Below are positions 1-64,000 of a stretch of DNA of 64,000 nucleotides, in pieces. Source of the stretch: Pseudomonadota bacterium (GTDB taxonomy: Bacteria > Bdellovibrionota > UBA1018 > CAIMNF01); the NCBI GenBank assembly GCA_027491115.1, contig JAIXWV010000030.1:62001-126000 (forward strand), in the 5' to 3' direction. Under the pieces are notes generated by a model. The model had not been told where the DNA came from, did not search any database, and saw only the letters and a program-made list of their open reading frames with translations. A program made the position numbers and the translations under genes. Position 1 is the first letter of the stretch. Each line of letters begins with the position of its first letter.

Positions 1-1
1 T

Positions 2-2032
2 CTCGTCGGTCCGATCGAGGATGCAAAAGGCGAAAGGAAGAAGCGCTTGCTCCGCGTTCTCGAGAAGCGTTTCGGCAAGCGTGTGATCCCCGAGCGCAAA
101 GCGGCCCCCCGGTCGCTTCCCGCTGAAAAGCCCGTGCAAGGCTTGAAAACCAAAGCCCGGCACTTCGACATCCAGACTCCCGAACTCGCCATTTCGTTCC
201 GGATTCCGGAACTCACCCACCCGGACGCTCCCCTGCTTGAAGTCCTTTCCGGAATTCTCGGAACCGGAGAGTCCTCGCGTCTTTACCGCCGCTTGTTTTA
301 TGATCGCTCCCTGGTGACCGACATCAGCGCGAGCGTTTACATTCCGAAAGATCCGGGGATGTTCCTGATTTCGGCGGAGCTGAAAGAGACCCGCGACCTC
401 GACACGGTCCTCGGTGAAGTGGTTTCCGAGATCCGCAAGATCATCGAAGACGGAGTGGACCAGGAAGAGATCAATCGTGTGATCGCCCTCATCGAGAGCG
501 AAAAACTCTACGCCACCCAGACCGTCGACGGCCTTGCCGGCAGGCTAGGACTCCTGAGATTCTCGCTCGGTGACCTGCGCTTCGACTCCGAGTATCTCGA
601 TCAGATCAAGAGTGTGAATGCTTCGACCCTCAAGCGTCTTGCAAGAGAGTACCTCACCCCTGAGAGAATGAGTCTCGTTCTGTTTCAACCGGAAGCGGAA
701 CCCTTGCTGGACCTGGCAAGTGTCGCAAAGACAGTTGCTCCCCTTCAATCCGCGCCAACTCCGGTGCGGGCCAAGGTTTCGAAGAAAAAGCCGGGCGAAC
801 CCGAAATCTTCACGACATCTTCGGGCTTGAAGGTGGCCTATCTGGAACGCCCTGGAACTCCGGTGTTTTCAATCTATGCAGCCGCTTTCGGCGGATCCCG
901 ATCTGAAATTGGCCTCGGTGAACAGTACTGGGGTGCGAGCCACCTGATCTCTCAGACTTGGGCGAAAGGAACTCCGGAACTCGACTCCCGCAAGTTGAGT
1001 GCCCTGATTGAAGGGTGTGCTGCCTCTCTCGACGGGTTCTCGGGCCGAAACACGATCGGACTCCAGTCGACCGGCCTGATCCGGGACTGGGATCGACTCT
1101 CTTCCCTTTTCTCAGATGTGTTTTTCAATCCGGCTTTTTCGGATGATGAACTCGCTCATGCCAAACGAGTCACCCAAGACATGATTCGCTCAATCCCCAA
1201 TCACTCCTCACAAGTGTGCTCGAAGCTTTTCATGGAGAATCTGTTTGGAGATCACCCCTATGCGCGCACTCCCCTCGGAACCGAGGAGCAAGTGGAGAGG
1301 ATCAGCTCGGCCGACCTGCACCACCTTCATCAGACCTTCATCCATCCGGGCAATCTCTCTCTTGCCGTAGTGGGCGGTGTCTCGCGGCACGCCGTTGAGG
1401 AGTGGCTCGGTCGCTTTGAGGAAAGGCTGTCCAAGCAGAAAAGTCGCTTTGTACAAGAACGTCTCCCCGCCATACCGACACTGCCCGCCCCACGCTGGGC
1501 CGCATCCCGCTTTGACCGCGAGCAGACGCACATCTTGATCGGCGGGACGGGTCTCTCCATGTTCGACCCCGAGCGCCACGCTCTTCGCATTCTTCAAAAC
1601 ATCCTTGGAGGACAGAGTGGACGCCTGTTCATCGAGCTCCGTGAAAAGCGCTCGATGGCTTACTCGGTCGCCCCCACCAGCATGGAGGGGATCGAAACCG
1701 GATATGTGGGGACTTACATCGCTTGCGCCCCGACCAAAAAAGACGAGGCCATCGCGGAAATCAGGAAGGTGATCGAGACCCTCGTGAAGAAAGGCCCCAC
1801 TCCAGCAGAACTCGATCGCGCCAAGAATTATTTCTTGGGCCAACAAGCCATGAGTCTGCAGAGCACCTGGTCCTTGGCCGCAGGGTACGGACTCGAACTC
1901 CTGTACCGGGGCAGCCTCACATCGGATGCCGAGGTGAAAAAGCGGATTCTTTCCGTCACCTCAGCCCAAGTTCGGGCGATCGCCAAGCGTCTCTTGCTGG
2001 ACGCTCCCCAATTGACCGTAGTGGTGAGCTAA
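2..2032 (+). CDS. M16 (insulinase/PqqL-like) zinc peptidase, 5' end cut by window
   Basis: The reading frame is open from base 2, so the gene starts left of the window; about 676 residues are visible. The visible part holds the C-terminal half of the first M16 repeat and a complete second M16 repeat beginning near nt 820. The zinc-binding HxxEH motif of the active repeat must lie upstream. In the second repeat the corresponding segment (about nt 915-975) reads GASHLISQTWAKGT, with no HxxEH, as expected for the inactive half of a two-domain M16 protein. The later LREKRSMAYSV segment (nt about 1630-1665) matches the Arg/Tyr region that completes the active site from the inactive domain. Probably periplasmic protein or peptide turnover. 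An internal TTG at 47 could be mistaken for a start but lies inside the domain. Confidence 0.9.
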   Translation, partial: LVGPIEDAKGERKKRLLRVLEKRFGKRVIPERKAAPRSLPAEKPVQGLKTKARHFDIQTPELAISFRIPELTHPDAPLLEVLSGILGTGESSRLYRRLFYDRSLVTDISASVYIPKDPGMFLISAELKETRDLDTVLGEVVSEIRKIIEDGVDQEEINRVIALIESEKLYATQTVDGLAGRLGLLRFSLGDLRFDSEYLDQIKSVNASTLKRLAREYLTPERMSLVLFQPEAEPLLDLASVAKTVAPLQSAPTPVRAKVSKKKPGEPEIFTTSSGLKVAYLERPGTPVFSIYAAAFGGSRSEIGLGEQYWGASHLISQTWAKGTPELDSRKLSALIEGCAASLDGFSGRNTIGLQSTGLIRDWDRLSSLFSDVFFNPAFSDDELAHAKRVTQDMIRSIPNHSSQVCSKLFMENLFGDHPYARTPLGTEEQVERISSADLHHLHQTFIHPGNLSLAVVGGVSRHAVEEWLGRFEERLSKQKSRFVQERLPAIPTLPAPRWAASRFDREQTHILIGGTGLSMFDPERHALRILQNILGGQSGRLFIELREKRSMAYSVAPTSMEGIETGYVGTYIACAPTKKDEAIAEIRKVIETLVKKGPTPAELDRAKNYFLGQQAMSLQSTWSLAAGYGLELLYRGSLTSDAEVKKRILSVTSAQVRAIAKRLLLDAPQLTVVVS

Positions 2033-2061
2033 ACGCCTTTAATTGTCAAAATTTTGGCAGG

Positions 2062-2091
2062 TTGAGCCCCGTCCTGAATCTTGGATATAAT
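2062..2091 (+). promoter_or_regulatory. sigma70-type promoter for the 2115 gene
   Basis: -35 TTGAGC (2062-2067), an 18-bp spacer and a perfect -10 TATAAT (2086-2091). Transcription would start near 2098, giving a leader of about 15 nt that begins around the AGAGGAGGGG ribosome-binding sequence (2096-2105). Seen in sequence; activity is inferred. Confidence 0.6.
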
Positions 2092-2114
2092 GAAGAGAGG
2101 AGGGGCCCGCCCAC

Positions 2115-2741
2115 ATGGCACTGAAACCCGACTCCGGCTCGACACTCACCTTGGACCTGACTCCCGAGTCGTTCTTTTTCGAGCTGGTGAGAACCGCTGC
2201 TGACCGGAGAAAAATCCGGATCCAACCCGAGACGGAATACTACGTAGTCCGTTTGTTGAACCGTTTCATGTTCAGTGAGTCCTTGTACTCAAAAAGTCAG
2301 GACGGATCTCTTGAAGACCAGCCTCTCGCGTTCCTTTACAAGGAGGCCCTCGAGGCGGAAGCCCAACCGGAACAAAAAACCCTGTTCCAGAATGTCGGCG
2401 ACATCTCGCTCTTCAAGGCCGGATTTTTCCAGGAAAGCCTGAGCCGGATGAATCTCGATCTCGGGTACTACATCGGACTCGGAGGCTCGGCTTACCGGAA
2501 TGCCGCCGACCGGAGCGACGAACGTCATTTCCGGGATTTATTCTCCGACCTCTCCCGCCAATTCGCCTGCATGGTGGACCTGCTTTCTGACGTGAGCGAA
2601 TCGACAACCTTTGCCAGGACCGAGCAAGACTTGATCCGTCTCTATGACATGTGGTCGCGGACCGGGAGCGAACGTGCCGCAAGGACCCTCAGCAAAACCG
2701 GCATCCGTCTCGACAAAGATCGCGTCCGCAAGGACTCCTGA
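2115..2741 (+). CDS. conserved hypothetical protein, about 208 aa
   Basis: A soluble, mostly helical, acidic protein without signal peptide, membrane segment or cysteine motif. The start has an AGAGGAGGGG Shine-Dalgarno sequence about 10 nt upstream and its own TATAAT promoter. The N-terminal part (residues about 13-60: TPESFFFELV, then ETEYYVVRLLNRFM) resembles uncharacterised proteins I associate with deltaproteobacteria and Bdellovibrio, but I cannot assign a family. It ends 8 bp before the convergent cyclophilin gene. Function unknown. Confidence 0.75.
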   Translation: MALKPDSGSTLTLDLTPESFFFELVRTAADRRKIRIQPETEYYVVRLLNRFMFSESLYSKSQDGSLEDQPLAFLYKEALEAEAQPEQKTLFQNVGDISLFKAGFFQESLSRMNLDLGYYIGLGGSAYRNAADRSDERHFRDLFSDLSRQFACMVDLLSDVSESTTFARTEQDLIRLYDMWSRTGSERAARTLSKTGIRLDKDRVRKDS

Positions 2742-2749
2742 CAAACGCT

Positions 2750-3391
2750 TCAGTCCACCTCGAGAGCCACTGCCGTCATCCGGTCTCCTGCCTGGATCTG
2801 GGTCAACACCTCGACTCCTTCGACCACCTGACCGAAGACCGTGTATCGACCGTCGAGCTGGGGGTGGTTACCGAGACTGATATAGAACTGCGAGTCGGCG
2901 GAATCAGGGTCATCCCCTCTGGCCATGGCCACCGCACCTTGCACGTGCTTCCGGGAGTTGAACTCAGCGGCCAATCGCTGACCCGAACCACCCGATCCCG
3001 TACCGGTGGGATCCCCCCCCTGGATGACGAATCCGGGCTCGACCCGATGGAACAGGAGACCGTTGTAGAATCCCTCCGAAACCAGAGTGGCGATCCGCTT
3101 CGCAGTCTTGGGGGCATCGAGCGGATAAAAACGGAAACGGATTTTTCCGCGGGTCGTCTGGATGGTCGCCCTGAGGCGGGACAAGCCCTGATCATCGGTT
3201 TCAGCAAGAGCCCGCTCCCACTCGAGCCTGAGCCCAGCGGTTGCCAAAGGATGGGCCGCTTCCTCGGAGGGGTCGGCTCGCTGGCCGGCGAAAAAGTGCA
3301 AATAAACCCCGATGCCAGCCGCTTGGATCAGCGTGGCGAGGATGACATTTCGGATTCTCCGGGAACCGATCGTGGACGCCATGGTTGACAT
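2750..3391 (-). CDS. membrane-anchored cyclophilin-type peptidyl-prolyl isomerase
   Basis: Catalyses cis-trans isomerisation of Xaa-Pro bonds, probably on exported proteins. Residues about 14-35 form an N-terminal membrane anchor or uncleaved signal, and the cyclophilin domain covers about 76-210. The catalytic Arg is in FHRVEPGFVIQGGD (R116), with QFYISL (168-173) and LDGRYTVFG (179-187) also diagnostic; the tryptophan typical of cyclosporin-sensitive forms is absent, as in many bacterial enzymes. Two starts are possible: ATG at 3391 or ATG at 3382. The purine-rich GGAAGGGGGA lies directly before 3391 and 9 nt before 3382, so 3382 fits better. The 3382 ATG overlaps the tatC ATG on the other strand. 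Confidence 0.93.
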   Translation of the reverse strand: MSTMASTIGSRRIRNVILATLIQAAGIGVYLHFFAGQRADPSEEAAHPLATAGLRLEWERALAETDDQGLSRLRATIQTTRGKIRFRFYPLDAPKTAKRIATLVSEGFYNGLLFHRVEPGFVIQGGDPTGTGSGGSGQRLAAEFNSRKHVQGAVAMARGDDPDSADSQFYISLGNHPQLDGRYTVFGQVVEGVEVLTQIQAGDRMTAVALEVD

Positions 3392-4223
3392 TCCCCCTTC
3401 CGATCCACAAGATGGGCTGAACGTGGATCAACAGCATTCAAGCGCGTTCATGGGTTTTTGGCAACACCTCGAAGAGCTCAAGTCGAGGCTCTTGCGGTGC
3501 CTCTATGTGTTTTTTGCGGGCTTTCTGTTCTGCTACTTTTTCACAAACGCCCGGGTTCTCCACTTTCTGCAAAAACCGCTCTTCGCCGCCCTGCCTCCGG
3601 AGCAGCAGAAGCTCTACTTCACCAGCCTGTTCGAAAACTTCATGACCCACCTGAAGATCGCGGGTTACAGCTCCCTCTTCTTTTTCTGCCCCTTCTACTT
3701 TTACCAACTCTGGTCTTTCATCGCTCCGGGCCTACACTCAAAAGAAAAGCGGTTGGTGGTGCCCTTCATTCTGGCCGCGAGCTTCTTCTTTGTGGCCGGG
3801 GCCGGATTCGCCTATTTCGTGTTATTCCCGGTTGGCTTCAAGTATTTCATGGCTTTTGGCCTGCCTGGAGACACCCCGCTCCTCACCATCGACGCCTATT
3901 ACGGCACTTGTCTCAAGTTGATGCTCATGTTCGGAGCGGCCTTCGAACTCCCCGTCCTCCTGATCCTGCTGGGCTGGCTCGGTCTCATCGATGCCGCCAC
4001 CCTGCGGGCCCAGCGCAAGAACGCATTCATCGGAATCACGATTGTGGCCGCCTTTATCGCGCCACCGGACGCCGTGTCGATGCTCCTCCTCATGGCCCCC
4101 CTCATGCTGATGTACGAAGGCGCAGCGATGGTCATCTCCTTGATTGAAAAGAGAAATCGGCCGAAAACCCCCTCCCCGCCGGTCGAGCAGCCCTACGATC
4201 CCTTCAGTGGCGAATCCCGCTGA
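3381..4223 (+). CDS. tatC: twin-arginine translocase subunit TatC
   Basis: Integral inner-membrane receptor of the Tat pathway, which exports folded proteins carrying twin-arginine signal peptides. The hallmark FWQHLEELKSRL near the N terminus and six hydrophobic segments match TatC; about 280 aa is normal length. The C-terminal tail is Pro- and charge-rich. Start is uncertain: ATG 3381 (used here) overlaps the divergent cyclophilin ATG, while ATG 3450 sits right at the conserved FWQHLEEL motif; neither has a strong ribosome-binding site. tatA/tatB are not in the window. The reading frame extends further upstream (to 3312), but that part would be antisense to the cyclophilin gene and is not TatC-like. 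Confidence 0.95.
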   Translation: MVDIPPSDPQDGLNVDQQHSSAFMGFWQHLEELKSRLLRCLYVFFAGFLFCYFFTNARVLHFLQKPLFAALPPEQQKLYFTSLFENFMTHLKIAGYSSLFFFCPFYFYQLWSFIAPGLHSKEKRLVVPFILAASFFFVAGAGFAYFVLFPVGFKYFMAFGLPGDTPLLTIDAYYGTCLKLMLMFGAAFELPVLLILLGWLGLIDAATLRAQRKNAFIGITIVAAFIAPPDAVSMLLLMAPLMLMYEGAAMVISLIEKRNRPKTPSPPVEQPYDPFSGESR

Positions 4224-4234
4224 GTTCGCTCCTC

Positions 4235-4263
4235 TTGCGGCGCCCCCTCCCCTGTGATACACC
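4235..4263 (+). promoter_or_regulatory. candidate promoter of the rpsF operon
   Basis: -35-like TTGCGG (4235-4240), 17-bp spacer, extended -10 with TG at 4255-4256 and TACACC (4258-4263). It would give a 5' leader of about 60 nt before rpsF that contains a GC-rich stretch (about 4290-4310). Moderate match only. Confidence 0.35.
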
Positions 4264-4332
4264 CGTCAGCTCAACCTCAACTCTTTGCTCGCGGGCTGAA
4301 CCCCGGGGGCTTGAAACCATAAGGAGAATCGA

Positions 4333-4716
4333 ATGAAATTACCTGGTTACGAAACCACATTCATCACTCGCGTCGATCTGAGCGATGAAGGCCTGAAAAC
4401 CCTCAAAGAAAGACTCTTCGGCATCGTAAAAGCTTACGGTGGCGAACTCGTTTACGAAGAAGACTGGGGCAAGCGTAAGTTCGCTTACGAGATCGAGAAA
4501 GAAACCCGCGGGCACTACACCCACTTCGTGTACACCGGCAAAGGTGACATCGTTCACGAAATCGAGCGGAACCTCCGCCTGCACGAGTCCACCCTGCGTT
4601 TCATGACCGTCAATCTCGCAAAAGAATTCGAGAAAGACGTGTTCACCAAGGAACTCGGTAACGGAACCCCCCTGAAGCGCGAAGAGCGCGCACCCCAAGC
4701 TGAAGTCAGCGCCTGA
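4333..4716 (+). CDS. rpsF: 30S ribosomal protein S6
   Basis: Ribosomal small-subunit protein that binds 16S rRNA together with S18. The sequence begins MKLPGYETTFIT and contains the S6 segments YGGELVYEEDWGKRKFAYEIEK and HYTHFVYTG-like strands; residues after about 105 form a charged tail. An AAGGAG ribosome-binding site lies 6 nt upstream of the ATG. It heads a classical S6-S18-L9 cluster. No ssb gene lies between rpsF and rpsR, unlike many bacteria. Confidence 0.98.
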   Translation: MKLPGYETTFITRVDLSDEGLKTLKERLFGIVKAYGGELVYEEDWGKRKFAYEIEKETRGHYTHFVYTGKGDIVHEIERNLRLHESTLRFMTVNLAKEFEKDVFTKELGNGTPLKREERAPQAEVSA

Positions 4717-4733
4717 TCCGGAGGAAATGAATC

Positions 4734-5072
4734 ATGGCAAAAGAAATGTCTGAAAAGAAAGAATCCCGCTACAACGACGATATGGATGACGGAATGGACG
4801 AAGGCGGCGGTGGCCGTCGCGGCCGTCGCTTCTCAAGCAGCAACCGCAAAAAAGCTTGCCGCTTCACCGCAGGAGAAGAAGATGCTGCGAACATCAGCTA
4901 CAAGAACCCCAAGTTCTTGTCCTCCTTCATGACCGAGCACGGAAAAATCGTGCCCCGTCGCGTGACCGGAAACTGCGCCCAGATCCAGCGCAAACTGACC
5001 ACCGAGATCAAGCGCGCCCGCAACTTGGCGCTGCTCGGCTTCACCTCGATCGGCCCTAACTCGAATTACTGA
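4734..5072 (+). CDS. rpsR: 30S ribosomal protein S18
   Basis: Small-subunit protein that forms a heterodimer with S6 on 16S rRNA. Core S18 motifs are [19 protein letters not shown] (residues about 42-60), [17 protein letters not shown] and [11 protein letters not shown]. The first 27 residues are an acidic, Gly-rich extension longer than in E. coli. The zinc-type CxxC pattern is absent (single Cys at each position), so this is a zinc-independent form. GGAGG lies upstream of the ATG; rpsF stop to rpsR start is 17 nt, and the next gene follows after 5 nt. Confidence 0.98.
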
Positions 5073-5077
5073 GAGGG

Positions 5078-5983
5078 ATGAAGTCCAAACTTCAAAATCG
5101 CGGGGCGATTCCAGGGCAACTTGCCCGGATCGCCCCGTTTTTTTTACCATTCATTTTTTTCCAGAGCGCGATCTTTGTGATGCTCTCCCCCCTGCCGTTG
5201 TTTGTACTCACTCTTCGTGGGGCACTACCCTGGGCCCTCGGCGCCCTGGGCTCCAATTTAATCCTGACCCGGATCACCGGAGCCAATCCCAATGAACTCC
5301 TGGCACTCGGAGTCTTCTGGTTCGGAGTCGGCAATCTGTTTCCCTACCTGATCCGCAAGTCAGGCAAAGTCCAATCAAGCCTCGTTTATGCCTTCATTTA
5401 CATGATCCTGATGTTCGTGGGCGCCCTCCAACTCCGAGCCCATGATATCGGCCTCGGTGTGGTCGATTACTTACGTTCCGAGATTTCGATCGGAATGGAC
5501 CATCTGATCAACCTTCCCAACAGTCCGGTCAAGAAATTGGTCGATGAACAGGGCCGCGACGCCTTGTTTCGGCAGCTCATGACCGAGCTCCCCTCAGGCC
5601 TTCTGATCGCCCTCTTGCTTTCTCTCTGGGTGAACCTTCTGTTCGCCTCCCAAATCGTGCCTTCTTTTCTTTCCAAGACCTTTTGGAACAAGTTCAAGAA
5701 TCCGGATTGGCTGGTTTGGCCGACACTCGCCAGCGCGGCCCTTTACGCCTTTGGCGAGCATGCGCCGTATTATTTTGGACTGAACCTGTTTAAACTACTG
5801 ATGGTCTTCTATGCATTCCAGGGACTCAGTGTCATCGGCTTTTTGATGACCCGGAACGGAATCACCGGCCTGGGCAGGATCCTGATTTTTTCAGTCGCCC
5901 TCTTCCTCGCCCTCCCCCTGGTTCTGGCCCTGGGCTTTTTCGACCTTTGGTTTGACTTTCGCAAGAAATTCGGGCAAATCTAA
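5078..5983 (+). CDS. DUF2232/YybS-like polytopic membrane protein
   Basis: A 301-residue hydrophobic protein with about 7-8 membrane segments; function unknown. Position between rpsR and rplI is typical of the YybS/DUF2232 family in Firmicutes and deltaproteobacteria, and the N-terminal pattern (hydrophobic helix, then LSPLPLFVLTLRGALPWALG at residues 36-55) fits it. The ATG at 5078 has only GAGAGGG directly upstream and probably depends on coupling to rpsR, 5 nt away. Oddly, residues 8-23 are encoded by a strong terminator hairpin and T-run. Later starts (GTG 5177, ATG 5180) would remove the terminator but also the first membrane helix that the family normally has, so I prefer 5078. Confidence 0.8.
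   Translation: MKSKLQNRGAIPGQLARIAPFFLPFIFFQSAIFVMLSPLPLFVLTLRGALPWALGALGSNLILTRITGANPNELLALGVFWFGVGNLFPYLIRKSGKVQSSLVYAFIYMILMFVGALQLRAHDIGLGVVDYLRSEISIGMDHLINLPNSPVKKLVDEQGRDALFRQLMTELPSGLLIALLLSLWVNLLFASQIVPSFLSKTFWNKFKNPDWLVWPTLASAALYAFGEHAPYYFGLNLFKLLMVFYAFQGLSVIGFLMTRNGITGLGRILIFSVALFLALPLVLALGFFDLWFDFRKKFGQI
5101..5145 (+). terminator. strong intrinsic terminator within the 5' end of the DUF2232 gene
   Basis: CGGGGCGAT (5101-5109) pairs perfectly with ATCGCCCCG (5129-5137). Inner pairs CC/GG and GGGC/GCCC extend the stem, and eight T residues follow (5138-5145). It lies 28 bp after the rpsR stop and would end transcription of rpsF-rpsR, but it also sits inside the downstream reading frame. 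It may act as an attenuator that lets only part of the transcripts reach the membrane-protein gene, rplI and dnaB. Confidence 0.85.
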
Positions 5984-6013
5984 GGGTTCCATTTCATTTA
6001 TCCAGGAGATCCC

Positions 6014-6463
6014 ATGTTAGTGATTTTAAAAGAAAATGTAGAGAATCTCGGCCGCATCGGTGATGTGGTGAAAGTTGCCGATGGCTACGCCCGCAACTTC
6101 CTCATCCCGAACAAGAAGGTCGTCGCCGCCAGCCAGAACAACCTGAGCGCGATCGAGCACCAGAAGAAAATGCTCGAGAAGAAGCGTGCAGCTGAAAAGC
6201 TTTCCGCTGAAGAACTGGCGAAGAAAATCTCCGCCTTCACTTGCAACATTTCCCGCAAAGTGGGCGAAAAAGACAAGTTGTTCGGATCAGTGACTGCGAA
6301 CGACATCGCTGACACCCTCCAGGCCGGTGGCATCACCATCGAAAAGCGCCTGATCCACATCAAGGACCCGATCAAGGCTCTTGGCGTTCACACTGTTGAA
6401 ATCAAGCTCCTCCCTGAAGTCGTGACCAACCTCAAGGTTTGGGTCGTCAAAGAAGAGGCTTGA
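6014..6463 (+). CDS. rplI: 50S ribosomal protein L9
   Basis: Large-subunit protein that binds 23S rRNA at the base of the L1 stalk. It starts MLVILKENVENLGRIGDVVKVADGYARNFLIP, the invariant L9 N-terminal domain, followed by the long connecting helix (residues about 42-75) and the C-terminal domain with GSVTANDIAD. The 149 aa length is typical. AGGAG lies 6 nt before the ATG. dnaB follows after 4 nt. Confidence 0.98.
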   Translation: MLVILKENVENLGRIGDVVKVADGYARNFLIPNKKVVAASQNNLSAIEHQKKMLEKKRAAEKLSAEELAKKISAFTCNISRKVGEKDKLFGSVTANDIADTLQAGGITIEKRLIHIKDPIKALGVHTVEIKLLPEVVTNLKVWVVKEEA

Positions 6464-6467
6464 TCGT

Positions 6468-7874
6468 TTGAAAAAACTTCCGCAGGATCTCGAGGCCGAA
6501 CGTTCGGTCCTGGGCGCCGTGCTGGTCAACAACAGCACGCTCGACCAGGTCCGTGAGATCGGTCTCGAATCCCGCGATTTTTTTCTCGACGCCCACCAGA
6601 AGATTTATGAAACCGGCTGCCACCTGCTTGACCAGGGAAAGCCGGTGGATCTCGTCACTCTCACTTCCGTCCTCCGCGACCGCGGCTGGTACGAGAATAT
6701 CGGCGGAATGCAAACGCTGACCCATCTGTTCGACCAAGCTTCCTTCCACATTGCCAACGTCGTTCACTATGGCAAGATCGTACGCGAAAAGGCTCTTCAG
6801 CGTCGTTTGATCGAAACCTGCTCTTCCATCATGGAAGAAGGCTTCACCGGAGTCGAAAACACCGAAACTTTCATTGACGCCGCGGAAACCAAGATTTTCG
6901 AAGTTTCACAGAACCGCGCACAGCGTTCCTTTTCCACCCTTTCAGAAGTCATCTCGGGCAACATGACCCGGGTCCAGGAACTCTTCCTGCAAGGTGGAGA
7001 GGATGTCGTCGGTCTCCCCACCGGCTTCCACGAGTTCGACAAGATCACGACCGGTCTGCACCCCGGTCAAGTGACCATTCTCGCGGCACGTCCGGGGATG
7101 GGGAAAACCTCCTGGTTCATCTCGGCACTCCTTCACTCCGCGGTGGTCAAAAAGTCCGTTGCGGCCCTGTTCTCCCTCGAAATGTCGAAGGAAGAGCTCG
7201 GTTTCCGGTTTTTCTCGGCCATCAGCAGGATCGATTCGAAGCGTCTCAAGACCGGAGCTTTGTCCAAAGAGGAGTTCCGCCGCCTGATGAACGCCGCCGA
7301 ACAGCTCGGCCAGGCACGTATCCACATCGACGACACCCCTGCACTCACCGTGATGGATCTTCGCTCCCGATGCCGGAGACTCAAGGCAAAAGAAAAGGAT
7401 CTCAACCTGATCGTGATCGACTACCTTCAGCTCATGCGGGGTCCGAAGTCGAGCCAGGCCGGAGGGAACCGCGAACAGGAGATCTCTGCGATCTCCCGGG
7501 GTTTGAAGGAACTCTCCAAGGAAGTCGGCGTTCCGATCATCGCCCTTTCCCAGTTGAGCCGCCAGGTGGAATCCCGGACCGACAAGCGGCCCATGCTCTC
7601 CGATCTCCGGGAGTCGGGCGCCATCGAGCAGGACGCCGACTTGGTTTGTTTCATCTATCGCGACGACTACTACAACAAAGATTCGGATGAAAAGGGCGTC
7701 GCCGAGATCATCATCGCCAAAAACCGTCACGGCGAGCCGGGAACCGTCAAGCTCGCGTGGCTCGGCCAGTACACTCTTTTTGCGAACCTCACCGAGGATT
7801 CCTCCTCGTCTTCGGGCCCGTCAGGTGCTGTCGTGCGTCGCCCGAGCTCTCCACCGGACGAGTTCAGCCTCTAA
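6468..7874 (+). CDS. dnaB: replicative DNA helicase DnaB
   Basis: Hexameric 5'-3' helicase that unwinds DNA at the replication fork. The N-terminal primase-interacting domain covers about residues 1-105 (LEAERSVLGAVL), and a RecA-like ATPase domain about 180-450. Walker A is ARPGMGKTS (207-215), Walker B is LIVIDYLQLM (about 314-323), and the H4 region is DLRESGAIEQDADLV. The 468 aa length equals E. coli DnaB; no intein. The start is TTG at 6468, 4 nt after rplI, with AAGAGG upstream; no ATG gives a full N-terminal domain. rplI-dnaB is a common pairing. Confidence 0.97.
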   Translation: MKKLPQDLEAERSVLGAVLVNNSTLDQVREIGLESRDFFLDAHQKIYETGCHLLDQGKPVDLVTLTSVLRDRGWYENIGGMQTLTHLFDQASFHIANVVHYGKIVREKALQRRLIETCSSIMEEGFTGVENTETFIDAAETKIFEVSQNRAQRSFSTLSEVISGNMTRVQELFLQGGEDVVGLPTGFHEFDKITTGLHPGQVTILAARPGMGKTSWFISALLHSAVVKKSVAALFSLEMSKEELGFRFFSAISRIDSKRLKTGALSKEEFRRLMNAAEQLGQARIHIDDTPALTVMDLRSRCRRLKAKEKDLNLIVIDYLQLMRGPKSSQAGGNREQEISAISRGLKELSKEVGVPIIALSQLSRQVESRTDKRPMLSDLRESGAIEQDADLVCFIYRDDYYNKDSDEKGVAEIIIAKNRHGEPGTVKLAWLGQYTLFANLTEDSSSSSGPSGAVVRRPSSPPDEFSL

Positions 7875-7937
7875 GGCGGTTTTGCGACGCGTCCTCTGAC
7901 ACTTGCACCCTCCTTCGAACGGGAGGACAATCTAGGC

Positions 7938-8933
7938 ATGTCACAACAAATGAATATTCAACAGCTTACGGAAGTGATCCGCGACAAGAGTCGTTTCGTC
8001 GATACCTTGTTCGGAGAAGTCGGAAAAGTGGTCGTCGGACAGTCCGCACTGGTCGAGAAACTGGTGCTCGCCCTCCTGTGTGACGGACATGTTTTGCTCG
8101 AAGGTCTTCCGGGTCTTGCAAAAACCCTGACCGTGAAGACCCTTGCCCAGTCGATCAACGCGCGATTCAATCGAATCCAGTTCACACCCGATCTCCTTCC
8201 ATCGGACCTGATCGGGACGATGATCTTCAACCAGAAAACCCATGAGTTTTTCCCAAAAAAAGGGCCGATCTTCACGAACATCGTTCTGGCTGACGAGATC
8301 AATCGGGCACCAGCAAAGGTGCAAAGCGCCCTTCTCGAGGCCATGGGCGAACACCAGGTCACGATCGGAGAAACGACCTTCCCTCTCGAAGACCCGTTCA
8401 TCGTTCTCGCAACACAGAATCCCATAGAACAGGAGGGAACCTACCCGCTCCCCGAGGCACAGCTCGACCGGTTCCTCTTTAAGGTCAAGGTGAGCTATCC
8501 CACGCTTGCAGAAGAAAAAGTCATGATGAACCGCATGACGGCCAATGATCTGCCTGTCGCGAGCCGTGTTTGCGATCCCGAAACGATTCTCGAAGCTCGC
8601 CGACTCTGCAACGACATCTACATGGACGAGAAGGTAAAAGACTACATCCTCAACATCATCTTCGCATCCCGCTTTCCTGAGAAACACGGTCTCGCCGAAC
8701 TCAAACCATTCATCAGCTCCGGGGGTTCGCCACGTGCCACATTGGCTCTCACCCGGGGAGCCCGCGCCAACGCCTTCATCAACCACAGGGGATACGCCAC
8801 CCCGGAAGATGTGAAGTCTGTTGCGTATGACATTCTTCGACATCGCATTCTCCTGACCTATGAGGCCGAGGCCGAGAACGTCAGCTCCGATCAAATTGTC
8901 CGCAAGATCCTGGACCGAATCGAAGTTCCATGA
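7938..8933 (+). CDS. MoxR-family AAA+ ATPase
   Basis: AAA+ chaperone that acts with von Willebrand A (VWA) proteins, probably to mature or protect envelope proteins. Walker A is GLPGLAKT (56-63), Walker B VLADEINRA (116-124, Asp119/Glu120), and sensor-1 is in ATQNPIEQEGTYPLPEAQLDRF. The 331 aa length is typical. A GGGAGG ribosome-binding sequence lies about 12 nt upstream and can pair with CCTCC just before it. It is the first gene of a Bat-type operon; its stop overlaps the DUF58 start (ATGA). Confidence 0.95.
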   Translation: MSQQMNIQQLTEVIRDKSRFVDTLFGEVGKVVVGQSALVEKLVLALLCDGHVLLEGLPGLAKTLTVKTLAQSINARFNRIQFTPDLLPSDLIGTMIFNQKTHEFFPKKGPIFTNIVLADEINRAPAKVQSALLEAMGEHQVTIGETTFPLEDPFIVLATQNPIEQEGTYPLPEAQLDRFLFKVKVSYPTLAEEKVMMNRMTANDLPVASRVCDPETILEARRLCNDIYMDEKVKDYILNIIFASRFPEKHGLAELKPFISSGGSPRATLALTRGARANAFINHRGYATPEDVKSVAYDILRHRILLTYEAEAENVSSDQIVRKILDRIEVP

Positions 8934-9802
8934 ACGAAAATCTCCTGAAGAAGGTCAAACGCATCGAGATCGCAACGAAGCGGATGATGGATGACATCAT
9001 GACCGGAGGGTACAAATCACACTTCAAGGGACAGGGAGTCCAGTTTTCCGAGCACCGCCAGTACATGCCGGGGGATGACATTCGACACCTCGACTGGAAA
9101 GTAAGCGCCAGAAGTCGCGAGCCTCTGGTGAAGCTCTATGAAGAGGAGCGCGAACTCAACGTTTTCATCATTGCTGATCTCTCGGCCTCACTCGATTTCG
9201 GTTCCCTCAAAAACACCAAGCGCGAAGCCCTGGCAGAGCTTGCAGCGATGATCGCCTACGCGGCATCCAACACGGGAGACAAGGTCGGGGTCCTCTTGGT
9301 CACCGACAGAGTGGAGAAGATCATCGAGCTGAAGAAGGGCAGGAACCATGTTCTGAGAATCATCCGGGATCTCCTGACCCACCCCACCCGGCCCGGTGGA
9401 ACCGCACTCCGTAGGGCGCTGGAAGAGACCCGTCGCCTGATGAAACACTCCGGGATTGTTTTCGTGTTGAGTGATTTCAAAGCAGAAGGATTCGAGATTC
9501 CCGTACGTCAGCTGTCACGCAAGCACGACGTGGTCGCCATCAGGATCGAAGATGACGCCGAGATCCGGATCAATGCCACCGGCCGCTTTCCGGTACTCGA
9601 CCCGGAAACCGGGCGCATGTTCGACCTCGACACTCGCTCCAAAATCGTGAATGAGAGCCTGAGGCTTTCAAACGAGGCATTCGACCTGAAAACCAAGACT
9701 CTTTTCAAACAAGCCGGGGTGGAAACCCTCCCCATTCAAACCCGAGAGGACCATGCGGAACGATTGCTCCAGTTTCTCAAGCGTCGCAAGCAGAAACGCT
9801 AA
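8930..9802 (+). CDS. DUF58 VWA-like protein, MoxR partner
   Basis: Soluble protein of the DUF58 family, regularly encoded directly after moxR. The family signature RQYMPGDDIRHLDWKVSARS (residues about 43-62) is intact, followed by a VWA-like fold with the metal-site sequence ADLSASLDFGS (about 81-91). Start and moxR stop share ATGA (8930-8933), showing translational coupling. Its end overlaps the next gene by 50 nt. Its role in Bat systems is not firmly known; it probably links MoxR activity to the membrane VWA proteins encoded downstream. Confidence 0.93.
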   Translation: MNENLLKKVKRIEIATKRMMDDIMTGGYKSHFKGQGVQFSEHRQYMPGDDIRHLDWKVSARSREPLVKLYEEERELNVFIIADLSASLDFGSLKNTKREALAELAAMIAYAASNTGDKVGVLLVTDRVEKIIELKKGRNHVLRIIRDLLTHPTRPGGTALRRALEETRRLMKHSGIVFVLSDFKAEGFEIPVRQLSRKHDVVAIRIEDDAEIRINATGRFPVLDPETGRMFDLDTRSKIVNESLRLSNEAFDLKTKTLFKQAGVETLPIQTREDHAERLLQFLKRRKQKR

Positions 9803-10757
9803 GTACCTCCTGAGTGTAGCGCTTTTGTTTCTCACATCGGGCCATGAGGTGGTGGCCGCGACGGAGACTCCGCGCCCGTTGCCGGAAGCTCCCGTGGCGG
9901 AGGTGAATCGCAATGCCAATGGCAATCAGTACCAGATCGGCGATCGAATCACGCTCGAAGCTCGGGTACCGGCTGGATTGCTTGAAACCGGCGACTCCAT
10001 TCAGATGTCGGAGGACGGCGGCAAGGAAAATCCACAGTGGTTGGTTGACCCCTACCCCGAGATCGTCCAAGGATCGGTTCGATTCGTGGTCGCCCCTGTT
10101 CAAACCGGGGATCTGGATCTGCCTAAACTCCAAATCATACGGGAGGGCCGTGGCCCTGTGGCCGTCACCGGCTTGTACCGGATCAACGTTACTGGTCCTT
10201 CTGCAGAACCCGGAAAAACCCCTGAGCTCTTTCCAGTGATAGAAGTTTCCCTCTCATGGGCCCATCGGATCTTGCTTTTGGTCCTTGTTTTGATGATGGG
10301 CGTGCTCGCCTACCTGATCTACCGCGCCCTCCGCAAGCGGAAGCCCGCTCAAACCATTGCACCCACTCCTGCAGCACCCCGGGAAACCCCCGACCAACTC
10401 GCGACCCGCAGGCTTGAAGCCCTTTTCAAGGAACATCCCTATTCCCTGATGGCGCTGAAGCCGGTTTGTTTTGGCTGCTCGGAGATCTTGAAAGACTTTT
10501 TTTCTGCCCGCTTTCAAGTGGATGCTTCGGAGTCCACCACGCGAGAGATGCTCTCCCTCTTGCGCGAATCCGGGGTCGATCGAGATTCCCTACGGGAAAT
10601 CGAAACCCTGTTTGCCAACCTCGACCTTGTCAAATTCACCCGAGAAGAGAACTTCAAGCACATGAATGAGGTGGATTATTCGTCCTTGCGGGAAGGAACC
10701 CTCCTGATCATCAGTCGTTGGCGAACAGTGATCGCACGGGGAGCAACAGAATCATGA
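9753..10757 (+). CDS. small BatD/DUF4381-like membrane protein
   Basis: 334 aa with an N-terminal signal peptide (hydrophobic about 17-30, ending near AA at 36), a periplasmic beta-rich domain (about 50-160), one membrane segment (about 171-192, ILLLVLVLMMGVLAYLIY) and a cytoplasmic helical tail. This architecture and its place between DUF58 and a VWA gene match the DUF4381 or short BatD-like proteins of Bat operons. The ATG at 9753 overlaps DUF58 by 50 nt, with GAGAGG just upstream. It is distinct from the full-length BatD at 13502, so the operon carries two proteins of this general design. Specific function unknown. Confidence 0.7.
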   Translation: MRNDCSSFSSVASRNAKYLLSVALLFLTSGHEVVAATETPRPLPEAPVAEVNRNANGNQYQIGDRITLEARVPAGLLETGDSIQMSEDGGKENPQWLVDPYPEIVQGSVRFVVAPVQTGDLDLPKLQIIREGRGPVAVTGLYRINVTGPSAEPGKTPELFPVIEVSLSWAHRILLLVLVLMMGVLAYLIYRALRKRKPAQTIAPTPAAPRETPDQLATRRLEALFKEHPYSLMALKPVCFGCSEILKDFFSARFQVDASESTTREMLSLLRESGVDRDSLREIETLFANLDLVKFTREENFKHMNEVDYSSLREGTLLIISRWRTVIARGATES

Positions 10758-11746
10758 GATTTGCTTACCCTTGGGTACTTCTCGCGTTGGTTCTGATTCC
10801 ATTTGCTTTCCGGTTATGGAAGCGCAAGCAATCACTCCCCCCAATCAGACTTCAGCTCTTTGGCTTCAACCCGCCTCGCTCCAGCCTGTTCTTGCCCGAC
10901 ACTGTGCAGACCGCGCTCAAGTCGATCGCTCTGGTCTTTTTACTGATTGCACTGGCCAGACCCCAAAGCATTTCCAAGACCCAGGAAAGAAAAGCGAACG
11001 GTGTGGACATCGTCATGGTGCTCGATGTTTCACTCAGCATGCTGATCCAAGACATGGGTGACGCTACCCGGATGGAGATCGCCAAGGAAACCTTCAAACA
11101 GTTCATCGAGGGCCGGACGAACGACCGAATCGGATTTGTCATGTTCAGTGGAGAACCGATCACCCTCGCTCCACCCACCCTCGATTACGGATTGTTGCTA
11201 TCGCAACTACGCACTGTGGAGCCTGGAGGAAACGGTCTCCGTGACGGCACCGCGATCGGAGACGGACTGGCTCTGGCCATCAATCGCTTGAAAAAATCTT
11301 CGGCAAAGAGCCGCATCGTGATTCTACTGACCGACGGAGACAACAACGTGGGCCGGATCGATCCGATTACAGCGGGAGAGCTGGCCCAAGGTTATGCGGT
11401 GAAGGTCTATTCGATTGCTATCGGCACCGAGGGAAGGGTCAAACAGCCACTCCCGGTGATCACTCCTCTCGGCAAGACCTTCCAACATGTCTGGGTAGAG
11501 AACCGACTCAACCCGACTCTTCTGGCACAAATATCTGAAAAGACGCAAGGCAAGTTCTACAGGGTTCAGGACGAGCAGGCCCTGATCGAGGTGTTCCGGG
11601 ATATTGACCGTCTCGAAAAGACCGAGATCACCACCAAGGACAAGCTCAACTACCATGAGGAGTTTCTCCCATGGGTGTATGCGGCCATCTTTTGTCTCTT
11701 AGCCGAGCGGATTCTCGCAGCTTTTTGGTGGAGGCAATGGGCATGA
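10754..11746 (+). CDS. batA: BatA-like VWA membrane protein
   Basis: A 330-aa protein with an N-terminal membrane helix (MRFAYPWVLLALVLIPFAF), a second helix before the VWA domain, the VWA domain itself (about residues 80-270) and a C-terminal helix. The metal-ion-dependent adhesion site DVSLS is intact, with LTDGDNN later in the domain. The start ATG 10754 overlaps the preceding stop (ATGA); an upstream in-frame TTG at 10718 is unlikely. Bat proteins are named for Bacteroides aerotolerance; the biochemical role is still debated, with envelope stress protection most likely. Confidence 0.9.
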   Translation: MRFAYPWVLLALVLIPFAFRLWKRKQSLPPIRLQLFGFNPPRSSLFLPDTVQTALKSIALVFLLIALARPQSISKTQERKANGVDIVMVLDVSLSMLIQDMGDATRMEIAKETFKQFIEGRTNDRIGFVMFSGEPITLAPPTLDYGLLLSQLRTVEPGGNGLRDGTAIGDGLALAINRLKKSSAKSRIVILLTDGDNNVGRIDPITAGELAQGYAVKVYSIAIGTEGRVKQPLPVITPLGKTFQHVWVENRLNPTLLAQISEKTQGKFYRVQDEQALIEVFRDIDRLEKTEITTKDKLNYHEEFLPWVYAAIFCLLAERILAAFWWRQWA

Positions 11747-13518
11747 GCTTCGGCAATCCTCGCGCATGGTTGATTTTGTTGCTCGGTCTCGTGATGTTCG
11801 GGATCGCGTACATGCAGATGACCGGACAGCAGAAGAAGCTCTCCCGCTGGATCGACCGTGGACTCTGGTCGAAGGTGATTCCTGATTTTTCGTGGAGCAC
11901 CTTTGTTCGTCGACAAACACTCCTTGCACTAGCACTACTTTTCGCGGGGATTGCACTCATGCGACCGCAATGGGGCGAGAAAGAAGAGCTGATCGACAGC
12001 AGGGGTATGGACATTGTTTTCCTGCTGGATCTCTCGAACAGTATTCTTGCGGAGGACACTCCACCGAGCAGACTGGATCGGGCACGCTCGTTCATCAAGA
12101 AAACTCTCGAGGGTCTTGCGGATGACCGTGTAGGCATCGTCGGGTTCGCAGGGAAGGCGGTTCTCGCGGTGCCATTGACCACCGATTTCGGATATGTGAC
12201 CGAAATGGTGGAGACTCTTGATCCGTCCATGATTGCCAGTCAAGGCACAGAAATCGCAAAGGCGATTGACTCAGGCATCAAAGCCTTCGAAAGAAGCGCC
12301 GAGGACACCCGGAAATCCTCGAAGGCTTTTGTTCTCGTGACGGATGGCGAGGACTTCGGCGAAGGAGCCGGTGTGGCTGCGACGAAAGTCCGTGAACTGG
12401 GTTCCGGATTCTTCGTCGTTGCGGTCGGCACCAAAGAAGGCGCCCCGGTCCCGGTCAGGGACCACTCCGGCGTTCTTCAAACCTACAAAAAGGACCGCGA
12501 CCAGAAAATCGTCTTGAGCCGTGTGAACAAAGACCTTCTCTCACAGATCGCGACTGAAGGCGGGGGCACCATGATCGATCTGGTGAATCCGGATGATGCC
12601 TCGTATGAACTGATTCGTGGTTTACGGGGACTCGGCCGGGACGCCACCCGTCAGCAGAGACAAGTCACCCGCATTGAGCGCTTTCACTATTTCCTCGCCC
12701 TTTCTGTGTTGTTTCTGGTGCTTCATCTTTTTTCCGGGTATCTCCCGACAGGGAGAAAGATCCTGGCGCTTGTGCTGCCCCTCCTCCTTCTTCCGTCGGG
12801 CGCTTCGGCACAAACCGTGAAAGGGTACCTCGAAGCCCGGAAGGCCGAGAAACTTTACTCGGATCGCGACTTTTCAGGCGCTGCCGATGTCTATGGTGGC
12901 GCAGTGAAGCTGGAGCCTGAGTCGGCCTCCCTCAAGTACAATCAGGCCACCGCGCTTTCCAATGCCGGAAAACACGAAGATTCTTTGCCGCTTTTCGGTG
13001 AAGTGACCAGGCAGTCCCTGGCAGAGGGGGACTACGCTTCGGCCGCCCGCGCCCTATACAACGAGGGGGTCACCCTGAATCAGTCCGGTAAAGCTCGCGA
13101 GTCGATGGATCGACTCACTAAGGCGATCGAGCTGGCCAAGATTCTCAAGGATGGAGAGATTGAGAAACGGGCCCGTCAGGCCCTGGTGAAATCCTCCGAA
13201 CAGAATCAACAGAACCAGAAGAATCAGAAACAGGACCAGCAAGACAAACAAGATAAGCAAGAAAAGAAGGAAAAACAGGATCAGCAGAAGCAGGACCAGG
13301 GCAAGGGAGAGGACCAGTCTAAGCCCGAGGATCAGGGTGAAGACAAACAGAAACCACGCCCCGAAGAAGGCAAGAAGCGCCAGTTTAGGAGCGGAACCCT
13401 CTCCAAGGATGTTGCCGAAAGCATCATGAACGATCTTTCGGATCGCGAGAAGCAACTTCATCAGAATCGACTCAAAGAAAAAAAAGGCAGGGAGATGGAA
13501 AATGAGAAGGATTGGTAA
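11743..13518 (+). CDS. BatB-BatC fusion: VWA domain plus TPR and a Q/K/D-rich tail
   Basis: 591 aa combining what is often two genes. The first half is BatB-like: membrane helix (WLILLLGLVMFGIAYM), VWA domain with the metal site DLSNS (residues about 93-97), and a closing helix near 330-350. A second hydrophobic segment ending ASA follows, then tetratricopeptide-like repeats (about 370-475) as in BatC. A low-complexity tail comes next (nt about 13195-13390). Start ATG 11743 overlaps the batA stop (ATGA), with GGTGGAGG 8 nt upstream; ATG 11737 is the alternative. The end overlaps batD by 17 nt. Confidence 0.88.
   Translation: MSFGNPRAWLILLLGLVMFGIAYMQMTGQQKKLSRWIDRGLWSKVIPDFSWSTFVRRQTLLALALLFAGIALMRPQWGEKEELIDSRGMDIVFLLDLSNSILAEDTPPSRLDRARSFIKKTLEGLADDRVGIVGFAGKAVLAVPLTTDFGYVTEMVETLDPSMIASQGTEIAKAIDSGIKAFERSAEDTRKSSKAFVLVTDGEDFGEGAGVAATKVRELGSGFFVVAVGTKEGAPVPVRDHSGVLQTYKKDRDQKIVLSRVNKDLLSQIATEGGGTMIDLVNPDDASYELIRGLRGLGRDATRQQRQVTRIERFHYFLALSVLFLVLHLFSGYLPTGRKILALVLPLLLLPSGASAQTVKGYLEARKAEKLYSDRDFSGAADVYGGAVKLEPESASLKYNQATALSNAGKHEDSLPLFGEVTRQSLAEGDYASAARALYNEGVTLNQSGKARESMDRLTKAIELAKILKDGEIEKRARQALVKSSEQNQQNQKNQKQDQQDKQDKQEKKEKQDQQKQDQGKGEDQSKPEDQGEDKQKPRPEEGKKRQFRSGTLSKDVAESIMNDLSDREKQLHQNRLKEKKGREMENEKDW
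13195..13390 (+). repeat. low-complexity Q/K/D/E-rich coding tract
   Basis: An A- and G-rich stretch encoding runs such as QNQQNQKNQKQDQQDKQDK in the C-terminal part of the BatB-BatC fusion. Composition differs sharply from flanking DNA because almost every codon is CAG/AAG/GAC/GAG-like. Such tails are disordered and common after BatC TPR repeats; the repeat units are imperfect, so slippage is possible but no clean tandem unit is present. Confidence 0.8.
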
Positions 13519-15355
13519 GGTACTCAGGTCCGCACTCATCTTGTTTTGCATTCATGCGGGATCGGCCCTCGCCGGAATCCAGGCATCGGTGGATCGTCAA
13601 GAGGTTCCACAGGACGAATCAGTCTCCCTGAAAATCACTCGGACCGGGGACAGTGATCGGCCACTGAATCCCAGGTTTGAAGCGCCCGACTTCGAGATCG
13701 TTAATCAGTTTCAGAACTCCCAGTTCTCGTCAGTCTACATCAACGGCAAGTTCGAGAACCGCTCCGAGGAAAGCGTGACCTTCATCTTGCGTCCACTCAA
13801 GGTCGGTGCACTTCGAATTCGAAACATTTCCAATAGTGGCGAGAAAGCCTCTGACATCACGGTTCAGGTGGTTCAAGAACAGCTCAATCGAAAGCAAGTT
13901 TCCGGAGACGGCGGAGGACTCAAAGGTGATGCCAAAAATTTTTTCGTGCGAGGAGAGGTGAACACCTCCCGCGTGTACAAGGGCGAGCAGGTGATTGTGA
14001 GTTTTTTTCTCTACCGGAGAACCCGTGCGCAGGTTCGTGATGTACTCCAGTATCCTTCGTTCCAGGGGTTCATTCGTGAGGACCTCGAAATGCCGATCCT
14101 TTCAAACCGCCCCGACTTCGAGGCGGTGAGCCTCGGCGGTGTTCCGATGGAGCGAGCCCTATTGGCCCGCTATGCCATTTACCCAATCAAGGAGGGCAAG
14201 CTTAAGGTCGACGGATTCGCAGTCAAGGTGGACTACGTGCCGAAGAACCCGGCTACGGACGAGATGCTCGAAGATCCCGTGTTCCAGTTCTTCACCCAGG
14301 TGACCCCGAGGAGCGGAAGCTCACGCAGTGACCCGATTTTGATCGACGTTCAGCCTCTTCCCGAGGATGGAAAAGGCCCCCTCTTCACGGGCGGCGTGGG
14401 CGACTTCGAGGTATCGGCACAGCTCGATTCGAACCGGATCCAGGCTCACTCCCCGCTGAACTTTAAGGTCTCTGTAAAGGGTAAAGGCAATACAAGCCTC
14501 GTGGAATTCCCCAAGGTGAATTGGCCCAAGGGTTTGCGATTGTACGAATCACAAGGGAAGTCGAAATCACTCGGACAGGGGCTCTCCGAAAAGGTCTTCG
14601 AGGTGGTGGTCATTCCGGAGGTCGCCGGGGCCACGGAGATCCCTCCGGTCGAATTCGAGTTCTTCAGTCCCGAAAGCCGCACCTATGTGAGACGAAAGAC
14701 CGCGGCGATCCCGATTCAGGTTGCTCCGGGCGATCCCTCCCAAGCACCCGTTGTGCAACGGTCCGGAGGAGAGGCCTCCGAGCGTGTCGATCCGGTTTCG
14801 GCGTCCGGGAGTCCGGGTTACGGCACCATCCGGGAGCGTGACAAGTCCTCCGAAGGCTTCGGGGGGCAACCCTGGTGGCGCTTGGTCGCCTGGGCCGGCC
14901 TTTTGATGTTTTTCTTCTTCGCTGGGATGGTGGTCTGGGATCAGACAAAAAAACGATCGCTCGCAAGGCTCGAGGTCTTGAAGAGGAAGCAGAGTGCTGA
15001 TCGACTCTGGTCGGACCTTTCCGATGCGGCTCTGAAAGCCGTCACACCGCAAGATACCGGCAAGGTGCTCGAGCAACTCAAGGAAGAAGTATATAAGTCC
15101 TTAGATGAAGGGTTCGGGCTGAGCTCGCGCGCCCTGCCAAAACGTGAGCTAGCCAGGATCTTGACAGAGCAGCACGCTTTTCGAAACGAAGACTGGCAGA
15201 CGCTCGACACTCTGTTTGACACTGCGGAACGCGTCCGGTTCTCGTCGCAAACCGGTGACCCCGGAATCTCGGGGGAGCGTGTCAAGGACCTGGTCGATTC
15301 CGTCAGGAAGATTTGCTCGGGAATTCCGCGCAAATCGATGGAAATACAAGCCTAA
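13502..15355 (+). CDS. batD: BatD-family membrane protein
   Basis: 617 aa with a signal peptide (about 1-24, ALILFCIHAGSALA), a long periplasmic region of repeated beta-sandwich (Ig-like) domains, a membrane helix around residues 458-480 (WAGLLMFFFFAGMVVW) and a cytoplasmic helical tail. The N-terminal region (QASVDRQEVPQDESVSLKI) is the standard BatD opening. It is the last gene of the moxR-DUF58-BatA-BatB/C-BatD operon and overlaps the previous gene by 17 nt. It probably recruits client proteins on the periplasmic side for the MoxR/VWA machinery; that role is inferred. Confidence 0.9.
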   Translation: MRRIGKVLRSALILFCIHAGSALAGIQASVDRQEVPQDESVSLKITRTGDSDRPLNPRFEAPDFEIVNQFQNSQFSSVYINGKFENRSEESVTFILRPLKVGALRIRNISNSGEKASDITVQVVQEQLNRKQVSGDGGGLKGDAKNFFVRGEVNTSRVYKGEQVIVSFFLYRRTRAQVRDVLQYPSFQGFIREDLEMPILSNRPDFEAVSLGGVPMERALLARYAIYPIKEGKLKVDGFAVKVDYVPKNPATDEMLEDPVFQFFTQVTPRSGSSRSDPILIDVQPLPEDGKGPLFTGGVGDFEVSAQLDSNRIQAHSPLNFKVSVKGKGNTSLVEFPKVNWPKGLRLYESQGKSKSLGQGLSEKVFEVVVIPEVAGATEIPPVEFEFFSPESRTYVRRKTAAIPIQVAPGDPSQAPVVQRSGGEASERVDPVSASGSPGYGTIRERDKSSEGFGGQPWWRLVAWAGLLMFFFFAGMVVWDQTKKRSLARLEVLKRKQSADRLWSDLSDAALKAVTPQDTGKVLEQLKEEVYKSLDEGFGLSSRALPKRELARILTEQHAFRNEDWQTLDTLFDTAERVRFSSQTGDPGISGERVKDLVDSVRKICSGIPRKSMEIQA

Positions 15356-15367
15356 TTTCTCTATAAT
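15339..15367 (+). promoter_or_regulatory. promoter of the etfBA operon
   Basis: A perfect -10 TATAAT (15362-15367) is preceded at 17 bp by TGGAAA (15339-15344), a 4/6 match to TTGACA, inside the end of batD. Start of transcription is expected near 15374. The short leader contains GCGAAAT-TGT-ATTTCCGC, an imperfect hairpin just before the ribosome-binding site of etfB. Confidence 0.6.
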
Positions 15368-15412
15368 CGGGCTAAAGCGAAATTGTATTTCCGCTCCTGA
15401 AAGGACAACACC

Positions 15413-16186
15413 ATGAATCTCTATGTGTGCATCAAACAGGTTCCCGATACGGAAACCAAAATCAAGGTCAATGGCGACGGAAGTGGAATCGACACTGCCG
15501 GCATCAAGTGGATCATGTCATCTTATGACGAGTTCGGAGTCGAAGAGGCGCTTCGCCTGAAAGAAAAAACTCCAGGTGCTACCGTTACAGTAGTTTCCGC
15601 GGGACCGGATCGCGTGATTGAAACCCTCCGCACCGCACTGGCCATGGGTGCTGACAATGCGATTCATGTCGAGCTTCCGGAAACTGCAGACAGTGCGATG
15701 ACCGCAAAAGCCATCGCCGGCACCCTCAAGAAAGAAGCCAAAGTCGATCTTGTTTTCTTCGGCAAAGAAGCTCTCGACGTTGGGGCATCGCAAGTTCCAC
15801 AGCTCGTCGCAGCCCATCTCGGCATCCCCGCCGTGACCGTCGTTTGCGGAATCGAGTACTCTGGAAGCACCCTCAAGTGCAAGCGCGAGATCGAAGGCGG
15901 GTCTTTCGAGATGGTTGAAGTCGCTGCTCCTGTGGTGATCGCAGGCAGCAAGGGACTGAACGAACCCCGTTATGCCACGCTCCCGAACATCATGAAGGCC
16001 AAGAAGAAAGAAGTGAAAGCCGTAAAGCTTGCAGACATCGGCGTTTCCACTTCTGACCAGAGAATCAAAATGAAGAACCTCCAGCTGCCTCCTCCGAAGC
16101 AGGCCGGAAAGAAAATCGACGGGGATGCCGGAGCCCAGGCGCACCAGCTGGCTCAAGCCCTCCACAATGAAGCGAAGGTGATCTAA
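15413..16186 (+). CDS. etfB: electron transfer flavoprotein beta subunit
   Basis: Forms with EtfA the heterodimer that accepts electrons from acyl-CoA dehydrogenases. The sequence starts MNLYVCIKQVPDTETKIKV, and GKEALDVGASQVPQLVA (residues about 119-135) is the EtfB nucleotide-binding region. A 257-aa length is normal. GAAAGGA lies about 8 nt before the ATG. etfA follows after 3 nt and then an Fe-S oxidoreductase gene, so the operon supplies a complete electron route from fatty- or amino-acid oxidation to quinone. Confidence 0.97.
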   Translation: MNLYVCIKQVPDTETKIKVNGDGSGIDTAGIKWIMSSYDEFGVEEALRLKEKTPGATVTVVSAGPDRVIETLRTALAMGADNAIHVELPETADSAMTAKAIAGTLKKEAKVDLVFFGKEALDVGASQVPQLVAAHLGIPAVTVVCGIEYSGSTLKCKREIEGGSFEMVEVAAPVVIAGSKGLNEPRYATLPNIMKAKKKEVKAVKLADIGVSTSDQRIKMKNLQLPPPKQAGKKIDGDAGAQAHQLAQALHNEAKVI

Positions 16187-16189
16187 ATC

Positions 16190-17155
16190 ATGGCAAAAGT
16201 ACTTGTATTCATCGAACAACGCGAAGGTAAAGCAAAGAAAGCCAGCTACGAGCTCGTTGCCGCTTCCGCGGCTGCGGGGAATGAAACCCACGCCGTCATC
16301 ATCGGAGACTCGGTCTCGGGTCTGGCGAACGAATCCGCTCAGTTTGGCGCGAACAAGGTTCATCTGGTACAGGATGCAGCTCTGAAGCTGTACACCGCCG
16401 AGTCCTACTCTCGTGCATTGGTGGCGGCTATCAAAACCGTGAACCCGGAAATCGTGCTCGCAGCCCACACCCCGATGGCCAAAGAGTTCATGCCGTTCGT
16501 TTCCGTGATGGCGGATGCGGCTCTTGCCACGGACTGCACCGCTCTCACCTTCAATGGCGGAAAGCTCGCCCTGAAACGTCCCGTGTATTCCGGAAAGGCG
16601 TCGGCTGAAGTGGAGTTCACCGGTGCCGGAATGCAAATGGCAACGATCCGCCCGAACTCGATCGGTCTTCCAAAGCCGGACACCTCGAAGACGGCCGACC
16701 CGGCTTCGATCAGCGTGGATCTTTCCGGTCTCAAGACGAAGATCCTCGAAGTGGTGAAGGGCAATTCCGCCCGCCCTGACGTGACTGAAGCTGCGATCGT
16801 CGTTTCCGGTGGACGCTCTCTCAAGAACGCCGAGAACTTCAAGATTCTCGAAGACCTCGCTGACACCGTCGGTGCCGCGGTCGGTGCATCCCGTGCCGCC
16901 GTCGATGCCGGATATCGTCCACATCGCGATCAAGTCGGACAAACCGGTAAAGTGGTTTCTCCGTCTTGCTACATCGCATGCGGAATCAGCGGCGCCATCC
17001 AGCACCTTGCCGGAATGCGCAGCTCGAAGGTGATTGTCGCGATCAACTCCGACCCTCAAGCACCGATCTTCCAGATCGCCGACTACGGCATCGTGGGCGA
17101 TCTGTTCCAAGTGGTCCCCGCTCTCACGACCGAATTCAAGAAAATCAAGGAGTAA
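16190..17155 (+). CDS. etfA: electron transfer flavoprotein alpha subunit
   Basis: FAD-carrying subunit of ETF. The C-terminal FAD domain has VVSGGRSLKNAENFKILEDLA (residues about 205-225), then GASRAAVDAGYRPHRDQVGQTGKVVSPSCYIACGISGAIQHLAGM, the classical EtfA signature. The N-terminal domain starts MAKVLVFIEQREGKAKKASYELVAAS. 321 aa is normal. It sits 3 nt after etfB and 6 nt before the oxidoreductase gene. AAATC-type spacing leaves little ribosome-binding sequence, suggesting coupling. Confidence 0.97.
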   Translation: MAKVLVFIEQREGKAKKASYELVAASAAAGNETHAVIIGDSVSGLANESAQFGANKVHLVQDAALKLYTAESYSRALVAAIKTVNPEIVLAAHTPMAKEFMPFVSVMADAALATDCTALTFNGGKLALKRPVYSGKASAEVEFTGAGMQMATIRPNSIGLPKPDTSKTADPASISVDLSGLKTKILEVVKGNSARPDVTEAAIVVSGGRSLKNAENFKILEDLADTVGAAVGASRAAVDAGYRPHRDQVGQTGKVVSPSCYIACGISGAIQHLAGMRSSKVIVAINSDPQAPIFQIADYGIVGDLFQVVPALTTEFKKIKE

Positions 17156-17161
17156 CAAGGA

Positions 17162-19147
17162 ATGACCTGGCAAACCTTTGCGTTTTTGATCGTCGCTGGT
17201 ACCGCTTTCACCCTTTCTGGACGTCGCTTCGCCACACTCTACCGCCTGATGAAGGCGCAGACGGGCAAGGCGCCTGAAGTGAAGGACATCGGCAAGCGGG
17301 TGCAAACGGCGATCGTGAACGTATTGGGCCAGAAGGCCGTACTGAAGGACACCTGGATCGGAGTCGCACACACCGCGATTTTCTGGGGATTCCTGGTGAT
17401 CTCACTCGGAACGGTCGAGCAGTTCCTCATGACCTTGCACAGTGGGGCCTCCTTCGAGTTCATCGGAGCGGGGCCCTACTCACTCTTCATCATGAGCCAG
17501 GACTTTTTCACCGGGCTTGTGTTACTCGGAGTGCTCTTCGCAGCCTACCGCCGCTTGGTGCTGCGCCCGAAACACCTGGGACAGTCAAGCGACGCGAACA
17601 ACGTCCTCCTGTTCACCGGCGGGCTGATGGTGTCGATTTTCCTGATGAACGCCTTCCATGTTCTCGGCTCCCATCCGGACTATGAGAGCTCGTTCTTCAT
17701 CTCGAAGAATCTCGCTGCCGCAATGACCGGACTGAATCTCGACGACACCACCTACCACGGGCTTTACACTGCATTCAAATGGATCCACATGCTGTTGGTC
17801 CTCGGTTTTGCGGTTTACATTCCCGGATCGAAGCACTTGCACATCGTGGCAGCCGGTCCGAACACCTTCCTTCGCAAGCTTGAGCGCGAAAAGGGCATGT
17901 CCACCATCAATTTCGAAGACGAGAACCTCACTCAGTACGGTGTCGCAAACATCAACCAAATGAGCTGGAAAGACGCCCTCGATCTTTACTCGTGCACCGA
18001 GTGCGGAAGGTGTCAGTCCCTCTGTCCGGCATGGAACACGGAGAAGCCACTTTCTCCGAAGAATCTGATTGTCGACCTCAAGAAGAACCTCCACACCAAC
18101 AAGCCTGCGATCCTGGAGGGCAAAACCGACCAAGTCACCCACGTGATTGACGAAAAGGTCACCGAAGATGTGATTTGGGCGTGCACTTCCTGCCGCGCCT
18201 GCGAGATCGCTTGTCCCGTGTTCATTGAGCACACCGACAAGATCTACGACATCCGCCGGAACCTGGTCATGATGGAGTCCCGCTTTCCTGCAGAAGTTCA
18301 AGCCGTGTTCAAGAACATGGAAACCAACGGCACACCCTGGGCCTTCAGCCCGTCGGAGCGCGCAAACTGGGCGGAGGGTCTCGAAGTCAAGACCCTCGCC
18401 GAAGCAGGCTCTGCGGCCGACATCGATGTTCTCCTTTGGGTCGGCTGCGCCGGTGCCTATGACGACCGGAACAAAAAAGTACTCCAGTCGTTCGTGAGCT
18501 TGCTCAAGAAGGCTCAAGTGAAGTTCGCCATCCTCGGCACCGAAGAAACCTGCACCGGGGACGCCGCTCGCCGGATCGGGAACGAGTACTTGTTCCAGAC
18601 TTTGGCAAAAACCAACGTCGACACACTCAATCGCTATGAAGTGAAGAAGATCGTGACCGCGTGTCCACACTGCTTCAACACCCTCAAGAACGAGTACAAG
18701 GATCTCGGCGGGAACTACGACGTGGTTCACCACTCCCAATTCATCGCGCAGATGATTTCGAGCGGCAAACTGAAGCCCCAGAAAGCCCTGGATGAGACTG
18801 TGACCTTCCACGACAGCTGCTACCTGGGACGCTGGAACAATGTATATGAACAGCCTCGCGCGGTGCTCGGTTCGATTCCCAAGGTCAACCTGGTGGAGAT
18901 GCGCCAGCATCATGATCAGGGTCTGTGCTGTGGGGCCGGCGGGGGTCGGATGTGGATGGAAGAACATCACGGCACCCGGATCAACGTCGCCCGCTCGGAA
19001 CAAGCGATCGAAACAGGAGCCAAGACCGTGGCCACCTCATGCCCGTTCTGCATCACCATGATCAGCGACGGCATGAAGACCAAGGACATGGCCGACAAGA
19101 TCCAAGTGAAAGACATCGCCGAACTGATCGATTCTTCGACCAACTGA
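17162..19147 (+). CDS. membrane (Fe-S) oxidoreductase, ETF:quinone oxidoreductase type (EMO/EtfD-like)
   Basis: 661 aa that probably passes electrons from ETF to the quinone pool. The N-terminal part (to about 235) has 5-6 membrane helices of the NarI-like heme b type. Two 4Fe-4S motifs follow: CTECGRCQSLCP (from 278) and CTSCRACEIACP (from 341). Two cysteine-rich CCG (DUF224) domains end the protein, with VGCAGAYDD, CPHCFNTLKNEY, HDSCYLGR and CCGAGGGRMW (about 589). This fusion directly after etfBA is the arrangement proposed as ETF:(methyl)menaquinone oxidoreductase. The stop is 2 nt from the stop of the convergent gene. Confidence 0.92.
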   Translation: MTWQTFAFLIVAGTAFTLSGRRFATLYRLMKAQTGKAPEVKDIGKRVQTAIVNVLGQKAVLKDTWIGVAHTAIFWGFLVISLGTVEQFLMTLHSGASFEFIGAGPYSLFIMSQDFFTGLVLLGVLFAAYRRLVLRPKHLGQSSDANNVLLFTGGLMVSIFLMNAFHVLGSHPDYESSFFISKNLAAAMTGLNLDDTTYHGLYTAFKWIHMLLVLGFAVYIPGSKHLHIVAAGPNTFLRKLEREKGMSTINFEDENLTQYGVANINQMSWKDALDLYSCTECGRCQSLCPAWNTEKPLSPKNLIVDLKKNLHTNKPAILEGKTDQVTHVIDEKVTEDVIWACTSCRACEIACPVFIEHTDKIYDIRRNLVMMESRFPAEVQAVFKNMETNGTPWAFSPSERANWAEGLEVKTLAEAGSAADIDVLLWVGCAGAYDDRNKKVLQSFVSLLKKAQVKFAILGTEETCTGDAARRIGNEYLFQTLAKTNVDTLNRYEVKKIVTACPHCFNTLKNEYKDLGGNYDVVHHSQFIAQMISSGKLKPQKALDETVTFHDSCYLGRWNNVYEQPRAVLGSIPKVNLVEMRQHHDQGLCCGAGGGRMWMEEHHGTRINVARSEQAIETGAKTVATSCPFCITMISDGMKTKDMADKIQVKDIAELIDSSTN

Positions 19148-19149
19148 GT

Positions 19150-19719
19150 TCAGTTCGACAGATTTTTTGCAATATCGACAATATCGGGACCGACCCGGGA
19201 GATTCGCTCTGCGACTCCCGGGGCCCACTGGCCCTTGTTTCTTGCTAGCGCTGCATAGCAAACTGCCCGACTGGCCGGCATGAGGTTTTCATCGGCAGCA
19301 CAGCTTGCGTAAAAGACCGAGGCTGATTTGAACTCTTCGGGTCTGCGCTCGAGATACTCTGCAAGGTCTCCGAGAGCCTGCCCTGCTCGGATCAATTCCG
19401 GCCCGACGTGGTGTGCGGCCTCATCATCCGCAGGTTTCAATTCCGTTTTCTTTGGCAATGTCGCTTGGACCGCCCGAATCACCGTCTGGAGATCCTCAGT
19501 CCCTGGATCAACCGGAGGTTCTCCAGCTGGAGCCATGGGCGCACCCCCTAACACGGAATTCCCCGTTTTCGAGATCACCGTGAGCGGGGTAGAACCGGGC
19601 GAAGCGACAAGGGGAATATCGAGCCCCGCACCCGTCCCGGAACTGCTCGGCACGCGGATCCACCACATCCCGAGAGCGATCAGCGCCAAGGTCACGATGA
19701 GCAGGAATGAACGCTTCAC
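19150..19719 (-). CDS. membrane-anchored or secreted protein of unknown function
   Basis: 189 aa with an N-terminal hydrophobic segment (residues 4-20, SFLLIVTLALIALGMWW) followed by a Gly/Pro/Ser-rich linker (about 25-75) and a helical C-terminal domain (about 78-189) with two cysteines (C140, C153). I recognise no family. Its start overlaps the stop of the upstream RHH gene (ATGA, 19716-19719), so the two are co-translated. It converges on the Fe-S oxidoreductase gene with 2 nt between stops. Confidence 0.7.
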   Translation of the reverse strand: MKRSFLLIVTLALIALGMWWIRVPSSSGTGAGLDIPLVASPGSTPLTVISKTGNSVLGGAPMAPAGEPPVDPGTEDLQTVIRAVQATLPKKTELKPADDEAAHHVGPELIRAGQALGDLAEYLERRPEEFKSASVFYASCAADENLMPASRAVCYAALARNKGQWAPGVAERISRVGPDIVDIAKNLSN

Positions 19720-19898
19720 TTTTTGCGCGGGAGGAAGTCTGAATGGACCGCAATGAACCGCTTGATGGCAACATTGATGATTTCGGATTCACCGTAACGA
19801 GTGAATTCGACCATTTGCTTGAGTGTTTCAGCGACCTCTTTCTCCAGTTGAATCTGGAGGGTGGTGGTCGTCCCTTTCAATACATAGTCCTCTTTCAT
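19716..19898 (-). CDS. small ribbon-helix-helix-like protein (60 aa)
   Basis: The pattern TTTLQIQLEKEVAETLKQMV followed by GESEIINVAIKRFI fits the ribbon-helix-helix (CopG/MetJ-type) fold: a beta strand, a helix, a turn with a small residue and a second helix. Such proteins bind DNA as dimers, often repressing their own operon. There is no Shine-Dalgarno sequence, but a good promoter ends 9 nt before the ATG, predicting a leaderless mRNA. The stop overlaps the start of the membrane-protein gene. An antitoxin-like arrangement is possible, but the partner does not look like a known toxin. Confidence 0.7.
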   Translation of the reverse strand: MKEDYVLKGTTTTLQIQLEKEVAETLKQMVEFTRYGESEIINVAIKRFIAVHSDFLPRKK

Positions 19899-19907
19899 AG
19901 TAGGGGC

Positions 19908-19936
19908 AGATTAAGGGGATCTGAGCGGGGGGTCAA
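19908..19936 (-). promoter_or_regulatory. promoter of the RHH operon, predicted leaderless
   Basis: On the minus strand: -35 TTGACC (19931-19936), exactly 17 bp, -10 TAATCT (19908-19913). Only 9 nt separate the -10 from the ATG at 19898, so the transcript would start at or within a few nt of the start codon. Confidence 0.6.
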
Positions 19937-20073
19937 CGGGATTCATTGAGTGTACAAACCCTCTACAGTTTCGAGGCTTGATGCACAGCACACCAAGCAA
20001 AACCCGCATGATTTCAAGACTGATACTTGGCCCCGGTCTTGCTTTTCTTTGGGGTGAGAGAGAGGGAGATCCC

Positions 20074-21534
20074 ATGATGTTGAGTGCTTTCCGTTTCATG
20101 ATGTTGGTGTCGTTATTGTTGCCGGTTCGTGGCGTCCAAGCTGGAATTCTCGAAACTGAGAGCTCCGGAGCCGCCCCGAGCCCCACCGCCACCCCCCTTC
20201 CCCAACCCGTCCATCATGAGCTCGACCCAACCGAGTACGACACTGCCGGAATCGGCGTTCGGTTCCAGGGAGAAAAAATATTGATCACTGGAAGGATCCC
20301 ACAGGAGTGTGCCATCGGACTCCGACTGATTGACGTGAAAAAGATCGTCTCGGAAGAGCCACCCGCCGGCATGAACAGCATTGAGGATTTAAATCGCCAC
20401 GCCAGCCGCGTGGGCGTTCGTCTCCGATATACCTCTCAGGACGGAAAGCACCCGAATCTTTCATCATGTATCAGCGCCTCCACCGATGTGCGCATTGATC
20501 TTGAATCCCGATCGGATCTTTCTCGCTCGGTACTCAATGGAGGAGAAATCGCACTCGGGGGCGTTTTGACGACATCGAACGAGGTGGTCGCATTGAAGTC
20601 AGTTGCCCAATCCCGAAGCCATCAGTCCCTGGTCAAGCAACTCGAGGATCGTGATTGTGCCTCGTGTAACGCCGACTCCCGCTCGATCCAACGTCGTCTC
20701 GACGAACTTGCCTCGCTGGACTTCCCCTGGGTGAAACCCCTCATGTCTTCTTTGCTCGAGTCTGCAATAGCAGCCACCCGCGCTTCGATCAAGAGCGCCC
20801 AGACTCTCACCGCGCTGGAAGGCACGATCGGTGATCTTGAATCTTATGCCGTATTGGCGGACAAGCTCGGGATTGAGGCGGAAAAGAAGGGCGCTTTGCT
20901 TCATTCCGTCGGCGAAGCTTATACCGAGACACTGACGAAAAACCAAGAGATTGCCAAAGCCGGCGCCAGCTCCAAGGGACTCAAACAAGAGGGCCGTCAC
21001 GCGGACTTCATGGCACGGACCTACCGGAGCATGTCGAAGCTTCCCGGAATCGAGAAGGAACAGCGCGAGTCCCTGCTTCAGCTGGCCAAAGAGCACGAAA
21101 AGGGTGGATCCATGCGTCTCGACTTCATTTCCGGTCTGAATCCGGCTCATCACGAGGTCCGGAACGCCCTCAATGAAGGACAAGCCGATTTGATGAAGCT
21201 CGCCCGAGACGCCCAGATCGCCTGCTCCCGGATCATGAAGCCTGAGGACATGGTGAAGTGTGGTCAAGCCAGGCAGGCTTATCAGGTGAAGCTCGGCAAC
21301 CTCCAAATGCTTCAACACAGATGGATCGATGGACAGCGGGCACAATTCCAAGGCACCGGGATCAAGGCCGCTGGGGCGCCCGCTGCTCTCGCGCCAGCCA
21401 ACGGTCTCCAGGTTTACAATTCCTTCGGCGGACCTTCCACTTTCGGAAACATTCCCTCTGTTCCGATGAATCCTTCGAGTTACTCCGGTGCTGCGATACC
21501 CACCGCACCCGGAATGCCTGCATTTGGTAATTGA
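20074..21534 (+). CDS. secreted helical protein of unknown function
   Basis: 486 aa. The chosen ATG 20074 gives a signal peptide (MLSAFRFMMLVSLLLPVRGVQA, residues 2-23) and has GAGGGAG 6-8 nt upstream; an ATG further upstream at 19981 would bury the signal peptide. After a Pro-rich linker there is a small domain (about 50-165) with two Cys, then a long helical, possibly coiled-coil region (about 190-440) containing CASC and two more Cys. The last 70 residues are Ala/Pro/Gly/Ser-rich low complexity. No family recognised; periplasmic or surface location is inferred. Confidence 0.75.
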   Translation: MMLSAFRFMMLVSLLLPVRGVQAGILETESSGAAPSPTATPLPQPVHHELDPTEYDTAGIGVRFQGEKILITGRIPQECAIGLRLIDVKKIVSEEPPAGMNSIEDLNRHASRVGVRLRYTSQDGKHPNLSSCISASTDVRIDLESRSDLSRSVLNGGEIALGGVLTTSNEVVALKSVAQSRSHQSLVKQLEDRDCASCNADSRSIQRRLDELASLDFPWVKPLMSSLLESAIAATRASIKSAQTLTALEGTIGDLESYAVLADKLGIEAEKKGALLHSVGEAYTETLTKNQEIAKAGASSKGLKQEGRHADFMARTYRSMSKLPGIEKEQRESLLQLAKEHEKGGSMRLDFISGLNPAHHEVRNALNEGQADLMKLARDAQIACSRIMKPEDMVKCGQARQAYQVKLGNLQMLQHRWIDGQRAQFQGTGIKAAGAPAALAPANGLQVYNSFGGPSTFGNIPSVPMNPSSYSGAAIPTAPGMPAFGN

Positions 21535-21543
21535 ATTTTCCGG

Positions 21544-21572
21544 TTGACCTTGATCCGGGTTGTCGTTATCCC
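21544..21572 (+). promoter_or_regulatory. candidate promoter of the cold-shock gene
   Basis: TTGACC (21544-21549), 17 bp, TATCCC (21567-21572). It would give a leader of about 40 nt before the ATG, short for a cold-shock mRNA. Only the -35 is strong. Confidence 0.4.
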
Positions 21573-21619
21573 TATTAGTACCAACAACATGTTGCTTCCA
21601 CAGCAGTGAAAGGGGATTT

Positions 21620-21841
21620 ATGGCAACTCAGATTAAAGGCACCGTGAAATGGTTCAACGACGCAAAAGGTTACGGCTTCGTATTGGCCGAATCTGTCAAT
21701 GAAGACATCTTTGTTCACTTCAAACAGATCCAAGGCGATGGATTCAAGACCCTCTCCGAAGGTCAAGAAGTCACCTTCGAATTGGGTGCCGGCCAAAACG
21801 GCAAGCCCCAGGCATTCAATGTGACCAAGTTCGACAACTGA
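21620..21841 (+). CDS. cold-shock domain protein (CspA family)
   Basis: A 73-aa single cold-shock domain that binds single-stranded RNA/DNA and melts RNA structure. RNP1 is KGYGFV (16-21) and RNP2 is DIFVHF (29-34), both with the aromatic residues needed for base stacking; the protein opens [27 protein letters not shown] lies 6-7 nt upstream of ATG 21620; the frame extends further 5' but that part is not CSP-like. A perfect terminator follows 20 bp after the stop, so it is a single-gene unit. Confidence 0.97.
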
Positions 21842-21861
21842 GCTCGTACATCTTGATGAGA

Positions 21862-21893
21862 ACCCCCGATCGGGCGACCGGTCGGGGGTTTTT
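21862..21893 (+). terminator. intrinsic terminator after the cold-shock gene
   Basis: ACCCCCGATCGG (21862-21873), GNRA-type loop GCGA, CCGGTCGGGGGT (21878-21889) with one G-T wobble, then TTTTT. The 12-bp stem is among the strongest in the window. Its last base touches the stop of the convergent ALDH-like gene at 21893. Confidence 0.92.
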
Positions 21894-23269
21894 CATTTTA
21901 AATGGCGCCTCATCAGCTGAAGGGGCGCTTCGGCTCCCAAAAGTGCATGATTCCCGTTCCGCTTTCGATAATGGATGGACACCGACGGGTCGGCACTCAA
22001 TACCGGGGCATCTCTCATCACCCTTGAAAAAGGGATCTCGACCGGATCAGGAAGGCTCCCGCCCCTCAGGGAGCATGTGTGTGCATGATTGAGTGAGGCC
22101 AGAAGCGAGAGCAAGTGTGCAGGATCACGGTAAGGAAGGATCGAAAGCATCGGTGCCAAGATCTCTGTCTGCAGAACCACGCTCTTTTTGAGATCTTCGG
22201 CACTCAACTCGGGGTACAAAGCCAAGGTAGGCGCAACACACCAGGATTTTTCGGAACCGGGCAAGGGCTTTCCGCGCATGACGACCGAGGCCCCCTCACG
22301 CTCGGAGATCCCGATGAACTTCAGGTAACGATCAAGACGGGAAGGGTCCTGGAGCGGCCCCATCCAAGCGCCTTCGCGCGGATCACCGACCTTGAATACA
22401 CGGGAGAGCCCATGGATCCGCTCCACCACCGAATCGCAACGGTGTGCCGGCAGAAAAAGAATTGAGACACTCTTGCAGTCTTGTCCTGCGCCCGAGAACA
22501 CATCCACCATCAGATCAGCGCAGGCCTGATCCAGGCCCTGATCATCTGCTGTTTCACCGAGAACCGTGACATTTTTATTCCCCAAGTGCAGGAGTACCTC
22601 TTTAGCCGGACGAGAGAGCGTATCCTGACGAACCCGCATGCCATTTTCGAAGGTACCCATGAAAATCACGGTTTCGACCCCCTCGTGACAAGCCAGTCGT
22701 CGTCCGACCTCGCGATCTCCAAGCAAGCATTGGACTGCGGCGAAATCCGGACCGGAGGATCTGACTTTTTCCACCATGCGGTGGACCGTGATCGAGGCAT
22801 TCTCGGACGGCTTCAAAATCACTGGGTTTCCGCCGATCCAGGCCGCAAGCATGAATTGCACCGAGTGAAACAAAGGCCAGGAAGAGGAAAGCAAAACGAC
22901 CGTGCATCCGCGGGGCTCCCGGTCGGAGAAACCACGGTTCGATTCATCCCCTCCCTGAATCCAAACAGTCACCACCCGTTCCAGAGCCGTCCACTCTCTT
23001 TCAACATCTTCTCGAGAGCGCCCTTGCTCGATGGATAACAACCCAATCAACTCGGTACGTGAAGACTGGATTTTTTCCCATGCGAACACAACTCGATCGT
23101 GGCTTCCAGAAAATACAACTCCCGATCCACGAACGGCCAGTTCGATCTCGGCAAAAGAGGACCCCACCCGCGCCAGGACCGTCTCGGGCCTCGTCGGATC
23201 ACGCTGAGCCCACGATGAAGTGGAGACTCCATCAAATGGACAGTTCAACAAGCTCCTCAACTCAGTCAC
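21893..23269 (-). CDS. aldehyde dehydrogenase-fold protein with altered active site
   Basis: 458 aa of the ALDH superfamily, loosely like the AstD subgroup. The NAD-site lysine is kept in ILKPSENAS (about 151-159), a Rossmann turn resembling FTGS is FMGTFENG (203-210), and the catalytic cysteine is present in GAGQDCKS (Cys265). However, the general-base Glu of the usual ELGGKN motif is His (LLHLGNKN, H228), and the oxyanion Asn of the PWNFP loop is missing (SSSWPLF, about 128-134). It may be a divergent enzyme or a pseudoenzyme. It sits 6 nt downstream of an M20-fold gene that also lacks its catalytic ligands, implying a shared unusual role. Confidence 0.82.
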   Translation of the reverse strand: MTELRSLLNCPFDGVSTSSWAQRDPTRPETVLARVGSSFAEIELAVRGSGVVFSGSHDRVVFAWEKIQSSRTELIGLLSIEQGRSREDVEREWTALERVVTVWIQGGDESNRGFSDREPRGCTVVLLSSSWPLFHSVQFMLAAWIGGNPVILKPSENASITVHRMVEKVRSSGPDFAAVQCLLGDREVGRRLACHEGVETVIFMGTFENGMRVRQDTLSRPAKEVLLHLGNKNVTVLGETADDQGLDQACADLMVDVFSGAGQDCKSVSILFLPAHRCDSVVERIHGLSRVFKVGDPREGAWMGPLQDPSRLDRYLKFIGISEREGASVVMRGKPLPGSEKSWCVAPTLALYPELSAEDLKKSVVLQTEILAPMLSILPYRDPAHLLSLLASLNHAHTCSLRGGSLPDPVEIPFSRVMRDAPVLSADPSVSIHYRKRNGNHALLGAEAPLQLMRRHLK

Positions 23270-23275
23270 GACGAC

Positions 23276-24721
23276 TCACCCCTTGCTGAGAGTAGTCATG
23301 AGCTCACGGTAGACTTCGATGCCTTTTTCGAGCTCCGACCATGAAATGGACTCGTTCGGTCCCTTCGGTAAGCTTTGAACCGATCCAACCCCCTGTACCG
23401 TTACAGGGAATTTTGACTTATGAAACCATCCCGCATCACTCAGATAGTTCGAGTTCACAGTCTCGAGCGAACCTTCAGAGAGGACTCCTTGGACGAGATA
23501 GTCACGAAGCAAGCTGAAGTGGAAAGTGGAATACTTTGACGCCACACGCTTCAATGTCTGCCTCCAGATTTCCTCCACTTGGGCGGCCGGATGGTCGGGC
23601 AAAAAGCGGAGCTCGAAACTCACCGCAAGCTTTCCGCTGGACTTCATCCTCACTCGCGTGAGGGATCCGACATTGAGCGGTGGCTGGAAAGCCCGATTGG
23701 GAACGCGGTTCAGCTCATCGATGAATTTCTTCCATTCATATTCGAGCTCGAGAATGACTTCGATCATTTCACCCGGAATGAATCGGGTTCCACCTTCTGA
23801 AATTCCGAGGAAATCAACCCTGAAAAACCGGGATACTTCGTCGCCACCGATTTTTTGTTTCAGGAACTGCTTGAAATCTTCGAACTGGAACGCAGTGAGA
23901 GAAATCTGTGCGCGCGCGAGGTCTGGGTGTGTTCCGGAGGCACCCTTCGCTTCGAGTGCCGACCATTGAAAGTCAAATCCACGTTCCGCAGCCTCAAGCA
24001 TCAGATCCATGAGGAGATCGAATGCGTTGATAGCGTTTTCAGGCGTAGCGAAATCAACACTCAGCCCGTATGCCGTGATGTTGATTGACCGGTTGTATCC
24101 GCGGGAGTCCCGCTCCTTGATGGCCGCCTCGAGATCAATGGTAAAGGACACCTGACCCGGTGCTTGCTTGACCGCCCTGAGCCCTGTTGGTGCGAAAGAG
24201 TAGACTTCTTTTGGATTCACGGCCAGGGACTCGATCAGGAAGCGAGATCCCATCATTCCATAGTGCGAAGCGCAGGCACCGACTAGATAAAGAGGGCTCT
24301 TGTGACGCTTGTCCACTAAATCGACCGCCGCAAAAACCCGGCAAAGGAAGTCGAGCTTCCCCTGCACCGCGCCTGCTCCGACAATTCCGAAGTCATCCAA
24401 TACCGGGGCCTGAGGATTCCCCTGAGTGACGGTCCAGAGATGGGGCAGATTTCCGGTGGTGACATCAATTGGATTGATGAACAAAACCCCTCTGCGGGTG
24501 GTTCGATCGACCAAGTGGTCAGACGTGAATCCGATGATGTTGCTTTGTCGCTTGGACAGTCCGTCAACCGAGTGATTCACGGGCTGGAGGTGGGTCTTGA
24601 ATCCATAGTCGTGCATCATCGACTGGAGATAACGCGCAAGCTCTTCGTTTCCGGTCTCTGCGTGCGACGGAATGCTCAGGATGCGCTTGGCGTGCTCTTT
24701 AAACTTCTGGAAACTCAGCAT
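23276..24721 (-). CDS. M20-peptidase-fold protein lacking metal ligands
   Basis: 481 aa from ATG 24721. The overall pattern is M20/M28-like: an N-terminal segment with IPSHAETGNEELARYLQSMM, a central dimerisation domain and a closing segment with KGPNES. Each metal-binding site is altered: the GHxD motif is NPID, the GRGxxDMKG region is GAGAVQGKL, the DEExG region is CASHYGMMG, and the terminal AHxPNE is PKGPNE. Zinc-dependent hydrolysis therefore looks lost. A TTG at 24739 extends the frame, but ATG 24721 fits the family better. First gene of a two-gene unit with the ALDH-like gene; the promoter region is shared with the divergent BatE-like gene. Confidence 0.75.
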   Translation of the reverse strand: MLSFQKFKEHAKRILSIPSHAETGNEELARYLQSMMHDYGFKTHLQPVNHSVDGLSKRQSNIIGFTSDHLVDRTTRRGVLFINPIDVTTGNLPHLWTVTQGNPQAPVLDDFGIVGAGAVQGKLDFLCRVFAAVDLVDKRHKSPLYLVGACASHYGMMGSRFLIESLAVNPKEVYSFAPTGLRAVKQAPGQVSFTIDLEAAIKERDSRGYNRSINITAYGLSVDFATPENAINAFDLLMDLMLEAAERGFDFQWSALEAKGASGTHPDLARAQISLTAFQFEDFKQFLKQKIGGDEVSRFFRVDFLGISEGGTRFIPGEMIEVILELEYEWKKFIDELNRVPNRAFQPPLNVGSLTRVRMKSSGKLAVSFELRFLPDHPAAQVEEIWRQTLKRVASKYSTFHFSLLRDYLVQGVLSEGSLETVNSNYLSDAGWFHKSKFPVTVQGVGSVQSLPKGPNESISWSELEKGIEVYRELMTTLSKG

Positions 24722-24729
24722 CTTGTTTT

Positions 24730-24758
24730 TGAATATCAAATACTTATTTTTGTTGCAA
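24730..24758 (-). promoter_or_regulatory. candidate minus-strand promoter of the M20-like gene
   Basis: -35 TTGCAA (24753-24758), 17 bp, -10 TATTCA (24730-24735), 8 nt before ATG 24721. The palindromic TTGCAA also serves as the -35 of the divergent promoter, so the two genes may compete for RNA polymerase. The -10 match is modest. Confidence 0.35.
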
Positions 24759-24782
24759 CGGAAGAGGGGGCTTCGTTACATT
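24753..24782 (+). promoter_or_regulatory. candidate plus-strand promoter of the BatE-like gene
   Basis: -35 TTGCAA (24753-24758), 18 bp, -10 TACATT (24777-24782), 8 nt before ATG 24791. There is no Shine-Dalgarno sequence in the usual position, so a leaderless transcript is predicted. Confidence 0.4.
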
Positions 24783-24790
24783 TAGCGGGA

Positions 24791-25486
24791 ATGAACGAGG
24801 TAGCCCAGCTTGCCGCTTCCGGTCAGCTCAAAGAGGCGGTGGAAGTTCTGAAAAGGAACCCCACCTATGACGCAACCTATTTTTACAACCTCGGCATCCT
24901 TCATGGCCGGATGGAGCAGCCCGGTCTTGCGGTTGCATACCTCGAAAAGGCGAACCGCGAAAAGCCCCACGATCCCGAGATTCAGAACAGCCTGCGCGTT
25001 GCGCGCGAGTCCCTCAAACAAACACTGATCCGTAACGGTAGCGAGGGGGCAATCGACGGCTGCTCGACGCCACTGGAGGGGTTTGCCGACAGGATCCGTG
25101 GAGAAGAAATTCTTGGCGTGATTGGTCTGATCACCCTCAGCGTTTCCTTGCTGTGGATCCGCGCCTATTTGAAAACCCGCAATCTCACCAAAACCCTTCT
25201 GAAACCTTCTGGCTGGTTCGGCGCCCTCGCGCTCGTCCTCGGTTTCGCCTTCTACGGGGTTTATCAGGCAGGTAGCGCAAATCCACCTGCCGTTCTCGTC
25301 TCAAAACAGCAGTTGCGCAGCGGGCCCGGAATGAACTTCCCCGAGATCGGTTCGATCGAGATCGGAATCAAAGTGCGGATCATCGGGGATCCGGCCACGG
25401 TCAATGAGCGTGAGATCTGGCAGAAGGTCCGCTACAGTCCGAATCAAACTGCCTGGATTCCCCTGTCCAGTATATTGCCCCTATAG
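24791..25486 (+). CDS. BatE-like TPR, membrane and SH3b-domain protein
   Basis: 231 aa. Tetratricopeptide-like helices cover residues about 1-80 (YNLGILHGRMEQPGLAVAYLEKA). Two membrane segments (about 106-122 and 138-160) follow, and an SH3b-like domain ends the protein (about 168-231, with LRSGPGMNFPEIGSI and WQKVRY). This TPR-membrane-SH3 order is that of BatE, completing the Bat set found 10 kb upstream, although here it lies with bamD. ATG 24791 is the only reasonable start. It is followed after 6 nt by bamD. Confidence 0.75.
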   Translation: MNEVAQLAASGQLKEAVEVLKRNPTYDATYFYNLGILHGRMEQPGLAVAYLEKANREKPHDPEIQNSLRVARESLKQTLIRNGSEGAIDGCSTPLEGFADRIRGEEILGVIGLITLSVSLLWIRAYLKTRNLTKTLLKPSGWFGALALVLGFAFYGVYQAGSANPPAVLVSKQQLRSGPGMNFPEIGSIEIGIKVRIIGDPATVNEREIWQKVRYSPNQTAWIPLSSILPL

Positions 25487-25492
25487 GAGTTC

Positions 25493-26137
25493 ATGATGCC
25501 TGCATTCTGGAGACAATCCGCCACTGCCCTGCTACTGAGCACCCTGATGATTTCTTGCGTGAGCAAGCCGGTGAACGAGGCCGATCCAAAAGAAATGTAC
25601 GAAGACGCAGAAGTTGACATCGAGGGGAACCGCTACCTTTTGGCTCTCGACAAGCTGCGTGTCGTCCGCAGTAAATTTTCATATTCGAACTATGGCGCCC
25701 TCGCCCAACTGAGGATAGGCGATGTCTATTTTCTTCAGGACTCTTTTCCGGAGGCTGCCGTCGCTTATGAGGGGTTCTACGAGCTTTATCCCAAGCACGC
25801 CAAGGCGCCTTACGCCCTGTTTCGCGCAGGTGAAGCCCACTACAGCGACATTCCCACCACGATCGCGCGGGATTTGAAGAGCGCCGAGAATGCGATCCAG
25901 TGGTTCGGGACTTATCTTTCCCGGTATCCAAGAGGAGAGTATTCTGATCGAGCACGGGAACTCCGACAGAAGGCTTACGACAAGCTTGCAGAGAAAGAGC
26001 TTGATACTGCCAAGTTCTATTTGAAACGCAAAAAAACCCCGGCCGCCCGCGGTCGACTCGAGAAACTTTTGGAACTTTACCCTGGATCATCTTTTGCAGA
26101 TCAGGCACGTGAACTGCTCGAAGGACTCCCTGAATGA
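25493..26137 (+). CDS. bamD: outer-membrane assembly lipoprotein BamD
   Basis: Lipoprotein of the BAM complex that inserts beta-barrel proteins in the outer membrane. The signal peptide ends in the lipobox LMISC (acylated Cys about 23), followed by TPR-like helical pairs typical of BamD/YfiO (ALDKLRVVRSKFSYSNYGALAQLRIGDVYFLQDSFPEAAVAYEGF is split over residues about 42-86). 214 aa is slightly short but normal. AGGAG lies just upstream of ATG 25493 (a second ATG follows at 25496). The stop overlaps the next start (ATGA). Confidence 0.92.
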   Translation: MMPAFWRQSATALLLSTLMISCVSKPVNEADPKEMYEDAEVDIEGNRYLLALDKLRVVRSKFSYSNYGALAQLRIGDVYFLQDSFPEAAVAYEGFYELYPKHAKAPYALFRAGEAHYSDIPTTIARDLKSAENAIQWFGTYLSRYPRGEYSDRARELRQKAYDKLAEKELDTAKFYLKRKKTPAARGRLEKLLELYPGSSFADQARELLEGLPE

Positions 26138-26820
26138 AAGAGATCGAGTCGCTGATTCAAGAACGCCGGTTCTCCGATGCCGCCGAGAAGATCCGTCTCG
26201 GCCTGTTGGCAGAGCCCGACAATGCGGACTTTCTCTATCTGCGTGGATTACTGAAGTCCCATCAAGGTAAACTGGTGGAGTCCATCGAGGACCTGAAGTG
26301 CGCTCTAAGAGCAGAGCCTCGACACACGGACGCCGCAGTCTGCCTCTCTGTGATTTTGAATGACATTGGCCGATACGACGAGGCCAAGCGGGTGTTTGAT
26401 CAGGCCAATCAGAGTGTGTTTCTCAAGCAAGCTGGTGACGATTTACAGATAGACCGGAAGTTTGCACTCAAGCATTTTGAGCTGGGTGATCTGTACTTCA
26501 GGCACCGTCGCTACGATGAGGCGGTGGAAGAATACACCAAAGCCATCGGCCTGGATCCCACCCCCTCGGAATTCCGCGTTCGACGGGCAAAGGCCTTCGC
26601 AAAGAAGGGATTCGTCACCCGCGCAATCCAGGATCTGCAACAACTGAAGAACGAACGCCCCGGGGAGTTGAGCGTGCGTATCCAATTGGGACTGCTTCAC
26701 TACAGCCAGTCCAATGTTCTGGATGCGGAGCTCGAATGGGAAAGCGTGCTGGAGCGCGACCCGGTGAATCGCGAAGCGATCGCTTATCTCGAGCTGATCA
26801 AATCAGCTCGACCCTTGTAG
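26134..26820 (+). CDS. tetratricopeptide repeat protein
   Basis: 228 aa, soluble, made of about five TPR units, such as ADFLYLRGLLKSHQGKLVESI and RYDEAVEEYTKAIGLDPTPSE. No signal peptide or membrane segment. The ATG overlaps the bamD stop (26134-26137), so it is translated with bamD and may serve envelope assembly, but no partner is evident. Its last 23 bp overlap the 3' end of convergent fliW. Confidence 0.85.
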   Translation: MKEIESLIQERRFSDAAEKIRLGLLAEPDNADFLYLRGLLKSHQGKLVESIEDLKCALRAEPRHTDAAVCLSVILNDIGRYDEAKRVFDQANQSVFLKQAGDDLQIDRKFALKHFELGDLYFRHRRYDEAVEEYTKAIGLDPTPSEFRVRRAKAFAKKGFVTRAIQDLQQLKNERPGELSVRIQLGLLHYSQSNVLDAELEWESVLERDPVNREAIAYLELIKSARPL

Positions 26821-27334
26821 TAATCGGAAGAGTGTTCACCTGGAGAACGGACTTACCCTGATCCGCAGGAGCGGCCGGGGTCCGACTGATTCCCATCAAG
26901 TGGGTCCGCAACTCCTGGAACATCGGATGCTTGATTGGCTGGTCGTTTTCCTGCAGGACCACCTGCTTTGCAATCCGTGAGCGCGTGTTGATGACGACAG
27001 GCGCCTTCAAGTTCGCGGTCATCTCGGTGAGATTTCCGGGAATGGTCAGTATGGTGAAAACACTCGCTTCCTTGATGGAATCGAGACGCAGCTCGCGCAG
27101 CTCGGACGCCGAGAGTCGCACGACATAATCGTTCTTGTAGATGCGTGGCTCAAGCACGGGGAACGCCAGATGGGGGTTGGTCAATGACTGCAGCCAAAGA
27201 ATGAGTGTGTCATCCCCTGAATCGACCAGGCAGTAATCCTGTTCTTCAGGAAAGCCCAGAATGCCGCTCGGGATCGTGATGATCTCGTCGGTTGAAATCT
27301 CGATCTGGCCAAAACGTCCTGTTTGTACGACCAT
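26798..27334 (-). CDS. fliW: flagellar assembly factor FliW
   Basis: Small protein that binds flagellin and, when free, binds CsrA and relieves its repression of flagellin translation. Diagnostic segments are IITIPSGILGFPEEQDYCL (residues about 18-36), LQSLTNPHLAFPVLEP and VFTILTIPGNLTEMTANLKAPVVIN. Start ATG 27334 has GGGAGG 5-6 nt upstream; an ATG 21 nt earlier lacks one. 178 aa; the last 35 residues after the core are an extra tail. It is the last gene of the flagellar operon, after csrA, matching the FliW-CsrA-FliC switch known from Bacillus and Campylobacter. Confidence 0.93.
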   Translation of the reverse strand: MVVQTGRFGQIEISTDEIITIPSGILGFPEEQDYCLVDSGDDTLILWLQSLTNPHLAFPVLEPRIYKNDYVVRLSASELRELRLDSIKEASVFTILTIPGNLTEMTANLKAPVVINTRSRIAKQVVLQENDQPIKHPMFQELRTHLMGISRTPAAPADQGKSVLQVNTLPITTRVELI

Positions 27335-27452
27335 ATAAACCTCCCGGGAAAACACTTTTTCCCAACTGAAGCTTAGCTTTACGTGGGGGTATTGAGCAAG
27401 AGCGTTATTTGCCTAGGGCCAAAAAAATGACACCAATACCTGACAAAAAAAC

Positions 27453-27677
27453 TCAGCCCTTGAGCGCCTTGGATACCGCATTCAAATCAGCGGGGGCGGT
27501 TCCGGCAACTTTGTTTTGATCTTGGATTGAGGTGTAAACCTCTTCGCGGTGAATCTTGGTTTCTTTGGGTGCCTGAATACCGAGTCGCACCTGCTTGCCC
27601 TTGATCTGAACCACGGTGATCTTGATGTGATCATCAATTGCGATGGTTTCGCCGAGTTTTCGGGTCAGAACGAGCAT
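27453..27677 (-). CDS. csrA: carbon storage regulator CsrA
   Basis: Dimeric RNA-binding protein that blocks or alters translation by binding GGA motifs. The core MLVLTRKLGETIAIDDHIKI...VRLGIQAPKETKIHREEVY is intact, including the RNA-contacting first strand (L4, R6) and the R44-region; residues 53-74 form a longer tail, as in species where CsrA is controlled by FliW. TGGAGG lies 6 nt upstream and overlaps a strong CsrA-like site. Located between flgL and fliW. Confidence 0.97.
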   Translation of the reverse strand: MLVLTRKLGETIAIDDHIKITVVQIKGKQVRLGIQAPKETKIHREEVYTSIQDQNKVAGTAPADLNAVSKALKG

Positions 27678-27680
27678 AAA

Positions 27681-27692
27681 ACCTCCATGTAC
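27681..27692 (-). promoter_or_regulatory. CsrA-like binding site over the csrA ribosome-binding site
   Basis: The minus strand reads GTACATGGAGGT, matching 10 of 12 positions of the consensus RUACARGGAUGU and covering the Shine-Dalgarno sequence of csrA. Negative autoregulation is inferred. Confidence 0.55.
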
Positions 27693-27760
27693 TGAACTAC
27701 TAAGTAATCCAATTACTCACAGGGGGTCATAGCGCAAACTGTCGGGTTAAACAAGAGAAA

Positions 27761-28747
27761 TTATCGCAAAAAGTCAAGAAGCGTGGGCTGAATCAGATGT
27801 TTCGAGCTCGCGAGACTGCTCTTGAAAACGGTCTCTTCCTTTGCAAGGTCACTCACCACCCGGGTCATGTCTGCATCCTCAATGTTCGAAGTCAACTGGG
27901 CGTTAGTGATGTTGTGGCGTTCGAGGGCGCTCATGTTACCGGCGATGCTTTGAACCCTGGAGCCGATCTTTGACCGTAGGGAAATCACCTTACCCAGCAA
28001 GTCGTCAAAGGCATCGAGCGACCCGCGGATCGTCTCCATGTCCCCCGTCAACAGGCCAGTCCTAAGCGCCTTGAGCTGCTGGAAGAGGTTCACATTCTGC
28101 GGACCTTCGGCACCCTCTGAAGCCAAGCGGCGGGTCGGACCATCTTTCGGTTCGTCGCTTTTTTCCTGCCTGATCCTACGACCATCGGCGGAGCCCGAAG
28201 GGTTGGTGTTGAACACCTCGTGTCCTGGGAGATTGGCCCCAATGAACACCTCGCGCCCGATCTCCACCATCATCTCGCCATCATCGCCCAGATAATTACC
28301 CTCGGCATCAACAGGAGACTGTGTGGTTTTGAATCCACCAAAAATGTACCGATCTCCGATCCGGCGATTCCCCGTTGCAACGGCACGCTGGAAGAGCTGA
28401 CTCACCTCTTCAGCCACACCGTACCTGGACTCGGGGGTTGAGCTTGCGTTGCTCGACTGTCCGATTGCGATTTCTTTCGCGCGCATGACAATCTCAGAGA
28501 TGTCTTCCAAGGCATGATCCGTGTTGTCCAAGAACGCATTGGCCAAACGCGCGTTCACTTGAAATTGCTCGTTGTTCACCTTGTCTGTCCTCACTTCAAG
28601 CACCTTGGCCGCTCCGACTGGGTCGTCGGACGGACGATTGAGTTTCTTCAGCGTAGCGGTCTCACCCTGGAGGTTTTCCATCCGGGATTTCGCCCGAGTG
28701 ATGCTGTCACGGACCACTCCGAAATTGGTGTTATCCGATACCCTCAT
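27761..28747 (-). CDS. flgL: hook-filament junction protein FlgL (HAP3)
   Basis: Second junction protein between hook and filament. The flagellin-like N terminus (MRVSDNTNFGVVRDSITRAKSRMENLQ, with LNRPSDDPVGA at about 36-46) and the C terminus (SNIEDADMTRVVSDLAKEETVFKSSLASSKHLIQPTLLDFL in segments) are both present and form the coiled core. 328 aa. The gene starts 4 nt after flgK, with GAGGGG upstream. The middle domain holds two small insertions and is less conserved, as usual. Confidence 0.95.
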   Translation of the reverse strand: MRVSDNTNFGVVRDSITRAKSRMENLQGETATLKKLNRPSDDPVGAAKVLEVRTDKVNNEQFQVNARLANAFLDNTDHALEDISEIVMRAKEIAIGQSSNASSTPESRYGVAEEVSQLFQRAVATGNRRIGDRYIFGGFKTTQSPVDAEGNYLGDDGEMMVEIGREVFIGANLPGHEVFNTNPSGSADGRRIRQEKSDEPKDGPTRRLASEGAEGPQNVNLFQQLKALRTGLLTGDMETIRGSLDAFDDLLGKVISLRSKIGSRVQSIAGNMSALERHNITNAQLTSNIEDADMTRVVSDLAKEETVFKSSLASSKHLIQPTLLDFLR

Positions 28748-28751
28748 CTAC

Positions 28752-30182
28752 CTATCCCCTCAACCTTAGGACGGTGTCCATCATTTCATCGGCGACCTTG
28801 ATCACCCGAGCCGACGCATCGAAGGCATGTTGAAACTGCATCAGATTGGTGGTTTCTTCGTCGATCGACACCCCCGAGACCTGGTCCCGAACCTTGTTCA
28901 ACTGGGTGAGAATGCTCTGTTGCTGACCAAGAGCTTCACGATTACGAGAGGCCGCAGTTCCGACATCAGCCACAATGGAGTTATAAAAATCATCAACGGT
29001 CGTGTGACCCGCGTTCATCAGACGGAGGTTCTGGAGGTTCGCGATTGCAAGAGCATTCCGGTTATCGCTCGGCGCACCCGGCTGGAGGGCCACAGCGATA
29101 TTTCCCACCGAAGCGCTGATGTCCTCCGAAAGTCTAAGTGACTGGGCTGCCCCGGTGACTCCGCGAGGTTCCTCAAAGAACCGGATTCCAGTTCTTCCAT
29201 CCTGGGTAAAGCCCTTGGAGTGAAGCTCGTTCACCGACTTGGCCACCGAATGCGCAAGCTCGTCCAGACGGGCAAGAACCTGATTCACCGATTTGTCCCG
29301 TACTTCAATTTGCGCGCCGATCTTTCCACCCTTGAACTGATCCGTGATCGCCTGGTTGGCGAAAGCCGAGCGAGAAATCTGAAAAGAATTGTCGACAGCT
29401 CCTGGGGCATGGCCGGCACCATGTCGCCCGACAGCGTATTTCTCCACGATGGTGGCAGTCACCAGCGGGCCGACACCCTTGATGTCGACATTGATGTTTC
29501 CTTCACCATCTTTGTGAGAGGTCACATCCACTAGCTCGCTGATTTTCTTCAGGATGAAGTCCCGTCGATCTCGAAGATCGTTTGCTGCATCCGTGCCAGT
29601 GACCTCTGACTGACGAACCCTCCGGTTCAAATCTGCCAGCTCTTGTGCAAAAGAGTTAAGTTCTTTGAGGTTTCCTTCGATACGATGATCGATGTGGCTG
29701 CGTACGGACTCGACTTCGGCGCGCAAACGTCGAAAGTCGCTGACCATGGCCTGCGAGGATTCCCTTACGGACTGGCGGATCGCCTCACTGGTGGGCTCGT
29801 TTGAAAGCTTCCTGAAGTCATTGTAGAACCGGGCGACGAGGCGATTCAGTCCATCACCCCCCATTTCATTGAAGATGTCCTCGATCTGATTCAAAAACAC
29901 CTGGCGCTCTTCATGAAACGCCATGTCCCGAGAACCCTCTCGCAACTGACGCTCGAGGTATTCATCGTTGATCCGTTCGATCTTTGAAATTCGTGATCCT
30001 TCGCCGACAAAGTGTCCGCCCTGCCCGGCAATCTGTTTTCCAACTTCAGCCTCGGATTGAACCCGTTGGCGAGAGTAACCCTCAGTGCCCGCATTGGAAA
30101 TGTTGTGCCCTGCAGTCGCGATTCCAGCCTTCGCGGTGCTCATTCCGGACTTACCGGTTTGCAGGACGTTCACCAATGCCAT
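28752..30182 (-). CDS. flgK: hook-associated protein FlgK (HAP1)
   Basis: First junction protein on the hook. N-terminal GKSGMSTAKAGIATAGHNISNAGTEGYSRQ is in the expected place (residues about 10-40), and the C-terminal SVDEETTNLMQFQ-type motif is present as SIDEETTNLMQFQHAFDASARVI near the end. 476 aa. It lies 3 nt after the flgN-like gene and 4 nt before flgL, so all three are translated from one mRNA. Confidence 0.96.
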   Translation of the reverse strand: MALVNVLQTGKSGMSTAKAGIATAGHNISNAGTEGYSRQRVQSEAEVGKQIAGQGGHFVGEGSRISKIERINDEYLERQLREGSRDMAFHEERQVFLNQIEDIFNEMGGDGLNRLVARFYNDFRKLSNEPTSEAIRQSVRESSQAMVSDFRRLRAEVESVRSHIDHRIEGNLKELNSFAQELADLNRRVRQSEVTGTDAANDLRDRRDFILKKISELVDVTSHKDGEGNINVDIKGVGPLVTATIVEKYAVGRHGAGHAPGAVDNSFQISRSAFANQAITDQFKGGKIGAQIEVRDKSVNQVLARLDELAHSVAKSVNELHSKGFTQDGRTGIRFFEEPRGVTGAAQSLRLSEDISASVGNIAVALQPGAPSDNRNALAIANLQNLRLMNAGHTTVDDFYNSIVADVGTAASRNREALGQQQSILTQLNKVRDQVSGVSIDEETTNLMQFQHAFDASARVIKVADEMMDTVLRLRG

Positions 30183-30185
30183 CGA

Positions 30186-30728
30186 TCAGACTTCCTTCGA
30201 GATCAACCTCGGACCGTGGGCGTTGGTACTTCCCGCGTTCCGCTGGCCGCTTTGGTTGTAAGTCGCTGCTTTCGGGTTGGTTTCCCCGAAAATGTTCTGC
30301 TTCATGTTTTGGATATGCCGTAAGGACTCGTTGACCAGGCTCCCGTTCAACTCATTTTGCTTCTTGATTCGCTCAACGAGAACGAGAAGTGTGGTCAAGT
30401 CAACCTGGAGACGATCAGCCAGTGCTGAATCACGCCCCTGGACCCGGAGAATCAGGTTACGAAGAGTGGCATCTGCTGGAGGGATCTGTTCAGCATCGCA
30501 CCAGTTGCGGACGATGGCCTGCCTAGATAACTCGGCTTGGTGAATCCAATGGATCAATGCCTCTTTCGCCGATGTAGCCTCATAAGTAGCCTTCACATCC
30601 GCCTGCGTGATCGCCGCATTCTCCGATTTGACGACCTCGTAAAGTTGGCGATGAAGCCCTATGAGCTCCTGTAAGGTCTCATGGAGACCCGCCCCGTTAT
30701 TTTGATTTTTTTCTGTCCTGTTTTCCAT
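30186..30728 (-). CDS. flgN: FlgN-like export chaperone
   Basis: 180 aa, almost entirely helical, with heptad-like leucines (LHETLQELIGLHRQLYEVVKSEN; RLQVDLTTLLVLVERIKKQNELN) and a polar C-terminal tail. FlgN proteins are poorly conserved; the assignment rests on the helical pattern, size and position between flgM and flgK, where FlgN, the chaperone for FlgK and FlgL, is expected. Confidence 0.8.
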   Translation of the reverse strand: MENRTEKNQNNGAGLHETLQELIGLHRQLYEVVKSENAAITQADVKATYEATSAKEALIHWIHQAELSRQAIVRNWCDAEQIPPADATLRNLILRVQGRDSALADRLQVDLTTLLVLVERIKKQNELNGSLVNESLRHIQNMKQNIFGETNPKAATYNQSGQRNAGSTNAHGPRLISKEV

Positions 30729-30773
30729 TATGCCTCACCCGCATCCTGCTCGGAGGTTTTGTGGTTTAGAGAA

Positions 30774-31100
30774 TCAGGCGCCCGCCAGTCCGAGATGATC
30801 GTCGACCAAACGGTCTGCAATCGCGTCGGCACCGACATTGTATTTTTTGTTCGCGATCTTTTCGCGAAGCTCAGCGATCTTCGCCTCGCGGACATCAGAA
30901 GATTCGGAGGCGATTTGTTTTGATTTCGCCATGTCGCGCGCACGGGAGGAAATTTCGGCGCTGGCTGACTCGTTTTTTGAGGTCGTCGCAGCACGATCGG
31001 CGCGACTCTCATAAGCGTTCGATTTCAGCTTTTCTGTCTTCTTGGCAGACTGCGCCTCAGCGCTCTGAATGGCCGGACTGTTCGCTGGATTGACCCTCAT
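30774..31100 (-). CDS. flgM: anti-sigma-28 factor FlgM
   Basis: Inhibitor of the flagellar sigma factor FliA; exported when the hook is complete. The N-terminal 60 residues are polar and disordered; the C-terminal sigma-binding helix region SDVREAKIAELREKIAN followed by YNVGADAIADRLVDDHL (about 68-103) is the FlgM signature. 108 aa. It overlaps flgJ by 44 nt, so translation depends on reading through or re-initiating; AGGAGG lies 5 nt before the ATG within a small hairpin. Confidence 0.9.
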   Translation of the reverse strand: MRVNPANSPAIQSAEAQSAKKTEKLKSNAYESRADRAATTSKNESASAEISSRARDMAKSKQIASESSDVREAKIAELREKIANKKYNVGADAIADRLVDDHLGLAGA

Positions 31101-31452
31101 GTGTACCTCCTGTACTCACGGAACCGGGATTGCGGCCCGCATTCTCATTGTACTGTGTGTTGGCCTGCGAGCGCAACCAATAATCAACGATTTGCTCGGA
31201 CAATCCGAGGGAATTCTGCCGAGCCGCTATTTCAGCATATTCCTGGTCGAGCATACCCTGGTAAATGTCCGATGCAGAATTCCGGAGTGAAAATTCCGAC
31301 TTTTCAACGGTTCCTCGCATGGCTTTCATCATCTCCTGAGTGAAGATGGCCTCCAAGCCTTCGGCGGCCTTACGCATTTCGGGGGTGGCCCGGTCAGCGT
31401 CAACTTTTTGATTGCGCGATAGGGAAGAGGGGGGGATCCGGGGAAGGCTCAT
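31057..31452 (-). CDS. flgJ: rod-binding protein, FlgJ N-terminal domain only
   Basis: 131 aa matching the rod-binding domain: AAEGLEAIFTQEMMKAMR (residues about 29-46), SASDIYQGMLDQEYAEIAA (58-76) and LGLSEQIVDYW. The muramidase domain found in gammaproteobacterial FlgJ is absent, as in most other phyla, so a separate enzyme must open peptidoglycan for the rod. The ATG overlaps the stop of a 53-codon ORF (ATGA). Residues after 100 are low complexity and lie in the overlap with flgM. Confidence 0.9.
   Translation of the reverse strand: MSLPRIPPSSLSRNQKVDADRATPEMRKAAEGLEAIFTQEMMKAMRGTVEKSEFSLRNSASDIYQGMLDQEYAEIAARQNSLGLSEQIVDYWLRSQANTQYNENAGRNPGSVSTGGTHEGQSSEQSGHSER
31103..31115 (-). promoter_or_regulatory. 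hairpin presenting GGA over the flgM ribosome-binding site
   Basis: Minus strand: GTAC, loop AGGAG, GTAC, then AC-ATG. A 4-bp stem places GGA in the loop and overlaps the Shine-Dalgarno sequence, the typical layout of a CsrA target. Confidence 0.4.
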
Positions 31453-31610
31453 CTGAGCGCCCCCCCGGATCCATTGATCGAATTCGGGTGCAGGACTGGA
31501 ACTTCATGTTCCGGCGTCATGCCGATGAATTGAAAAGATTTGAGTGTGCCTGCCATCCTAGCAAGCGGTTGCTTCATCTCTGTTTCCTGGATCATCGGTT
31601 CATTTTCCAT
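31449..31610 (-). CDS. small ORF between flgI and flgJ (53 aa)
   Basis: ATG at 31610, stop TGA at 31449-31451 sharing ATGA with the flgJ start. An internal ATG at 31577 (42 aa) has AGGAA about 7 nt upstream and may be the real start. The product is small, polar and hydrophobic in patches (MAGTLKSFQFIGMTPEHEV, then PVLHPNS); no family recognised and no signal peptide. The stop/start overlap, the same as elsewhere in this operon, is the main argument that it is real. It fills most of an otherwise unexplained 208-nt gap. Confidence 0.5.
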   Translation of the reverse strand: MENEPMIQETEMKQPLARMAGTLKSFQFIGMTPEHEVPVLHPNSINGSGGALR

Positions 31611-31660
31611 CCATCCGTGGACAGTTCGCCTCGTCCTTCTCCCTTCTTCGAATCAAGCTT

Positions 31661-32743
31661 TCAAATCAGTTCCAGGTCCGCCTGCAAGGCGCCGGTGGCC
31701 TTCATCGTCTGGAAGATAGCGGTCATATCCTTGGGGGCAACCCCCAGGGTATTGAGAAGCTTCACCAAATCGGAAACGGTCGCATTCCCGTTCACAAGAC
31801 CCCGTTCGGCATCCGCGCGTGCTCCCGGCTTGAGCTCGAGAAGCCTTTCCTTGGCCTGGCCCTTAACCTGGATAGAAAGCTCGCCATGAGAGATCGCAAC
31901 CGGGGCTAGGCTGACCTTGTCCCCCATCACCACGGTACCTGTCCGCTCGTTCAAAACAACCTTGGCCTTAGAGTCAGTCACCACCCGGATATTCTCAACT
32001 CGGGCCATCAAATCTACCGTCTTCCCCTCGTAGTTGAACGGAACCACAACATCGACCGTGGCGCTGTCGCGAGCACTCGCAAACTTTCCGCCGAGCTCGG
32101 CGTTCACCAGGGCTACCAATCTCGCTGCAGTGGTAAAGTCCGGATTGTTCAGAGACATCCGAAAGCTCTTCTTCTCGGCAAAGTTCGTATCCACGTCCTT
32201 CTCGATCATCGCTCCGGACACAATACGACCGACCGTTGGAAACACACCCTTCCCGGCATCGGTTAAGGATCCAAGGGTCACTTGACCCTGAGCCACAGCA
32301 TAAACCTGCTGATCACCCGCACGCAGTGGGGTCACCAGTAGAGTTCCGCCCTCAAGAGAAGCTGCATCTCCGATCGAAGACACCGTGATATCAATTTGGG
32401 CGCCAGAACGGGCGAACGGCGGGAGCTTGGCAGTCACAATCACGGCTGCGGCATTCTTTGATTTCACCGCTGCATTTTTCTCAATATCAAGACCGAGTTT
32501 GCCGAAGAGACGACCGAGGGATCTCGCAGTCACGTCGGTGCTTGAGTCACCGGTTCCACGTAGCCCGACAACCAACCCGTAACCGATCAAGATGTTTTCA
32601 CGCACTCCCTTGACCGAAGCGATATCCTTGATCCGCGCCCCCACAGTGACCGATCCGAGTGAAACCCCCGGAATCAGGAGAGCCACAATCGCAGCGAGAG
32701 TTAATCCGTAATGTTTAGCGCGCAACGCGGATGTTGTATTCAT
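31661..32743 (-). CDS. flgI: flagellar P-ring protein FlgI
   Basis: Periplasmic P-ring subunit around the flagellar rod. A signal peptide (about 1-30) precedes VGARIKDIASVKGVRENILIGYGLVVGLRGTGDSS, the FlgI hallmark; PPFARSGAQIDITVSSIGDA and SVSNATVSDLVKLLNTLGVAP-like segments near the C terminus also match. 360 aa, full length. Its start lies inside the end of flgH (29-nt overlap), implying coupled translation; GGGGAAA is upstream. Confidence 0.97.
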   Translation of the reverse strand: MNTTSALRAKHYGLTLAAIVALLIPGVSLGSVTVGARIKDIASVKGVRENILIGYGLVVGLRGTGDSSTDVTARSLGRLFGKLGLDIEKNAAVKSKNAAAVIVTAKLPPFARSGAQIDITVSSIGDAASLEGGTLLVTPLRAGDQQVYAVAQGQVTLGSLTDAGKGVFPTVGRIVSGAMIEKDVDTNFAEKKSFRMSLNNPDFTTAARLVALVNAELGGKFASARDSATVDVVVPFNYEGKTVDLMARVENIRVVTDSKAKVVLNERTGTVVMGDKVSLAPVAISHGELSIQVKGQAKERLLELKPGARADAERGLVNGNATVSDLVKLLNTLGVAPKDMTAIFQTMKATGALQADLELI

Positions 32744-33650
32744 AGAGTTTCCCCGATTGGATCATGTCCTTGTCGTCCAGGTCAGCGGCAGGAGCCACAG
32801 CTACGAGAGACACCATTTTGGTGTGTCCTCGGTACAGGACTCGCTTCATCGCACGAATCTTGAAGTTTCCATTTTGAAACCGATCGATGATCTCCGCGCG
32901 CAGCTCTTCGTTCGGATTGAGAGCAATCGCCTTCGAAAGATCAACCTGTGACCACCTGACCGCTTTTTCCATGCGGCTCTTCACCGCCTGTGCCTCATCC
33001 GAGCGTAGGTCATCGGAAGCGACGTTCCGATAAGCCTTGAGATCCTGATCATCCTTGGCAAGTTCGTTGTTCTTGAGATGCAAGGCCATTTCGACCGCTT
33101 GCTCGGCCGGCGTGAGGGTCTTTTTCACTTCCTCGGCGATCTGGCGTACAAAAACTTCATCCACCTTCACCGAGACAATGTCGCCCGGAGCACGGACCTT
33201 CCCTTTTGTGAAGAAATGGTTAGCATCATTGCCGTTCGCCCAGAGGGATCCATCGCCAGGGGCGTTGTCATAGAAATCGTTACGTGTCGCCCGATCACCG
33301 AGCGCGAAAGTCCTATTTTGTCGCGAGTATCCCCGATTCGACTCGATTCTTGCCCTGACGCCTTCATCAGAGGGATCGAGGCGTTCCTCATTGGATTCCA
33401 TCCGGGCAGCACCCAGGTCATCCGATGCTTGGGAGGCCGGGGAGCGGGCGCCCCCACCGTAAGGATGCTGAAACGATGCTTCAGGGATCTCAGGTGCTCT
33501 GGAGCGCCAAGCTCCGCCCAGAGACCTGCCGTTCCCATCGTCCATACCATTGGTGATCGCATTGTAGTCCGTCGGCTCTTCTGATTTGAGTGCGAATCCG
33601 CTACATGCCGAGAGAGAAGCGGAGAGTGCGATCCAGGCGAACATTCTCAC
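32715..33650 (-). CDS. flgH: flagellar L-ring lipoprotein FlgH, enlarged and divergent
   Basis: 311 aa, about 80 longer than common FlgH. Lipobox LSASLSAC (Cys16) gives outer-membrane anchoring. After a low-complexity insertion (about 25-130), the FlgH core is seen: GSLWANGNDANHFF (134-147) and PGDIVSVKVDEVF (154-166). The middle helix-rich section (170-240) and the C terminus are far from canonical, though the ending SGKLYEYNIRVAR resembles other FlgH tails. Start GTG 33650 overlaps the flgA stop, with GAGG upstream; ATG 33644 is the alternative. Position between flgA and flgI confirms the call. Confidence 0.85.
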   Translation of the reverse strand: MRMFAWIALSASLSACSGFALKSEEPTDYNAITNGMDDGNGRSLGGAWRSRAPEIPEASFQHPYGGGARSPASQASDDLGAARMESNEERLDPSDEGVRARIESNRGYSRQNRTFALGDRATRNDFYDNAPGDGSLWANGNDANHFFTKGKVRAPGDIVSVKVDEVFVRQIAEEVKKTLTPAEQAVEMALHLKNNELAKDDQDLKAYRNVASDDLRSDEAQAVKSRMEKAVRWSQVDLSKAIALNPNEELRAEIIDRFQNGNFKIRAMKRVLYRGHTKMVSLVAVAPAADLDDKDMIQSGKLYEYNIRVAR

Positions 33651-34363
33651 AAGCTCACCTCAACATTCCGGTCTTCGTTGACTTTGCCCACCATCTCCCG
33701 CTTGCCCTTCACTGTGAGCACACGGATCCTGTCCCCAACCGAGGCGGGCTCTTCGGCAGTTGCCTGGGTTGCCAACTCAAGCCCCCCCGAGGTCAGGAGG
33801 AGCTTGACGGTATCACCCTTGCGCAGATCAGGCTGCTTCTGTACTGCCGTTGAAATCACATATTGGTTCTCAAGGATGGTCTGCTTGGACTGGAGTCCGT
33901 TGAAATCGGTATCAGCCGGCATCATGACTCCGCGGTATTCGCGGGCGGATCCCGAAGCGACATTCAATTCAACCGCCTTGAAGTCATCATTTTTCAGTCG
34001 CGTGTTCGGGTAAATCCTACGAACTGCCATGGGAACCTTTTTCCATGCCTGATAGGGGGTTTGAATCACTTCCGCCTTACTGGCTGACTGGTTGTCGGCC
34101 CCAGACAATTCAACCAGCACGGAACCATTTGGACGGTCTTCGACGATCCGTGCACTGCGAATCTCAGAGAAAGCGGTGATCGCGGGCTGGGCAGCCAGCT
34201 TATCCAGCGAAGGCAAGCGGATTTCAGCTCCAGGAATTCTATCTTCAAGGAGTTTTTTCACGATTTCAGTCATGCGGGCAGCGTGGCCGGTGTCGTCACC
34301 GACGGGAAGAGCTTGAGCCACCTGAATCATTGCGAACAAGGCCACAGCCGTCATTCGGAACAT
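33647..34363 (-). CDS. flgA: P-ring assembly chaperone FlgA
   Basis: Periplasmic chaperone for FlgI. Signal peptide MFRMTAVALFAMIQVAQA, then an SAF-type domain in the C-terminal half (RVYPNTRLKNDDF-like, MMPADTDFNGL) and the closing segment RKGDTVKLLLTSGGLELATQATA...GDRIRVLTVKGKREMVGKV, typical of FlgA. ATG 34363 has AAGGAGG 9 nt upstream; the GTG at 34372 is too close. 238 aa. The ribosome-binding site is in the loop of a hairpin. Confidence 0.92.
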   Translation of the reverse strand: MFRMTAVALFAMIQVAQALPVGDDTGHAARMTEIVKKLLEDRIPGAEIRLPSLDKLAAQPAITAFSEIRSARIVEDRPNGSVLVELSGADNQSASKAEVIQTPYQAWKKVPMAVRRIYPNTRLKNDDFKAVELNVASGSAREYRGVMMPADTDFNGLQSKQTILENQYVISTAVQKQPDLRKGDTVKLLLTSGGLELATQATAEEPASVGDRIRVLTVKGKREMVGKVNEDRNVEVSL

Positions 34364-34367
34364 CGAT

Positions 34368-34385
34368 ATCACCCTCCTTGGTGAT
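34368..34385 (-). promoter_or_regulatory. hairpin with the flgA Shine-Dalgarno in its loop
   Basis: Minus strand: ATCACC, loop AAGGAG, GGTGAT. The loop contains AAGGA, fitting the core ANGGA rule for CsrA. Ribosome access could be set by CsrA encoded in the same operon. Confidence 0.45.
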
Positions 34386-34390
34386 GATCA

Positions 34391-34404
34391 GGATCCTAGG
34401 ATCC
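34391..34404. repeat. 14-bp perfect palindrome between flgG and flgA
   Basis: GGATCCTAGGATCC lies in the 70-nt gap between flgG and flgA, just upstream of the flgA hairpin. In RNA it could fold as a 5-bp stem with a CUAG loop. Purpose unknown. Confidence 0.6.
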
Positions 34405-34433
34405 CGGAGACCATCCTGGCCTCCTTAGTCAAA

Positions 34434-35219
34434 TCATCTCACGATGTTTGTCGTTGCTTCAAGCATTTTGTCTGCGACACCCATTACCCGAGTGTTCATT
34501 TCATATGCCCGTTGCGCTCCGATCATCTCGATCATGCTGTTGGCAACATTGACGTTCGATGATTCGAGGGCCCCCTGCATGAGAGTTCCGGTTCCACCCT
34601 CTCCGGGCACCACGGTCTGTACCGCCCCGCTCGCGGGTGTCGCCTTGTAAAAGTTATTTCCAATTGATCGAAGTCCCTGTGGATTGATGAAGTTCGCGAG
34701 TTGGATCTGGCCGATGGTTTGTTCACCCTGGGTCGTCAGAGCCTTGACCTCGCCGTTCGGAGTGATCACAATTCCGTTGGCCTCTCCCGGTACGGAAATC
34801 GCAGGCTCGAGGAGTGCTCCGTTACTGAGGCTGATCCTCCCCTGCGAGTCCAGCTTGAAGTTTCCGGTCCTCGTGTAGACCACTTCTCCGGTATTCGGCA
34901 TCGCCACAGGAATGAATCCTTTTCCTTCGATCATGATGTCGTAAGGATTGCTGGTCATTTTGACCGAACCCTGTTCGAACAACTTGTGTGCGGATCCGAC
35001 CTTGACCCCGAGGCCCTTTTGAATCCCAGTGGGTGAAACCGTAGTCGCGCCCTGACGCCCACCCGGGTCTTTGATGGTTTCATACATCAGGTCCTGGAAC
35101 TCGGTGGTTTCCCGCTTGTATCCGTCGGTGTTCACGTTGGCCAGATCGTTCGCGATCCGGTCGATGTTCGCCTGTTGTGCTTCAAGTCCGGTTGCCGAAG
35201 TGGTGAGTGCCTTGATCAT
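34434..35219 (-). CDS. flgG: distal rod protein FlgG
   Basis: Builds the distal flagellar rod. 261 aa with the rod/hook N terminus MIKALTTSATGLEAQQANIDRIANDLANVNTDGYKR and C terminus LESSNVNVANSMIEMIGAQRAYEMNTRVMGVADKML (shown in part), which form the coiled tube. DLMYETIKDPGG at about 43-54 is the FlgG-specific loop. GAGGGAG precedes the ATG. It follows flgF by 10 nt. Confidence 0.97.
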   Translation of the reverse strand: MIKALTTSATGLEAQQANIDRIANDLANVNTDGYKRETTEFQDLMYETIKDPGGRQGATTVSPTGIQKGLGVKVGSAHKLFEQGSVKMTSNPYDIMIEGKGFIPVAMPNTGEVVYTRTGNFKLDSQGRISLSNGALLEPAISVPGEANGIVITPNGEVKALTTQGEQTIGQIQLANFINPQGLRSIGNNFYKATPASGAVQTVVPGEGGTGTLMQGALESSNVNVANSMIEMIGAQRAYEMNTRVMGVADKMLEATTNIVR

Positions 35220-35229
35220 TCAGTCTCCC

Positions 35230-36048
35230 TCATTGCATCTTTGCGATGTCACTGACTTCTTTTGACATCATTTCACTGACCGTTTTCATCGCTTTCAAAT
35301 CCTGCTCGAACATCCGGTTCGCACGAATCAGGTTGGCAATTTCCTCAACGGGGTTCACGTTGGAGGTTTCGAGCATGCCCTGGCGGACCTGGGTTCCTGT
35401 GGCCGACTGAGGGGGATTGCCTTGTGGATTCTTATTCTCGAAATAAAGACCGCCAGTCTTGCGAACGCTGTTGAGATCACCGAATTCGACCACACCCAAG
35501 GTGGAAACAAGCTCGTCATTCATGTACAACTCACCCCGCTCATTGATGTGGAGCGATCCGTCTCTGCCTTGAAGGTTGATGAACCTGGATGCGGGATCAG
35601 CGTTCCGCTCACCCTGAGCCAAGACCGGGTGTCCCTCGGATGTGAGAAGCCTTCCGTCTGAGCCGAGCTTGAGTGCGCCGGCCCGCGTGTAGCGGATCCC
35701 GGCTGGCGTCGAAACCTCGAGGAATCCTGGACCGTTGATCGCGACATCCAGGGGATTGTCCGTGACCTTGAGGCCACCGGTTTTGAAGCTCGTGTGGGTT
35801 CCATTCACCACGACGAAGGATTGATCCCGTCCATCCAGAGGATAAAGGTCCTTGTCCTTGATCGGAGAACGCGGAACTTCAGCGGTTAGACCTTCGGTTT
35901 TCTCGTTGGTGACGAGATATTCCTTGAAGTTGACTCCGTCTTTTTTGAATCCGTTCGTGTTCACGTTGGCAAGATTGTTCGAGATGACCTCGACTTCAAA
36001 ATCTCTCGCCATCGCTCCGGATACCGCGGGCCAAAGTGGTTTGGACAT
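35230..36048 (-). CDS. flgF: proximal rod protein FlgF
   Basis: 272 aa of the FlgF/FlgG family. It has SGAMARDFEVEVISNNLANVNTNGFKKDGVNFKEYL at the N terminus, the DNPLDVAINGPGFLEV core (residues about 97-112) and ETSNVNPVEEIANLIRANRMFEQDLKAMKTVSEM at the C terminus, here in pieces. Longer than E. coli FlgF through a central insertion. First gene of the operon; AGGAACAGG lies just upstream and a sigma70-like promoter about 50 nt upstream. Confidence 0.93.
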   Translation of the reverse strand: MSKPLWPAVSGAMARDFEVEVISNNLANVNTNGFKKDGVNFKEYLVTNEKTEGLTAEVPRSPIKDKDLYPLDGRDQSFVVVNGTHTSFKTGGLKVTDNPLDVAINGPGFLEVSTPAGIRYTRAGALKLGSDGRLLTSEGHPVLAQGERNADPASRFINLQGRDGSLHINERGELYMNDELVSTLGVVEFGDLNSVRKTGGLYFENKNPQGNPPQSATGTQVRQGMLETSNVNPVEEIANLIRANRMFEQDLKAMKTVSEMMSKEVSDIAKMQ

Positions 36049-36099
36049 CCTGTTCCTGACTCCCTCGCCGTTTTCTTCCTGAAAACAGTTCCTTCAACC

Positions 36100-36129
36100 A
36101 TTCTAAGGGGCAAAGTGAACACCTTGCAA
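36100..36129 (-). promoter_or_regulatory. promoter of the flgF-fliW operon
   Basis: Minus strand: -35 TTGCAA (36124-36129), 18 bp, -10 TAGAAT (36100-36105). Predicted start near 36093 leaves a leader of about 45 nt before flgF. No sigma54 GG-N10-GC pair in good context and no clear sigma28 box was seen here. Confidence 0.5.
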
Positions 36130-36151
36130 AGCGTAATTCCGGCGTCAATTT

Positions 36152-36180
36152 TTCCACCCGGTAGGATTTGCCGGGTGGAA
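36152..36180. repeat. 10-bp inverted repeat between flgF and purB
   Basis: TTCCACCCGG (36152-36161) and CCGGGTGGAA (36171-36180) are perfect complements around a 9-nt loop. No T-run follows on either strand (AAAAATTG on minus, TTCGATTC on plus), so it is not a standard terminator. It lies 23 bp upstream of the flgF promoter and 56 bp before purB, suggesting an operator. Confidence 0.55.
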
Positions 36181-36236
36181 TTCGATTCACCTTCAAGCCG
36201 CGGGCGTTTGTTGTTATAGTTCGAAGGAATTCCCCT

Positions 36237-37535
36237 ATGATACCGAGGTACGAAGTAGAAGCGATTTCAAGGATTTGGAGTGAGGAGGCTCGCTGGCGAC
36301 GAGTTCTCGAAGTGGAGCTTCATCTTCTGTCCGAGCTGGAAGCCTCCGGGGTGGCCCCAGCAGGTACGCGAGCAGCCTTCGACCGGGTCAGGATCGATGT
36401 CCGGAGGATTCATGAGCTCGAGTCCCGAATCCGCCATGACCTGCTCTCCTTTTGCACCAGCATTACGGAGCAGGTGTCTGCGGAGTCGGCCCGGTTCTTC
36501 CATTACGGAGTGACCTCTTCGGATGTCTTGGACACCGCTCTCTCGCTCCAACTCCGGGACTCCCTGAACATCGTGGAGCGGTCACTGTCTCGTGTTTTGG
36601 ATTCACTCGATGCGAAGATCGAGGAGACCCGGGATCTCCTCTCCGTCGGTCGTTCACACGGCATGAGCGCTGAGCCGATGATTTTTGCTCAAAAATTCCT
36701 CTCGAGCCGTGCGGAGTTCACCCGACGCCTGCGTGATGTCCGCCACCTGGTGAACTCGGAGCTGACCGGACAGATTTCAGGTGCGGTAGGAAACCACACG
36801 TTTCTCGATCCAGCGTTCGAGTCTCGGGTGTTGGCCCGGGTCGGACTTCCTGTCGAGCCCGTTTCTACCCAAGTCATTCCCCGTGACCGGATCGCCCTGG
36901 TGTTATCTATCGGCGCACTGATTGCCAGCGCCGTCGAGCGGATTTCGATCGAGATCCGCCACTTGCACCATTCGGACATCGCAGAAGTGCACGAGGGCTT
37001 CCTCCTGGGCCAAAAGGGATCTTCGGTCATGCCCCACAAGCGCAACCCGGTATCGACCGAGAACCTGTGCGGTCTCGCCCGGGTGATCCGGTCGCATGTG
37101 GAAATCGGACACCAAGACTCGCTCTTGTGGCACGAGCGCGACATTTCACACTCAAGTGCGGAACGCCTCGTTCTGCCGGATCATTTCGGTCTTCTGGTGT
37201 ATTCCTTGGACCGCCTCCATTCGACACTCCTGGGTCTCGGAGTCCATCGGGATCACATTGAGAAAAAGCTTCGTCTGCAGTTTTCCTGCCTTTCTTCCCG
37301 AGCCCTTCACGACCTGATCGAAAAGAACCCCCGACCGAGGGAAGAACTTTATTCCTTGGTGCAGGAGTCCGCCTTCACCGCCGCAGATCTCGAGGATTTC
37401 ACCCGCAAGCTTCAAGACCGCTGCACAGAAAAAGGTCTTCACTTCGATTCGAGCAAACTGTCTTGGGACGGAATCAAACAAGAGTACCGGAAAAACTTCG
37501 ACGCCGTGTGGAAGCGCTTCAGGGAGGGCCAATGA
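36237..37535 (+). CDS. purB: adenylosuccinate lyase
   Basis: Cleaves SAICAR to AICAR and adenylosuccinate to AMP in purine synthesis. The superfamily signature SSVMPHKRNPVSTENL (about residues 262-277) carries the catalytic Ser; HHYGVTSSDVLDT-like FHYGVTSSDVLDTAL and the RSHGMSAEPM segment bind substrate. 432 aa is normal. Start ATG 36237 has GAAGGA about 8 nt upstream; the frame continues 5' but without homology. A TATAGT box at 36215-36220 is a possible -10. The stop overlaps folD (ATGA). Confidence 0.96.
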   Translation: MIPRYEVEAISRIWSEEARWRRVLEVELHLLSELEASGVAPAGTRAAFDRVRIDVRRIHELESRIRHDLLSFCTSITEQVSAESARFFHYGVTSSDVLDTALSLQLRDSLNIVERSLSRVLDSLDAKIEETRDLLSVGRSHGMSAEPMIFAQKFLSSRAEFTRRLRDVRHLVNSELTGQISGAVGNHTFLDPAFESRVLARVGLPVEPVSTQVIPRDRIALVLSIGALIASAVERISIEIRHLHHSDIAEVHEGFLLGQKGSSVMPHKRNPVSTENLCGLARVIRSHVEIGHQDSLLWHERDISHSSAERLVLPDHFGLLVYSLDRLHSTLLGLGVHRDHIEKKLRLQFSCLSSRALHDLIEKNPRPREELYSLVQESAFTAADLEDFTRKLQDRCTEKGLHFDSSKLSWDGIKQEYRKNFDAVWKRFREGQ

Positions 37536-38377
37536 TCGATTTACGCGCCAAGCCCGTTCTCGAGATCCGTAGACAAGCCCTTCGGGATCGTGTCGCGGCA
37601 CGGGTTGCCTCGGGACACCGACCCCCGAAGCTTTGTGTGATCCTCGTGGGGGATCATCCTGCCAGCCAGATTTATGTGAGTCGTAAAGAAAAGATGGCGG
37701 GTCTCGTGGGCTTCGATCGCGAGACCATTCGCTTTCCAGGAAGTGCCACACCCGAGCAGGTTCGGCTTCGTGTGTCCGCATTGAATGCGGATCCCTCGGT
37801 AGACGGCATCCTGATTCAGCGCCCACTCCCCCCTGCGTTTGATGAAAAAGAGGTCTGTCTTTGGGTCGATCCCGAAAAGGATGTAGACTGCCTCCATCCT
37901 GAGAACGTGGGTCTTCTCCTGACCGGGAACCCCCGGTTCCTGCCGTGTACCCCGGGGGGGATTCTACTCCTCCTGGACCATTACGGGCTCACGGTTTCGG
38001 GGAAAACCGCCTGCGTGATTGGCAGGAGCCTGATCGTCGGAAAGCCGCTTGCCGCACTTCTGCTTTCCCGGAACGCGAGCGTCATCCAGATCCACCGGCA
38101 GACCCCCGATCCCGCCTCACTGTGCAAGCTGGCGGACTTTGTTTTCGTCGCCGCAGGATCACAGGGCCTCCTCAAGCGGGACTGGATCCGACCGGGTGCG
38201 GTTGTGGTCGATGTCGGAATTCACCGACTTCCGGACGGCAGGATCACGGGCGATGTCGATGCGATGTCAGTCGGCGATAGCCCTTCGGCGCTGACTCCGG
38301 TCCCGGGTGGTGTCGGTCCGATGACCATCCAAGTGTTGCTGGAAAACACGTTTACATCCTCGATCGGGAAACGCTAG
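37532..38377 (+). CDS. folD: bifunctional methylene-THF dehydrogenase/cyclohydrolase
   Basis: Interconverts 5,10-methylene-THF and 10-formyl-THF with NADP. The active-site Tyr48 and Lys52 lie in QIYVSRKEKM, the second family motif is DGILIQRPLPP, and the NADP-domain signature PGGVGPMTIQVLL is near the C terminus. 281 aa. Start ATG 37532 overlaps the purB stop; an in-frame upstream ATG at 37463 lies within purB and is not needed. FolD links the downstream glycine cleavage genes to purine synthesis. Confidence 0.97.
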   Translation: MIDLRAKPVLEIRRQALRDRVAARVASGHRPPKLCVILVGDHPASQIYVSRKEKMAGLVGFDRETIRFPGSATPEQVRLRVSALNADPSVDGILIQRPLPPAFDEKEVCLWVDPEKDVDCLHPENVGLLLTGNPRFLPCTPGGILLLLDHYGLTVSGKTACVIGRSLIVGKPLAALLLSRNASVIQIHRQTPDPASLCKLADFVFVAAGSQGLLKRDWIRPGAVVVDVGIHRLPDGRITGDVDAMSVGDSPSALTPVPGGVGPMTIQVLLENTFTSSIGKR

Positions 38378-38380
38378 AGT
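38351..38380 (+). promoter_or_regulatory. promoter of gcvT, predicted leaderless
   Basis: -35 TTTACA (38351-38356; 5/6), 18 bp, -10 TAGAGT (38375-38380) overlapping the folD stop. Only 6 nt separate the -10 from ATG 38387 and no Shine-Dalgarno sequence is present. Confidence 0.5.
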
Positions 38381-38386
38381 GTGGCC

Positions 38387-39505
38387 ATGCTGAAACGGAC
38401 TGCGCTTTACGAAGAACACCTGAAACTAAAGGGCCGGATGGTACCGTTCGGCGGGTGGGAACTCCCCGTGCAATATTCAGGAGTGATGGCGGAACACCAG
38501 GCCGTCCGCACCGCGTGCGGGATCTTCGATGTGAGCCACATGGGGGAGATCGTACTCGAAGGTCCGGGTGCCTTGGCCTTTCTGAGCAAGGTCACGATCA
38601 ACGACCCTGCCTCTCTCGCTCTTTGGCAAGCCCAGTACTCCGCATTTTGCAATGAGTCCGGTGGCATCATCGATGACCTGGTGGTTTACCGGACCGGTGA
38701 ACAGCGGTTCTTTCTGGTCGTGAACGCGTCCAACACGGACAAGGATTTTGATCATCTCTCACGGGTCCACCGCGAGTGGTCGGGTGAGCAAGTGAACCTC
38801 ACGAACCGCTCTTCGGAGTTTTCCCAGATTGCGCTACAAGGTCCTCGTGCAAGCGAAGTCCTAGCAAAAGTTTGTGAACTCCCCCTCGGGAACATCCAGA
38901 ACTATTGGTGCGCCGAAGGAATGGTCGCCGGTGCCCGGACCTTGGTGGCTCGCACGGGCTACACTGGCGAAGACGGTTTTGAGATCTATCTTTCCAACGA
39001 AGACGCACCTAAAGTCTGGGGCGCACTCCTCGAGGCCGGGGCTCCTTTCGGAATCCTGCCTTGTGGTCTTGGTGCACGCGACACTCTCCGTCTCGAAATG
39101 AAGTACGCTCTCTACGGGCACGAGCTCGACGACTCGACCGGCCCGCTCGAGACCGGACTTGGATGGATCACCAAGTTGAAAAAGCCCGCGGATTTTGTCG
39201 GGCGTTCCGCCATCGAGGCGATGAAAGCCCACGGCCCTTCCAGGGCTCTCGTCGGTCTTCGCTCCGAAGGACGGGGCATCGCGCGCCAAGGGGCCGAGGT
39301 TTACGATTCGGACCGGACGACCCGGATCGGTACCGTGACATCCGGAACCCAGAGCCCCACACTCAAGCAATCGATTGCCATCGCGCTCATTCAGAAAACA
39401 CACGAAACCACAGGAACCAAAGTCTGGGTGAAGGTCCGTGAGGACTTCCTCGAGTACACGGTCAGTCCCACACCTTTCATATCCAAATCGAGGAGGAATG
39501 TATGA
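38387..39505 (+). CDS. gcvT: glycine cleavage system T protein (aminomethyltransferase)
   Basis: Transfers the methylene group from lipoyl-bound aminomethyl on GcvH to THF, releasing ammonia. LKRTALYEEHLKLKGRMVPFGGWELPVQY opens the protein; the folate-site Asp lies in GLGARDTLRLEMKYALYGHEL (about residues 224-244), and TRTGYTGEDGFEI-type ARTGYTGEDGFEIYL is present. 372 aa from ATG 38387; GTG 38381 is an alternative but overlaps the predicted -10. Stop overlaps gcvH (ATGA). Confidence 0.96.
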   Translation: MLKRTALYEEHLKLKGRMVPFGGWELPVQYSGVMAEHQAVRTACGIFDVSHMGEIVLEGPGALAFLSKVTINDPASLALWQAQYSAFCNESGGIIDDLVVYRTGEQRFFLVVNASNTDKDFDHLSRVHREWSGEQVNLTNRSSEFSQIALQGPRASEVLAKVCELPLGNIQNYWCAEGMVAGARTLVARTGYTGEDGFEIYLSNEDAPKVWGALLEAGAPFGILPCGLGARDTLRLEMKYALYGHELDDSTGPLETGLGWITKLKKPADFVGRSAIEAMKAHGPSRALVGLRSEGRGIARQGAEVYDSDRTTRIGTVTSGTQSPTLKQSIAIALIQKTHETTGTKVWVKVREDFLEYTVSPTPFISKSRRNV

Positions 39506-39888
39506 GTTACCCGAAACAATACCGCTACACCAAGGAACACGAATGGGCAGAGCTTCTTTCTGAGAGTCGCATCCGCGTAGGGATTACAGATCATGCCCAG
39601 AGCAGCCTCGGGGACATCGTGTTTCTCGAACTTCCCAAGGTCGGTCGCGAACTCAAGTCGCACGAGACCTTCGGCGTTGTGGAAAGCATCAAGGCGGTGT
39701 CGGATCTTTACGCCCCGGTTTCCGGAAAAGTGGTCGAGATCCACTCGGACCTGGTGTCGGATCCGGGTCGAATCAACAGCCAACCCCATACCGAATGGAT
39801 GCTGGTGGTGGAGGCGTCGGATGCCAAAGCTCAGTTCGACGGGCTGATGGATGCGGAAGCTTACCAGGAATACATCCGGAGCCTTTGA
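39502..39888 (+). CDS. gcvH: glycine cleavage system H protein
   Basis: Lipoyl carrier that shuttles the aminomethyl arm between P, T and L proteins. Lipoylated Lys64 lies in VVESIKAVSDLYAPVSG. The N terminus MSYPKQYRYTKEHEWAELL and the NSQPHTEWMLVV-like segment match GcvH; 128 aa is standard. GGAGG lies about 7 nt before the ATG, which overlaps the gcvT stop. gcvP follows only on the opposite strand. Confidence 0.97.
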   Translation: MSYPKQYRYTKEHEWAELLSESRIRVGITDHAQSSLGDIVFLELPKVGRELKSHETFGVVESIKAVSDLYAPVSGKVVEIHSDLVSDPGRINSQPHTEWMLVVEASDAKAQFDGLMDAEAYQEYIRSL

Positions 39889-39903
39889 GCCAGTCAGCCT
39901 CAG

Positions 39904-40638
39904 ATGAAGGCTTTTCTCGTCCACCAAGGCGCTCTTTATCATTCTGAGTGTGACGGCAGCCAACCCCACCGGACTGCCGTGACTGACCTCGTCCGCGGAA
40001 TCTGGTGCCTTTTCCCGGGTCAAGCGCTGAGCCTGCTTCGGAACCGGATCTACGTGGATTGTCCCCTGAGCCCCGTGTGCGAGGGAATGATCAAGGTGGC
40101 TGCAAAACGATTCGCGGTGGTGAACCCGGACGAATGGAACTCCCGCTTCACCAGCTTCACAGGCGCTCGAAATCTTGTTTCCCCTCCCACCCTCTCAACC
40201 CTGACTCATACCCGGGAGCCCCCTTCAGGGGCGATCAAAGAAGTGCTTGCCGATCTCAAGCTCAGGTCCGAAGGTTTTCCGAGGGTGAGTGCCGCCTTGC
40301 TCGATCCGGATGGACGTGTACTTCTCGCCTCATGGAGCAGGACCGCTTCGGATCGCACCGCGCACGCTGAGGTGAATCTGGTCGAGGCATGGTTCACACT
40401 ACACAGCCAATCTGTGCCCGCGGGGTCTAGCCTTCATGTGAGCCTCCGCCCTTGCGCCATGTGTGCCGCACAGATTCTCGCACTGGCCGGTACTCCATCC
40501 GGGCTCCGCATCGTGTTTCACGAGGAAGACCCGGGACCCGCCTCGAAAAACTCCTGCCTGGTTCCCGGATCAGACCTCTGGAAAAAGGCCGGCTCACCCG
40601 ATTGGCGGTCGTGGCCGGCCGATTCTCAAGAAGAATAA
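39904..40638 (+). CDS. cytidine/nucleic-acid deaminase-fold protein, possibly Bd3614-like
   Basis: 244 aa. The C-terminal domain has both zinc motifs of the deaminase superfamily: HAE (His154, Glu156) and PCAMC (Cys184, Cys187), so catalysis is plausible. The N-terminal 110 residues are a separate globular region with three Cys and no recognised fold. A deaminase domain after a distinct N-terminal domain resembles the Bd3614-like family named from Bdellovibrio, but that match is from memory and unproven. Substrate unknown (nucleoside, tRNA or other). It sits 15 nt after gcvH, without a good ribosome-binding site, and its end overlaps gcvP by 13 bp. Confidence 0.75.
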
Positions 40639-43538
40639 GATTCAATCGGAGCGCAAGAACAGACCAGATTGCGATCCCCGTAGACATTGTCAATCCGTGC
40701 GACGGACGGCCAGAATTTCTTCTGTCGGATCGCCGGAAGCGGATAGGCCGCTTCCTCGCGAGAATAAGGGAACATCCATTCCGTTGAAGCCACCATCTCG
40801 GCGGTGTGGGGCGCGTTTTTGAGAGGATTGTTTTTCCGTTCCGCCTTCCCGGTCCGGATGGCTTCGATCTCCGAGCGTATCGAGATCATGGCGTCGATGA
40901 AGCGATCCATCTCAGCTTTGGATTCGCTCTCGGTCGGCTCAATCATGAGCGTTCCAGCCACCGGGAAAGAAATGGTGGGTGCATGGAATCCGTAATCCAT
41001 CAGGCGCTTGGCCAGATCTTCTACCTCGACTCCGGTTTCGGCCTTGATCGGGCGAAGATCCAAAATGCACTCATGGGCCACGCGTCCGGACCGCCCCCGG
41101 TACAAGACCGGGTAATGGGACTCAAGGCGCTTGGCCATGTAGTTCGCATTCAGGATCGCCACTTCGGTTGCCCGACGCAAACCTTCACCGCCCATGAGTT
41201 TCATGTATACCCAGGAAATCGGAAGAATGCTGGCACTTCCCCAAGGGGCGGCAGAAACCGCGCCCAACGCCTGGGATCCTCCAGTTTTCGCGCCGGAATA
41301 GCGGAGAAGACTGTGCCCAGGCAGGAAGGGGGCCAACTGGTTTTTCACCGCGATCGGTCCCATTCCGGGTCCGCCGCCGCCGTGCGGAATGCAAAACGTT
41401 TTGTGGAGATTGAGGTGACACACATCGGGACCAAAGTGCCCGGGTTTGCAAACCCCGATTTGGGCATTCATGTTGGCGCCGTCCATGTAAACTTGGCCGC
41501 CACGTGCGTGGATGACTTCACAGATTTCGCGGATGTTTTCCTCAAAGACTCCGTGCGTGGACGGGTAAGTGACCATGAGCGCAGCCAGCTGGGCGGAATG
41601 GATGTCGGCAAGTCGCTTCAGGTCCGCCAGATCGACATTCCCATCGCTGTCGCACTCCACCACCACCACCTTGAAACCGGCCATGACGGCCGATGCCGGA
41701 TTAGTTCCATGGGCAGACTTGGGAATGAGGCAGATATTCCGATGCGCGTCTCCCCGACTTTCGTGATAGGCACGGATAGCGAGCAAGCCAGTATACTCGC
41801 CTTGAGATCCTGCGTTGGGCTGAAGAGATACCGCATCGAAGCCGGTCACTTCCGCCAACATGCTTTCGAGATCACGGAACAACTCGAGGTACCCCTCGGT
41901 CTGGGACGCTGGCGCCGCCGGATGGAGCCTGCCGAACTCAGGCCAGGTCACAGGAATCATTTCGACCGTGGCATTCAATTTCATGGTGCAGGATCCGAGT
42001 GGGATCATCGAGAAATTGAGAGAAAGATCTTTTTTCTCGAGCTTCGACATGTACCGGAGCATCTCGTGCTCCGAGTGGTAGCTGTTGAACACCGGATGAG
42101 CCAAAACCCGGTCGTCACGAATCAGATCTTCCGGAATCTGTGGAATCAGGGAGTCCACACCCAGTGAAGCCGGGGTCTCTTTTCCACCAGTGAGAATCCG
42201 CACCAGCCTGTCGAGCTCTCCTGCGTCGACGACCTCGTCGATTGCAATCGTGATCCGATCTCCCTCTTTCCGGAAGTTGAACCCTTCATCCAGACCTTGT
42301 TTTTGAATCCCATCCGCACGGGATCCCGCTTCGAAGGTGACGGTATCGAAGAAAGTCTCCGAGTGGAGCGGAAACCCGGCATTCCGGATGGCACGCGCCA
42401 GGAGGACAGCTCCACCATGGATCCGCTTGGCGATGCGAAGCAGGCCCTCGGGACCGTGATAAACCGCATACATGGAAGACATCACCGCAAGCAAAACCTG
42501 CGAGGTACAAATGTTGCTCGTCGCCTTTTCACGGCGGATGTGTTGTTCGCGCGTCTGGAGGGCCAGTCGGATCGCAGGCTTGCCGCGTGCATCCTTCGAA
42601 AGACCGACAATGCGGCCGGGCAGACTGCGCTTGTATTCATCCTTACAGGACATGTAGGCCGCACTCGGCCCACCAAAGCCCATCGGAACACCGAACCGCT
42701 GCATGCTTCCCACGGCGATGTCGGCTCCGAGCGATCCCGGACTCTTCAGAAGCAGCAAGGCCATCGGGTCGGCGGCAATGGTCACCATCAGGCCGGCGGC
42801 CTTAGCCTGTTCGATCTTCCGCGGAAGATCGGAATCGATTCGTCCCTGCGTATCAGGATATTGAAATAAGCAACCAAAGTGACGCCGAGTGGGGTTGAAC
42901 GATCCCTCGTCGAAGAGCTCGATTTCGATCCCAAGCGGCAGGGCGCGGGTGCGAATCACTTCGACGTTCTGGGGGTGAAGTCCCGAGGAAACCGCAAATA
43001 CATTCCTATCGCCCTCAGGGTGAATGGCGCGACTCATGGCCATGGCCTCAGCACAGGCCGTGGCCTCGTCCAGAAGGGATGCGTTGGCCACCGGCAGGCC
43101 GGTCAGGTCGGTGACCAGGGTCTGGAAATTCAAAATCGCCTCCAGCCGCCCCTGGGCGATCTCGGCCTGATAGGGGGTGTACTGGGTGTACCACCCTGGA
43201 TTCTCAAGAATATTCCTTTGAATCACCGGCGGAACCAAGGTGTCATGGAAACCGAGCCCGATCAGGGAACGCATCACCCGGTTTTTTTCTGCCACTTCTT
43301 TAAGCTCGCGGAGAACCGCCACTTCACTTGGCAAGGACTTCACTGCAAGAGGCGCGTCGGTCCTAATGGAGGCCGGAACCGTTTGTGCAATGAGCTCGTC
43401 AAGAGAATTCAAGTCAAGCGCATTCAGCATTTCTTTTTGCTCTTTTTCCGGGGGGCCGATATGCCGCATTGAAAAGGTGTGGAAATCCGCCCATTCGATT
43501 TTTTTAAGAATTTCAGCCTTTTTTCCGGTGGTTTGCAT
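40626..43538 (-). CDS. gcvP: glycine dehydrogenase (decarboxylating), P protein
   Basis: PLP enzyme that decarboxylates glycine and loads GcvH. Single-chain form, 970 aa. The PLP lysine (Lys713) lies in [18 protein letters not shown], and the opening has [20 protein letters not shown]. The N-terminal half carries [21 protein letters not shown]. It is transcribed towards gcvTH rather than with them. ATAAGG is about 8 nt before the ATG. No glycine riboswitch is evident in the 101-bp upstream gap. Confidence 0.97.
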
Positions 43539-43639
43539 GCAGTGACCTTATCGCAGGTTTCGTTTTTCAGAAAGCTCTTCCCATTTTTTTTTTGATCCGG
43601 TAAGGTGCGGACTCTGTTTTCACAACCCTGATTTATCGG

Positions 43640-43981
43640 ATGCAACAACACTTGGATTTACAACTTCAGCTTCACGAATCGAATCAGTCCGCACCAGAAA
43701 CCTCCCGCAAGGAAGGCCCAGCGATGCGCGACTGGATGGCATCTTTCAACACAGCAGTCCTCACCACCCTGACGGATTCGGCCCCCATCGCCTCGGATCT
43801 TCCAGAGCTGATGGCTTCTCCGGAGTTCGCTGCTCTGATCATTGCGGCCGGACACCTGGCAGACTCCCAGAAGCTGAGTCCGGAAGATGCCGCCGAGCGG
43901 ATCGTCCGCTGCTTCCGTCAAGCCAGTTCCATTTGGAACGCCGCCCTACTCAAGCGCGGCATGCAGAGCATGCTGAGTTAA
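43640..43981 (+). CDS. hypothetical protein, 113 aa
   Basis: A soluble protein. The first 30 residues are Gln/Ser-rich; residues about 35-105 are helical, with a pattern LPELMASPEFAALIIAAGHLADSQKLSPEDAAERIVRCFRQ in pieces. Possible starts are ATG 43640 and ATG 43724 (MRDWMASF). Divergent from gcvP and convergent with the TonB-like gene. No family recognised. Confidence 0.6.
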   Translation: MQQHLDLQLQLHESNQSAPETSRKEGPAMRDWMASFNTAVLTTLTDSAPIASDLPELMASPEFAALIIAAGHLADSQKLSPEDAAERIVRCFRQASSIWNAALLKRGMQSMLS

Positions 43982-44009
43982 GAGTCTCTTCAGCCCGGTT
44001 TTCAAGGAT

Positions 44010-44822
44010 TTATGTTTTCAGGATGAAGTCCCAACGAATCTGAACTTCGCCCTTTATGTCCACCAGCCCCCTTGGGGGATTGGGGTATGGGCCGGCGCGA
44101 TTGAGCGCATCCACTGCCGCCTGGTCTAGGTCCTGGGATCCGGATTCTTCCAGAACCTGAATTCTTAAGATCTGCCCTTGCTGGTTCAGGGTAACCAGGG
44201 CCCGGGTGACATGATCCGCATTCGAGGCCAGCTTTCTTCCGCTCTTCAGGATCTTTTGAATGTTCTGTCGAACCAAGGGCTGCCAGGCTTGATCGAGTTG
44301 CTTTCTGACCCGTTCGAAGTAGGAATAGAACACAAACTCCTTGGTGTTGAGAGCGGTCACCTCACCCTCACGAACTCCTTGAATATACTGTCCACCCTTC
44401 AAGGCCTCGCCGAATTGTGGATTGGCCCATCGGCGCTCATCTGTGTACTCCTTTGGCGCCTCTTTCTTCATCCTCATTCCCAAATCTGAGAGCTTAGGCA
44501 CTCTTTGGGGCCGCGGAATGGCTGAGATCGCACCGCCCCCGCCCTCATTTCGGGCCACTGTTTCCTGGCGGGTCACCCGATTTTGATCGCTCAAGAAAGA
44601 GTTCGGTTTGGGTTCCGCTTCGGTCGGTTCCGCCTCAGAGCGTACGATCGACTTCGCACGATCCTGGGGGGTAACCGGTTTCGGGGCGAGGGTGATCTCA
44701 ATAGGCACCTGGAGATCGTGCTTCCAGTTGGAGTTTTTGAGCACGATCCAGATCAGAAGCGCGAGCACCAGGTGCAGCGCCAAGGATCTATAGATGGGGT
44801 TTTCTTGTAACCGAACGTCCAC
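44010..44822 (-). CDS. TonB-family energy-transducer-like protein
   Basis: 270 aa. One membrane helix (residues about 13-28, LALHLVLALLIWIVLK), a charged periplasmic linker, and a TonB C-terminal domain (about 175-270) with ALVTLNQQGQILRIQVLEESGSQDLDQAAVDALNRAGPYPNPP in segments. TonB passes proton-motive force from ExbBD to outer-membrane receptors; ExbBD are not in the window. Start is GTG 44822 with AAGGTCAAGG upstream. A TAGAAT -10 box is at 44863-44868, inside the short gap after the PBP1A gene. Confidence 0.85.
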   Translation of the reverse strand: MDVRLQENPIYRSLALHLVLALLIWIVLKNSNWKHDLQVPIEITLAPKPVTPQDRAKSIVRSEAEPTEAEPKPNSFLSDQNRVTRQETVARNEGGGGAISAIPRPQRVPKLSDLGMRMKKEAPKEYTDERRWANPQFGEALKGGQYIQGVREGEVTALNTKEFVFYSYFERVRKQLDQAWQPLVRQNIQKILKSGRKLASNADHVTRALVTLNQQGQILRIQVLEESGSQDLDQAAVDALNRAGPYPNPPRGLVDIKGEVQIRWDFILKT

Positions 44823-44882
44823 GCCTTGACCTTATCGGCAGAATCCTGTCGCCGATTGACTGAATTCTAGCACATTTCTCAC

Positions 44883-47414
44883 CTATCGGTCTTCGCGGAG
44901 CACGTCGTCATCGACCTGTTCGATCTTGATCGGTCCTTTTTTCGGGCGCTTGGGCTCATCTGGGTCAACTTCGGGCTCCGAGTCACGTGCCCCGGGCTCG
45001 GTTCCTGAAATGAAGGCTTCCCGCGTTCCCCTGCCACCGGATAGCGGTTTCCCGGTTTTAGGGTCAACTTGGACAAAGGCGATTCCAGTGGGTGCGTCAA
45101 AGTCCACCACCGGGTAATCCTTCAGAATCTGGTTCATGTAACGAATCCAAACCGGCAGGGCTGTGTTGGCACCTGACTCCCCTCGTCCCATGCTTCGCTG
45201 GTCGTCATATCCGATCCAAACCCCGGTGACCACCTGGGGAGAAAAACCGATGAACCACCCGTCACGGAAGTCCTGGGTGGTTCCGGTTTTTCCTGCAATG
45301 GGACGCCCCAGTGCGCTGGCCTTGGCCGCCGTTCCGTACTGGACCACCTCTTTCATAAGGTGGGTCATCACGTAAGCCACACGAGGATCGAGTCTGAGAC
45401 CGGGAACCAATGGCGCAAAGGGGGCTGTTTCCATCTCCGTGGTTTCTTTCATCTCACCACGCTCAGCCGGGAGGTCGGCGGAGGTTTCCAGAGTCCTGCC
45501 ATCCCGATCGGAGATGGCCTGGAATACATTGGCTCGGAACGGCCTCCCCAGCATTGGAAAAGCGGTGAAAGCATGAACCAAATCCTGTACGGTGGTGACC
45601 GCTGATCCAAGCGAGATTGAAAGATCGGGATTGAACTCGGTTTCAATACCCAAGCGCTTGGCCTGACGAATGACCGACTGGACCTTGATGTCTTGGACGA
45701 TCTTCACAGTCGGGATATTTCTCGAGTTGATCAGGGCTTGGCGGAAAGTCGTATCTCCATAAAACTTTTCCTCGTAGTTCTCGGGCTTCCAGGTCCCGTT
45801 GTCCTTGTCCTCAAAGACAATCGGCGCATCGACGATGATACTCACCGGGGTGTAGCCTTTTTCGATTGCCGCCGAGTAAATGATCGGCTTGAAGGTCGAG
45901 CCCATTTGGCGTTTCGCTTGCACCGCTCGGTTGAATTCGGACTTGGCGTAGTTGAAGCCTCCGACCATCGCCAGAATCTGCCCGGTCTGCACATCCACCG
46001 AGTACAGGGCTCCCTCAATCTCAGGCTCTTGTGTCAGGTTTGCTCTCCACATCCCTCCGGCATAGGACTGGGGCTTGACCCAAACGAGGTCACCCGGTTG
46101 AACTACATCCGCAACGGTTCGCGGAGGCCGGTTCGCTTGTCCAGCGGGATAAGCCCACTTCATGCCGTCGAGAGAGAGCATGACAGAGTCGAGTCCGATC
46201 GATGCCGTCGCCGATTTCTTGTCGGCTGCGATCTGGGTGATCAAGGCCGGCAGCCTCTTCCCTTTCACCGCTTTTTCATGTCCTGGGTCGAACTCTGCGA
46301 TGGCAGACTCGAGGTCCAGTGCTCCCTCAGTGGTCAGGAAGCGAAACGGGAAGGCATCTTGCGTGAGCTGCTTCCGCAGTTCTGCCTGCTTGTTGGCCCA
46401 GTCCTTCTGTTCGATGCGTGCGATCGGCCCCCTGTAGCCCTTGCGTTGATCGATCTCTTCAAGACCTTCCTCCAGGGCCTCTTGCGCGTAAGTCGAGTAC
46501 TTCGCTGCCGAGGGGATGGTGACTGTCAAACCATCTTCATACAGCATTTTCTCGCCGTACTTTTGGATCATGTGGCGCCGGAGGTATTCCACAAAGTGCG
46601 GTGCGATGGCTTTGGCCGTCCCATCGTTAACGAAAATCCGGATCCTTTCCGCAGCGGCGTTTTTTTGCTCGTTCTCGGAGATGTGCCGGTTCTCTCTCAT
46701 TCGCTTCAGCACATAGAGTTGCCGTTCCTTGGCTTTCTTGGGGTTCAAGAGCGGGGAGTATTTCCCGGGTGCGGTCGGGAGCCCCGCGATGAGCGCCATC
46801 TCGGCGAGAGTCAGTGCCTTCAAGTCCTTGTGGAAATAAGTGCGGGCGGCGGCCTGTACGCCGTAAGCCCCACTGCCTAGATAGATCTGATTGAGATAGA
46901 GGTAGAGGATCTCTTCTTTCTTCAGGTTCTTTTCTAGCTGGAATGCGATGAAAAATTCTTTCAATTTCCGGATCAGATTTCTCTCCGGACTCAGATAGAG
47001 GGATTTTGCAATCTGCTGGGTGATGGTAGATCCGCCTTGGACCACCTGCCCCGCAAGAAAATTCGCGATCGCCGCACGGGCGATGGCGACGAAGTTCACG
47101 CCTTGGTGCTCGAAAAAGGTCGCATCTTCTGCTGAAAGAAAAGCCTGGACCAATTTTGCCGGCATCTGGTCGTAGGGAGTGAGGTAGCGACGTTCCTTAT
47201 AGAACTCGGCCATCACTTTGGTCGATTTTCCTTCGATTGACAGGATTTGAGTGACGCCTGGCGGACGATAATCCGAAACCTTTCGTATCTCCGGTATGTC
47301 TTTCTGGATGCTTTGGTACACGTACCAGACGACTCCTGTGAGTGCGATCTCTCCAGCGACTGCGCCGATCAAGAGGACCTTGAGACTCGCTTTGATTTTC
47401 CGGAGGATTTTCAT
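44883..47414 (-). CDS. mrcA: bifunctional penicillin-binding protein 1A
   Basis: Peptidoglycan glycosyltransferase and transpeptidase, 843 aa. A membrane helix (about 10-33) is followed by the GT51 domain with EDATFFEHQGVNFVAIARA, GGSTITQQIAKSLYLSPERN and the second catalytic Glu region, an OB-like insert (about 320-460), and the transpeptidase with STFK (Ser506), SRN and KTGTT motifs. A Pro/acidic C-terminal tail follows. No clear Shine-Dalgarno; TAGACT with an upstream TG lies 9 nt before the ATG. Length and domains fit PBP1A rather than PBP1B. Confidence 0.95.
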   Translation of the reverse strand: MKILRKIKASLKVLLIGAVAGEIALTGVVWYVYQSIQKDIPEIRKVSDYRPPGVTQILSIEGKSTKVMAEFYKERRYLTPYDQMPAKLVQAFLSAEDATFFEHQGVNFVAIARAAIANFLAGQVVQGGSTITQQIAKSLYLSPERNLIRKLKEFFIAFQLEKNLKKEEILYLYLNQIYLGSGAYGVQAAARTYFHKDLKALTLAEMALIAGLPTAPGKYSPLLNPKKAKERQLYVLKRMRENRHISENEQKNAAAERIRIFVNDGTAKAIAPHFVEYLRRHMIQKYGEKMLYEDGLTVTIPSAAKYSTYAQEALEEGLEEIDQRKGYRGPIARIEQKDWANKQAELRKQLTQDAFPFRFLTTEGALDLESAIAEFDPGHEKAVKGKRLPALITQIAADKKSATASIGLDSVMLSLDGMKWAYPAGQANRPPRTVADVVQPGDLVWVKPQSYAGGMWRANLTQEPEIEGALYSVDVQTGQILAMVGGFNYAKSEFNRAVQAKRQMGSTFKPIIYSAAIEKGYTPVSIIVDAPIVFEDKDNGTWKPENYEEKFYGDTTFRQALINSRNIPTVKIVQDIKVQSVIRQAKRLGIETEFNPDLSISLGSAVTTVQDLVHAFTAFPMLGRPFRANVFQAISDRDGRTLETSADLPAERGEMKETTEMETAPFAPLVPGLRLDPRVAYVMTHLMKEVVQYGTAAKASALGRPIAGKTGTTQDFRDGWFIGFSPQVVTGVWIGYDDQRSMGRGESGANTALPVWIRYMNQILKDYPVVDFDAPTGIAFVQVDPKTGKPLSGGRGTREAFISGTEPGARDSEPEVDPDEPKRPKKGPIKIEQVDDDVLREDR

Positions 47415-47423
47415 GCGGATCCC

Positions 47424-47432
47424 AGTCTAGCA
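47424..47432 (-). promoter_or_regulatory. possible extended -10 of the PBP1A gene
   Basis: Minus strand TGCTAGACT (TG, one base, TAGACT at 47424-47429), ending 9 nt before ATG 47414. No good -35 at 16-18 bp, though two TTGAC boxes lie further upstream (24 bp and beyond). Confidence 0.3.
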
Positions 47433-47466
47433 CTCCGGTATCGCGCACGGTATGGTCAAAATATTG

Positions 47467-48207
47467 TCAAAGTTTCTTCCAGTGGATCAGGTACTCGTGA
47501 TTGCCGTCTCCACCTGCAATAGGGGAATCGATTGTACCACAGTGCAACAGTGATTCACCACGGGACCATTCAAGAGCTTGCTGTAATGCGGTTTTCCTCG
47601 CCTCGGGGTCTCGAACGATTCCACCTGACCCGAGGTGCTCCTTACCGACCTCGAATTGCGGCTTGAAGAGCACCACCAGATCCGCATTCGTCGTCAGCCC
47701 CTTCATGACCGCTGGGAGGACCAAACGAACAGAGATGAACGAGACGTCCATGACGAGGATGGATGCTGGCGTGGCAAAGTCTTTAGGATCGAATTTGCGT
47801 GCATGGTATTTTTCAACATTGATCACGCGAGAGTCTTGCTGGAGGCGCGGGTCTAGCTGACCGTGTCCGACATCGACAGCATAGACTTGCTTAGCCCCTC
47901 TCGAGAGAAGCACTTCTGTGAAGCCCCCTGTGGACGCTCCAATGTCGAGTGCCACCCGCCCAGTCGGGTCGACACAAAAAGAATCTAGCGCTGCGATGAG
48001 TTTGAGAGCCCCCCTGGAAACCCATTGTTTTTCAGGAAATTCGACCTCGATCGAGTCATTCGCATCCACTCCGGCTGCAGGCTTCACGACGGACCGTCCT
48101 TGTACCTTGACTCGACCTGATTCGATCCACTCTCTCGCTCTCGTTCTTGTGGGGGCCAGTCCCCGTTCCACCAGGACTTGATCGAGACGCCGGACTTCTC
48201 GACTCAT
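47467..48207 (-). CDS. tlyA: TlyA-family rRNA 2'-O-methyltransferase
   Basis: 246 aa. An S4 RNA-binding domain (about 1-60, RLDQVLVERGLAPTRTRAREWIESGRVKV) precedes an FtsJ-like SAM methyltransferase domain with LDIGASTGGFTEVLLSRGA (about 88-106) and the K-D-K-E-type residues including MDVSFIS and FKPQFEVGKE. TlyA proteins methylate 16S/23S rRNA ribose and were first called haemolysins. The start overlaps the xseB stop (ATGA). 53 nt separate it from the PBP1A gene downstream. Confidence 0.95.
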   Translation of the reverse strand: MSREVRRLDQVLVERGLAPTRTRAREWIESGRVKVQGRSVVKPAAGVDANDSIEVEFPEKQWVSRGALKLIAALDSFCVDPTGRVALDIGASTGGFTEVLLSRGAKQVYAVDVGHGQLDPRLQQDSRVINVEKYHARKFDPKDFATPASILVMDVSFISVRLVLPAVMKGLTTNADLVVLFKPQFEVGKEHLGSGGIVRDPEARKTALQQALEWSRGESLLHCGTIDSPIAGGDGNHEYLIHWKKL

Positions 48208-48440
48208 GTCGGATCTGAGATAGATTTGGTTTCAATCCCCGCAGATCCCGCTTTCACTAGCATTTCGACCTTTTGTTCAGCCTGCGAGAGTAGCGTCTGA
48301 CATTGCTGAATCAATCCGACACCCTCTTGGAAGGCCGTCAGGGACTCCTCGAGCGGGAGATTCCCGGACTCGATGTTTTTTACGATCGCTTCTAGGCGGA
48401 CCATTGCGGATTCGAAGGGGTTCGTCTGTTCCATGTTCAT
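48204..48440 (-). CDS. xseB: exodeoxyribonuclease VII small subunit
   Basis: 78 aa. FESAMVRLEAIVKNIESGNLPLEESLTAFQEGVGLI and the following helix (residues 8-60, given here in part) are the XseB family signature: a two-helix protein that binds XseA. Start ATG 48440 shares ATGA with the upstream gene stop; ATG 48434 is an alternative. Stop overlaps tlyA. XseA, the catalytic subunit, is not next door, unlike the common xseA-xseB order. Confidence 0.93.
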   Translation of the reverse strand: MNMEQTNPFESAMVRLEAIVKNIESGNLPLEESLTAFQEGVGLIQQCQTLLSQAEQKVEMLVKAGSAGIETKSISDPT

Positions 48441-50110
48441 TCCGTTATCACATGGATCACCCGGGGCGAAACAGGAAGAAGTCCCAGGATGGGCTGGGCG
48501 GAATTTGCGGGTCCGATCCGGACCTGGCTTAGGCCTTCGGGAATCTGAACCGCCATGAAGCGGGGCGACCGGGGATCGAGTGGGGAATCGGTACTGATTT
48601 TTCCGTCCCAAAGAAGGGAAAAAGACAGCGGCTCGAGTCCGTATTTGTCCGTGAGGGGCTCTACCCGCGCGTGGACCGGGGGTCCTTTCGGATCAATCCG
48701 ACTCGGGCGGACGCTGCCCACTACCATGGCAGATTGATCACTCAATCCTTGTTTGACCTGCCCCAGCCATCTTCCAAGCTGGGCTTCAGGAATTTGCGGA
48801 AGGAGATGAAGTGCTCCGTCCAAGGGTTTTCGTATTTCGTAGCGATAAACAAACCCCGCCTCTTCTCCGCGTCGACTTTGAACGTCTAAGAAAGCCGGAA
48901 ACCCCGGAACCACTCGGACATTTCTCAGTTCAGCGTATCCTGCGTTTCGAGTGATTGCCCGGATCCCTTGGTGCATCGACCATCCCACGGTTAGGTGAGT
49001 CGTTTCGGGATCCTCTGACTTGCCCGTCTTGACGACTCTCACTGCAAGATTCGTTTCAACCGGCGGGGCGAGATCCACATAGGTGATCTGATCACCCAGT
49101 ACTGGCACGAAAACGGTGGCCACCGAAGAGGGATCCCCTTCTTTTGCCATCTCGATCACTCCTGCTCCGGGTTCAGCGTTCAGGATGGCAAAATAGCGCT
49201 TTCCACCAGACTCAAACATTTCCGGCTCTTCGGATCGGCCAGCGAAACTGATGCGGTACCCATCCTGTGCGGGTCCGACCAAGACACCCGAGCCCTTCAC
49301 GATACCGATTCCGGCTCGAAGCGCCAGGTCAGAAAGCTCGGTAGCGTCGAGAAGCAAGGAGGCGCCCCTGTTGGGTGCGGGTTGATGAATCAGGGTTGGC
49401 AAGTGAGCAGAACCCTCCACCTTCATCCATCCTTCGGCACGTTGATTCCGAGAAAGTGCGGTAGCCCGCTCCGGACAGAGCGCATGACCGGCATGCTGGA
49501 ACTCATGATTGAATCCGAGCTTGCAGGAGTCGCTTTCCAACTCGGAGGCAAGCGCGACATCCTCTGACTCGACTTCAACAGGGTCCCAAACCTGAGGATC
49601 GGGTCGCACCAGGGTACTGCGACCGCCTCCGACCGGACCTTTTCTTGGGCGGGTAGAAACCCCCGCTCCTGCTAGAATCTGCTGAAGCTGCTGGCGTTGC
49701 TGCTCGCTCAAACCTTTTGCCAGGGTGATGGTGGCTTCAGGGTCCACCTCTGCCGAACTTCGACTCCAGCTCAAAGTCTCTGGCGGGTTTTCTTTTTCTG
49801 CCAATGGTTGGCTAGCCAAAATCGGTGCCTGCATCCCATGGGTATTCAGGGTCGGTTCAGAAAAGTTTGATGGGATCGCCGCGGTCCAAATCCGTGCTTT
49901 TTCCCAGAGGACCTCAAATTCGGCCAGAGGAACAGGATCGGCATGGTATCCGAAAACGAAGCCGCCCATCAGACAAGACAGGACTCCACCGAGGGAGACC
50001 CACTGCGACACTCCTGAGATACTGCGTGATGCGCTTTCGGAAACGATTCCGTTCATTTCATGTAGGGCCGACATCCGGTGTCGGATCGCGTTGCTTTCAG
50101 TATGGGACAA
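48437..50110 (-). CDS. large membrane-anchored protein of unknown function
   Basis: Up to 557 aa. One hydrophobic segment near the N terminus (about residues 37-55, VSLGGVLSCLMGGFVFGYHA) suggests inner-membrane anchoring with a periplasmic body. The body contains a linker with SEQQRQQLQQILAGAG, then several beta-rich, Ig- or CNA-like stretches (about 220-550). Cysteines occur at the membrane segment and in SCKLGF/LCPERA. The 5' limit is TTG 50110; ATG 50074 or 50056 are possible, none with a good ribosome-binding site. It is co-translated with xseB (ATGA). No family recognised. Confidence 0.7.
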   Translation of the reverse strand: MSHTESNAIRHRMSALHEMNGIVSESASRSISGVSQWVSLGGVLSCLMGGFVFGYHADPVPLAEFEVLWEKARIWTAAIPSNFSEPTLNTHGMQAPILASQPLAEKENPPETLSWSRSSAEVDPEATITLAKGLSEQQRQQLQQILAGAGVSTRPRKGPVGGGRSTLVRPDPQVWDPVEVESEDVALASELESDSCKLGFNHEFQHAGHALCPERATALSRNQRAEGWMKVEGSAHLPTLIHQPAPNRGASLLLDATELSDLALRAGIGIVKGSGVLVGPAQDGYRISFAGRSEEPEMFESGGKRYFAILNAEPGAGVIEMAKEGDPSSVATVFVPVLGDQITYVDLAPPVETNLAVRVVKTGKSEDPETTHLTVGWSMHQGIRAITRNAGYAELRNVRVVPGFPAFLDVQSRRGEEAGFVYRYEIRKPLDGALHLLPQIPEAQLGRWLGQVKQGLSDQSAMVVGSVRPSRIDPKGPPVHARVEPLTDKYGLEPLSFSLLWDGKISTDSPLDPRSPRFMAVQIPEGLSQVRIGPANSAQPILGLLPVSPRVIHVITE

Positions 50111-50113
50111 AGC

Positions 50114-50125
50114 GTAAGCGCTTAC
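50114..50125. promoter_or_regulatory. LacI/CcpA-like 12-bp palindrome
   Basis: GTAAGCGCTTAC, a perfect palindrome with the central CG of LacI/GalR-family operators, lies between the atp terminator and the start of the large anchored-protein gene. The regulator is unknown. Confidence 0.4.
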
Positions 50126-50133
50126 AATAAGAA

Positions 50134-50165
50134 AGAAAAAGGCCCCGGGGAGCCCCCGAGGCCTT
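50134..50165 (-). terminator. terminator of the ATP synthase operon
   Basis: Minus strand: AAGGCCTCGGGG, loop GCT, CCCCGGGGCCTT with one G-T wobble, then TTTTTCTTTCTT. It lies 22 nt after the atpC stop. Confidence 0.92.
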
Positions 50166-50187
50166 CCTGAATCATTTGGTGCTTGGG

Positions 50188-50592
50188 TCAGCCGCCAATG
50201 GATTGACGGAGGATCGCGCGCTGGAGCTTGAGCTGGTACTTCTTGAAGCTGTGCTCGTCGAGCGAAGCATCACTCAGCATTTTCTCTGCTTTGATCTGGG
50301 CATTGCGTGCGCGGGACTGGTCGATCTCGTGCGGAAGCTCGAGGGTCTCGGCGATCACTTTGACCTTACCGCTCTCGACACTCACAAACCCACTCGAGAT
50401 GACTCCGGTCACCACAGGTTTCGAGTCCGCGACGTAGGCAAAACGACCGGTTTCGAGGCGGGAGATCATGTCGGCATGACCCGGCAGGATTTCGACCTCT
50501 CCCTTGGCCGTCGTGAGGATGAGTGATTTCACTTGCTCATCCTGGGTGAGACGGCGTTCGGGTGCGAAAATGCTCAAACTGAAGGTTTGCAT
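50188..50592 (-). CDS. atpC: ATP synthase epsilon subunit
   Basis: 134 aa; central-stalk subunit that couples and inhibits F1. FAPERRLTQDEQVKSLILTTAKGEVEILPGHADMISRLETG (residues about 8-50, partly shown) is the epsilon beta-sandwich; the C-terminal helical hairpin follows (about 85-134). GGGCGGAATC precedes the ATG. 14 nt after atpD, and followed by the operon terminator. Confidence 0.96.
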   Translation of the reverse strand: MQTFSLSIFAPERRLTQDEQVKSLILTTAKGEVEILPGHADMISRLETGRFAYVADSKPVVTGVISSGFVSVESGKVKVIAETLELPHEIDQSRARNAQIKAEKMLSDASLDEHSFKKYQLKLQRAILRQSIGG

Positions 50593-50606
50593 GATTCCGC
50601 CCTTCC

Positions 50607-52043
<1,437 letters not shown>

Positions 52044-52051
52044 TTAGAAGG

Positions 52052-52915
52052 TTAACCTTGTGTTTTTTGCGATTCGCTACCGGCGATGATCTCGAGGAGT
52101 TCCTTGGTGATCGCCGCCTGGCGCTGTTTGTTGTACTGGAGCGTGAGCTTCCGGATCATGTCTCCGGCGTTCTTCGTCGCATTTTCCATCGCGCTCATCC
52201 GTGCGCCGTGTTCGGAAGCCTGGGCTTCAAGAAGGGCCTTGAAGACCTGGATCACGAAATACTTGGAAGAGAGTGAATCGAACAGCTCCTGTTTCGAGGG
52301 CTCGAGGATCAGCAGATCCGACTTCGGATCCGCGGCGCTGTCTTGGAGCTTGAGTGGAAGAACCGTGTCGGTCTGGACCACCTGGCTGATCGCGTTCTTA
52401 AATTCGTTGTAGATGAAGATCACTTCGTCCACTTCTCCAGACTCGAACAGCGGCAGGATCTTCTTCGACAACTCACCCGCCTTACGGAAAGTGGTCTTCG
52501 CGCCGAACTCTTCGTAATGGGCGAGATCGATCTTTGAGCGGATTTTCACTCCTTCGAACGCCTTCTTGCCCACGAACACGCACTTGACAGCTCTGCCTTC
52601 CGCAGCCTTCTGCCCAAGGCAGTTCAAGGTCGCACGGATCACGGATCCGTTGTAACCTCCGCACAGTCCACGATCGGAACTGAACGCAACCACCAGTGAT
52701 ACCGGCTTGGCCGAGGTTCGCTCAGCGGGTCCCGCACCCTGGGCCGCAAGGACCCCCATCATCCGCGCGATCTCTTTCGCGTAGGGACGCTGACTGAGGA
52801 TCGCATCCGTGGCACGGCGGAGTTTCGCAGCCGAGACCATCTTCATGGCCTTGGTGGTCTGTTGGGTGTTCTTGGTCGACCCGATTCTGTTTTTCAGGTC
52901 CTTGATACTTGGCAT
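52052..52915 (-). CDS. atpG: ATP synthase gamma subunit
   Basis: Rotating shaft of F1, 287 aa. The N-terminal helix [33 protein letters not shown] and the C-terminal MSAMENATKNAGDMIRKLTLQYNKQRQAAITKELLEI (both abbreviated here) are the coiled coil in the hexamer. Start shares one base with the atpA stop (TAATG). Confidence 0.97.
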   Translation of the reverse strand: MPSIKDLKNRIGSTKNTQQTTKAMKMVSAAKLRRATDAILSQRPYAKEIARMMGVLAAQGAGPAERTSAKPVSLVVAFSSDRGLCGGYNGSVIRATLNCLGQKAAEGRAVKCVFVGKKAFEGVKIRSKIDLAHYEEFGAKTTFRKAGELSKKILPLFESGEVDEVIFIYNEFKNAISQVVQTDTVLPLKLQDSAADPKSDLLILEPSKQELFDSLSSKYFVIQVFKALLEAQASEHGARMSAMENATKNAGDMIRKLTLQYNKQRQAAITKELLEIIAGSESQKTQG

Positions 52916-54420
52916 TAGCTGAACACCTTCTCGAAGGCTTTCAGGGCATCCATGAGCTTCGCCTTGGTGGCGTCATCGATCGCCTTCTTGTTGAGGATGG
53001 TTTCGGCAATGTCTGCGTGATTCTTGGCAAGATAGTCTTTCAACTGAGTCTCATAAGCACCGAGACGGTTGGTCGGGATGTTGTCCAGGAATCCGTTCAC
53101 ACCGGCGAAAAGGATCAGAATCTGCTGATCCACCTGCTGGGGCTGATACTGGGGTTGCTTCAGGATCTCCACAAGGCGCTGACCACGCGCCAACTGGCGC
53201 TGGGTTGCCGGGTCGAGGTCCGAACCGAACTGGGCGAAAGCCGCCTTCTCGCGGTACTGGGCAAGGTCGATCCGCAGCGTTCCTGCGACCTGTTTCATCG
53301 CCTTGATCTGGGCCGCACCACCCACCCGCGAAACAGAGAGACCCACGTTCACGGCCGGACGGACACCGCTGTAGAACAGGTCACTCTCGAGGAAGATCTG
53401 CCCGTCGGTGATGGAAATCACGTTGGTCGGGATGTAACCCGACACGTCTCCGGCCTGGGTTTCAATGATCGGGAGAGCGGTCAAGCTTCCTGCTCCGAGC
53501 TTGTCGGAAAGCTTCGCTGCGCGCTCAAGCAAACGGGAGTGGAGGTAGAACACGTCGCCGGGATAGGCTTCGCGTCCCGGAGGACGGCGGAGCAGGAGCG
53601 ACAACTGACGGTAAGCCTGGGCTTGCTTGGTGAGGTCATCATATACGATGAGCGCGTGCATGCCGTTGTCACGGAAGTACTCGCCCATGGTGACGCCGGT
53701 GTAGGGAGCCAGGAACTGGAGTGGAGCCTGTTCGGACGCATTGGCTGCGACCACGATGGTGTAATCCATGGCGCCGGACTTCTTCAGGCGGTCCACAACC
53801 TGTGCAACCGTGGATTGCTTCTGGCCGATGGCGACGTAGATGCAGAACACGTCTTTGCCTTTTTGATTGATGATGGTGTCGATCGCGATGGCGGTCTTGC
53901 CGGTCTGACGGTCACCGATGATGAGCTCGCGCTGACCGCGTCCGATCGGGATCATCGCATCGATCGCCTTCAGGCCGGTTTGGAGCGGCTCATGAACCGA
54001 TTTCCGCTCGATGATGCCGGGAGCCTTCACTTCCACGCGGCTGAATTTGGAAGCCTTGATCTCTCCAAGACCGTCGATCGGCTGGCCCAGGGAGTTCACC
54101 ACGCGACCCAGGAGCTCTTTACCGACCGGGACCTGGACGATCTTGCCGGTCCGCTTCACAGTCGCGCCTTCTTTGATGAGGGTTTCGTCGCCGAGGATGG
54201 CAACGCCGACTGCCATTTCTTCGAGGTTGAGAACCATGCCGCTGACTCCGCTTCCGAAGTCGACCAGCTCTCCGGCCATCGCTTTTTCGAGACCGTAGAT
54301 CTTGGCAACACCGTCACCCACCGCGAGGACGGTACCAGTTTCAGACACATCGAGCTTGCTGTCGAGGTTGGCAAGCTGGCTTTTCAGGACTTCTGCGATC
54401 TCATTTGCTTTCAGGCTCAT
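52915..54420 (-). CDS. atpA: ATP synthase alpha subunit
   Basis: Non-catalytic nucleotide-binding F1 subunit, 501 aa. P-loop [11 protein letters not shown] (about 170-180) and the ARG-finger region with the [17 protein letters not shown] signature (about 364-380) are intact. AGGAGAACAAA is upstream of the ATG. The gap from atpH is 32 nt, the largest in the operon. Confidence 0.98.
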
Positions 54421-54452
54421 TTTGTTCTCCTAAAGTTCAATTCAAAAAGTTT

Positions 54453-54986
54453 TCAATTCAGTTCGGACCACTTGTCCAACTTGCCCTTCACGGATCCGTC
54501 GTAAGTGATTCCGCCCACCGTCACGCGCATTCCCGCAATCAGGGCCGGATCGGTTTTTTGCTTCAGCTGGACCGGCTTGTTCAGCCTTTTTCCAAGCGCC
54601 TCCGCGATACCGGACAGGGCCTCAGGCTCGAGCGCCACGGCACTCACCACCTCGCCCATCACTCCACCGCGCTTCTCGATTTCGATCCACTCGACTTCAC
54701 GAATGATCTCTTCCAGAAGATTCAGGCGACCGCGACGCAAAAGGATCGTCAAGAAACGCTCCGAGGTCGAACCCAGATCGAACTTCGAGGTCAGCGCCTT
54801 CAGGGCCTTTTGGCGCTCCTCTTCTGTAATCGCGGGGTTCTCAAAAACCTTGTGAGCAACCTCTGACTGTCCGAACGAGGTGGAGAACGAAGAAAGCTCA
54901 CGAATCACTCGACCGAGATCGATTCCGGACTGGGGCGCGAGCGCCACATCCACCAGGACCTGCGCATAAAGCCTCACTGCTTTCAT
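54453..54986 (-). CDS. atpH: ATP synthase delta subunit
   Basis: 177 aa peripheral-stalk subunit that caps F1. YAQVLVDVAL at the N terminus, the FLTILLRRGRLNLLEEI segment and the C-terminal KTDPALIAGMRVTVGGITYDGSVKGKL region are characteristic of OSCP/delta. Start overlaps the atpF stop (54983-54986). Confidence 0.95.
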   Translation of the reverse strand: MKAVRLYAQVLVDVALAPQSGIDLGRVIRELSSFSTSFGQSEVAHKVFENPAITEEERQKALKALTSKFDLGSTSERFLTILLRRGRLNLLEEIIREVEWIEIEKRGGVMGEVVSAVALEPEALSGIAEALGKRLNKPVQLKQKTDPALIAGMRVTVGGITYDGSVKGKLDKWSELN

Positions 54987-55462
54987 CGTGCACCCCCACC
55001 GGAAATCTCATTCATGAACTGCTTTTGGAGTCGGGCCTGGATCTCCGGGCTCAATGACTTCTGGATCTTTTCCATCGCCCGCACCAAGACTGCGCGCTTG
55101 AAGTCAGAAAGGGTTTCCGCGGCCACTCCGGTTTCAAGAGCGACCCGGTTTTGTTCCGCCTCACGGCGGGTTTGCGAGATCACCCGAGCTGACGATTCTT
55201 GTACCGCCTGTGCCTGCTTGATCCGCTTTTCTTCCCACTCTTTACCGATCATGGCCTTTTGGTTTTCGAGTGTCGCCAGCTTGGCTTCAATTTCTTTTTT
55301 TCTTTCGGTTGCAGCAGCCGCCTGGGTCTTCGATTTGTTGAGCCCTTCGGAAATGTCGCGCTGCCTGTCCTTCATGAATTGAAAGAACGGGCTCTTGGTC
55401 TTGTATAGGATGAATCCCACAAGGCCGAAAAGATGAATGGCCGGCAAGATCAGTTTCAACAT
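54983..55462 (-). CDS. atpF: ATP synthase b subunit (second stalk protein)
   Basis: 159 aa: one N-terminal membrane helix (about 3-20) and a long charged coiled coil (about 30-150). It has the b-subunit pattern but a short membrane part. With the neighbouring b' it forms a heterodimeric stator, as in alphaproteobacteria, cyanobacteria and Bdellovibrio relatives. It lies 4 nt after the b' gene. Confidence 0.9.
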   Translation of the reverse strand: MLKLILPAIHLFGLVGFILYKTKSPFFQFMKDRQRDISEGLNKSKTQAAAATERKKEIEAKLATLENQKAMIGKEWEEKRIKQAQAVQESSARVISQTRREAEQNRVALETGVAAETLSDFKRAVLVRAMEKIQKSLSPEIQARLQKQFMNEISGGGAR

Positions 55463-55466
55463 GAAT

Positions 55467-55907
55467 TCAGTTCCCCGCTAATACCTTGTTCACAATTGAG
55501 TCAGAAAGAGTTTCCACTTGTGCTTTGAGCTCCGCCTCGACCTTGGTGCGCTCGGCCTGGAGGACCTTGCTCGCCTCGAGGTACTCTTTTTTCACCTGGT
55601 CTTTCACCTTGGAAATTTCGGTTTCTTGGAGTGCGCGAATTTCTGCCAGTTGCGTCTCGTATTGCTTGGACGCCTCGGAGCGCGCGTGGGCCAAAGCTTT
55701 TTCGTATTCAGCAAGCTTGCTTTCGACCGACTTCAACAGCTCTGCGGAACCCTGAAGATCGTCCGTGAGTTTTTGTTGGCGCTTTTCAATCAAGCGCTGG
55801 AAGGGCTTCAGGTAAAGCTCGGAGAGGACGAAGAAAAATACTCCGAACAGAATGAACTGAATGAAGAAGGTTTGATTGATCTCCAGTTGCTCGAGAATCT
55901 GGCTCAT
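55467..55907 (-). CDS. atpF': ATP synthase b' subunit
   Basis: 146 aa. INQTFFIQFILFGVFFFVLSELYLKPFQRLIEKRQQKL (in part; residues 9-47) is the canonical b/b' opening, with one membrane helix, then a Glu/Lys/Ala-rich coiled coil. It begins the operon. atpB (a) and atpE (c), the membrane ring and its partner, are absent here and must lie elsewhere. Confidence 0.92.
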   Translation of the reverse strand: MSQILEQLEINQTFFIQFILFGVFFFVLSELYLKPFQRLIEKRQQKLTDDLQGSAELLKSVESKLAEYEKALAHARSEASKQYETQLAEIRALQETEISKVKDQVKKEYLEASKVLQAERTKVEAELKAQVETLSDSIVNKVLAGN

Positions 55908-55968
55908 GTCTATCCGCCCTTTTTGATTGAGCTTTTTGAATTGCGCGTCGGTTTTTGGGTTGACCCAT

Positions 55969-55998
55969 GTGCTAACACGCAGCCAGAAATCCGGTCAA
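55969..55998 (-). promoter_or_regulatory. candidate promoter of the atp operon
   Basis: Minus strand: -35 TTGACC (55993-55998), 18 bp, extended -10 TGTTAGCAC (hexamer TAGCAC at 55969-55974). Predicted start about 55 nt before atpF'. The -10 match is only 3/6 plus TG. Confidence 0.35.
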
Positions 55999-56003
55999 GG
56001 GAG

Positions 56004-56372
56004 TTATAGCATTTTGTTAGTGCCTTCGAAGATGACACCTTCTTCGACCTTCAGGCTGGGAGTGCTCATCTCCCCTTTGAACACTGCGGGCTTCCGGATC
56101 TCGACGCGGTGCTTGGCTTGGATGATGGCTTCTACTTTGCCGAAGATGATGACGACCCCGGCAGAAATCTCGCCCGTGACACGGCCCGTTTCACCAACCA
56201 CCAACATGTCCGGAGTGCTGATTTTTCCGTGCACCACGCCATTCACATGGAAGCAGCCGCTGTAGGCGAGGTTGCCCCTGAACTCGACGGCTGATTCCAA
56301 TACTCCAGTGATCTGGGTGGAGACGACCTCGGGCGATGGAAAGCTGTCCAGACGGTAGTTCATCTCACTCAC
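56004..56372 (-). CDS. bactofilin
   Basis: 122 aa DUF583 protein that polymerises into cytoskeletal filaments. The beta-helix core runs about residues 20-110, with TQITGVLESAVEFRGNLAYSGCFHVNGVVHGKI and VVGETGRVTGEISAGVVIIFGKVEA (abbreviated). Polar tails are short. The start overlaps parB by 8 nt. Bactofilin beside parAB is known in Myxococcus and others, where it can position the ParABS system. Confidence 0.93.
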   Translation of the reverse strand: MSEMNYRLDSFPSPEVVSTQITGVLESAVEFRGNLAYSGCFHVNGVVHGKISTPDMLVVGETGRVTGEISAGVVIIFGKVEAIIQAKHRVEIRKPAVFKGEMSTPSLKVEEGVIFEGTNKML

Positions 56373-57333
56373 CCATCAATTGGCCGAAGATCCGCGCCAG
56401 CTCGTCTTTTGAAGAGTAGCGAATCACCACTTGGCCGGATTTCTTCGTGCCTTTGATCTCGACTTTCGACATGTAGCGGCGCGTGAGATCCTGGGTTAAC
56501 TTCATCAGTTCGGGGTCGATCTTGGAGGGGGTCGTGACCGGTCCCGGGGTAGTTGCCGGCTTGGTGCTTTGCGCTTTCTTTTCCTGGGCCACCTTTTCAG
56601 CCTGGCGGACACTCATGCCCGTTTCGAGAATCTCTCGGGCGAGACGATCCCGCTCCGACGCGTCCTCCACAGACAAAAGCGCCTTCGCGTGCCCCCTGGA
56701 GAGGTTCCCTTTTTTGAGCTCCACGAGAATGGTGTCGGACAACTTCAGGACACGAAGGGCGTTTGCAATGGTGGCCCGGTCCTTACCCATCCTTTTGGCC
56801 AGCTCTTCTTGGGAAAGCTGGAACTCTTGCATCAGCTGGAAGTAGGCAAGGCCCTCGTCCACACAGTTCAGATCTTCGCGTTGGATGTTTTCGACAATGG
56901 CCAACTCCAAAGACTCACGGTCAGTGCTCTTTCGAATCACCACCGGCACCATCTTCAGACCGGCGAGCTTGCTGGCTCGCAGACGCCGCTCGCCCGCGAT
57001 GAGTTCATAGCCCTCACCGGTTTTGCGAACCACCAGGGGTTGAATCAGTCCGTTCTCACGAATCGACTGGGCCAATTCTTCAAGTGCCCCTTGATCAAAA
57101 TCCCGACGGGGCTGGAATTCGTTTGCCCGGATCTCGTTGATGTCCAACACTGCAATCCCGGGGTGACGATCCCGGTTCATTCCGGGCTGCTCACCCGGCG
57201 CGACCATGGGGCGACCGAGGGCTGAGGTGTTGAGCTGTGCTGCGGAAGACTCCTGCGGTGTCTGGGGCGCCTGGGGCAACAGTGATGCAAGACCTTTTCC
57301 CAATACGGATTTGTTCGGCTGAAGTGTGCTCAT
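56365..57333 (-). CDS. parB: chromosome-partitioning protein ParB
   Basis: 322 aa CTPase clamp that loads at parS and spreads. The N-terminal region includes the ParA-binding GKGLASLLP (12-20), the CTP site with GERRLRAS (114-121), the HTH with LSQEELAKRMGKDRATIANALRVL, and the C-terminal dimer domain. It starts 3 nt after parA. A perfect parS is 1.2 kb away in rsmG. Confidence 0.97.
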   Translation of the reverse strand: MSTLQPNKSVLGKGLASLLPQAPQTPQESSAAQLNTSALGRPMVAPGEQPGMNRDRHPGIAVLDINEIRANEFQPRRDFDQGALEELAQSIRENGLIQPLVVRKTGEGYELIAGERRLRASKLAGLKMVPVVIRKSTDRESLELAIVENIQREDLNCVDEGLAYFQLMQEFQLSQEELAKRMGKDRATIANALRVLKLSDTILVELKKGNLSRGHAKALLSVEDASERDRLAREILETGMSVRQAEKVAQEKKAQSTKPATTPGPVTTPSKIDPELMKLTQDLTRRYMSKVEIKGTKKSGQVVIRYSSKDELARIFGQLMGE

Positions 57334-57336
57334 GGA

Positions 57337-58164
57337 TTATCCTCCGATTTCAGGTGAACGGCCCGGTGCGGGGGCCTGCTGTTGCTGTCTGGCTCTCTTC
57401 GTGTTCTCCAGAAGCTCGCGGGCGAGATCCAGATACGCGACACATCCCTTGGAGTTGACGTCATAAAGGACGATCGGCTTACCGAACGACGTGCACTCAC
57501 TGAGTTTGATATTTCGTGGAATGACCGTTTTGAAAACCCTGTCGCCGAAGTGCTGGCGGACCTCGTTCTCAATTTCATGGCTCAACTTCAACTGGCCGTT
57601 GAACATGGTGAGTGCAATTCCTTCGATGGCCAAAGAAGGATTCACGCTCTGCTTGATGAGATCGATGGTGGTCATCAATTGTCCGAGCCCCTCAAGCGCG
57701 AAGTATTCCGCCTGCAAAGGGACAATGACCGAATCCGCTGCCGTGAGCGCATTGACCGTGAGGAGTCCGAGAGTAGGGGGACAGTCAATGAAGATGTAGT
57801 CGTAGCGGTGCTTGATCTCCGAAAGTGCCGCGCGCAACTTCCCCTCTCGAGCAAATGCGCCGACGAGCTCAATCTCCGCACCGGCGAGATGCGGGTTGGC
57901 CGGAGCGAGCGACAAGTGATCAATTCCTGTTTCGACGATCACTTGAGACAGGGTCACTTCGCCCAAGAGCGCATGATAGATGGTGGCCTGGTCTCCGCCC
58001 AATGACGGAGCCAACCCCACAGCAGAAGATGCGTTCCCCTGGGGATCGAAGTCGACCAGAAGGACCTTTTGATCCGCCAGCGATAGCGAGGCGGCCAGAT
58101 TGACCGTGGTGGTGGTCTTTCCCACTCCGCCCTTTTGGTTCACGATTGCGATGATTTTTCCCAT
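57337..58164 (-). CDS. parA: chromosome-partitioning ATPase ParA (Soj)
   Basis: 275 aa. The deviant Walker A KGGVGKTTT (11-19) with its signature lysine, Walker B FIDCPPTLGLL and the LVPLQAEYFALEGL region match chromosomal ParA/Soj without the extra N-terminal HTH of plasmid types. Start ATG 58164 has GGAGG 9 nt upstream; ATG 58173 is too close. Its upstream gap holds a terminator and an AT-rich stretch. Confidence 0.97.
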   Translation of the reverse strand: MGKIIAIVNQKGGVGKTTTTVNLAASLSLADQKVLLVDFDPQGNASSAVGLAPSLGGDQATIYHALLGEVTLSQVIVETGIDHLSLAPANPHLAGAEIELVGAFAREGKLRAALSEIKHRYDYIFIDCPPTLGLLTVNALTAADSVIVPLQAEYFALEGLGQLMTTIDLIKQSVNPSLAIEGIALTMFNGQLKLSHEIENEVRQHFGDRVFKTVIPRNIKLSECTSFGKPIVLYDVNSKGCVAYLDLARELLENTKRARQQQQAPAPGRSPEIGG

Positions 58165-58220
58165 GAAACCCATCCTCCAGCGTTACTGACTTCCGGCCGG
58201 ATTAATACCTCAAGTCATGA

Positions 58221-58267
58221 AAATAAAAAAGGGGGAATCGCAGCCAGGCGCGTTATTTCCCCCTTTT
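58221..58267 (-). terminator. terminator between rsmG and parA
   Basis: Minus strand: AAAAGGGGGAA, 19-nt loop, TTCCCCCTTTT (58227-58237 with 58257-58267), followed by more T. It separates the mnmG-rsmG transcript from parA. The remaining gap (58268-58381) is AT-rich with short repeats of CTGATTA/TAATCAG type but no clear DnaA boxes. Confidence 0.7.
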
Positions 58268-58381
58268 CAGATTGTTCAATCGCTGTGTGTGTGGTTGCGG
58301 CGGAGAACAAATCTGCAGTCCTAAATCTGTTGTTGGAGACAGATTATCCTGATTAGTCTGAATATCAACTAAAAAGATTAA

Positions 58382-59029
58382 TCATCCTGATTTTCTTTTC
58401 AGGCTAATCAGAAGCCTCTTTTTGTCTTCAAAGGAATATTCATGGGAGTGAATAACCGTCAATTTTTTGCCGTATCGGGTGGTTTGGGCCTCTTTCCATT
58501 CCTGCTCCCATCCTTTGCTCTTGAAGAGAACGAGGTTGTTCCACGTGGAACAATTCCAAATCCAAGCAGCAATCCGCTGGACGGGACCCACGGCGCGCGC
58601 AATCACTGTATCCGGCTTGACGAGATCAATCACCTCTTCAGTGCGCTTACCCAAAACAGCAACCCGCCGCAGACCCAACTCCTGGGCGGCTCGACCCAGA
58701 TACTCTGACTTGGATTTCTCACTCTCAGTCAAAAACCAAACCCTGTCGGAATCGGCACACAGAGCGGCAGCCAACAAACCGGGAACTCCTGAGCCGGAGC
58801 CGACGTCAAGAATCCGCCTTCCCAGGGTGGGCGAACCCAGCAGCTCAACGGCGTCACGCAAATGACCGTCCACAAACTCCTTGGCCCCTAAAATTCGGGT
58901 CAGATTCTGAGACTCATTCTCACGATGGAGAATATGGGCGAACGCTGCGGCCATCCCAGCCTGATCATCGTCGAGTGGAAGATCGCTGGAATGAATTTCG
59001 CGCAAAAAATCAGCCTGAGAAGGAATCAT
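58382..59029 (-). CDS. rsmG: 16S rRNA m7G527 methyltransferase RsmG (GidB)
   Basis: Methylates G527 of 16S rRNA. The SAM site DVGSGSGVPGL (about residues 80-90), ENESQNLTRI upstream and ARAVGPVQRIAAW (about 150-162) match. Start ATG 59029 has AAAGG 6 nt upstream and overlaps mnmG by 20 nt; GTG 59047 is an alternative. 215 aa. A parS palindrome is embedded in the codons for CSTWNN. Confidence 0.95.
   Translation of the reverse strand: MIPSQADFLREIHSSDLPLDDDQAGMAAAFAHILHRENESQNLTRILGAKEFVDGHLRDAVELLGSPTLGRRILDVGSGSGVPGLLAAALCADSDRVWFLTESEKSKSEYLGRAAQELGLRRVAVLGKRTEEVIDLVKPDTVIARAVGPVQRIAAWIWNCSTWNNLVLFKSKGWEQEWKEAQTTRYGKKLTVIHSHEYSFEDKKRLLISLKRKSG
58536..58553. other. parS centromere site
   Basis: TTGTTCCACGTGGAACAA is an 18-bp perfect palindrome containing the parS form TGTTCCACGTGGAACA. 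It lies inside rsmG, about 370 bp from the parA start, and is the expected loading site for the adjacent ParB. Confidence 0.93.
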
Positions 59030-60920
59030 GGGGTGCCTTTCCCCCACTGATCGGTCCCCGCCGACGGTTCTTAAGGTAAATCATCAAATTTGCGACGGCG
59101 GCCGGGGTGACGCCCTGGATCCGGGAAGCCTGCCCGATATTCTCCGGCCTGACTTCCTTCAAACGCCCCTTGATCTCATTGGAAAGCCCAGCAACCACTT
59201 CATAATCCAGATTCCCGGGGATCGACATCCCTTCGGCACTCCGAACACCCTCGAGCAACTTCATGTCATTCTCGATGTACCCACGATAACGAACTTGGAT
59301 CTCCACCTGCTCCTGGATATCTGGATCAGCCTGGATGTTTGAATACCCGAGACTATTCAACTCAGCAAAACCGACCTCCGGTCTCCGGAGCAAAGCTTCA
59401 GCACTGATCCGGTCCTTGATCAGTGATAGACCGAGACTCTCAAAGCGTTCCAGCGTCGACGGGTTGGGATAAAAAAAGAAGCCCTGTAAATCGGTCATCA
59501 AGGAGTCGACCCCGGACTTCTTCTGCTCAAACCGCCGAGACGCCTCCTCTGACAAAAGCCCGATCGAAATTCCTTTCGGACTGAGACGCAAGTCGGCATT
59601 ATCCTCGCGCTGCAGCAATCGGTACTCGGCCCTCGATGTGAACATCCGGTAAGGCTCATCAGAACCCTTTAAAATCAAATCATCGACCATCACCCCGATG
59701 TACCCGTCCAAACGGCTAATAACAAAGGGGTCTCGACCCATAGCGGCATGGGCGGCGTTGATCCCTGCCACCAAGCCCTGTCCGGCAGCCTCCTCATATC
59801 CAGAGGTGCCGTTGACCTGACCTGCGAAAAACAGCCCTGGAACATCCTTACACTCCAACGTCGCCTTCAGCTGCCTGGCATCCAACGCGTCGTACTCCAC
59901 GGCATAGGCATAGCGGATGAACTTCGCCTTCTCTAGCCCGGGAATGGTGGAAACAAACTCTTCTTGCACTTCGACCGGCAAAGAGGTCGAAATCCCGTTC
60001 ACATAAATCTCATCTACATCGAGCCCCTCGGGCTCCAAAAACAATTGATGCCGGTCCTTGTCGCGAAAGCGACTGATCTTATCCTCGATCGAGGGGCAGT
60101 ACCGGGGACCGATCCCCGTGATGGCACCACTGTACATTGCACTTTTTCCGAGGTTCTTCTCGATGATCTCGTGGGTACGTGCATTGGTGTAAGTCAAATA
60201 GCATGGGACCTGGGGAAGGAAAGGATAGGGATCGGGCCGATGAAAAAACGAGAACGGAATCAGACGCTCATCACCGGGTTGGGGAATCGTCTGGGACCAA
60301 TCAATGGAGTCCTTGTGAAGCCGTGGCGGAGTCCCCGTTTTCAACCTTCGCAATCGCAAACCGAGCCCGAGCAGATCCGCGCTCAAGCTATTGGCCGACT
60401 TGTCTCCGAGCCTGCCGCCCTCTTCCTGAACCGTTCCACGGTGCATGATCGCCCGGAGAAAAGTTCCGGAGGTGATGACCACACTGGTTGCACGAACCTC
60501 GTCCGTTCCAATCCGGACTCCGACCACCTTGCCCGATTCCACGATCAGGCCCGTGACCTCACCCTCGAGCAAATCGAGCCCGGGAACACCACCCAAAAGC
60601 TCTTGCATGAACCGCGCATAACGGTTCTTGTCGCATTGGGCCCGCGACGAACGGACAGCGGGACCCTTGCTCGAGTTCAGGCGTCGAAACTGAATCGTGG
60701 CCAAATCGGTGATCCGACCCATGACCCCTCCGAGCGCATCCACTTCCTTCACCAGCTGGCCCTTGGCCAATCCACCGATCGCGGGATTACATGACATCGC
60801 CCCGATCTTCGTGCGATCGAGCGTGAGCATGGCGGAGCGGGCTCCGAGCCTCGCAGCAGCATGAGCGGCCTCGCAACCGGCGTGACCGCCTCCAATGACC
60901 AAAACATCGTAGTGACGCAT
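59010..60920 (-). CDS. mnmG: tRNA uridine-5-carboxymethylaminomethyl modification enzyme MnmG (GidA)
   Basis: FAD protein that with MnmE modifies wobble U34 of tRNA. The FAD motif VLVIGGGHAGCEAA (6-19), the CNPAIGG segment (about 45-51) and TGYEEAAGQGLVAG near residue 370 match. 636 aa is standard. The C-terminal helical domain ends with the ALMIYLKNRR-like VANLMIYLKNRR. It overlaps rsmG and starts 13 nt after the B12-binding mutase subunit. mnmE is not in the window. Confidence 0.97.
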   Translation of the reverse strand: MRHYDVLVIGGGHAGCEAAHAAARLGARSAMLTLDRTKIGAMSCNPAIGGLAKGQLVKEVDALGGVMGRITDLATIQFRRLNSSKGPAVRSSRAQCDKNRYARFMQELLGGVPGLDLLEGEVTGLIVESGKVVGVRIGTDEVRATSVVITSGTFLRAIMHRGTVQEEGGRLGDKSANSLSADLLGLGLRLRRLKTGTPPRLHKDSIDWSQTIPQPGDERLIPFSFFHRPDPYPFLPQVPCYLTYTNARTHEIIEKNLGKSAMYSGAITGIGPRYCPSIEDKISRFRDKDRHQLFLEPEGLDVDEIYVNGISTSLPVEVQEEFVSTIPGLEKAKFIRYAYAVEYDALDARQLKATLECKDVPGLFFAGQVNGTSGYEEAAGQGLVAGINAAHAAMGRDPFVISRLDGYIGVMVDDLILKGSDEPYRMFTSRAEYRLLQREDNADLRLSPKGISIGLLSEEASRRFEQKKSGVDSLMTDLQGFFFYPNPSTLERFESLGLSLIKDRISAEALLRRPEVGFAELNSLGYSNIQADPDIQEQVEIQVRYRGYIENDMKLLEGVRSAEGMSIPGNLDYEVVAGLSNEIKGRLKEVRPENIGQASRIQGVTPAAVANLMIYLKNRRRGPISGGKAPHDSFSG

Positions 60921-60933
60921 CAGGCGGCGGAAT

Positions 60934-61350
60934 TTAGCGCGCCGGAGCGTTTTTGTCGATATAATTGATGATTTCTTCGAGCGAAGTCCCGGGAGTGAAC
61001 ACCACCTGGCAACCGGCCTTCTTCAATCCGTCGAAATCTTCTTCCGGAATGATTCCGCCCACCATGAACAGAACATCATTCAAACCGGCCGACTTCACAC
61101 CCTGAATCACCTCGGGAACCAAGGCGTTGTGCGCACCGGACAAAACGCTGATGCCCACCACATGAACATCTTCCTGGATCGCCGCTTGGACAATCATTTC
61201 AGGGGTTTGATGGAGACCGGTATACACCACCTCGAATCCGGCATCGCGCAGCGCCCGAGCGATCACCTTTGCGCCTCGATCGTGTCCATCGAGCCCGGGC
61301 TTGGCAATCAACACGCGGACCCGGTTACGCTCTGGATTTCCTTGAATCAT
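60934..61350 (-). CDS. icmB: coenzyme-B12-binding small subunit of acyl-CoA mutase (IcmB-like)
   Basis: 138 aa cobalamin-binding domain with DxHxxG at Asp21-His23-Gly26 (AKPGLDGHDRGAK), SVLSGAHN and the GGIIP loop. TGLHQTPEMIVQAA matches the stand-alone small subunits of isobutyryl-CoA or methylmalonyl-CoA mutase. ATG 61350 has GAGG 9 nt upstream; a TTG at 61365 extends it. It is 44 nt after the large-subunit gene. Confidence 0.88.
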   Translation of the reverse strand: MIQGNPERNRVRVLIAKPGLDGHDRGAKVIARALRDAGFEVVYTGLHQTPEMIVQAAIQEDVHVVGISVLSGAHNALVPEVIQGVKSAGLNDVLFMVGGIIPEEDFDGLKKAGCQVVFTPGTSLEEIINYIDKNAPAR

Positions 61351-61394
61351 GACATCAATCCTCAATTAAAAAAGTTTAAGTATTTGTATTGTTT

Positions 61395-63074
61395 CTAGAA
61401 TTTTCCGTCTTCGCGGTAGATTCCATACACTGAGCGGAGCGTATCACAAACCTCTTGAAGCGTCGCCCAGTCCCGCACGGCCTGCATGATCGAAGGCATC
61501 AGATTCTCGCCCTTCTGAGCCGCCTGGCGAACTCCCTCCAGTGAAACCTGGACCTTGCCAGCATCCCGCCTTGCCTTCAAATCACGTAGTTTCTTGGCCT
61601 GACGGCCCTCCACCGCACGATCAATGTAAAGAGTTTCAATCGCCCGCTTCTTCTCTTCCATGGTGTACTGGTTCACACCCACCATGACTTTCTCTTTCTT
61701 CTCAAGCTGACGCTGAAAATGGTAGGCACTGTTGCCGATCTCCGCCTGAGGATATCCGTTCTCCACAGCAGCGACCATTCCGCCCATCTCATCGATTTTA
61801 TTGATGTATTCCCAAGCGGCCGACTCCACCTGGTGAGTGAGGTACTCCACCAGATACGACCCTCCGAGCGGATCGGCGAAGTTCGCAACCCCGCTTTCCT
61901 CGGCGAGCACCTGCTGGGTCCGGAGAGCCACCAACACCGCATCATCAGTGGGAAGGGAAAGCGTCTCATCCATGGAATTGGTGTGAAGGGAGTTCACCCC
62001 GCCGAGCACACCGGCCATGGCTTGGATCGCGACCCGGACCACATTGTTCATCGGCTGTTGAGCCGTGAGCGAAACACCCGCGGTCTGGGCGTGCGTCCGC
62101 AACATCCACGACTTCGGTGACTTGGCTCCGTAACGTTCTTTCATCAATTTCGCCCAGATCCTCCGGGCTGCGCGGAACTTAGCGATCTCCTCGAAAAAAT
62201 CATTGTGAACATCAAAGAAGAACGACAGCCGTGGCGCGAACTCGTCGACCTGCAAGCCCCGCTTCAGGGACTCCTCCACGTAAGCCATTCCATCGGCGAT
62301 GGTGAAAGCCAACTCTTGCACAGCGGTCGCACCCGCTTCACGGATGTGGTAGCCCGAAATCGAAACCGTGTTCCAATTCGGATAGTGCTGGGTCCCATAC
62401 TCAATGGTATCGATCACGCACTTCACGGCCGGAGCGATCGGGAAGAGCCACTCCTTCTGTGCAATGTACTCTTTCAAAATGTCGTTTTGGAGAGTTCCCC
62501 TCACTTTTTCCCGGGGAATTCCTCGTTTTTCGGCCATCACATAGTACATGGCCAAGATCACGATCGCAGGCCCGTTGATCGTCATCGAAGTCGTCACTTC
62601 ATCGAGGGGAATTCCATCGAACAGGGTTTCCATGTCCTCCAAAGACGAAACAGAAACACCGCACTTGCCGACTTCCCCGAGCGACATGGGAGAGTCGCAA
62701 TCGTAACCCATCAAGGTGGGCATGTCGAAGGCGGTGGAGAGTCCGGTCTGACCTTTCTCGAGCAACAACTTGAATCGTTGATTGGTCTCTTCCGGAGAAG
62801 AAAATCCGGCGAACTGGCGCATGGTCCAAAGCTTGCCCCGATACATGTTGGGCTGGACGCCACGAGTGAAGGGATACTCTCCCGGAAACCCGAGATCCTT
62901 CTCGAAATCGAACCCGATGCGGTCCAGATCATTCGGGGTGCAAAGGAGGGGGACCTCGAGATCACTCCATGTGGTGAAGCGAACCGGCCGCTCAGGAACT
63001 TTTCTGAGCGAATCAGCAAGCTTCTTTTGCCAGGTGTTCTGCAAAGCTTCAATTTTTCCGGGGTCGTTTGCCAT
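61395..63074 (-). CDS. icmA: acyl-CoA mutase large subunit, isobutyryl-CoA mutase type
   Basis: 559 aa TIM-barrel subunit without its own B12 domain. Two residues discriminate mutase types: Phe88 in MRQFAGF, where methylmalonyl-CoA mutase has Tyr, and Gln206 in [10 protein letters not shown], where it has Arg. Both match the isobutyryl-CoA mutase pair (F80/Q198 in Streptomyces IcmA), as do [22 protein letters not shown] and the C-terminal ending. It probably interconverts isobutyryl- and n-butyryl-CoA, linking valine-type catabolism to beta-oxidation and ETF. A promoter ends 6 nt before the ATG; no ribosome-binding site. Many databases would label it methylmalonyl-CoA mutase. Confidence 0.88.
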
Positions 63075-63080
63075 GCCCGG

Positions 63081-63109
63081 ATCATAGCCGACAAGGCCCC
63101 CTCGATCAA
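63081..63109 (-). promoter_or_regulatory. promoter of icmA, predicted leaderless
   Basis: Minus strand: -35 TTGATC (63104-63109), 17 bp, -10 TATGAT (63081-63086), then 6 nt to ATG 63074. Both boxes are good matches. Confidence 0.6.
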
Positions 63110-63133
63110 CGTCGGCACCACAAACTGCGGAGA

Positions 63134-63162
63134 TTGACGCCCAGCGTCTAGCGTGATACTCT
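63134..63162 (+). promoter_or_regulatory. promoter of the right-edge gene, predicted leaderless
   Basis: -35 TTGACG (63134-63139), 17 bp with TG at 63154-63155, -10 TACTCT (63157-63162), then 7 nt to ATG 63170. No Shine-Dalgarno sequence. Confidence 0.45.
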
Positions 63163-63169
63163 CCGCCCC

Positions 63170-64000
63170 ATGAAACCGATCACCTTGCCTCTCCTTGCGG
63201 CCATTCTGATGACTCCCCTCTCTCGGGCAGAGGAAGCCTGTAGCCGGGCCGCCATCCACCACCTATTCAAGAACCCGGAAACGATCTCCCAAGCGAGGAC
63301 CGGGTCTCCCTTCAATCTTGCAGCGCGGGCTGAGGAAGCCTTCCAGCGGTCCGGGCTCAACGGGCAGGCAGACCTTCTTTCGTGTCAGGCAGGCCGCAGT
63401 CTCTGTCTCAAGACAGAAGGCGGAGAGTGGTCTCTTTTGAGCGAAGAAGGCCCACAAGAGCTCAGCTCGAAAAAGACCGATGACGGGATCGTCTTGAGCC
63501 ACCTCACCCATCATTACAGTGGAGGCGATCCCTGGTACGGAATTGGTGCCTCCAGCTGGACGCGGGAGTTGCGACTCAATCTGAATCTTTCGACATTGAA
63601 ACTGAAATCCCTCTTCATCGACGGTGCAAACACAACCTTAGGATTTTCCAAACGCACTCGCGCCGACGGAGCCTGCACGCGGGTGACCGCTGAGCCGATC
63701 CGAAAAATAATCCGCGACCGCCTGAAAAGCGACCTGTTCAAGTCATTGCGGGGCGATCCAACAGCGCTCGGTGGACCCATCGAGGCTAACTTCATGCTCA
63801 CTCCTTCTGGTTCACTGATGCAAATCACCAGACTCGAGCCAGCATCGGGCGAGGTCGAACTCTTGGATCTCGAGTCAGAGGAAATCCGTCGTGTACCCAT
63901 TGAGTCTTTATCCTCTCTCAAACCGGTGAATGTCATGGGCATCCTCCGAGACATGAAACGGCTGCGCGGCAAATCCAACCTGACACTTGATGGAATCGCC
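63170..64000 (+). CDS. secreted protein of unknown function, 3' end cut by window
   Basis: Open from ATG 63170 to the last base (277 codons) with no stop. Signal peptide [20 protein letters not shown] (1-20), then [11 protein letters not shown]. Four more cysteines occur in the visible part (LLSCQAG, SLCLKTE and others), and the sequence alternates beta-rich and helical stretches. No family recognised. Divergent from icmA across 95 bp that hold both promoters. The opposite-strand frames here are non-coding shadows. Confidence 0.75.

Follow-up and report, generated by a model that had tools for sequence, protein, structure and literature searches.

The DNA analyzed here, a stretch of 64,000 nucleotides (the window), comes from the genome of a member of a family of uncultured Bdellovibrio-like bacteria (Bdellovibrionota). 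The region of interest has the gene order tatC, rpsF, rpsR, DUF2232, rplI and dnaB, and the features discussed below are collected in Table 1. The fourth of these genes encodes a member of the DUF2232 family (PF09991), with a match of 92 bits compared to a curated cut-off of 27.8. Its ATG at position 5078 is separated by 5 nt from the stop codon of rpsR (5070–5072), and the two genes are co-directional.

Table 1. Features of the rpsF–dnaB region in window coordinates.
Feature	Position	Strand	Remarks
rpsF (ribosomal protein S6)	4333..4716	+	Pfam Ribosomal_S6, E 6e-26; first gene of the transcription unit
rpsR (ribosomal protein S18)	4734..5072	+	Pfam Ribosomal_S18, E 1e-24; directly precedes the predicted terminator
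DUF2232 membrane protein gene	5078..5983	+	Pfam DUF2232, E 5e-26
Predicted terminator hairpin	5101..5137	+	Within codons 8–20 of DUF2232
T8 tract of the predicted terminator	5138..5145	+	Encodes Phe-Phe of the conserved PFF that opens the first membrane segment
TTTGACTTT-N12-RGGCAA element, candidate rplI-dnaB promoter	5951..5977	+	Last DUF2232 codons; synonymous-site conservation; equivalent to G000:C1:67951-67977
rplI (ribosomal protein L9)	6014..6463	+	Pfam Ribosomal_L9 domains
dnaB (replicative helicase)	6468..7874	+	ORF, named from its sequence; 4 nt after rplI

A GC-rich hairpin and a run of eight T residues together span codons 8–23 of DUF2232, with the stem beginning 28 nt past the rpsR stop codon. 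The hairpin folds with −30.9 kcal/mol (z = −5.6), a value equalled by none of 200 dinucleotide shuffles, and it ranks first in stability among 186 terminator-like sites identified on both strands of ∼280 kb of the genome. When the protein was recoded synonymously 1000 times, 999 of the variants folded less stably. With a stable, GC-rich stem and a U tract immediately 3′ of it, the site has the features of an intrinsic terminator, exactly as a first-pass annotation of this DNA had claimed. The site at 5101–5137 was absent from the list returned by a simple consensus terminator scan of the window, probably due to bulges in the stem, which does not affect the verdict on the hairpin. Clean intergenic terminators in the same genome are spaced 10–32 nt from the preceding gene, which overlaps the spacing of the hairpin behind rpsR in the family (23–44 nt). 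No terminator at the rpsR–DUF2232 junction was described in the literature searched.

The overlap of the hairpin with the DUF2232 coding start, which the first-pass annotation had regarded as genuine, is borne out by the reading frames of related genomes. Every member of the genus has an open frame with a start close to rpsR. In 11 of 12 genomes, this start is an ATG or GTG located −1 to 10 nt past the rpsR stop codon, and the exception (L009) has a TTG start that overlaps rpsR. From the T tract onward, the frame encodes PFFLPxxFFQSxxF..SPLPLF, and families without the hairpin have a matching segment, PFFLSAxLFLSAFF..APLPLL. Thus, the first membrane segment of DUF2232 is ancestral. The annotation had itself named a protein start at 5177 or 5180, with a separate promoter behind the hairpin, as speaking against the overlap; the terminator would then be an ordinary intergenic one. 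The window contains no in-frame ATG, GTG or TTG between 5078 and the T tract. A simple codon-usage caller did favour 5180. However, a start at 5177/5180 would remove the membrane segment that even the hairpin-less families conserve, no start codon exists there in four genomes (L006, L009, L011 and L012), and the Shine-Dalgarno pairing at this position is weak as well (−2.1). We consider such a start very improbable and, from the comparison of these frames, take the upstream start at 5078 to be genuine and the hairpin to truly overlap the beginning of the coding region.

Conservation in relatives, a check that the annotation had suggested, was examined across the order and phylum. The 13 genomes available for the family all have the hairpin at the rpsR–DUF2232 junction, in each case at −18 kcal/mol or lower, and they form a single clade with 100/100 support. 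In the rest of the order, 9 of 29 are positive at the same threshold, several of them being loose folds. The feature is essentially absent from the other sampled families of the phylum, in many of which the 900 bp upstream yielded no rpsR. Elsewhere in the operon, at its other junctions and within gene bodies, one hit occurred among the 100 family windows. Twelve of the 13 family genomes belong to one genus and contain 10 distinct hairpin sequences. The hairpins of this genus share one codon register and an 11-bp stem in which 98.2% of cells are paired, and 7 of the 11 stem pairs are altered on both sides among the 10 distinct sequences, which are compensatory changes. The covariation is 0.547, compared to 0.307 for shuffled sequences (0 of 500 reach the observed value) and a maximum of 0.224 for slid partners; sliding the pairing also lowers the paired share to 41–57%. 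When the genes were recoded with their own synonymous codons, such that the protein was kept, an equal or better terminator arose in only 0–8 of 1000 recodings per genome, in 11 genomes that include another family. We conclude that the stem is under selection as RNA; what is observed here is the sequence, its geometry and its conservation with compensatory changes beyond the protein constraint.

The T tract is weaker evidence than the stem, since it is partly dictated by the protein. PFF is frequent in relatives that lack the hairpin, and L012 and L013 have imperfect T tails. The conserved stem might, in principle, be an RNA structure early in the coding region that delays translation to aid membrane targeting, or a barrier at an RNA 3′ end, with the T tract merely representing PFF codons, which yield T-rich sequence in the hairpin-less relatives too. 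We regard this as quite improbable, because the stem adjoins the T tract with a gap of 0–2 nt even where its 5′ arm lies in another register (L020, L023, L077 and L080), and because an intergenic version also occurs. The latter, in L088, is a canonical terminator 18 nt behind rpsR, with the DUF2232 frame opening 3′ of it. The other clean analogues outside the family (L023, L077, L080 and L084) are in frame; L043 is the same genome as L080, and its hairpin was scored separately. Since the hairpin is located in a ribosomal-protein operon, it could also be conceived as a binding site through which S6:S18 or L9 autoregulates the operon, and in other bacteria S6:S18 binds its own mRNA at a CCG-bulge motif (PMC10931766). 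However, that motif precedes rpsF, whereas the present hairpin follows rpsR, sequence conservation is lacking in the apical half of the hairpin, and an Rfam search gave nothing above threshold, such that a role of this kind can hardly be credited. Weak hairpins (AGCGC...GCGCT) that other families have further along the membrane segment, in its second TTT-rich part, were no better than synonymous recodings and were not counted.

On the basis of these comparisons, we consider it likely that the hairpin and T tract are the intrinsic terminator of rpsF–rpsR, kept while the DUF2232 frame crosses it, and that it acts as a roughly fixed attenuator. The terminator would be held at the usual distance behind rpsR, with the same bases coding for the beginning of the first membrane segment. 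The majority of RNA polymerases would stop at ∼5145, and a fraction would read through to yield the DUF2232 message; both termination in vivo and the degree of read-through are what we infer from the features above. The site lies between co-directional genes, and, as every message for full-length DUF2232 includes the hairpin, the protein would be made only by read-through, which is the arrangement of an internal operon terminator. The Shine-Dalgarno pairing in the window is −9.5, −2.7 and −7.4 kcal/mol for rpsR, DUF2232 and rplI, respectively, and across the family it ranges from −4.7 to −9.5 for rpsR, from −3.2 to +3.2 for DUF2232 and mostly from −5.6 to −8.0 kcal/mol for rplI. Given the near absence of a Shine-Dalgarno sequence at DUF2232, and since a ribosome sitting on the rpsR stop codon falls just short of the hairpin, the latter would rarely be disturbed by ribosomes, resulting in high S6/S18 and low DUF2232. 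The embedded terminator probably keeps DUF2232 expression low. Because termination in an open frame produces nonstop mRNA, such an arrangement is costly and should be selected against, except where DUF2232 is only weakly initiated. From the spacing and the weak Shine-Dalgarno sequence, we expect termination to be efficient, DUF2232 expression to be low and trapped ribosomes to be few; those caught on nonstop mRNA could be rescued by tmRNA, the gene for which is present in the genome.

The expectation about ribosomes draws on E. coli, where termination at tR2 is maximal beyond ∼27–30 nt from a stop codon, terminators within the first 100 bp of a gene are efficient, and a terminator 30 bp past a start codon loses only ∼10% of its efficiency (PMC4824070), a yardstick that may not hold in Bdellovibrionota. 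The stems of the family begin 17–44 nt past the DUF2232 start. The first-pass annotation had proposed that expression could depend on ribosomes closely following RNA polymerase from rpsR, which is possible in principle and made less likely by this spacing and the E. coli data. In such an attenuator, a ribosome that continues from rpsR, or that starts DUF2232 at once, would open the hairpin, and read-through into DUF2232 (and rplI-dnaB) would report how tightly transcription and translation are coupled. The proximity of the DUF2232 start to the rpsR stop codon in most of the genus suits reinitiation, all transcripts for the full-length protein must cross the hairpin, and the E. coli pyrBI attenuator does act via ribosome arrival (cited in PMC4824070). 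However, the stem is out of reach from the rpsR stop codon and so close to the DUF2232 start that a newly initiating ribosome would come too late, the modest loss at 30 bp in E. coli points the same way, the start lacks a Shine-Dalgarno sequence, and neither a pause nor a leader sequence is conserved 5′ of the hairpin. Folding of the leader together with upstream sequence revealed no competing stable structure in 11 of 12 genomes, in all 11 of which the hairpin was retained, so an antiterminator is not evident. We therefore consider a ribosome-mediated mechanism of the pyrBI or trp type unlikely.

Internal partial terminators behind a ribosomal-protein gene occur in the rpsU-dnaG-rpoD and rplL-rpoB operons of E. 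coli. The attenuator proposed here is similar in that a ribosomal-protein gene is followed by a partial terminator and then by genes needed less, some of them for replication; however, the E. coli terminators lie between genes, whereas here protein code is under a double constraint. Methanococcus maripaludis has internal operon terminators (ioTTS) between ribosomal-protein and RNA-polymerase genes (PMC10450193). Partial termination past ribosomal-protein genes reduces the next, non-ribosomal genes in that system, as we predict here, but the ioTTS are archaeal, factor-dependent and defined as intergenic, in contrast to a bacterial hairpin that lies within the first codons of the following gene. 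A similar geometry is that of the tR2 construct W48, with a hairpin ∼30 nt past the start codon (PMC4824070), and termination despite translation, with nonstop mRNA, is likewise predicted here; W48 is artificial, whereas the present hairpin is natural and conserved across a bacterial family. The overlap of terminator and reading frame is shared with the E. coli pyrBI-type attenuator (PMC4824070), which relies on a leader peptide and a regulated pause, whereas here the frame is the whole of the downstream gene, and neither a pause nor a leader sequence is conserved. What is new compared to known internal terminators is that the terminator itself is protein code, with a conserved double constraint.

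The locus thus represents dual coding, in which selection would preserve one stretch in two roles, as an RNA terminator and as a membrane segment; the covariation was gauged against synonymous recoding. It suggests that a compact operon can retain a partial terminator without an intergenic region, and it cautions that start-codon and operon prediction may err at such overlaps. Additionally, the locus could serve as a natural experiment on the ability of ribosomes close to a gene start to prevent termination, in a phylum for which the coupling of transcription and translation is apparently unstudied.

The opposite end of DUF2232 carries a second conserved element. In ∼41 genomes of the order (seen in L002-L031 and L071-L089, at the 3′ end of the gene), the last codons contain TTTGACTTT-N12-RGGCAATC, nearly invariant at synonymous sites and ending tens of bases or less before the rplI start. 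The Phe codon of the element is TTT in 41 of 41 genomes, compared to 59% elsewhere in these genes, its Asp codon is GAC in 41 of 41 (31% elsewhere), and Arg, where present, is always AGG (28 of 28 genomes, compared to 10% elsewhere); the adjacent Phe and Asp codons vary. TTGACT in the element is a good −35 match, and the −10 part is not canonical. A genome-wide search for TTTGACTTT-N12-RGGCAA returned one perfect match, its own site, and otherwise background; thus, the element is not a regulon motif. De novo promoter motif learning from 90 upstream regions converged on low complexity, and the rplI site scored unremarkably. As the learnt motif lent no support, a promoter function is only suggested, by position and conservation.

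From these sequence features, the 3′ end of DUF2232 may hold a separate promoter that tops up rplI-dnaB expression. If the element is a promoter, the embedded terminator would mainly control DUF2232, and not L9 or DnaB. An effect on the ratio of S6/S18 to L9/DnaB, as envisaged in the first-pass annotation, is therefore conceivable but weakened. More tentatively, and with some doubt, we suggest that DUF2232 carries signals of its neighbours at both ends, the rpsF-rpsR terminator at its 5′ end and an rplI-dnaB promoter at its 3′ end, with the protein produced from rare read-through only and its level set by termination efficiency or by ribosome arrival. Among 17 other genomes of the order, 6 have a terminator after rplI, an arrangement that would suit rplI as a separate unit.

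In other families of the order, the rplI–dnaB interval contains strong terminator-like hairpins, ∼460–520 nt past the rplI start (L014, L016, L019, L022, L029 and L031). They are absent in the family of the window, and the border of the transcription unit seems to have shifted. Two further observations concern the assemblies. L041 (CALPVV020000080.1) is titled Nitrosovibrio sp., yet its DUF2232 clusters with the present Bdellovibrionota genus, and it is probably a mislabelled assembly. Contig 2 of the window's genome (L165 and L166), only 28% of which is predicted as coding by a codon model of the remaining contigs, is possibly foreign or misbinned.
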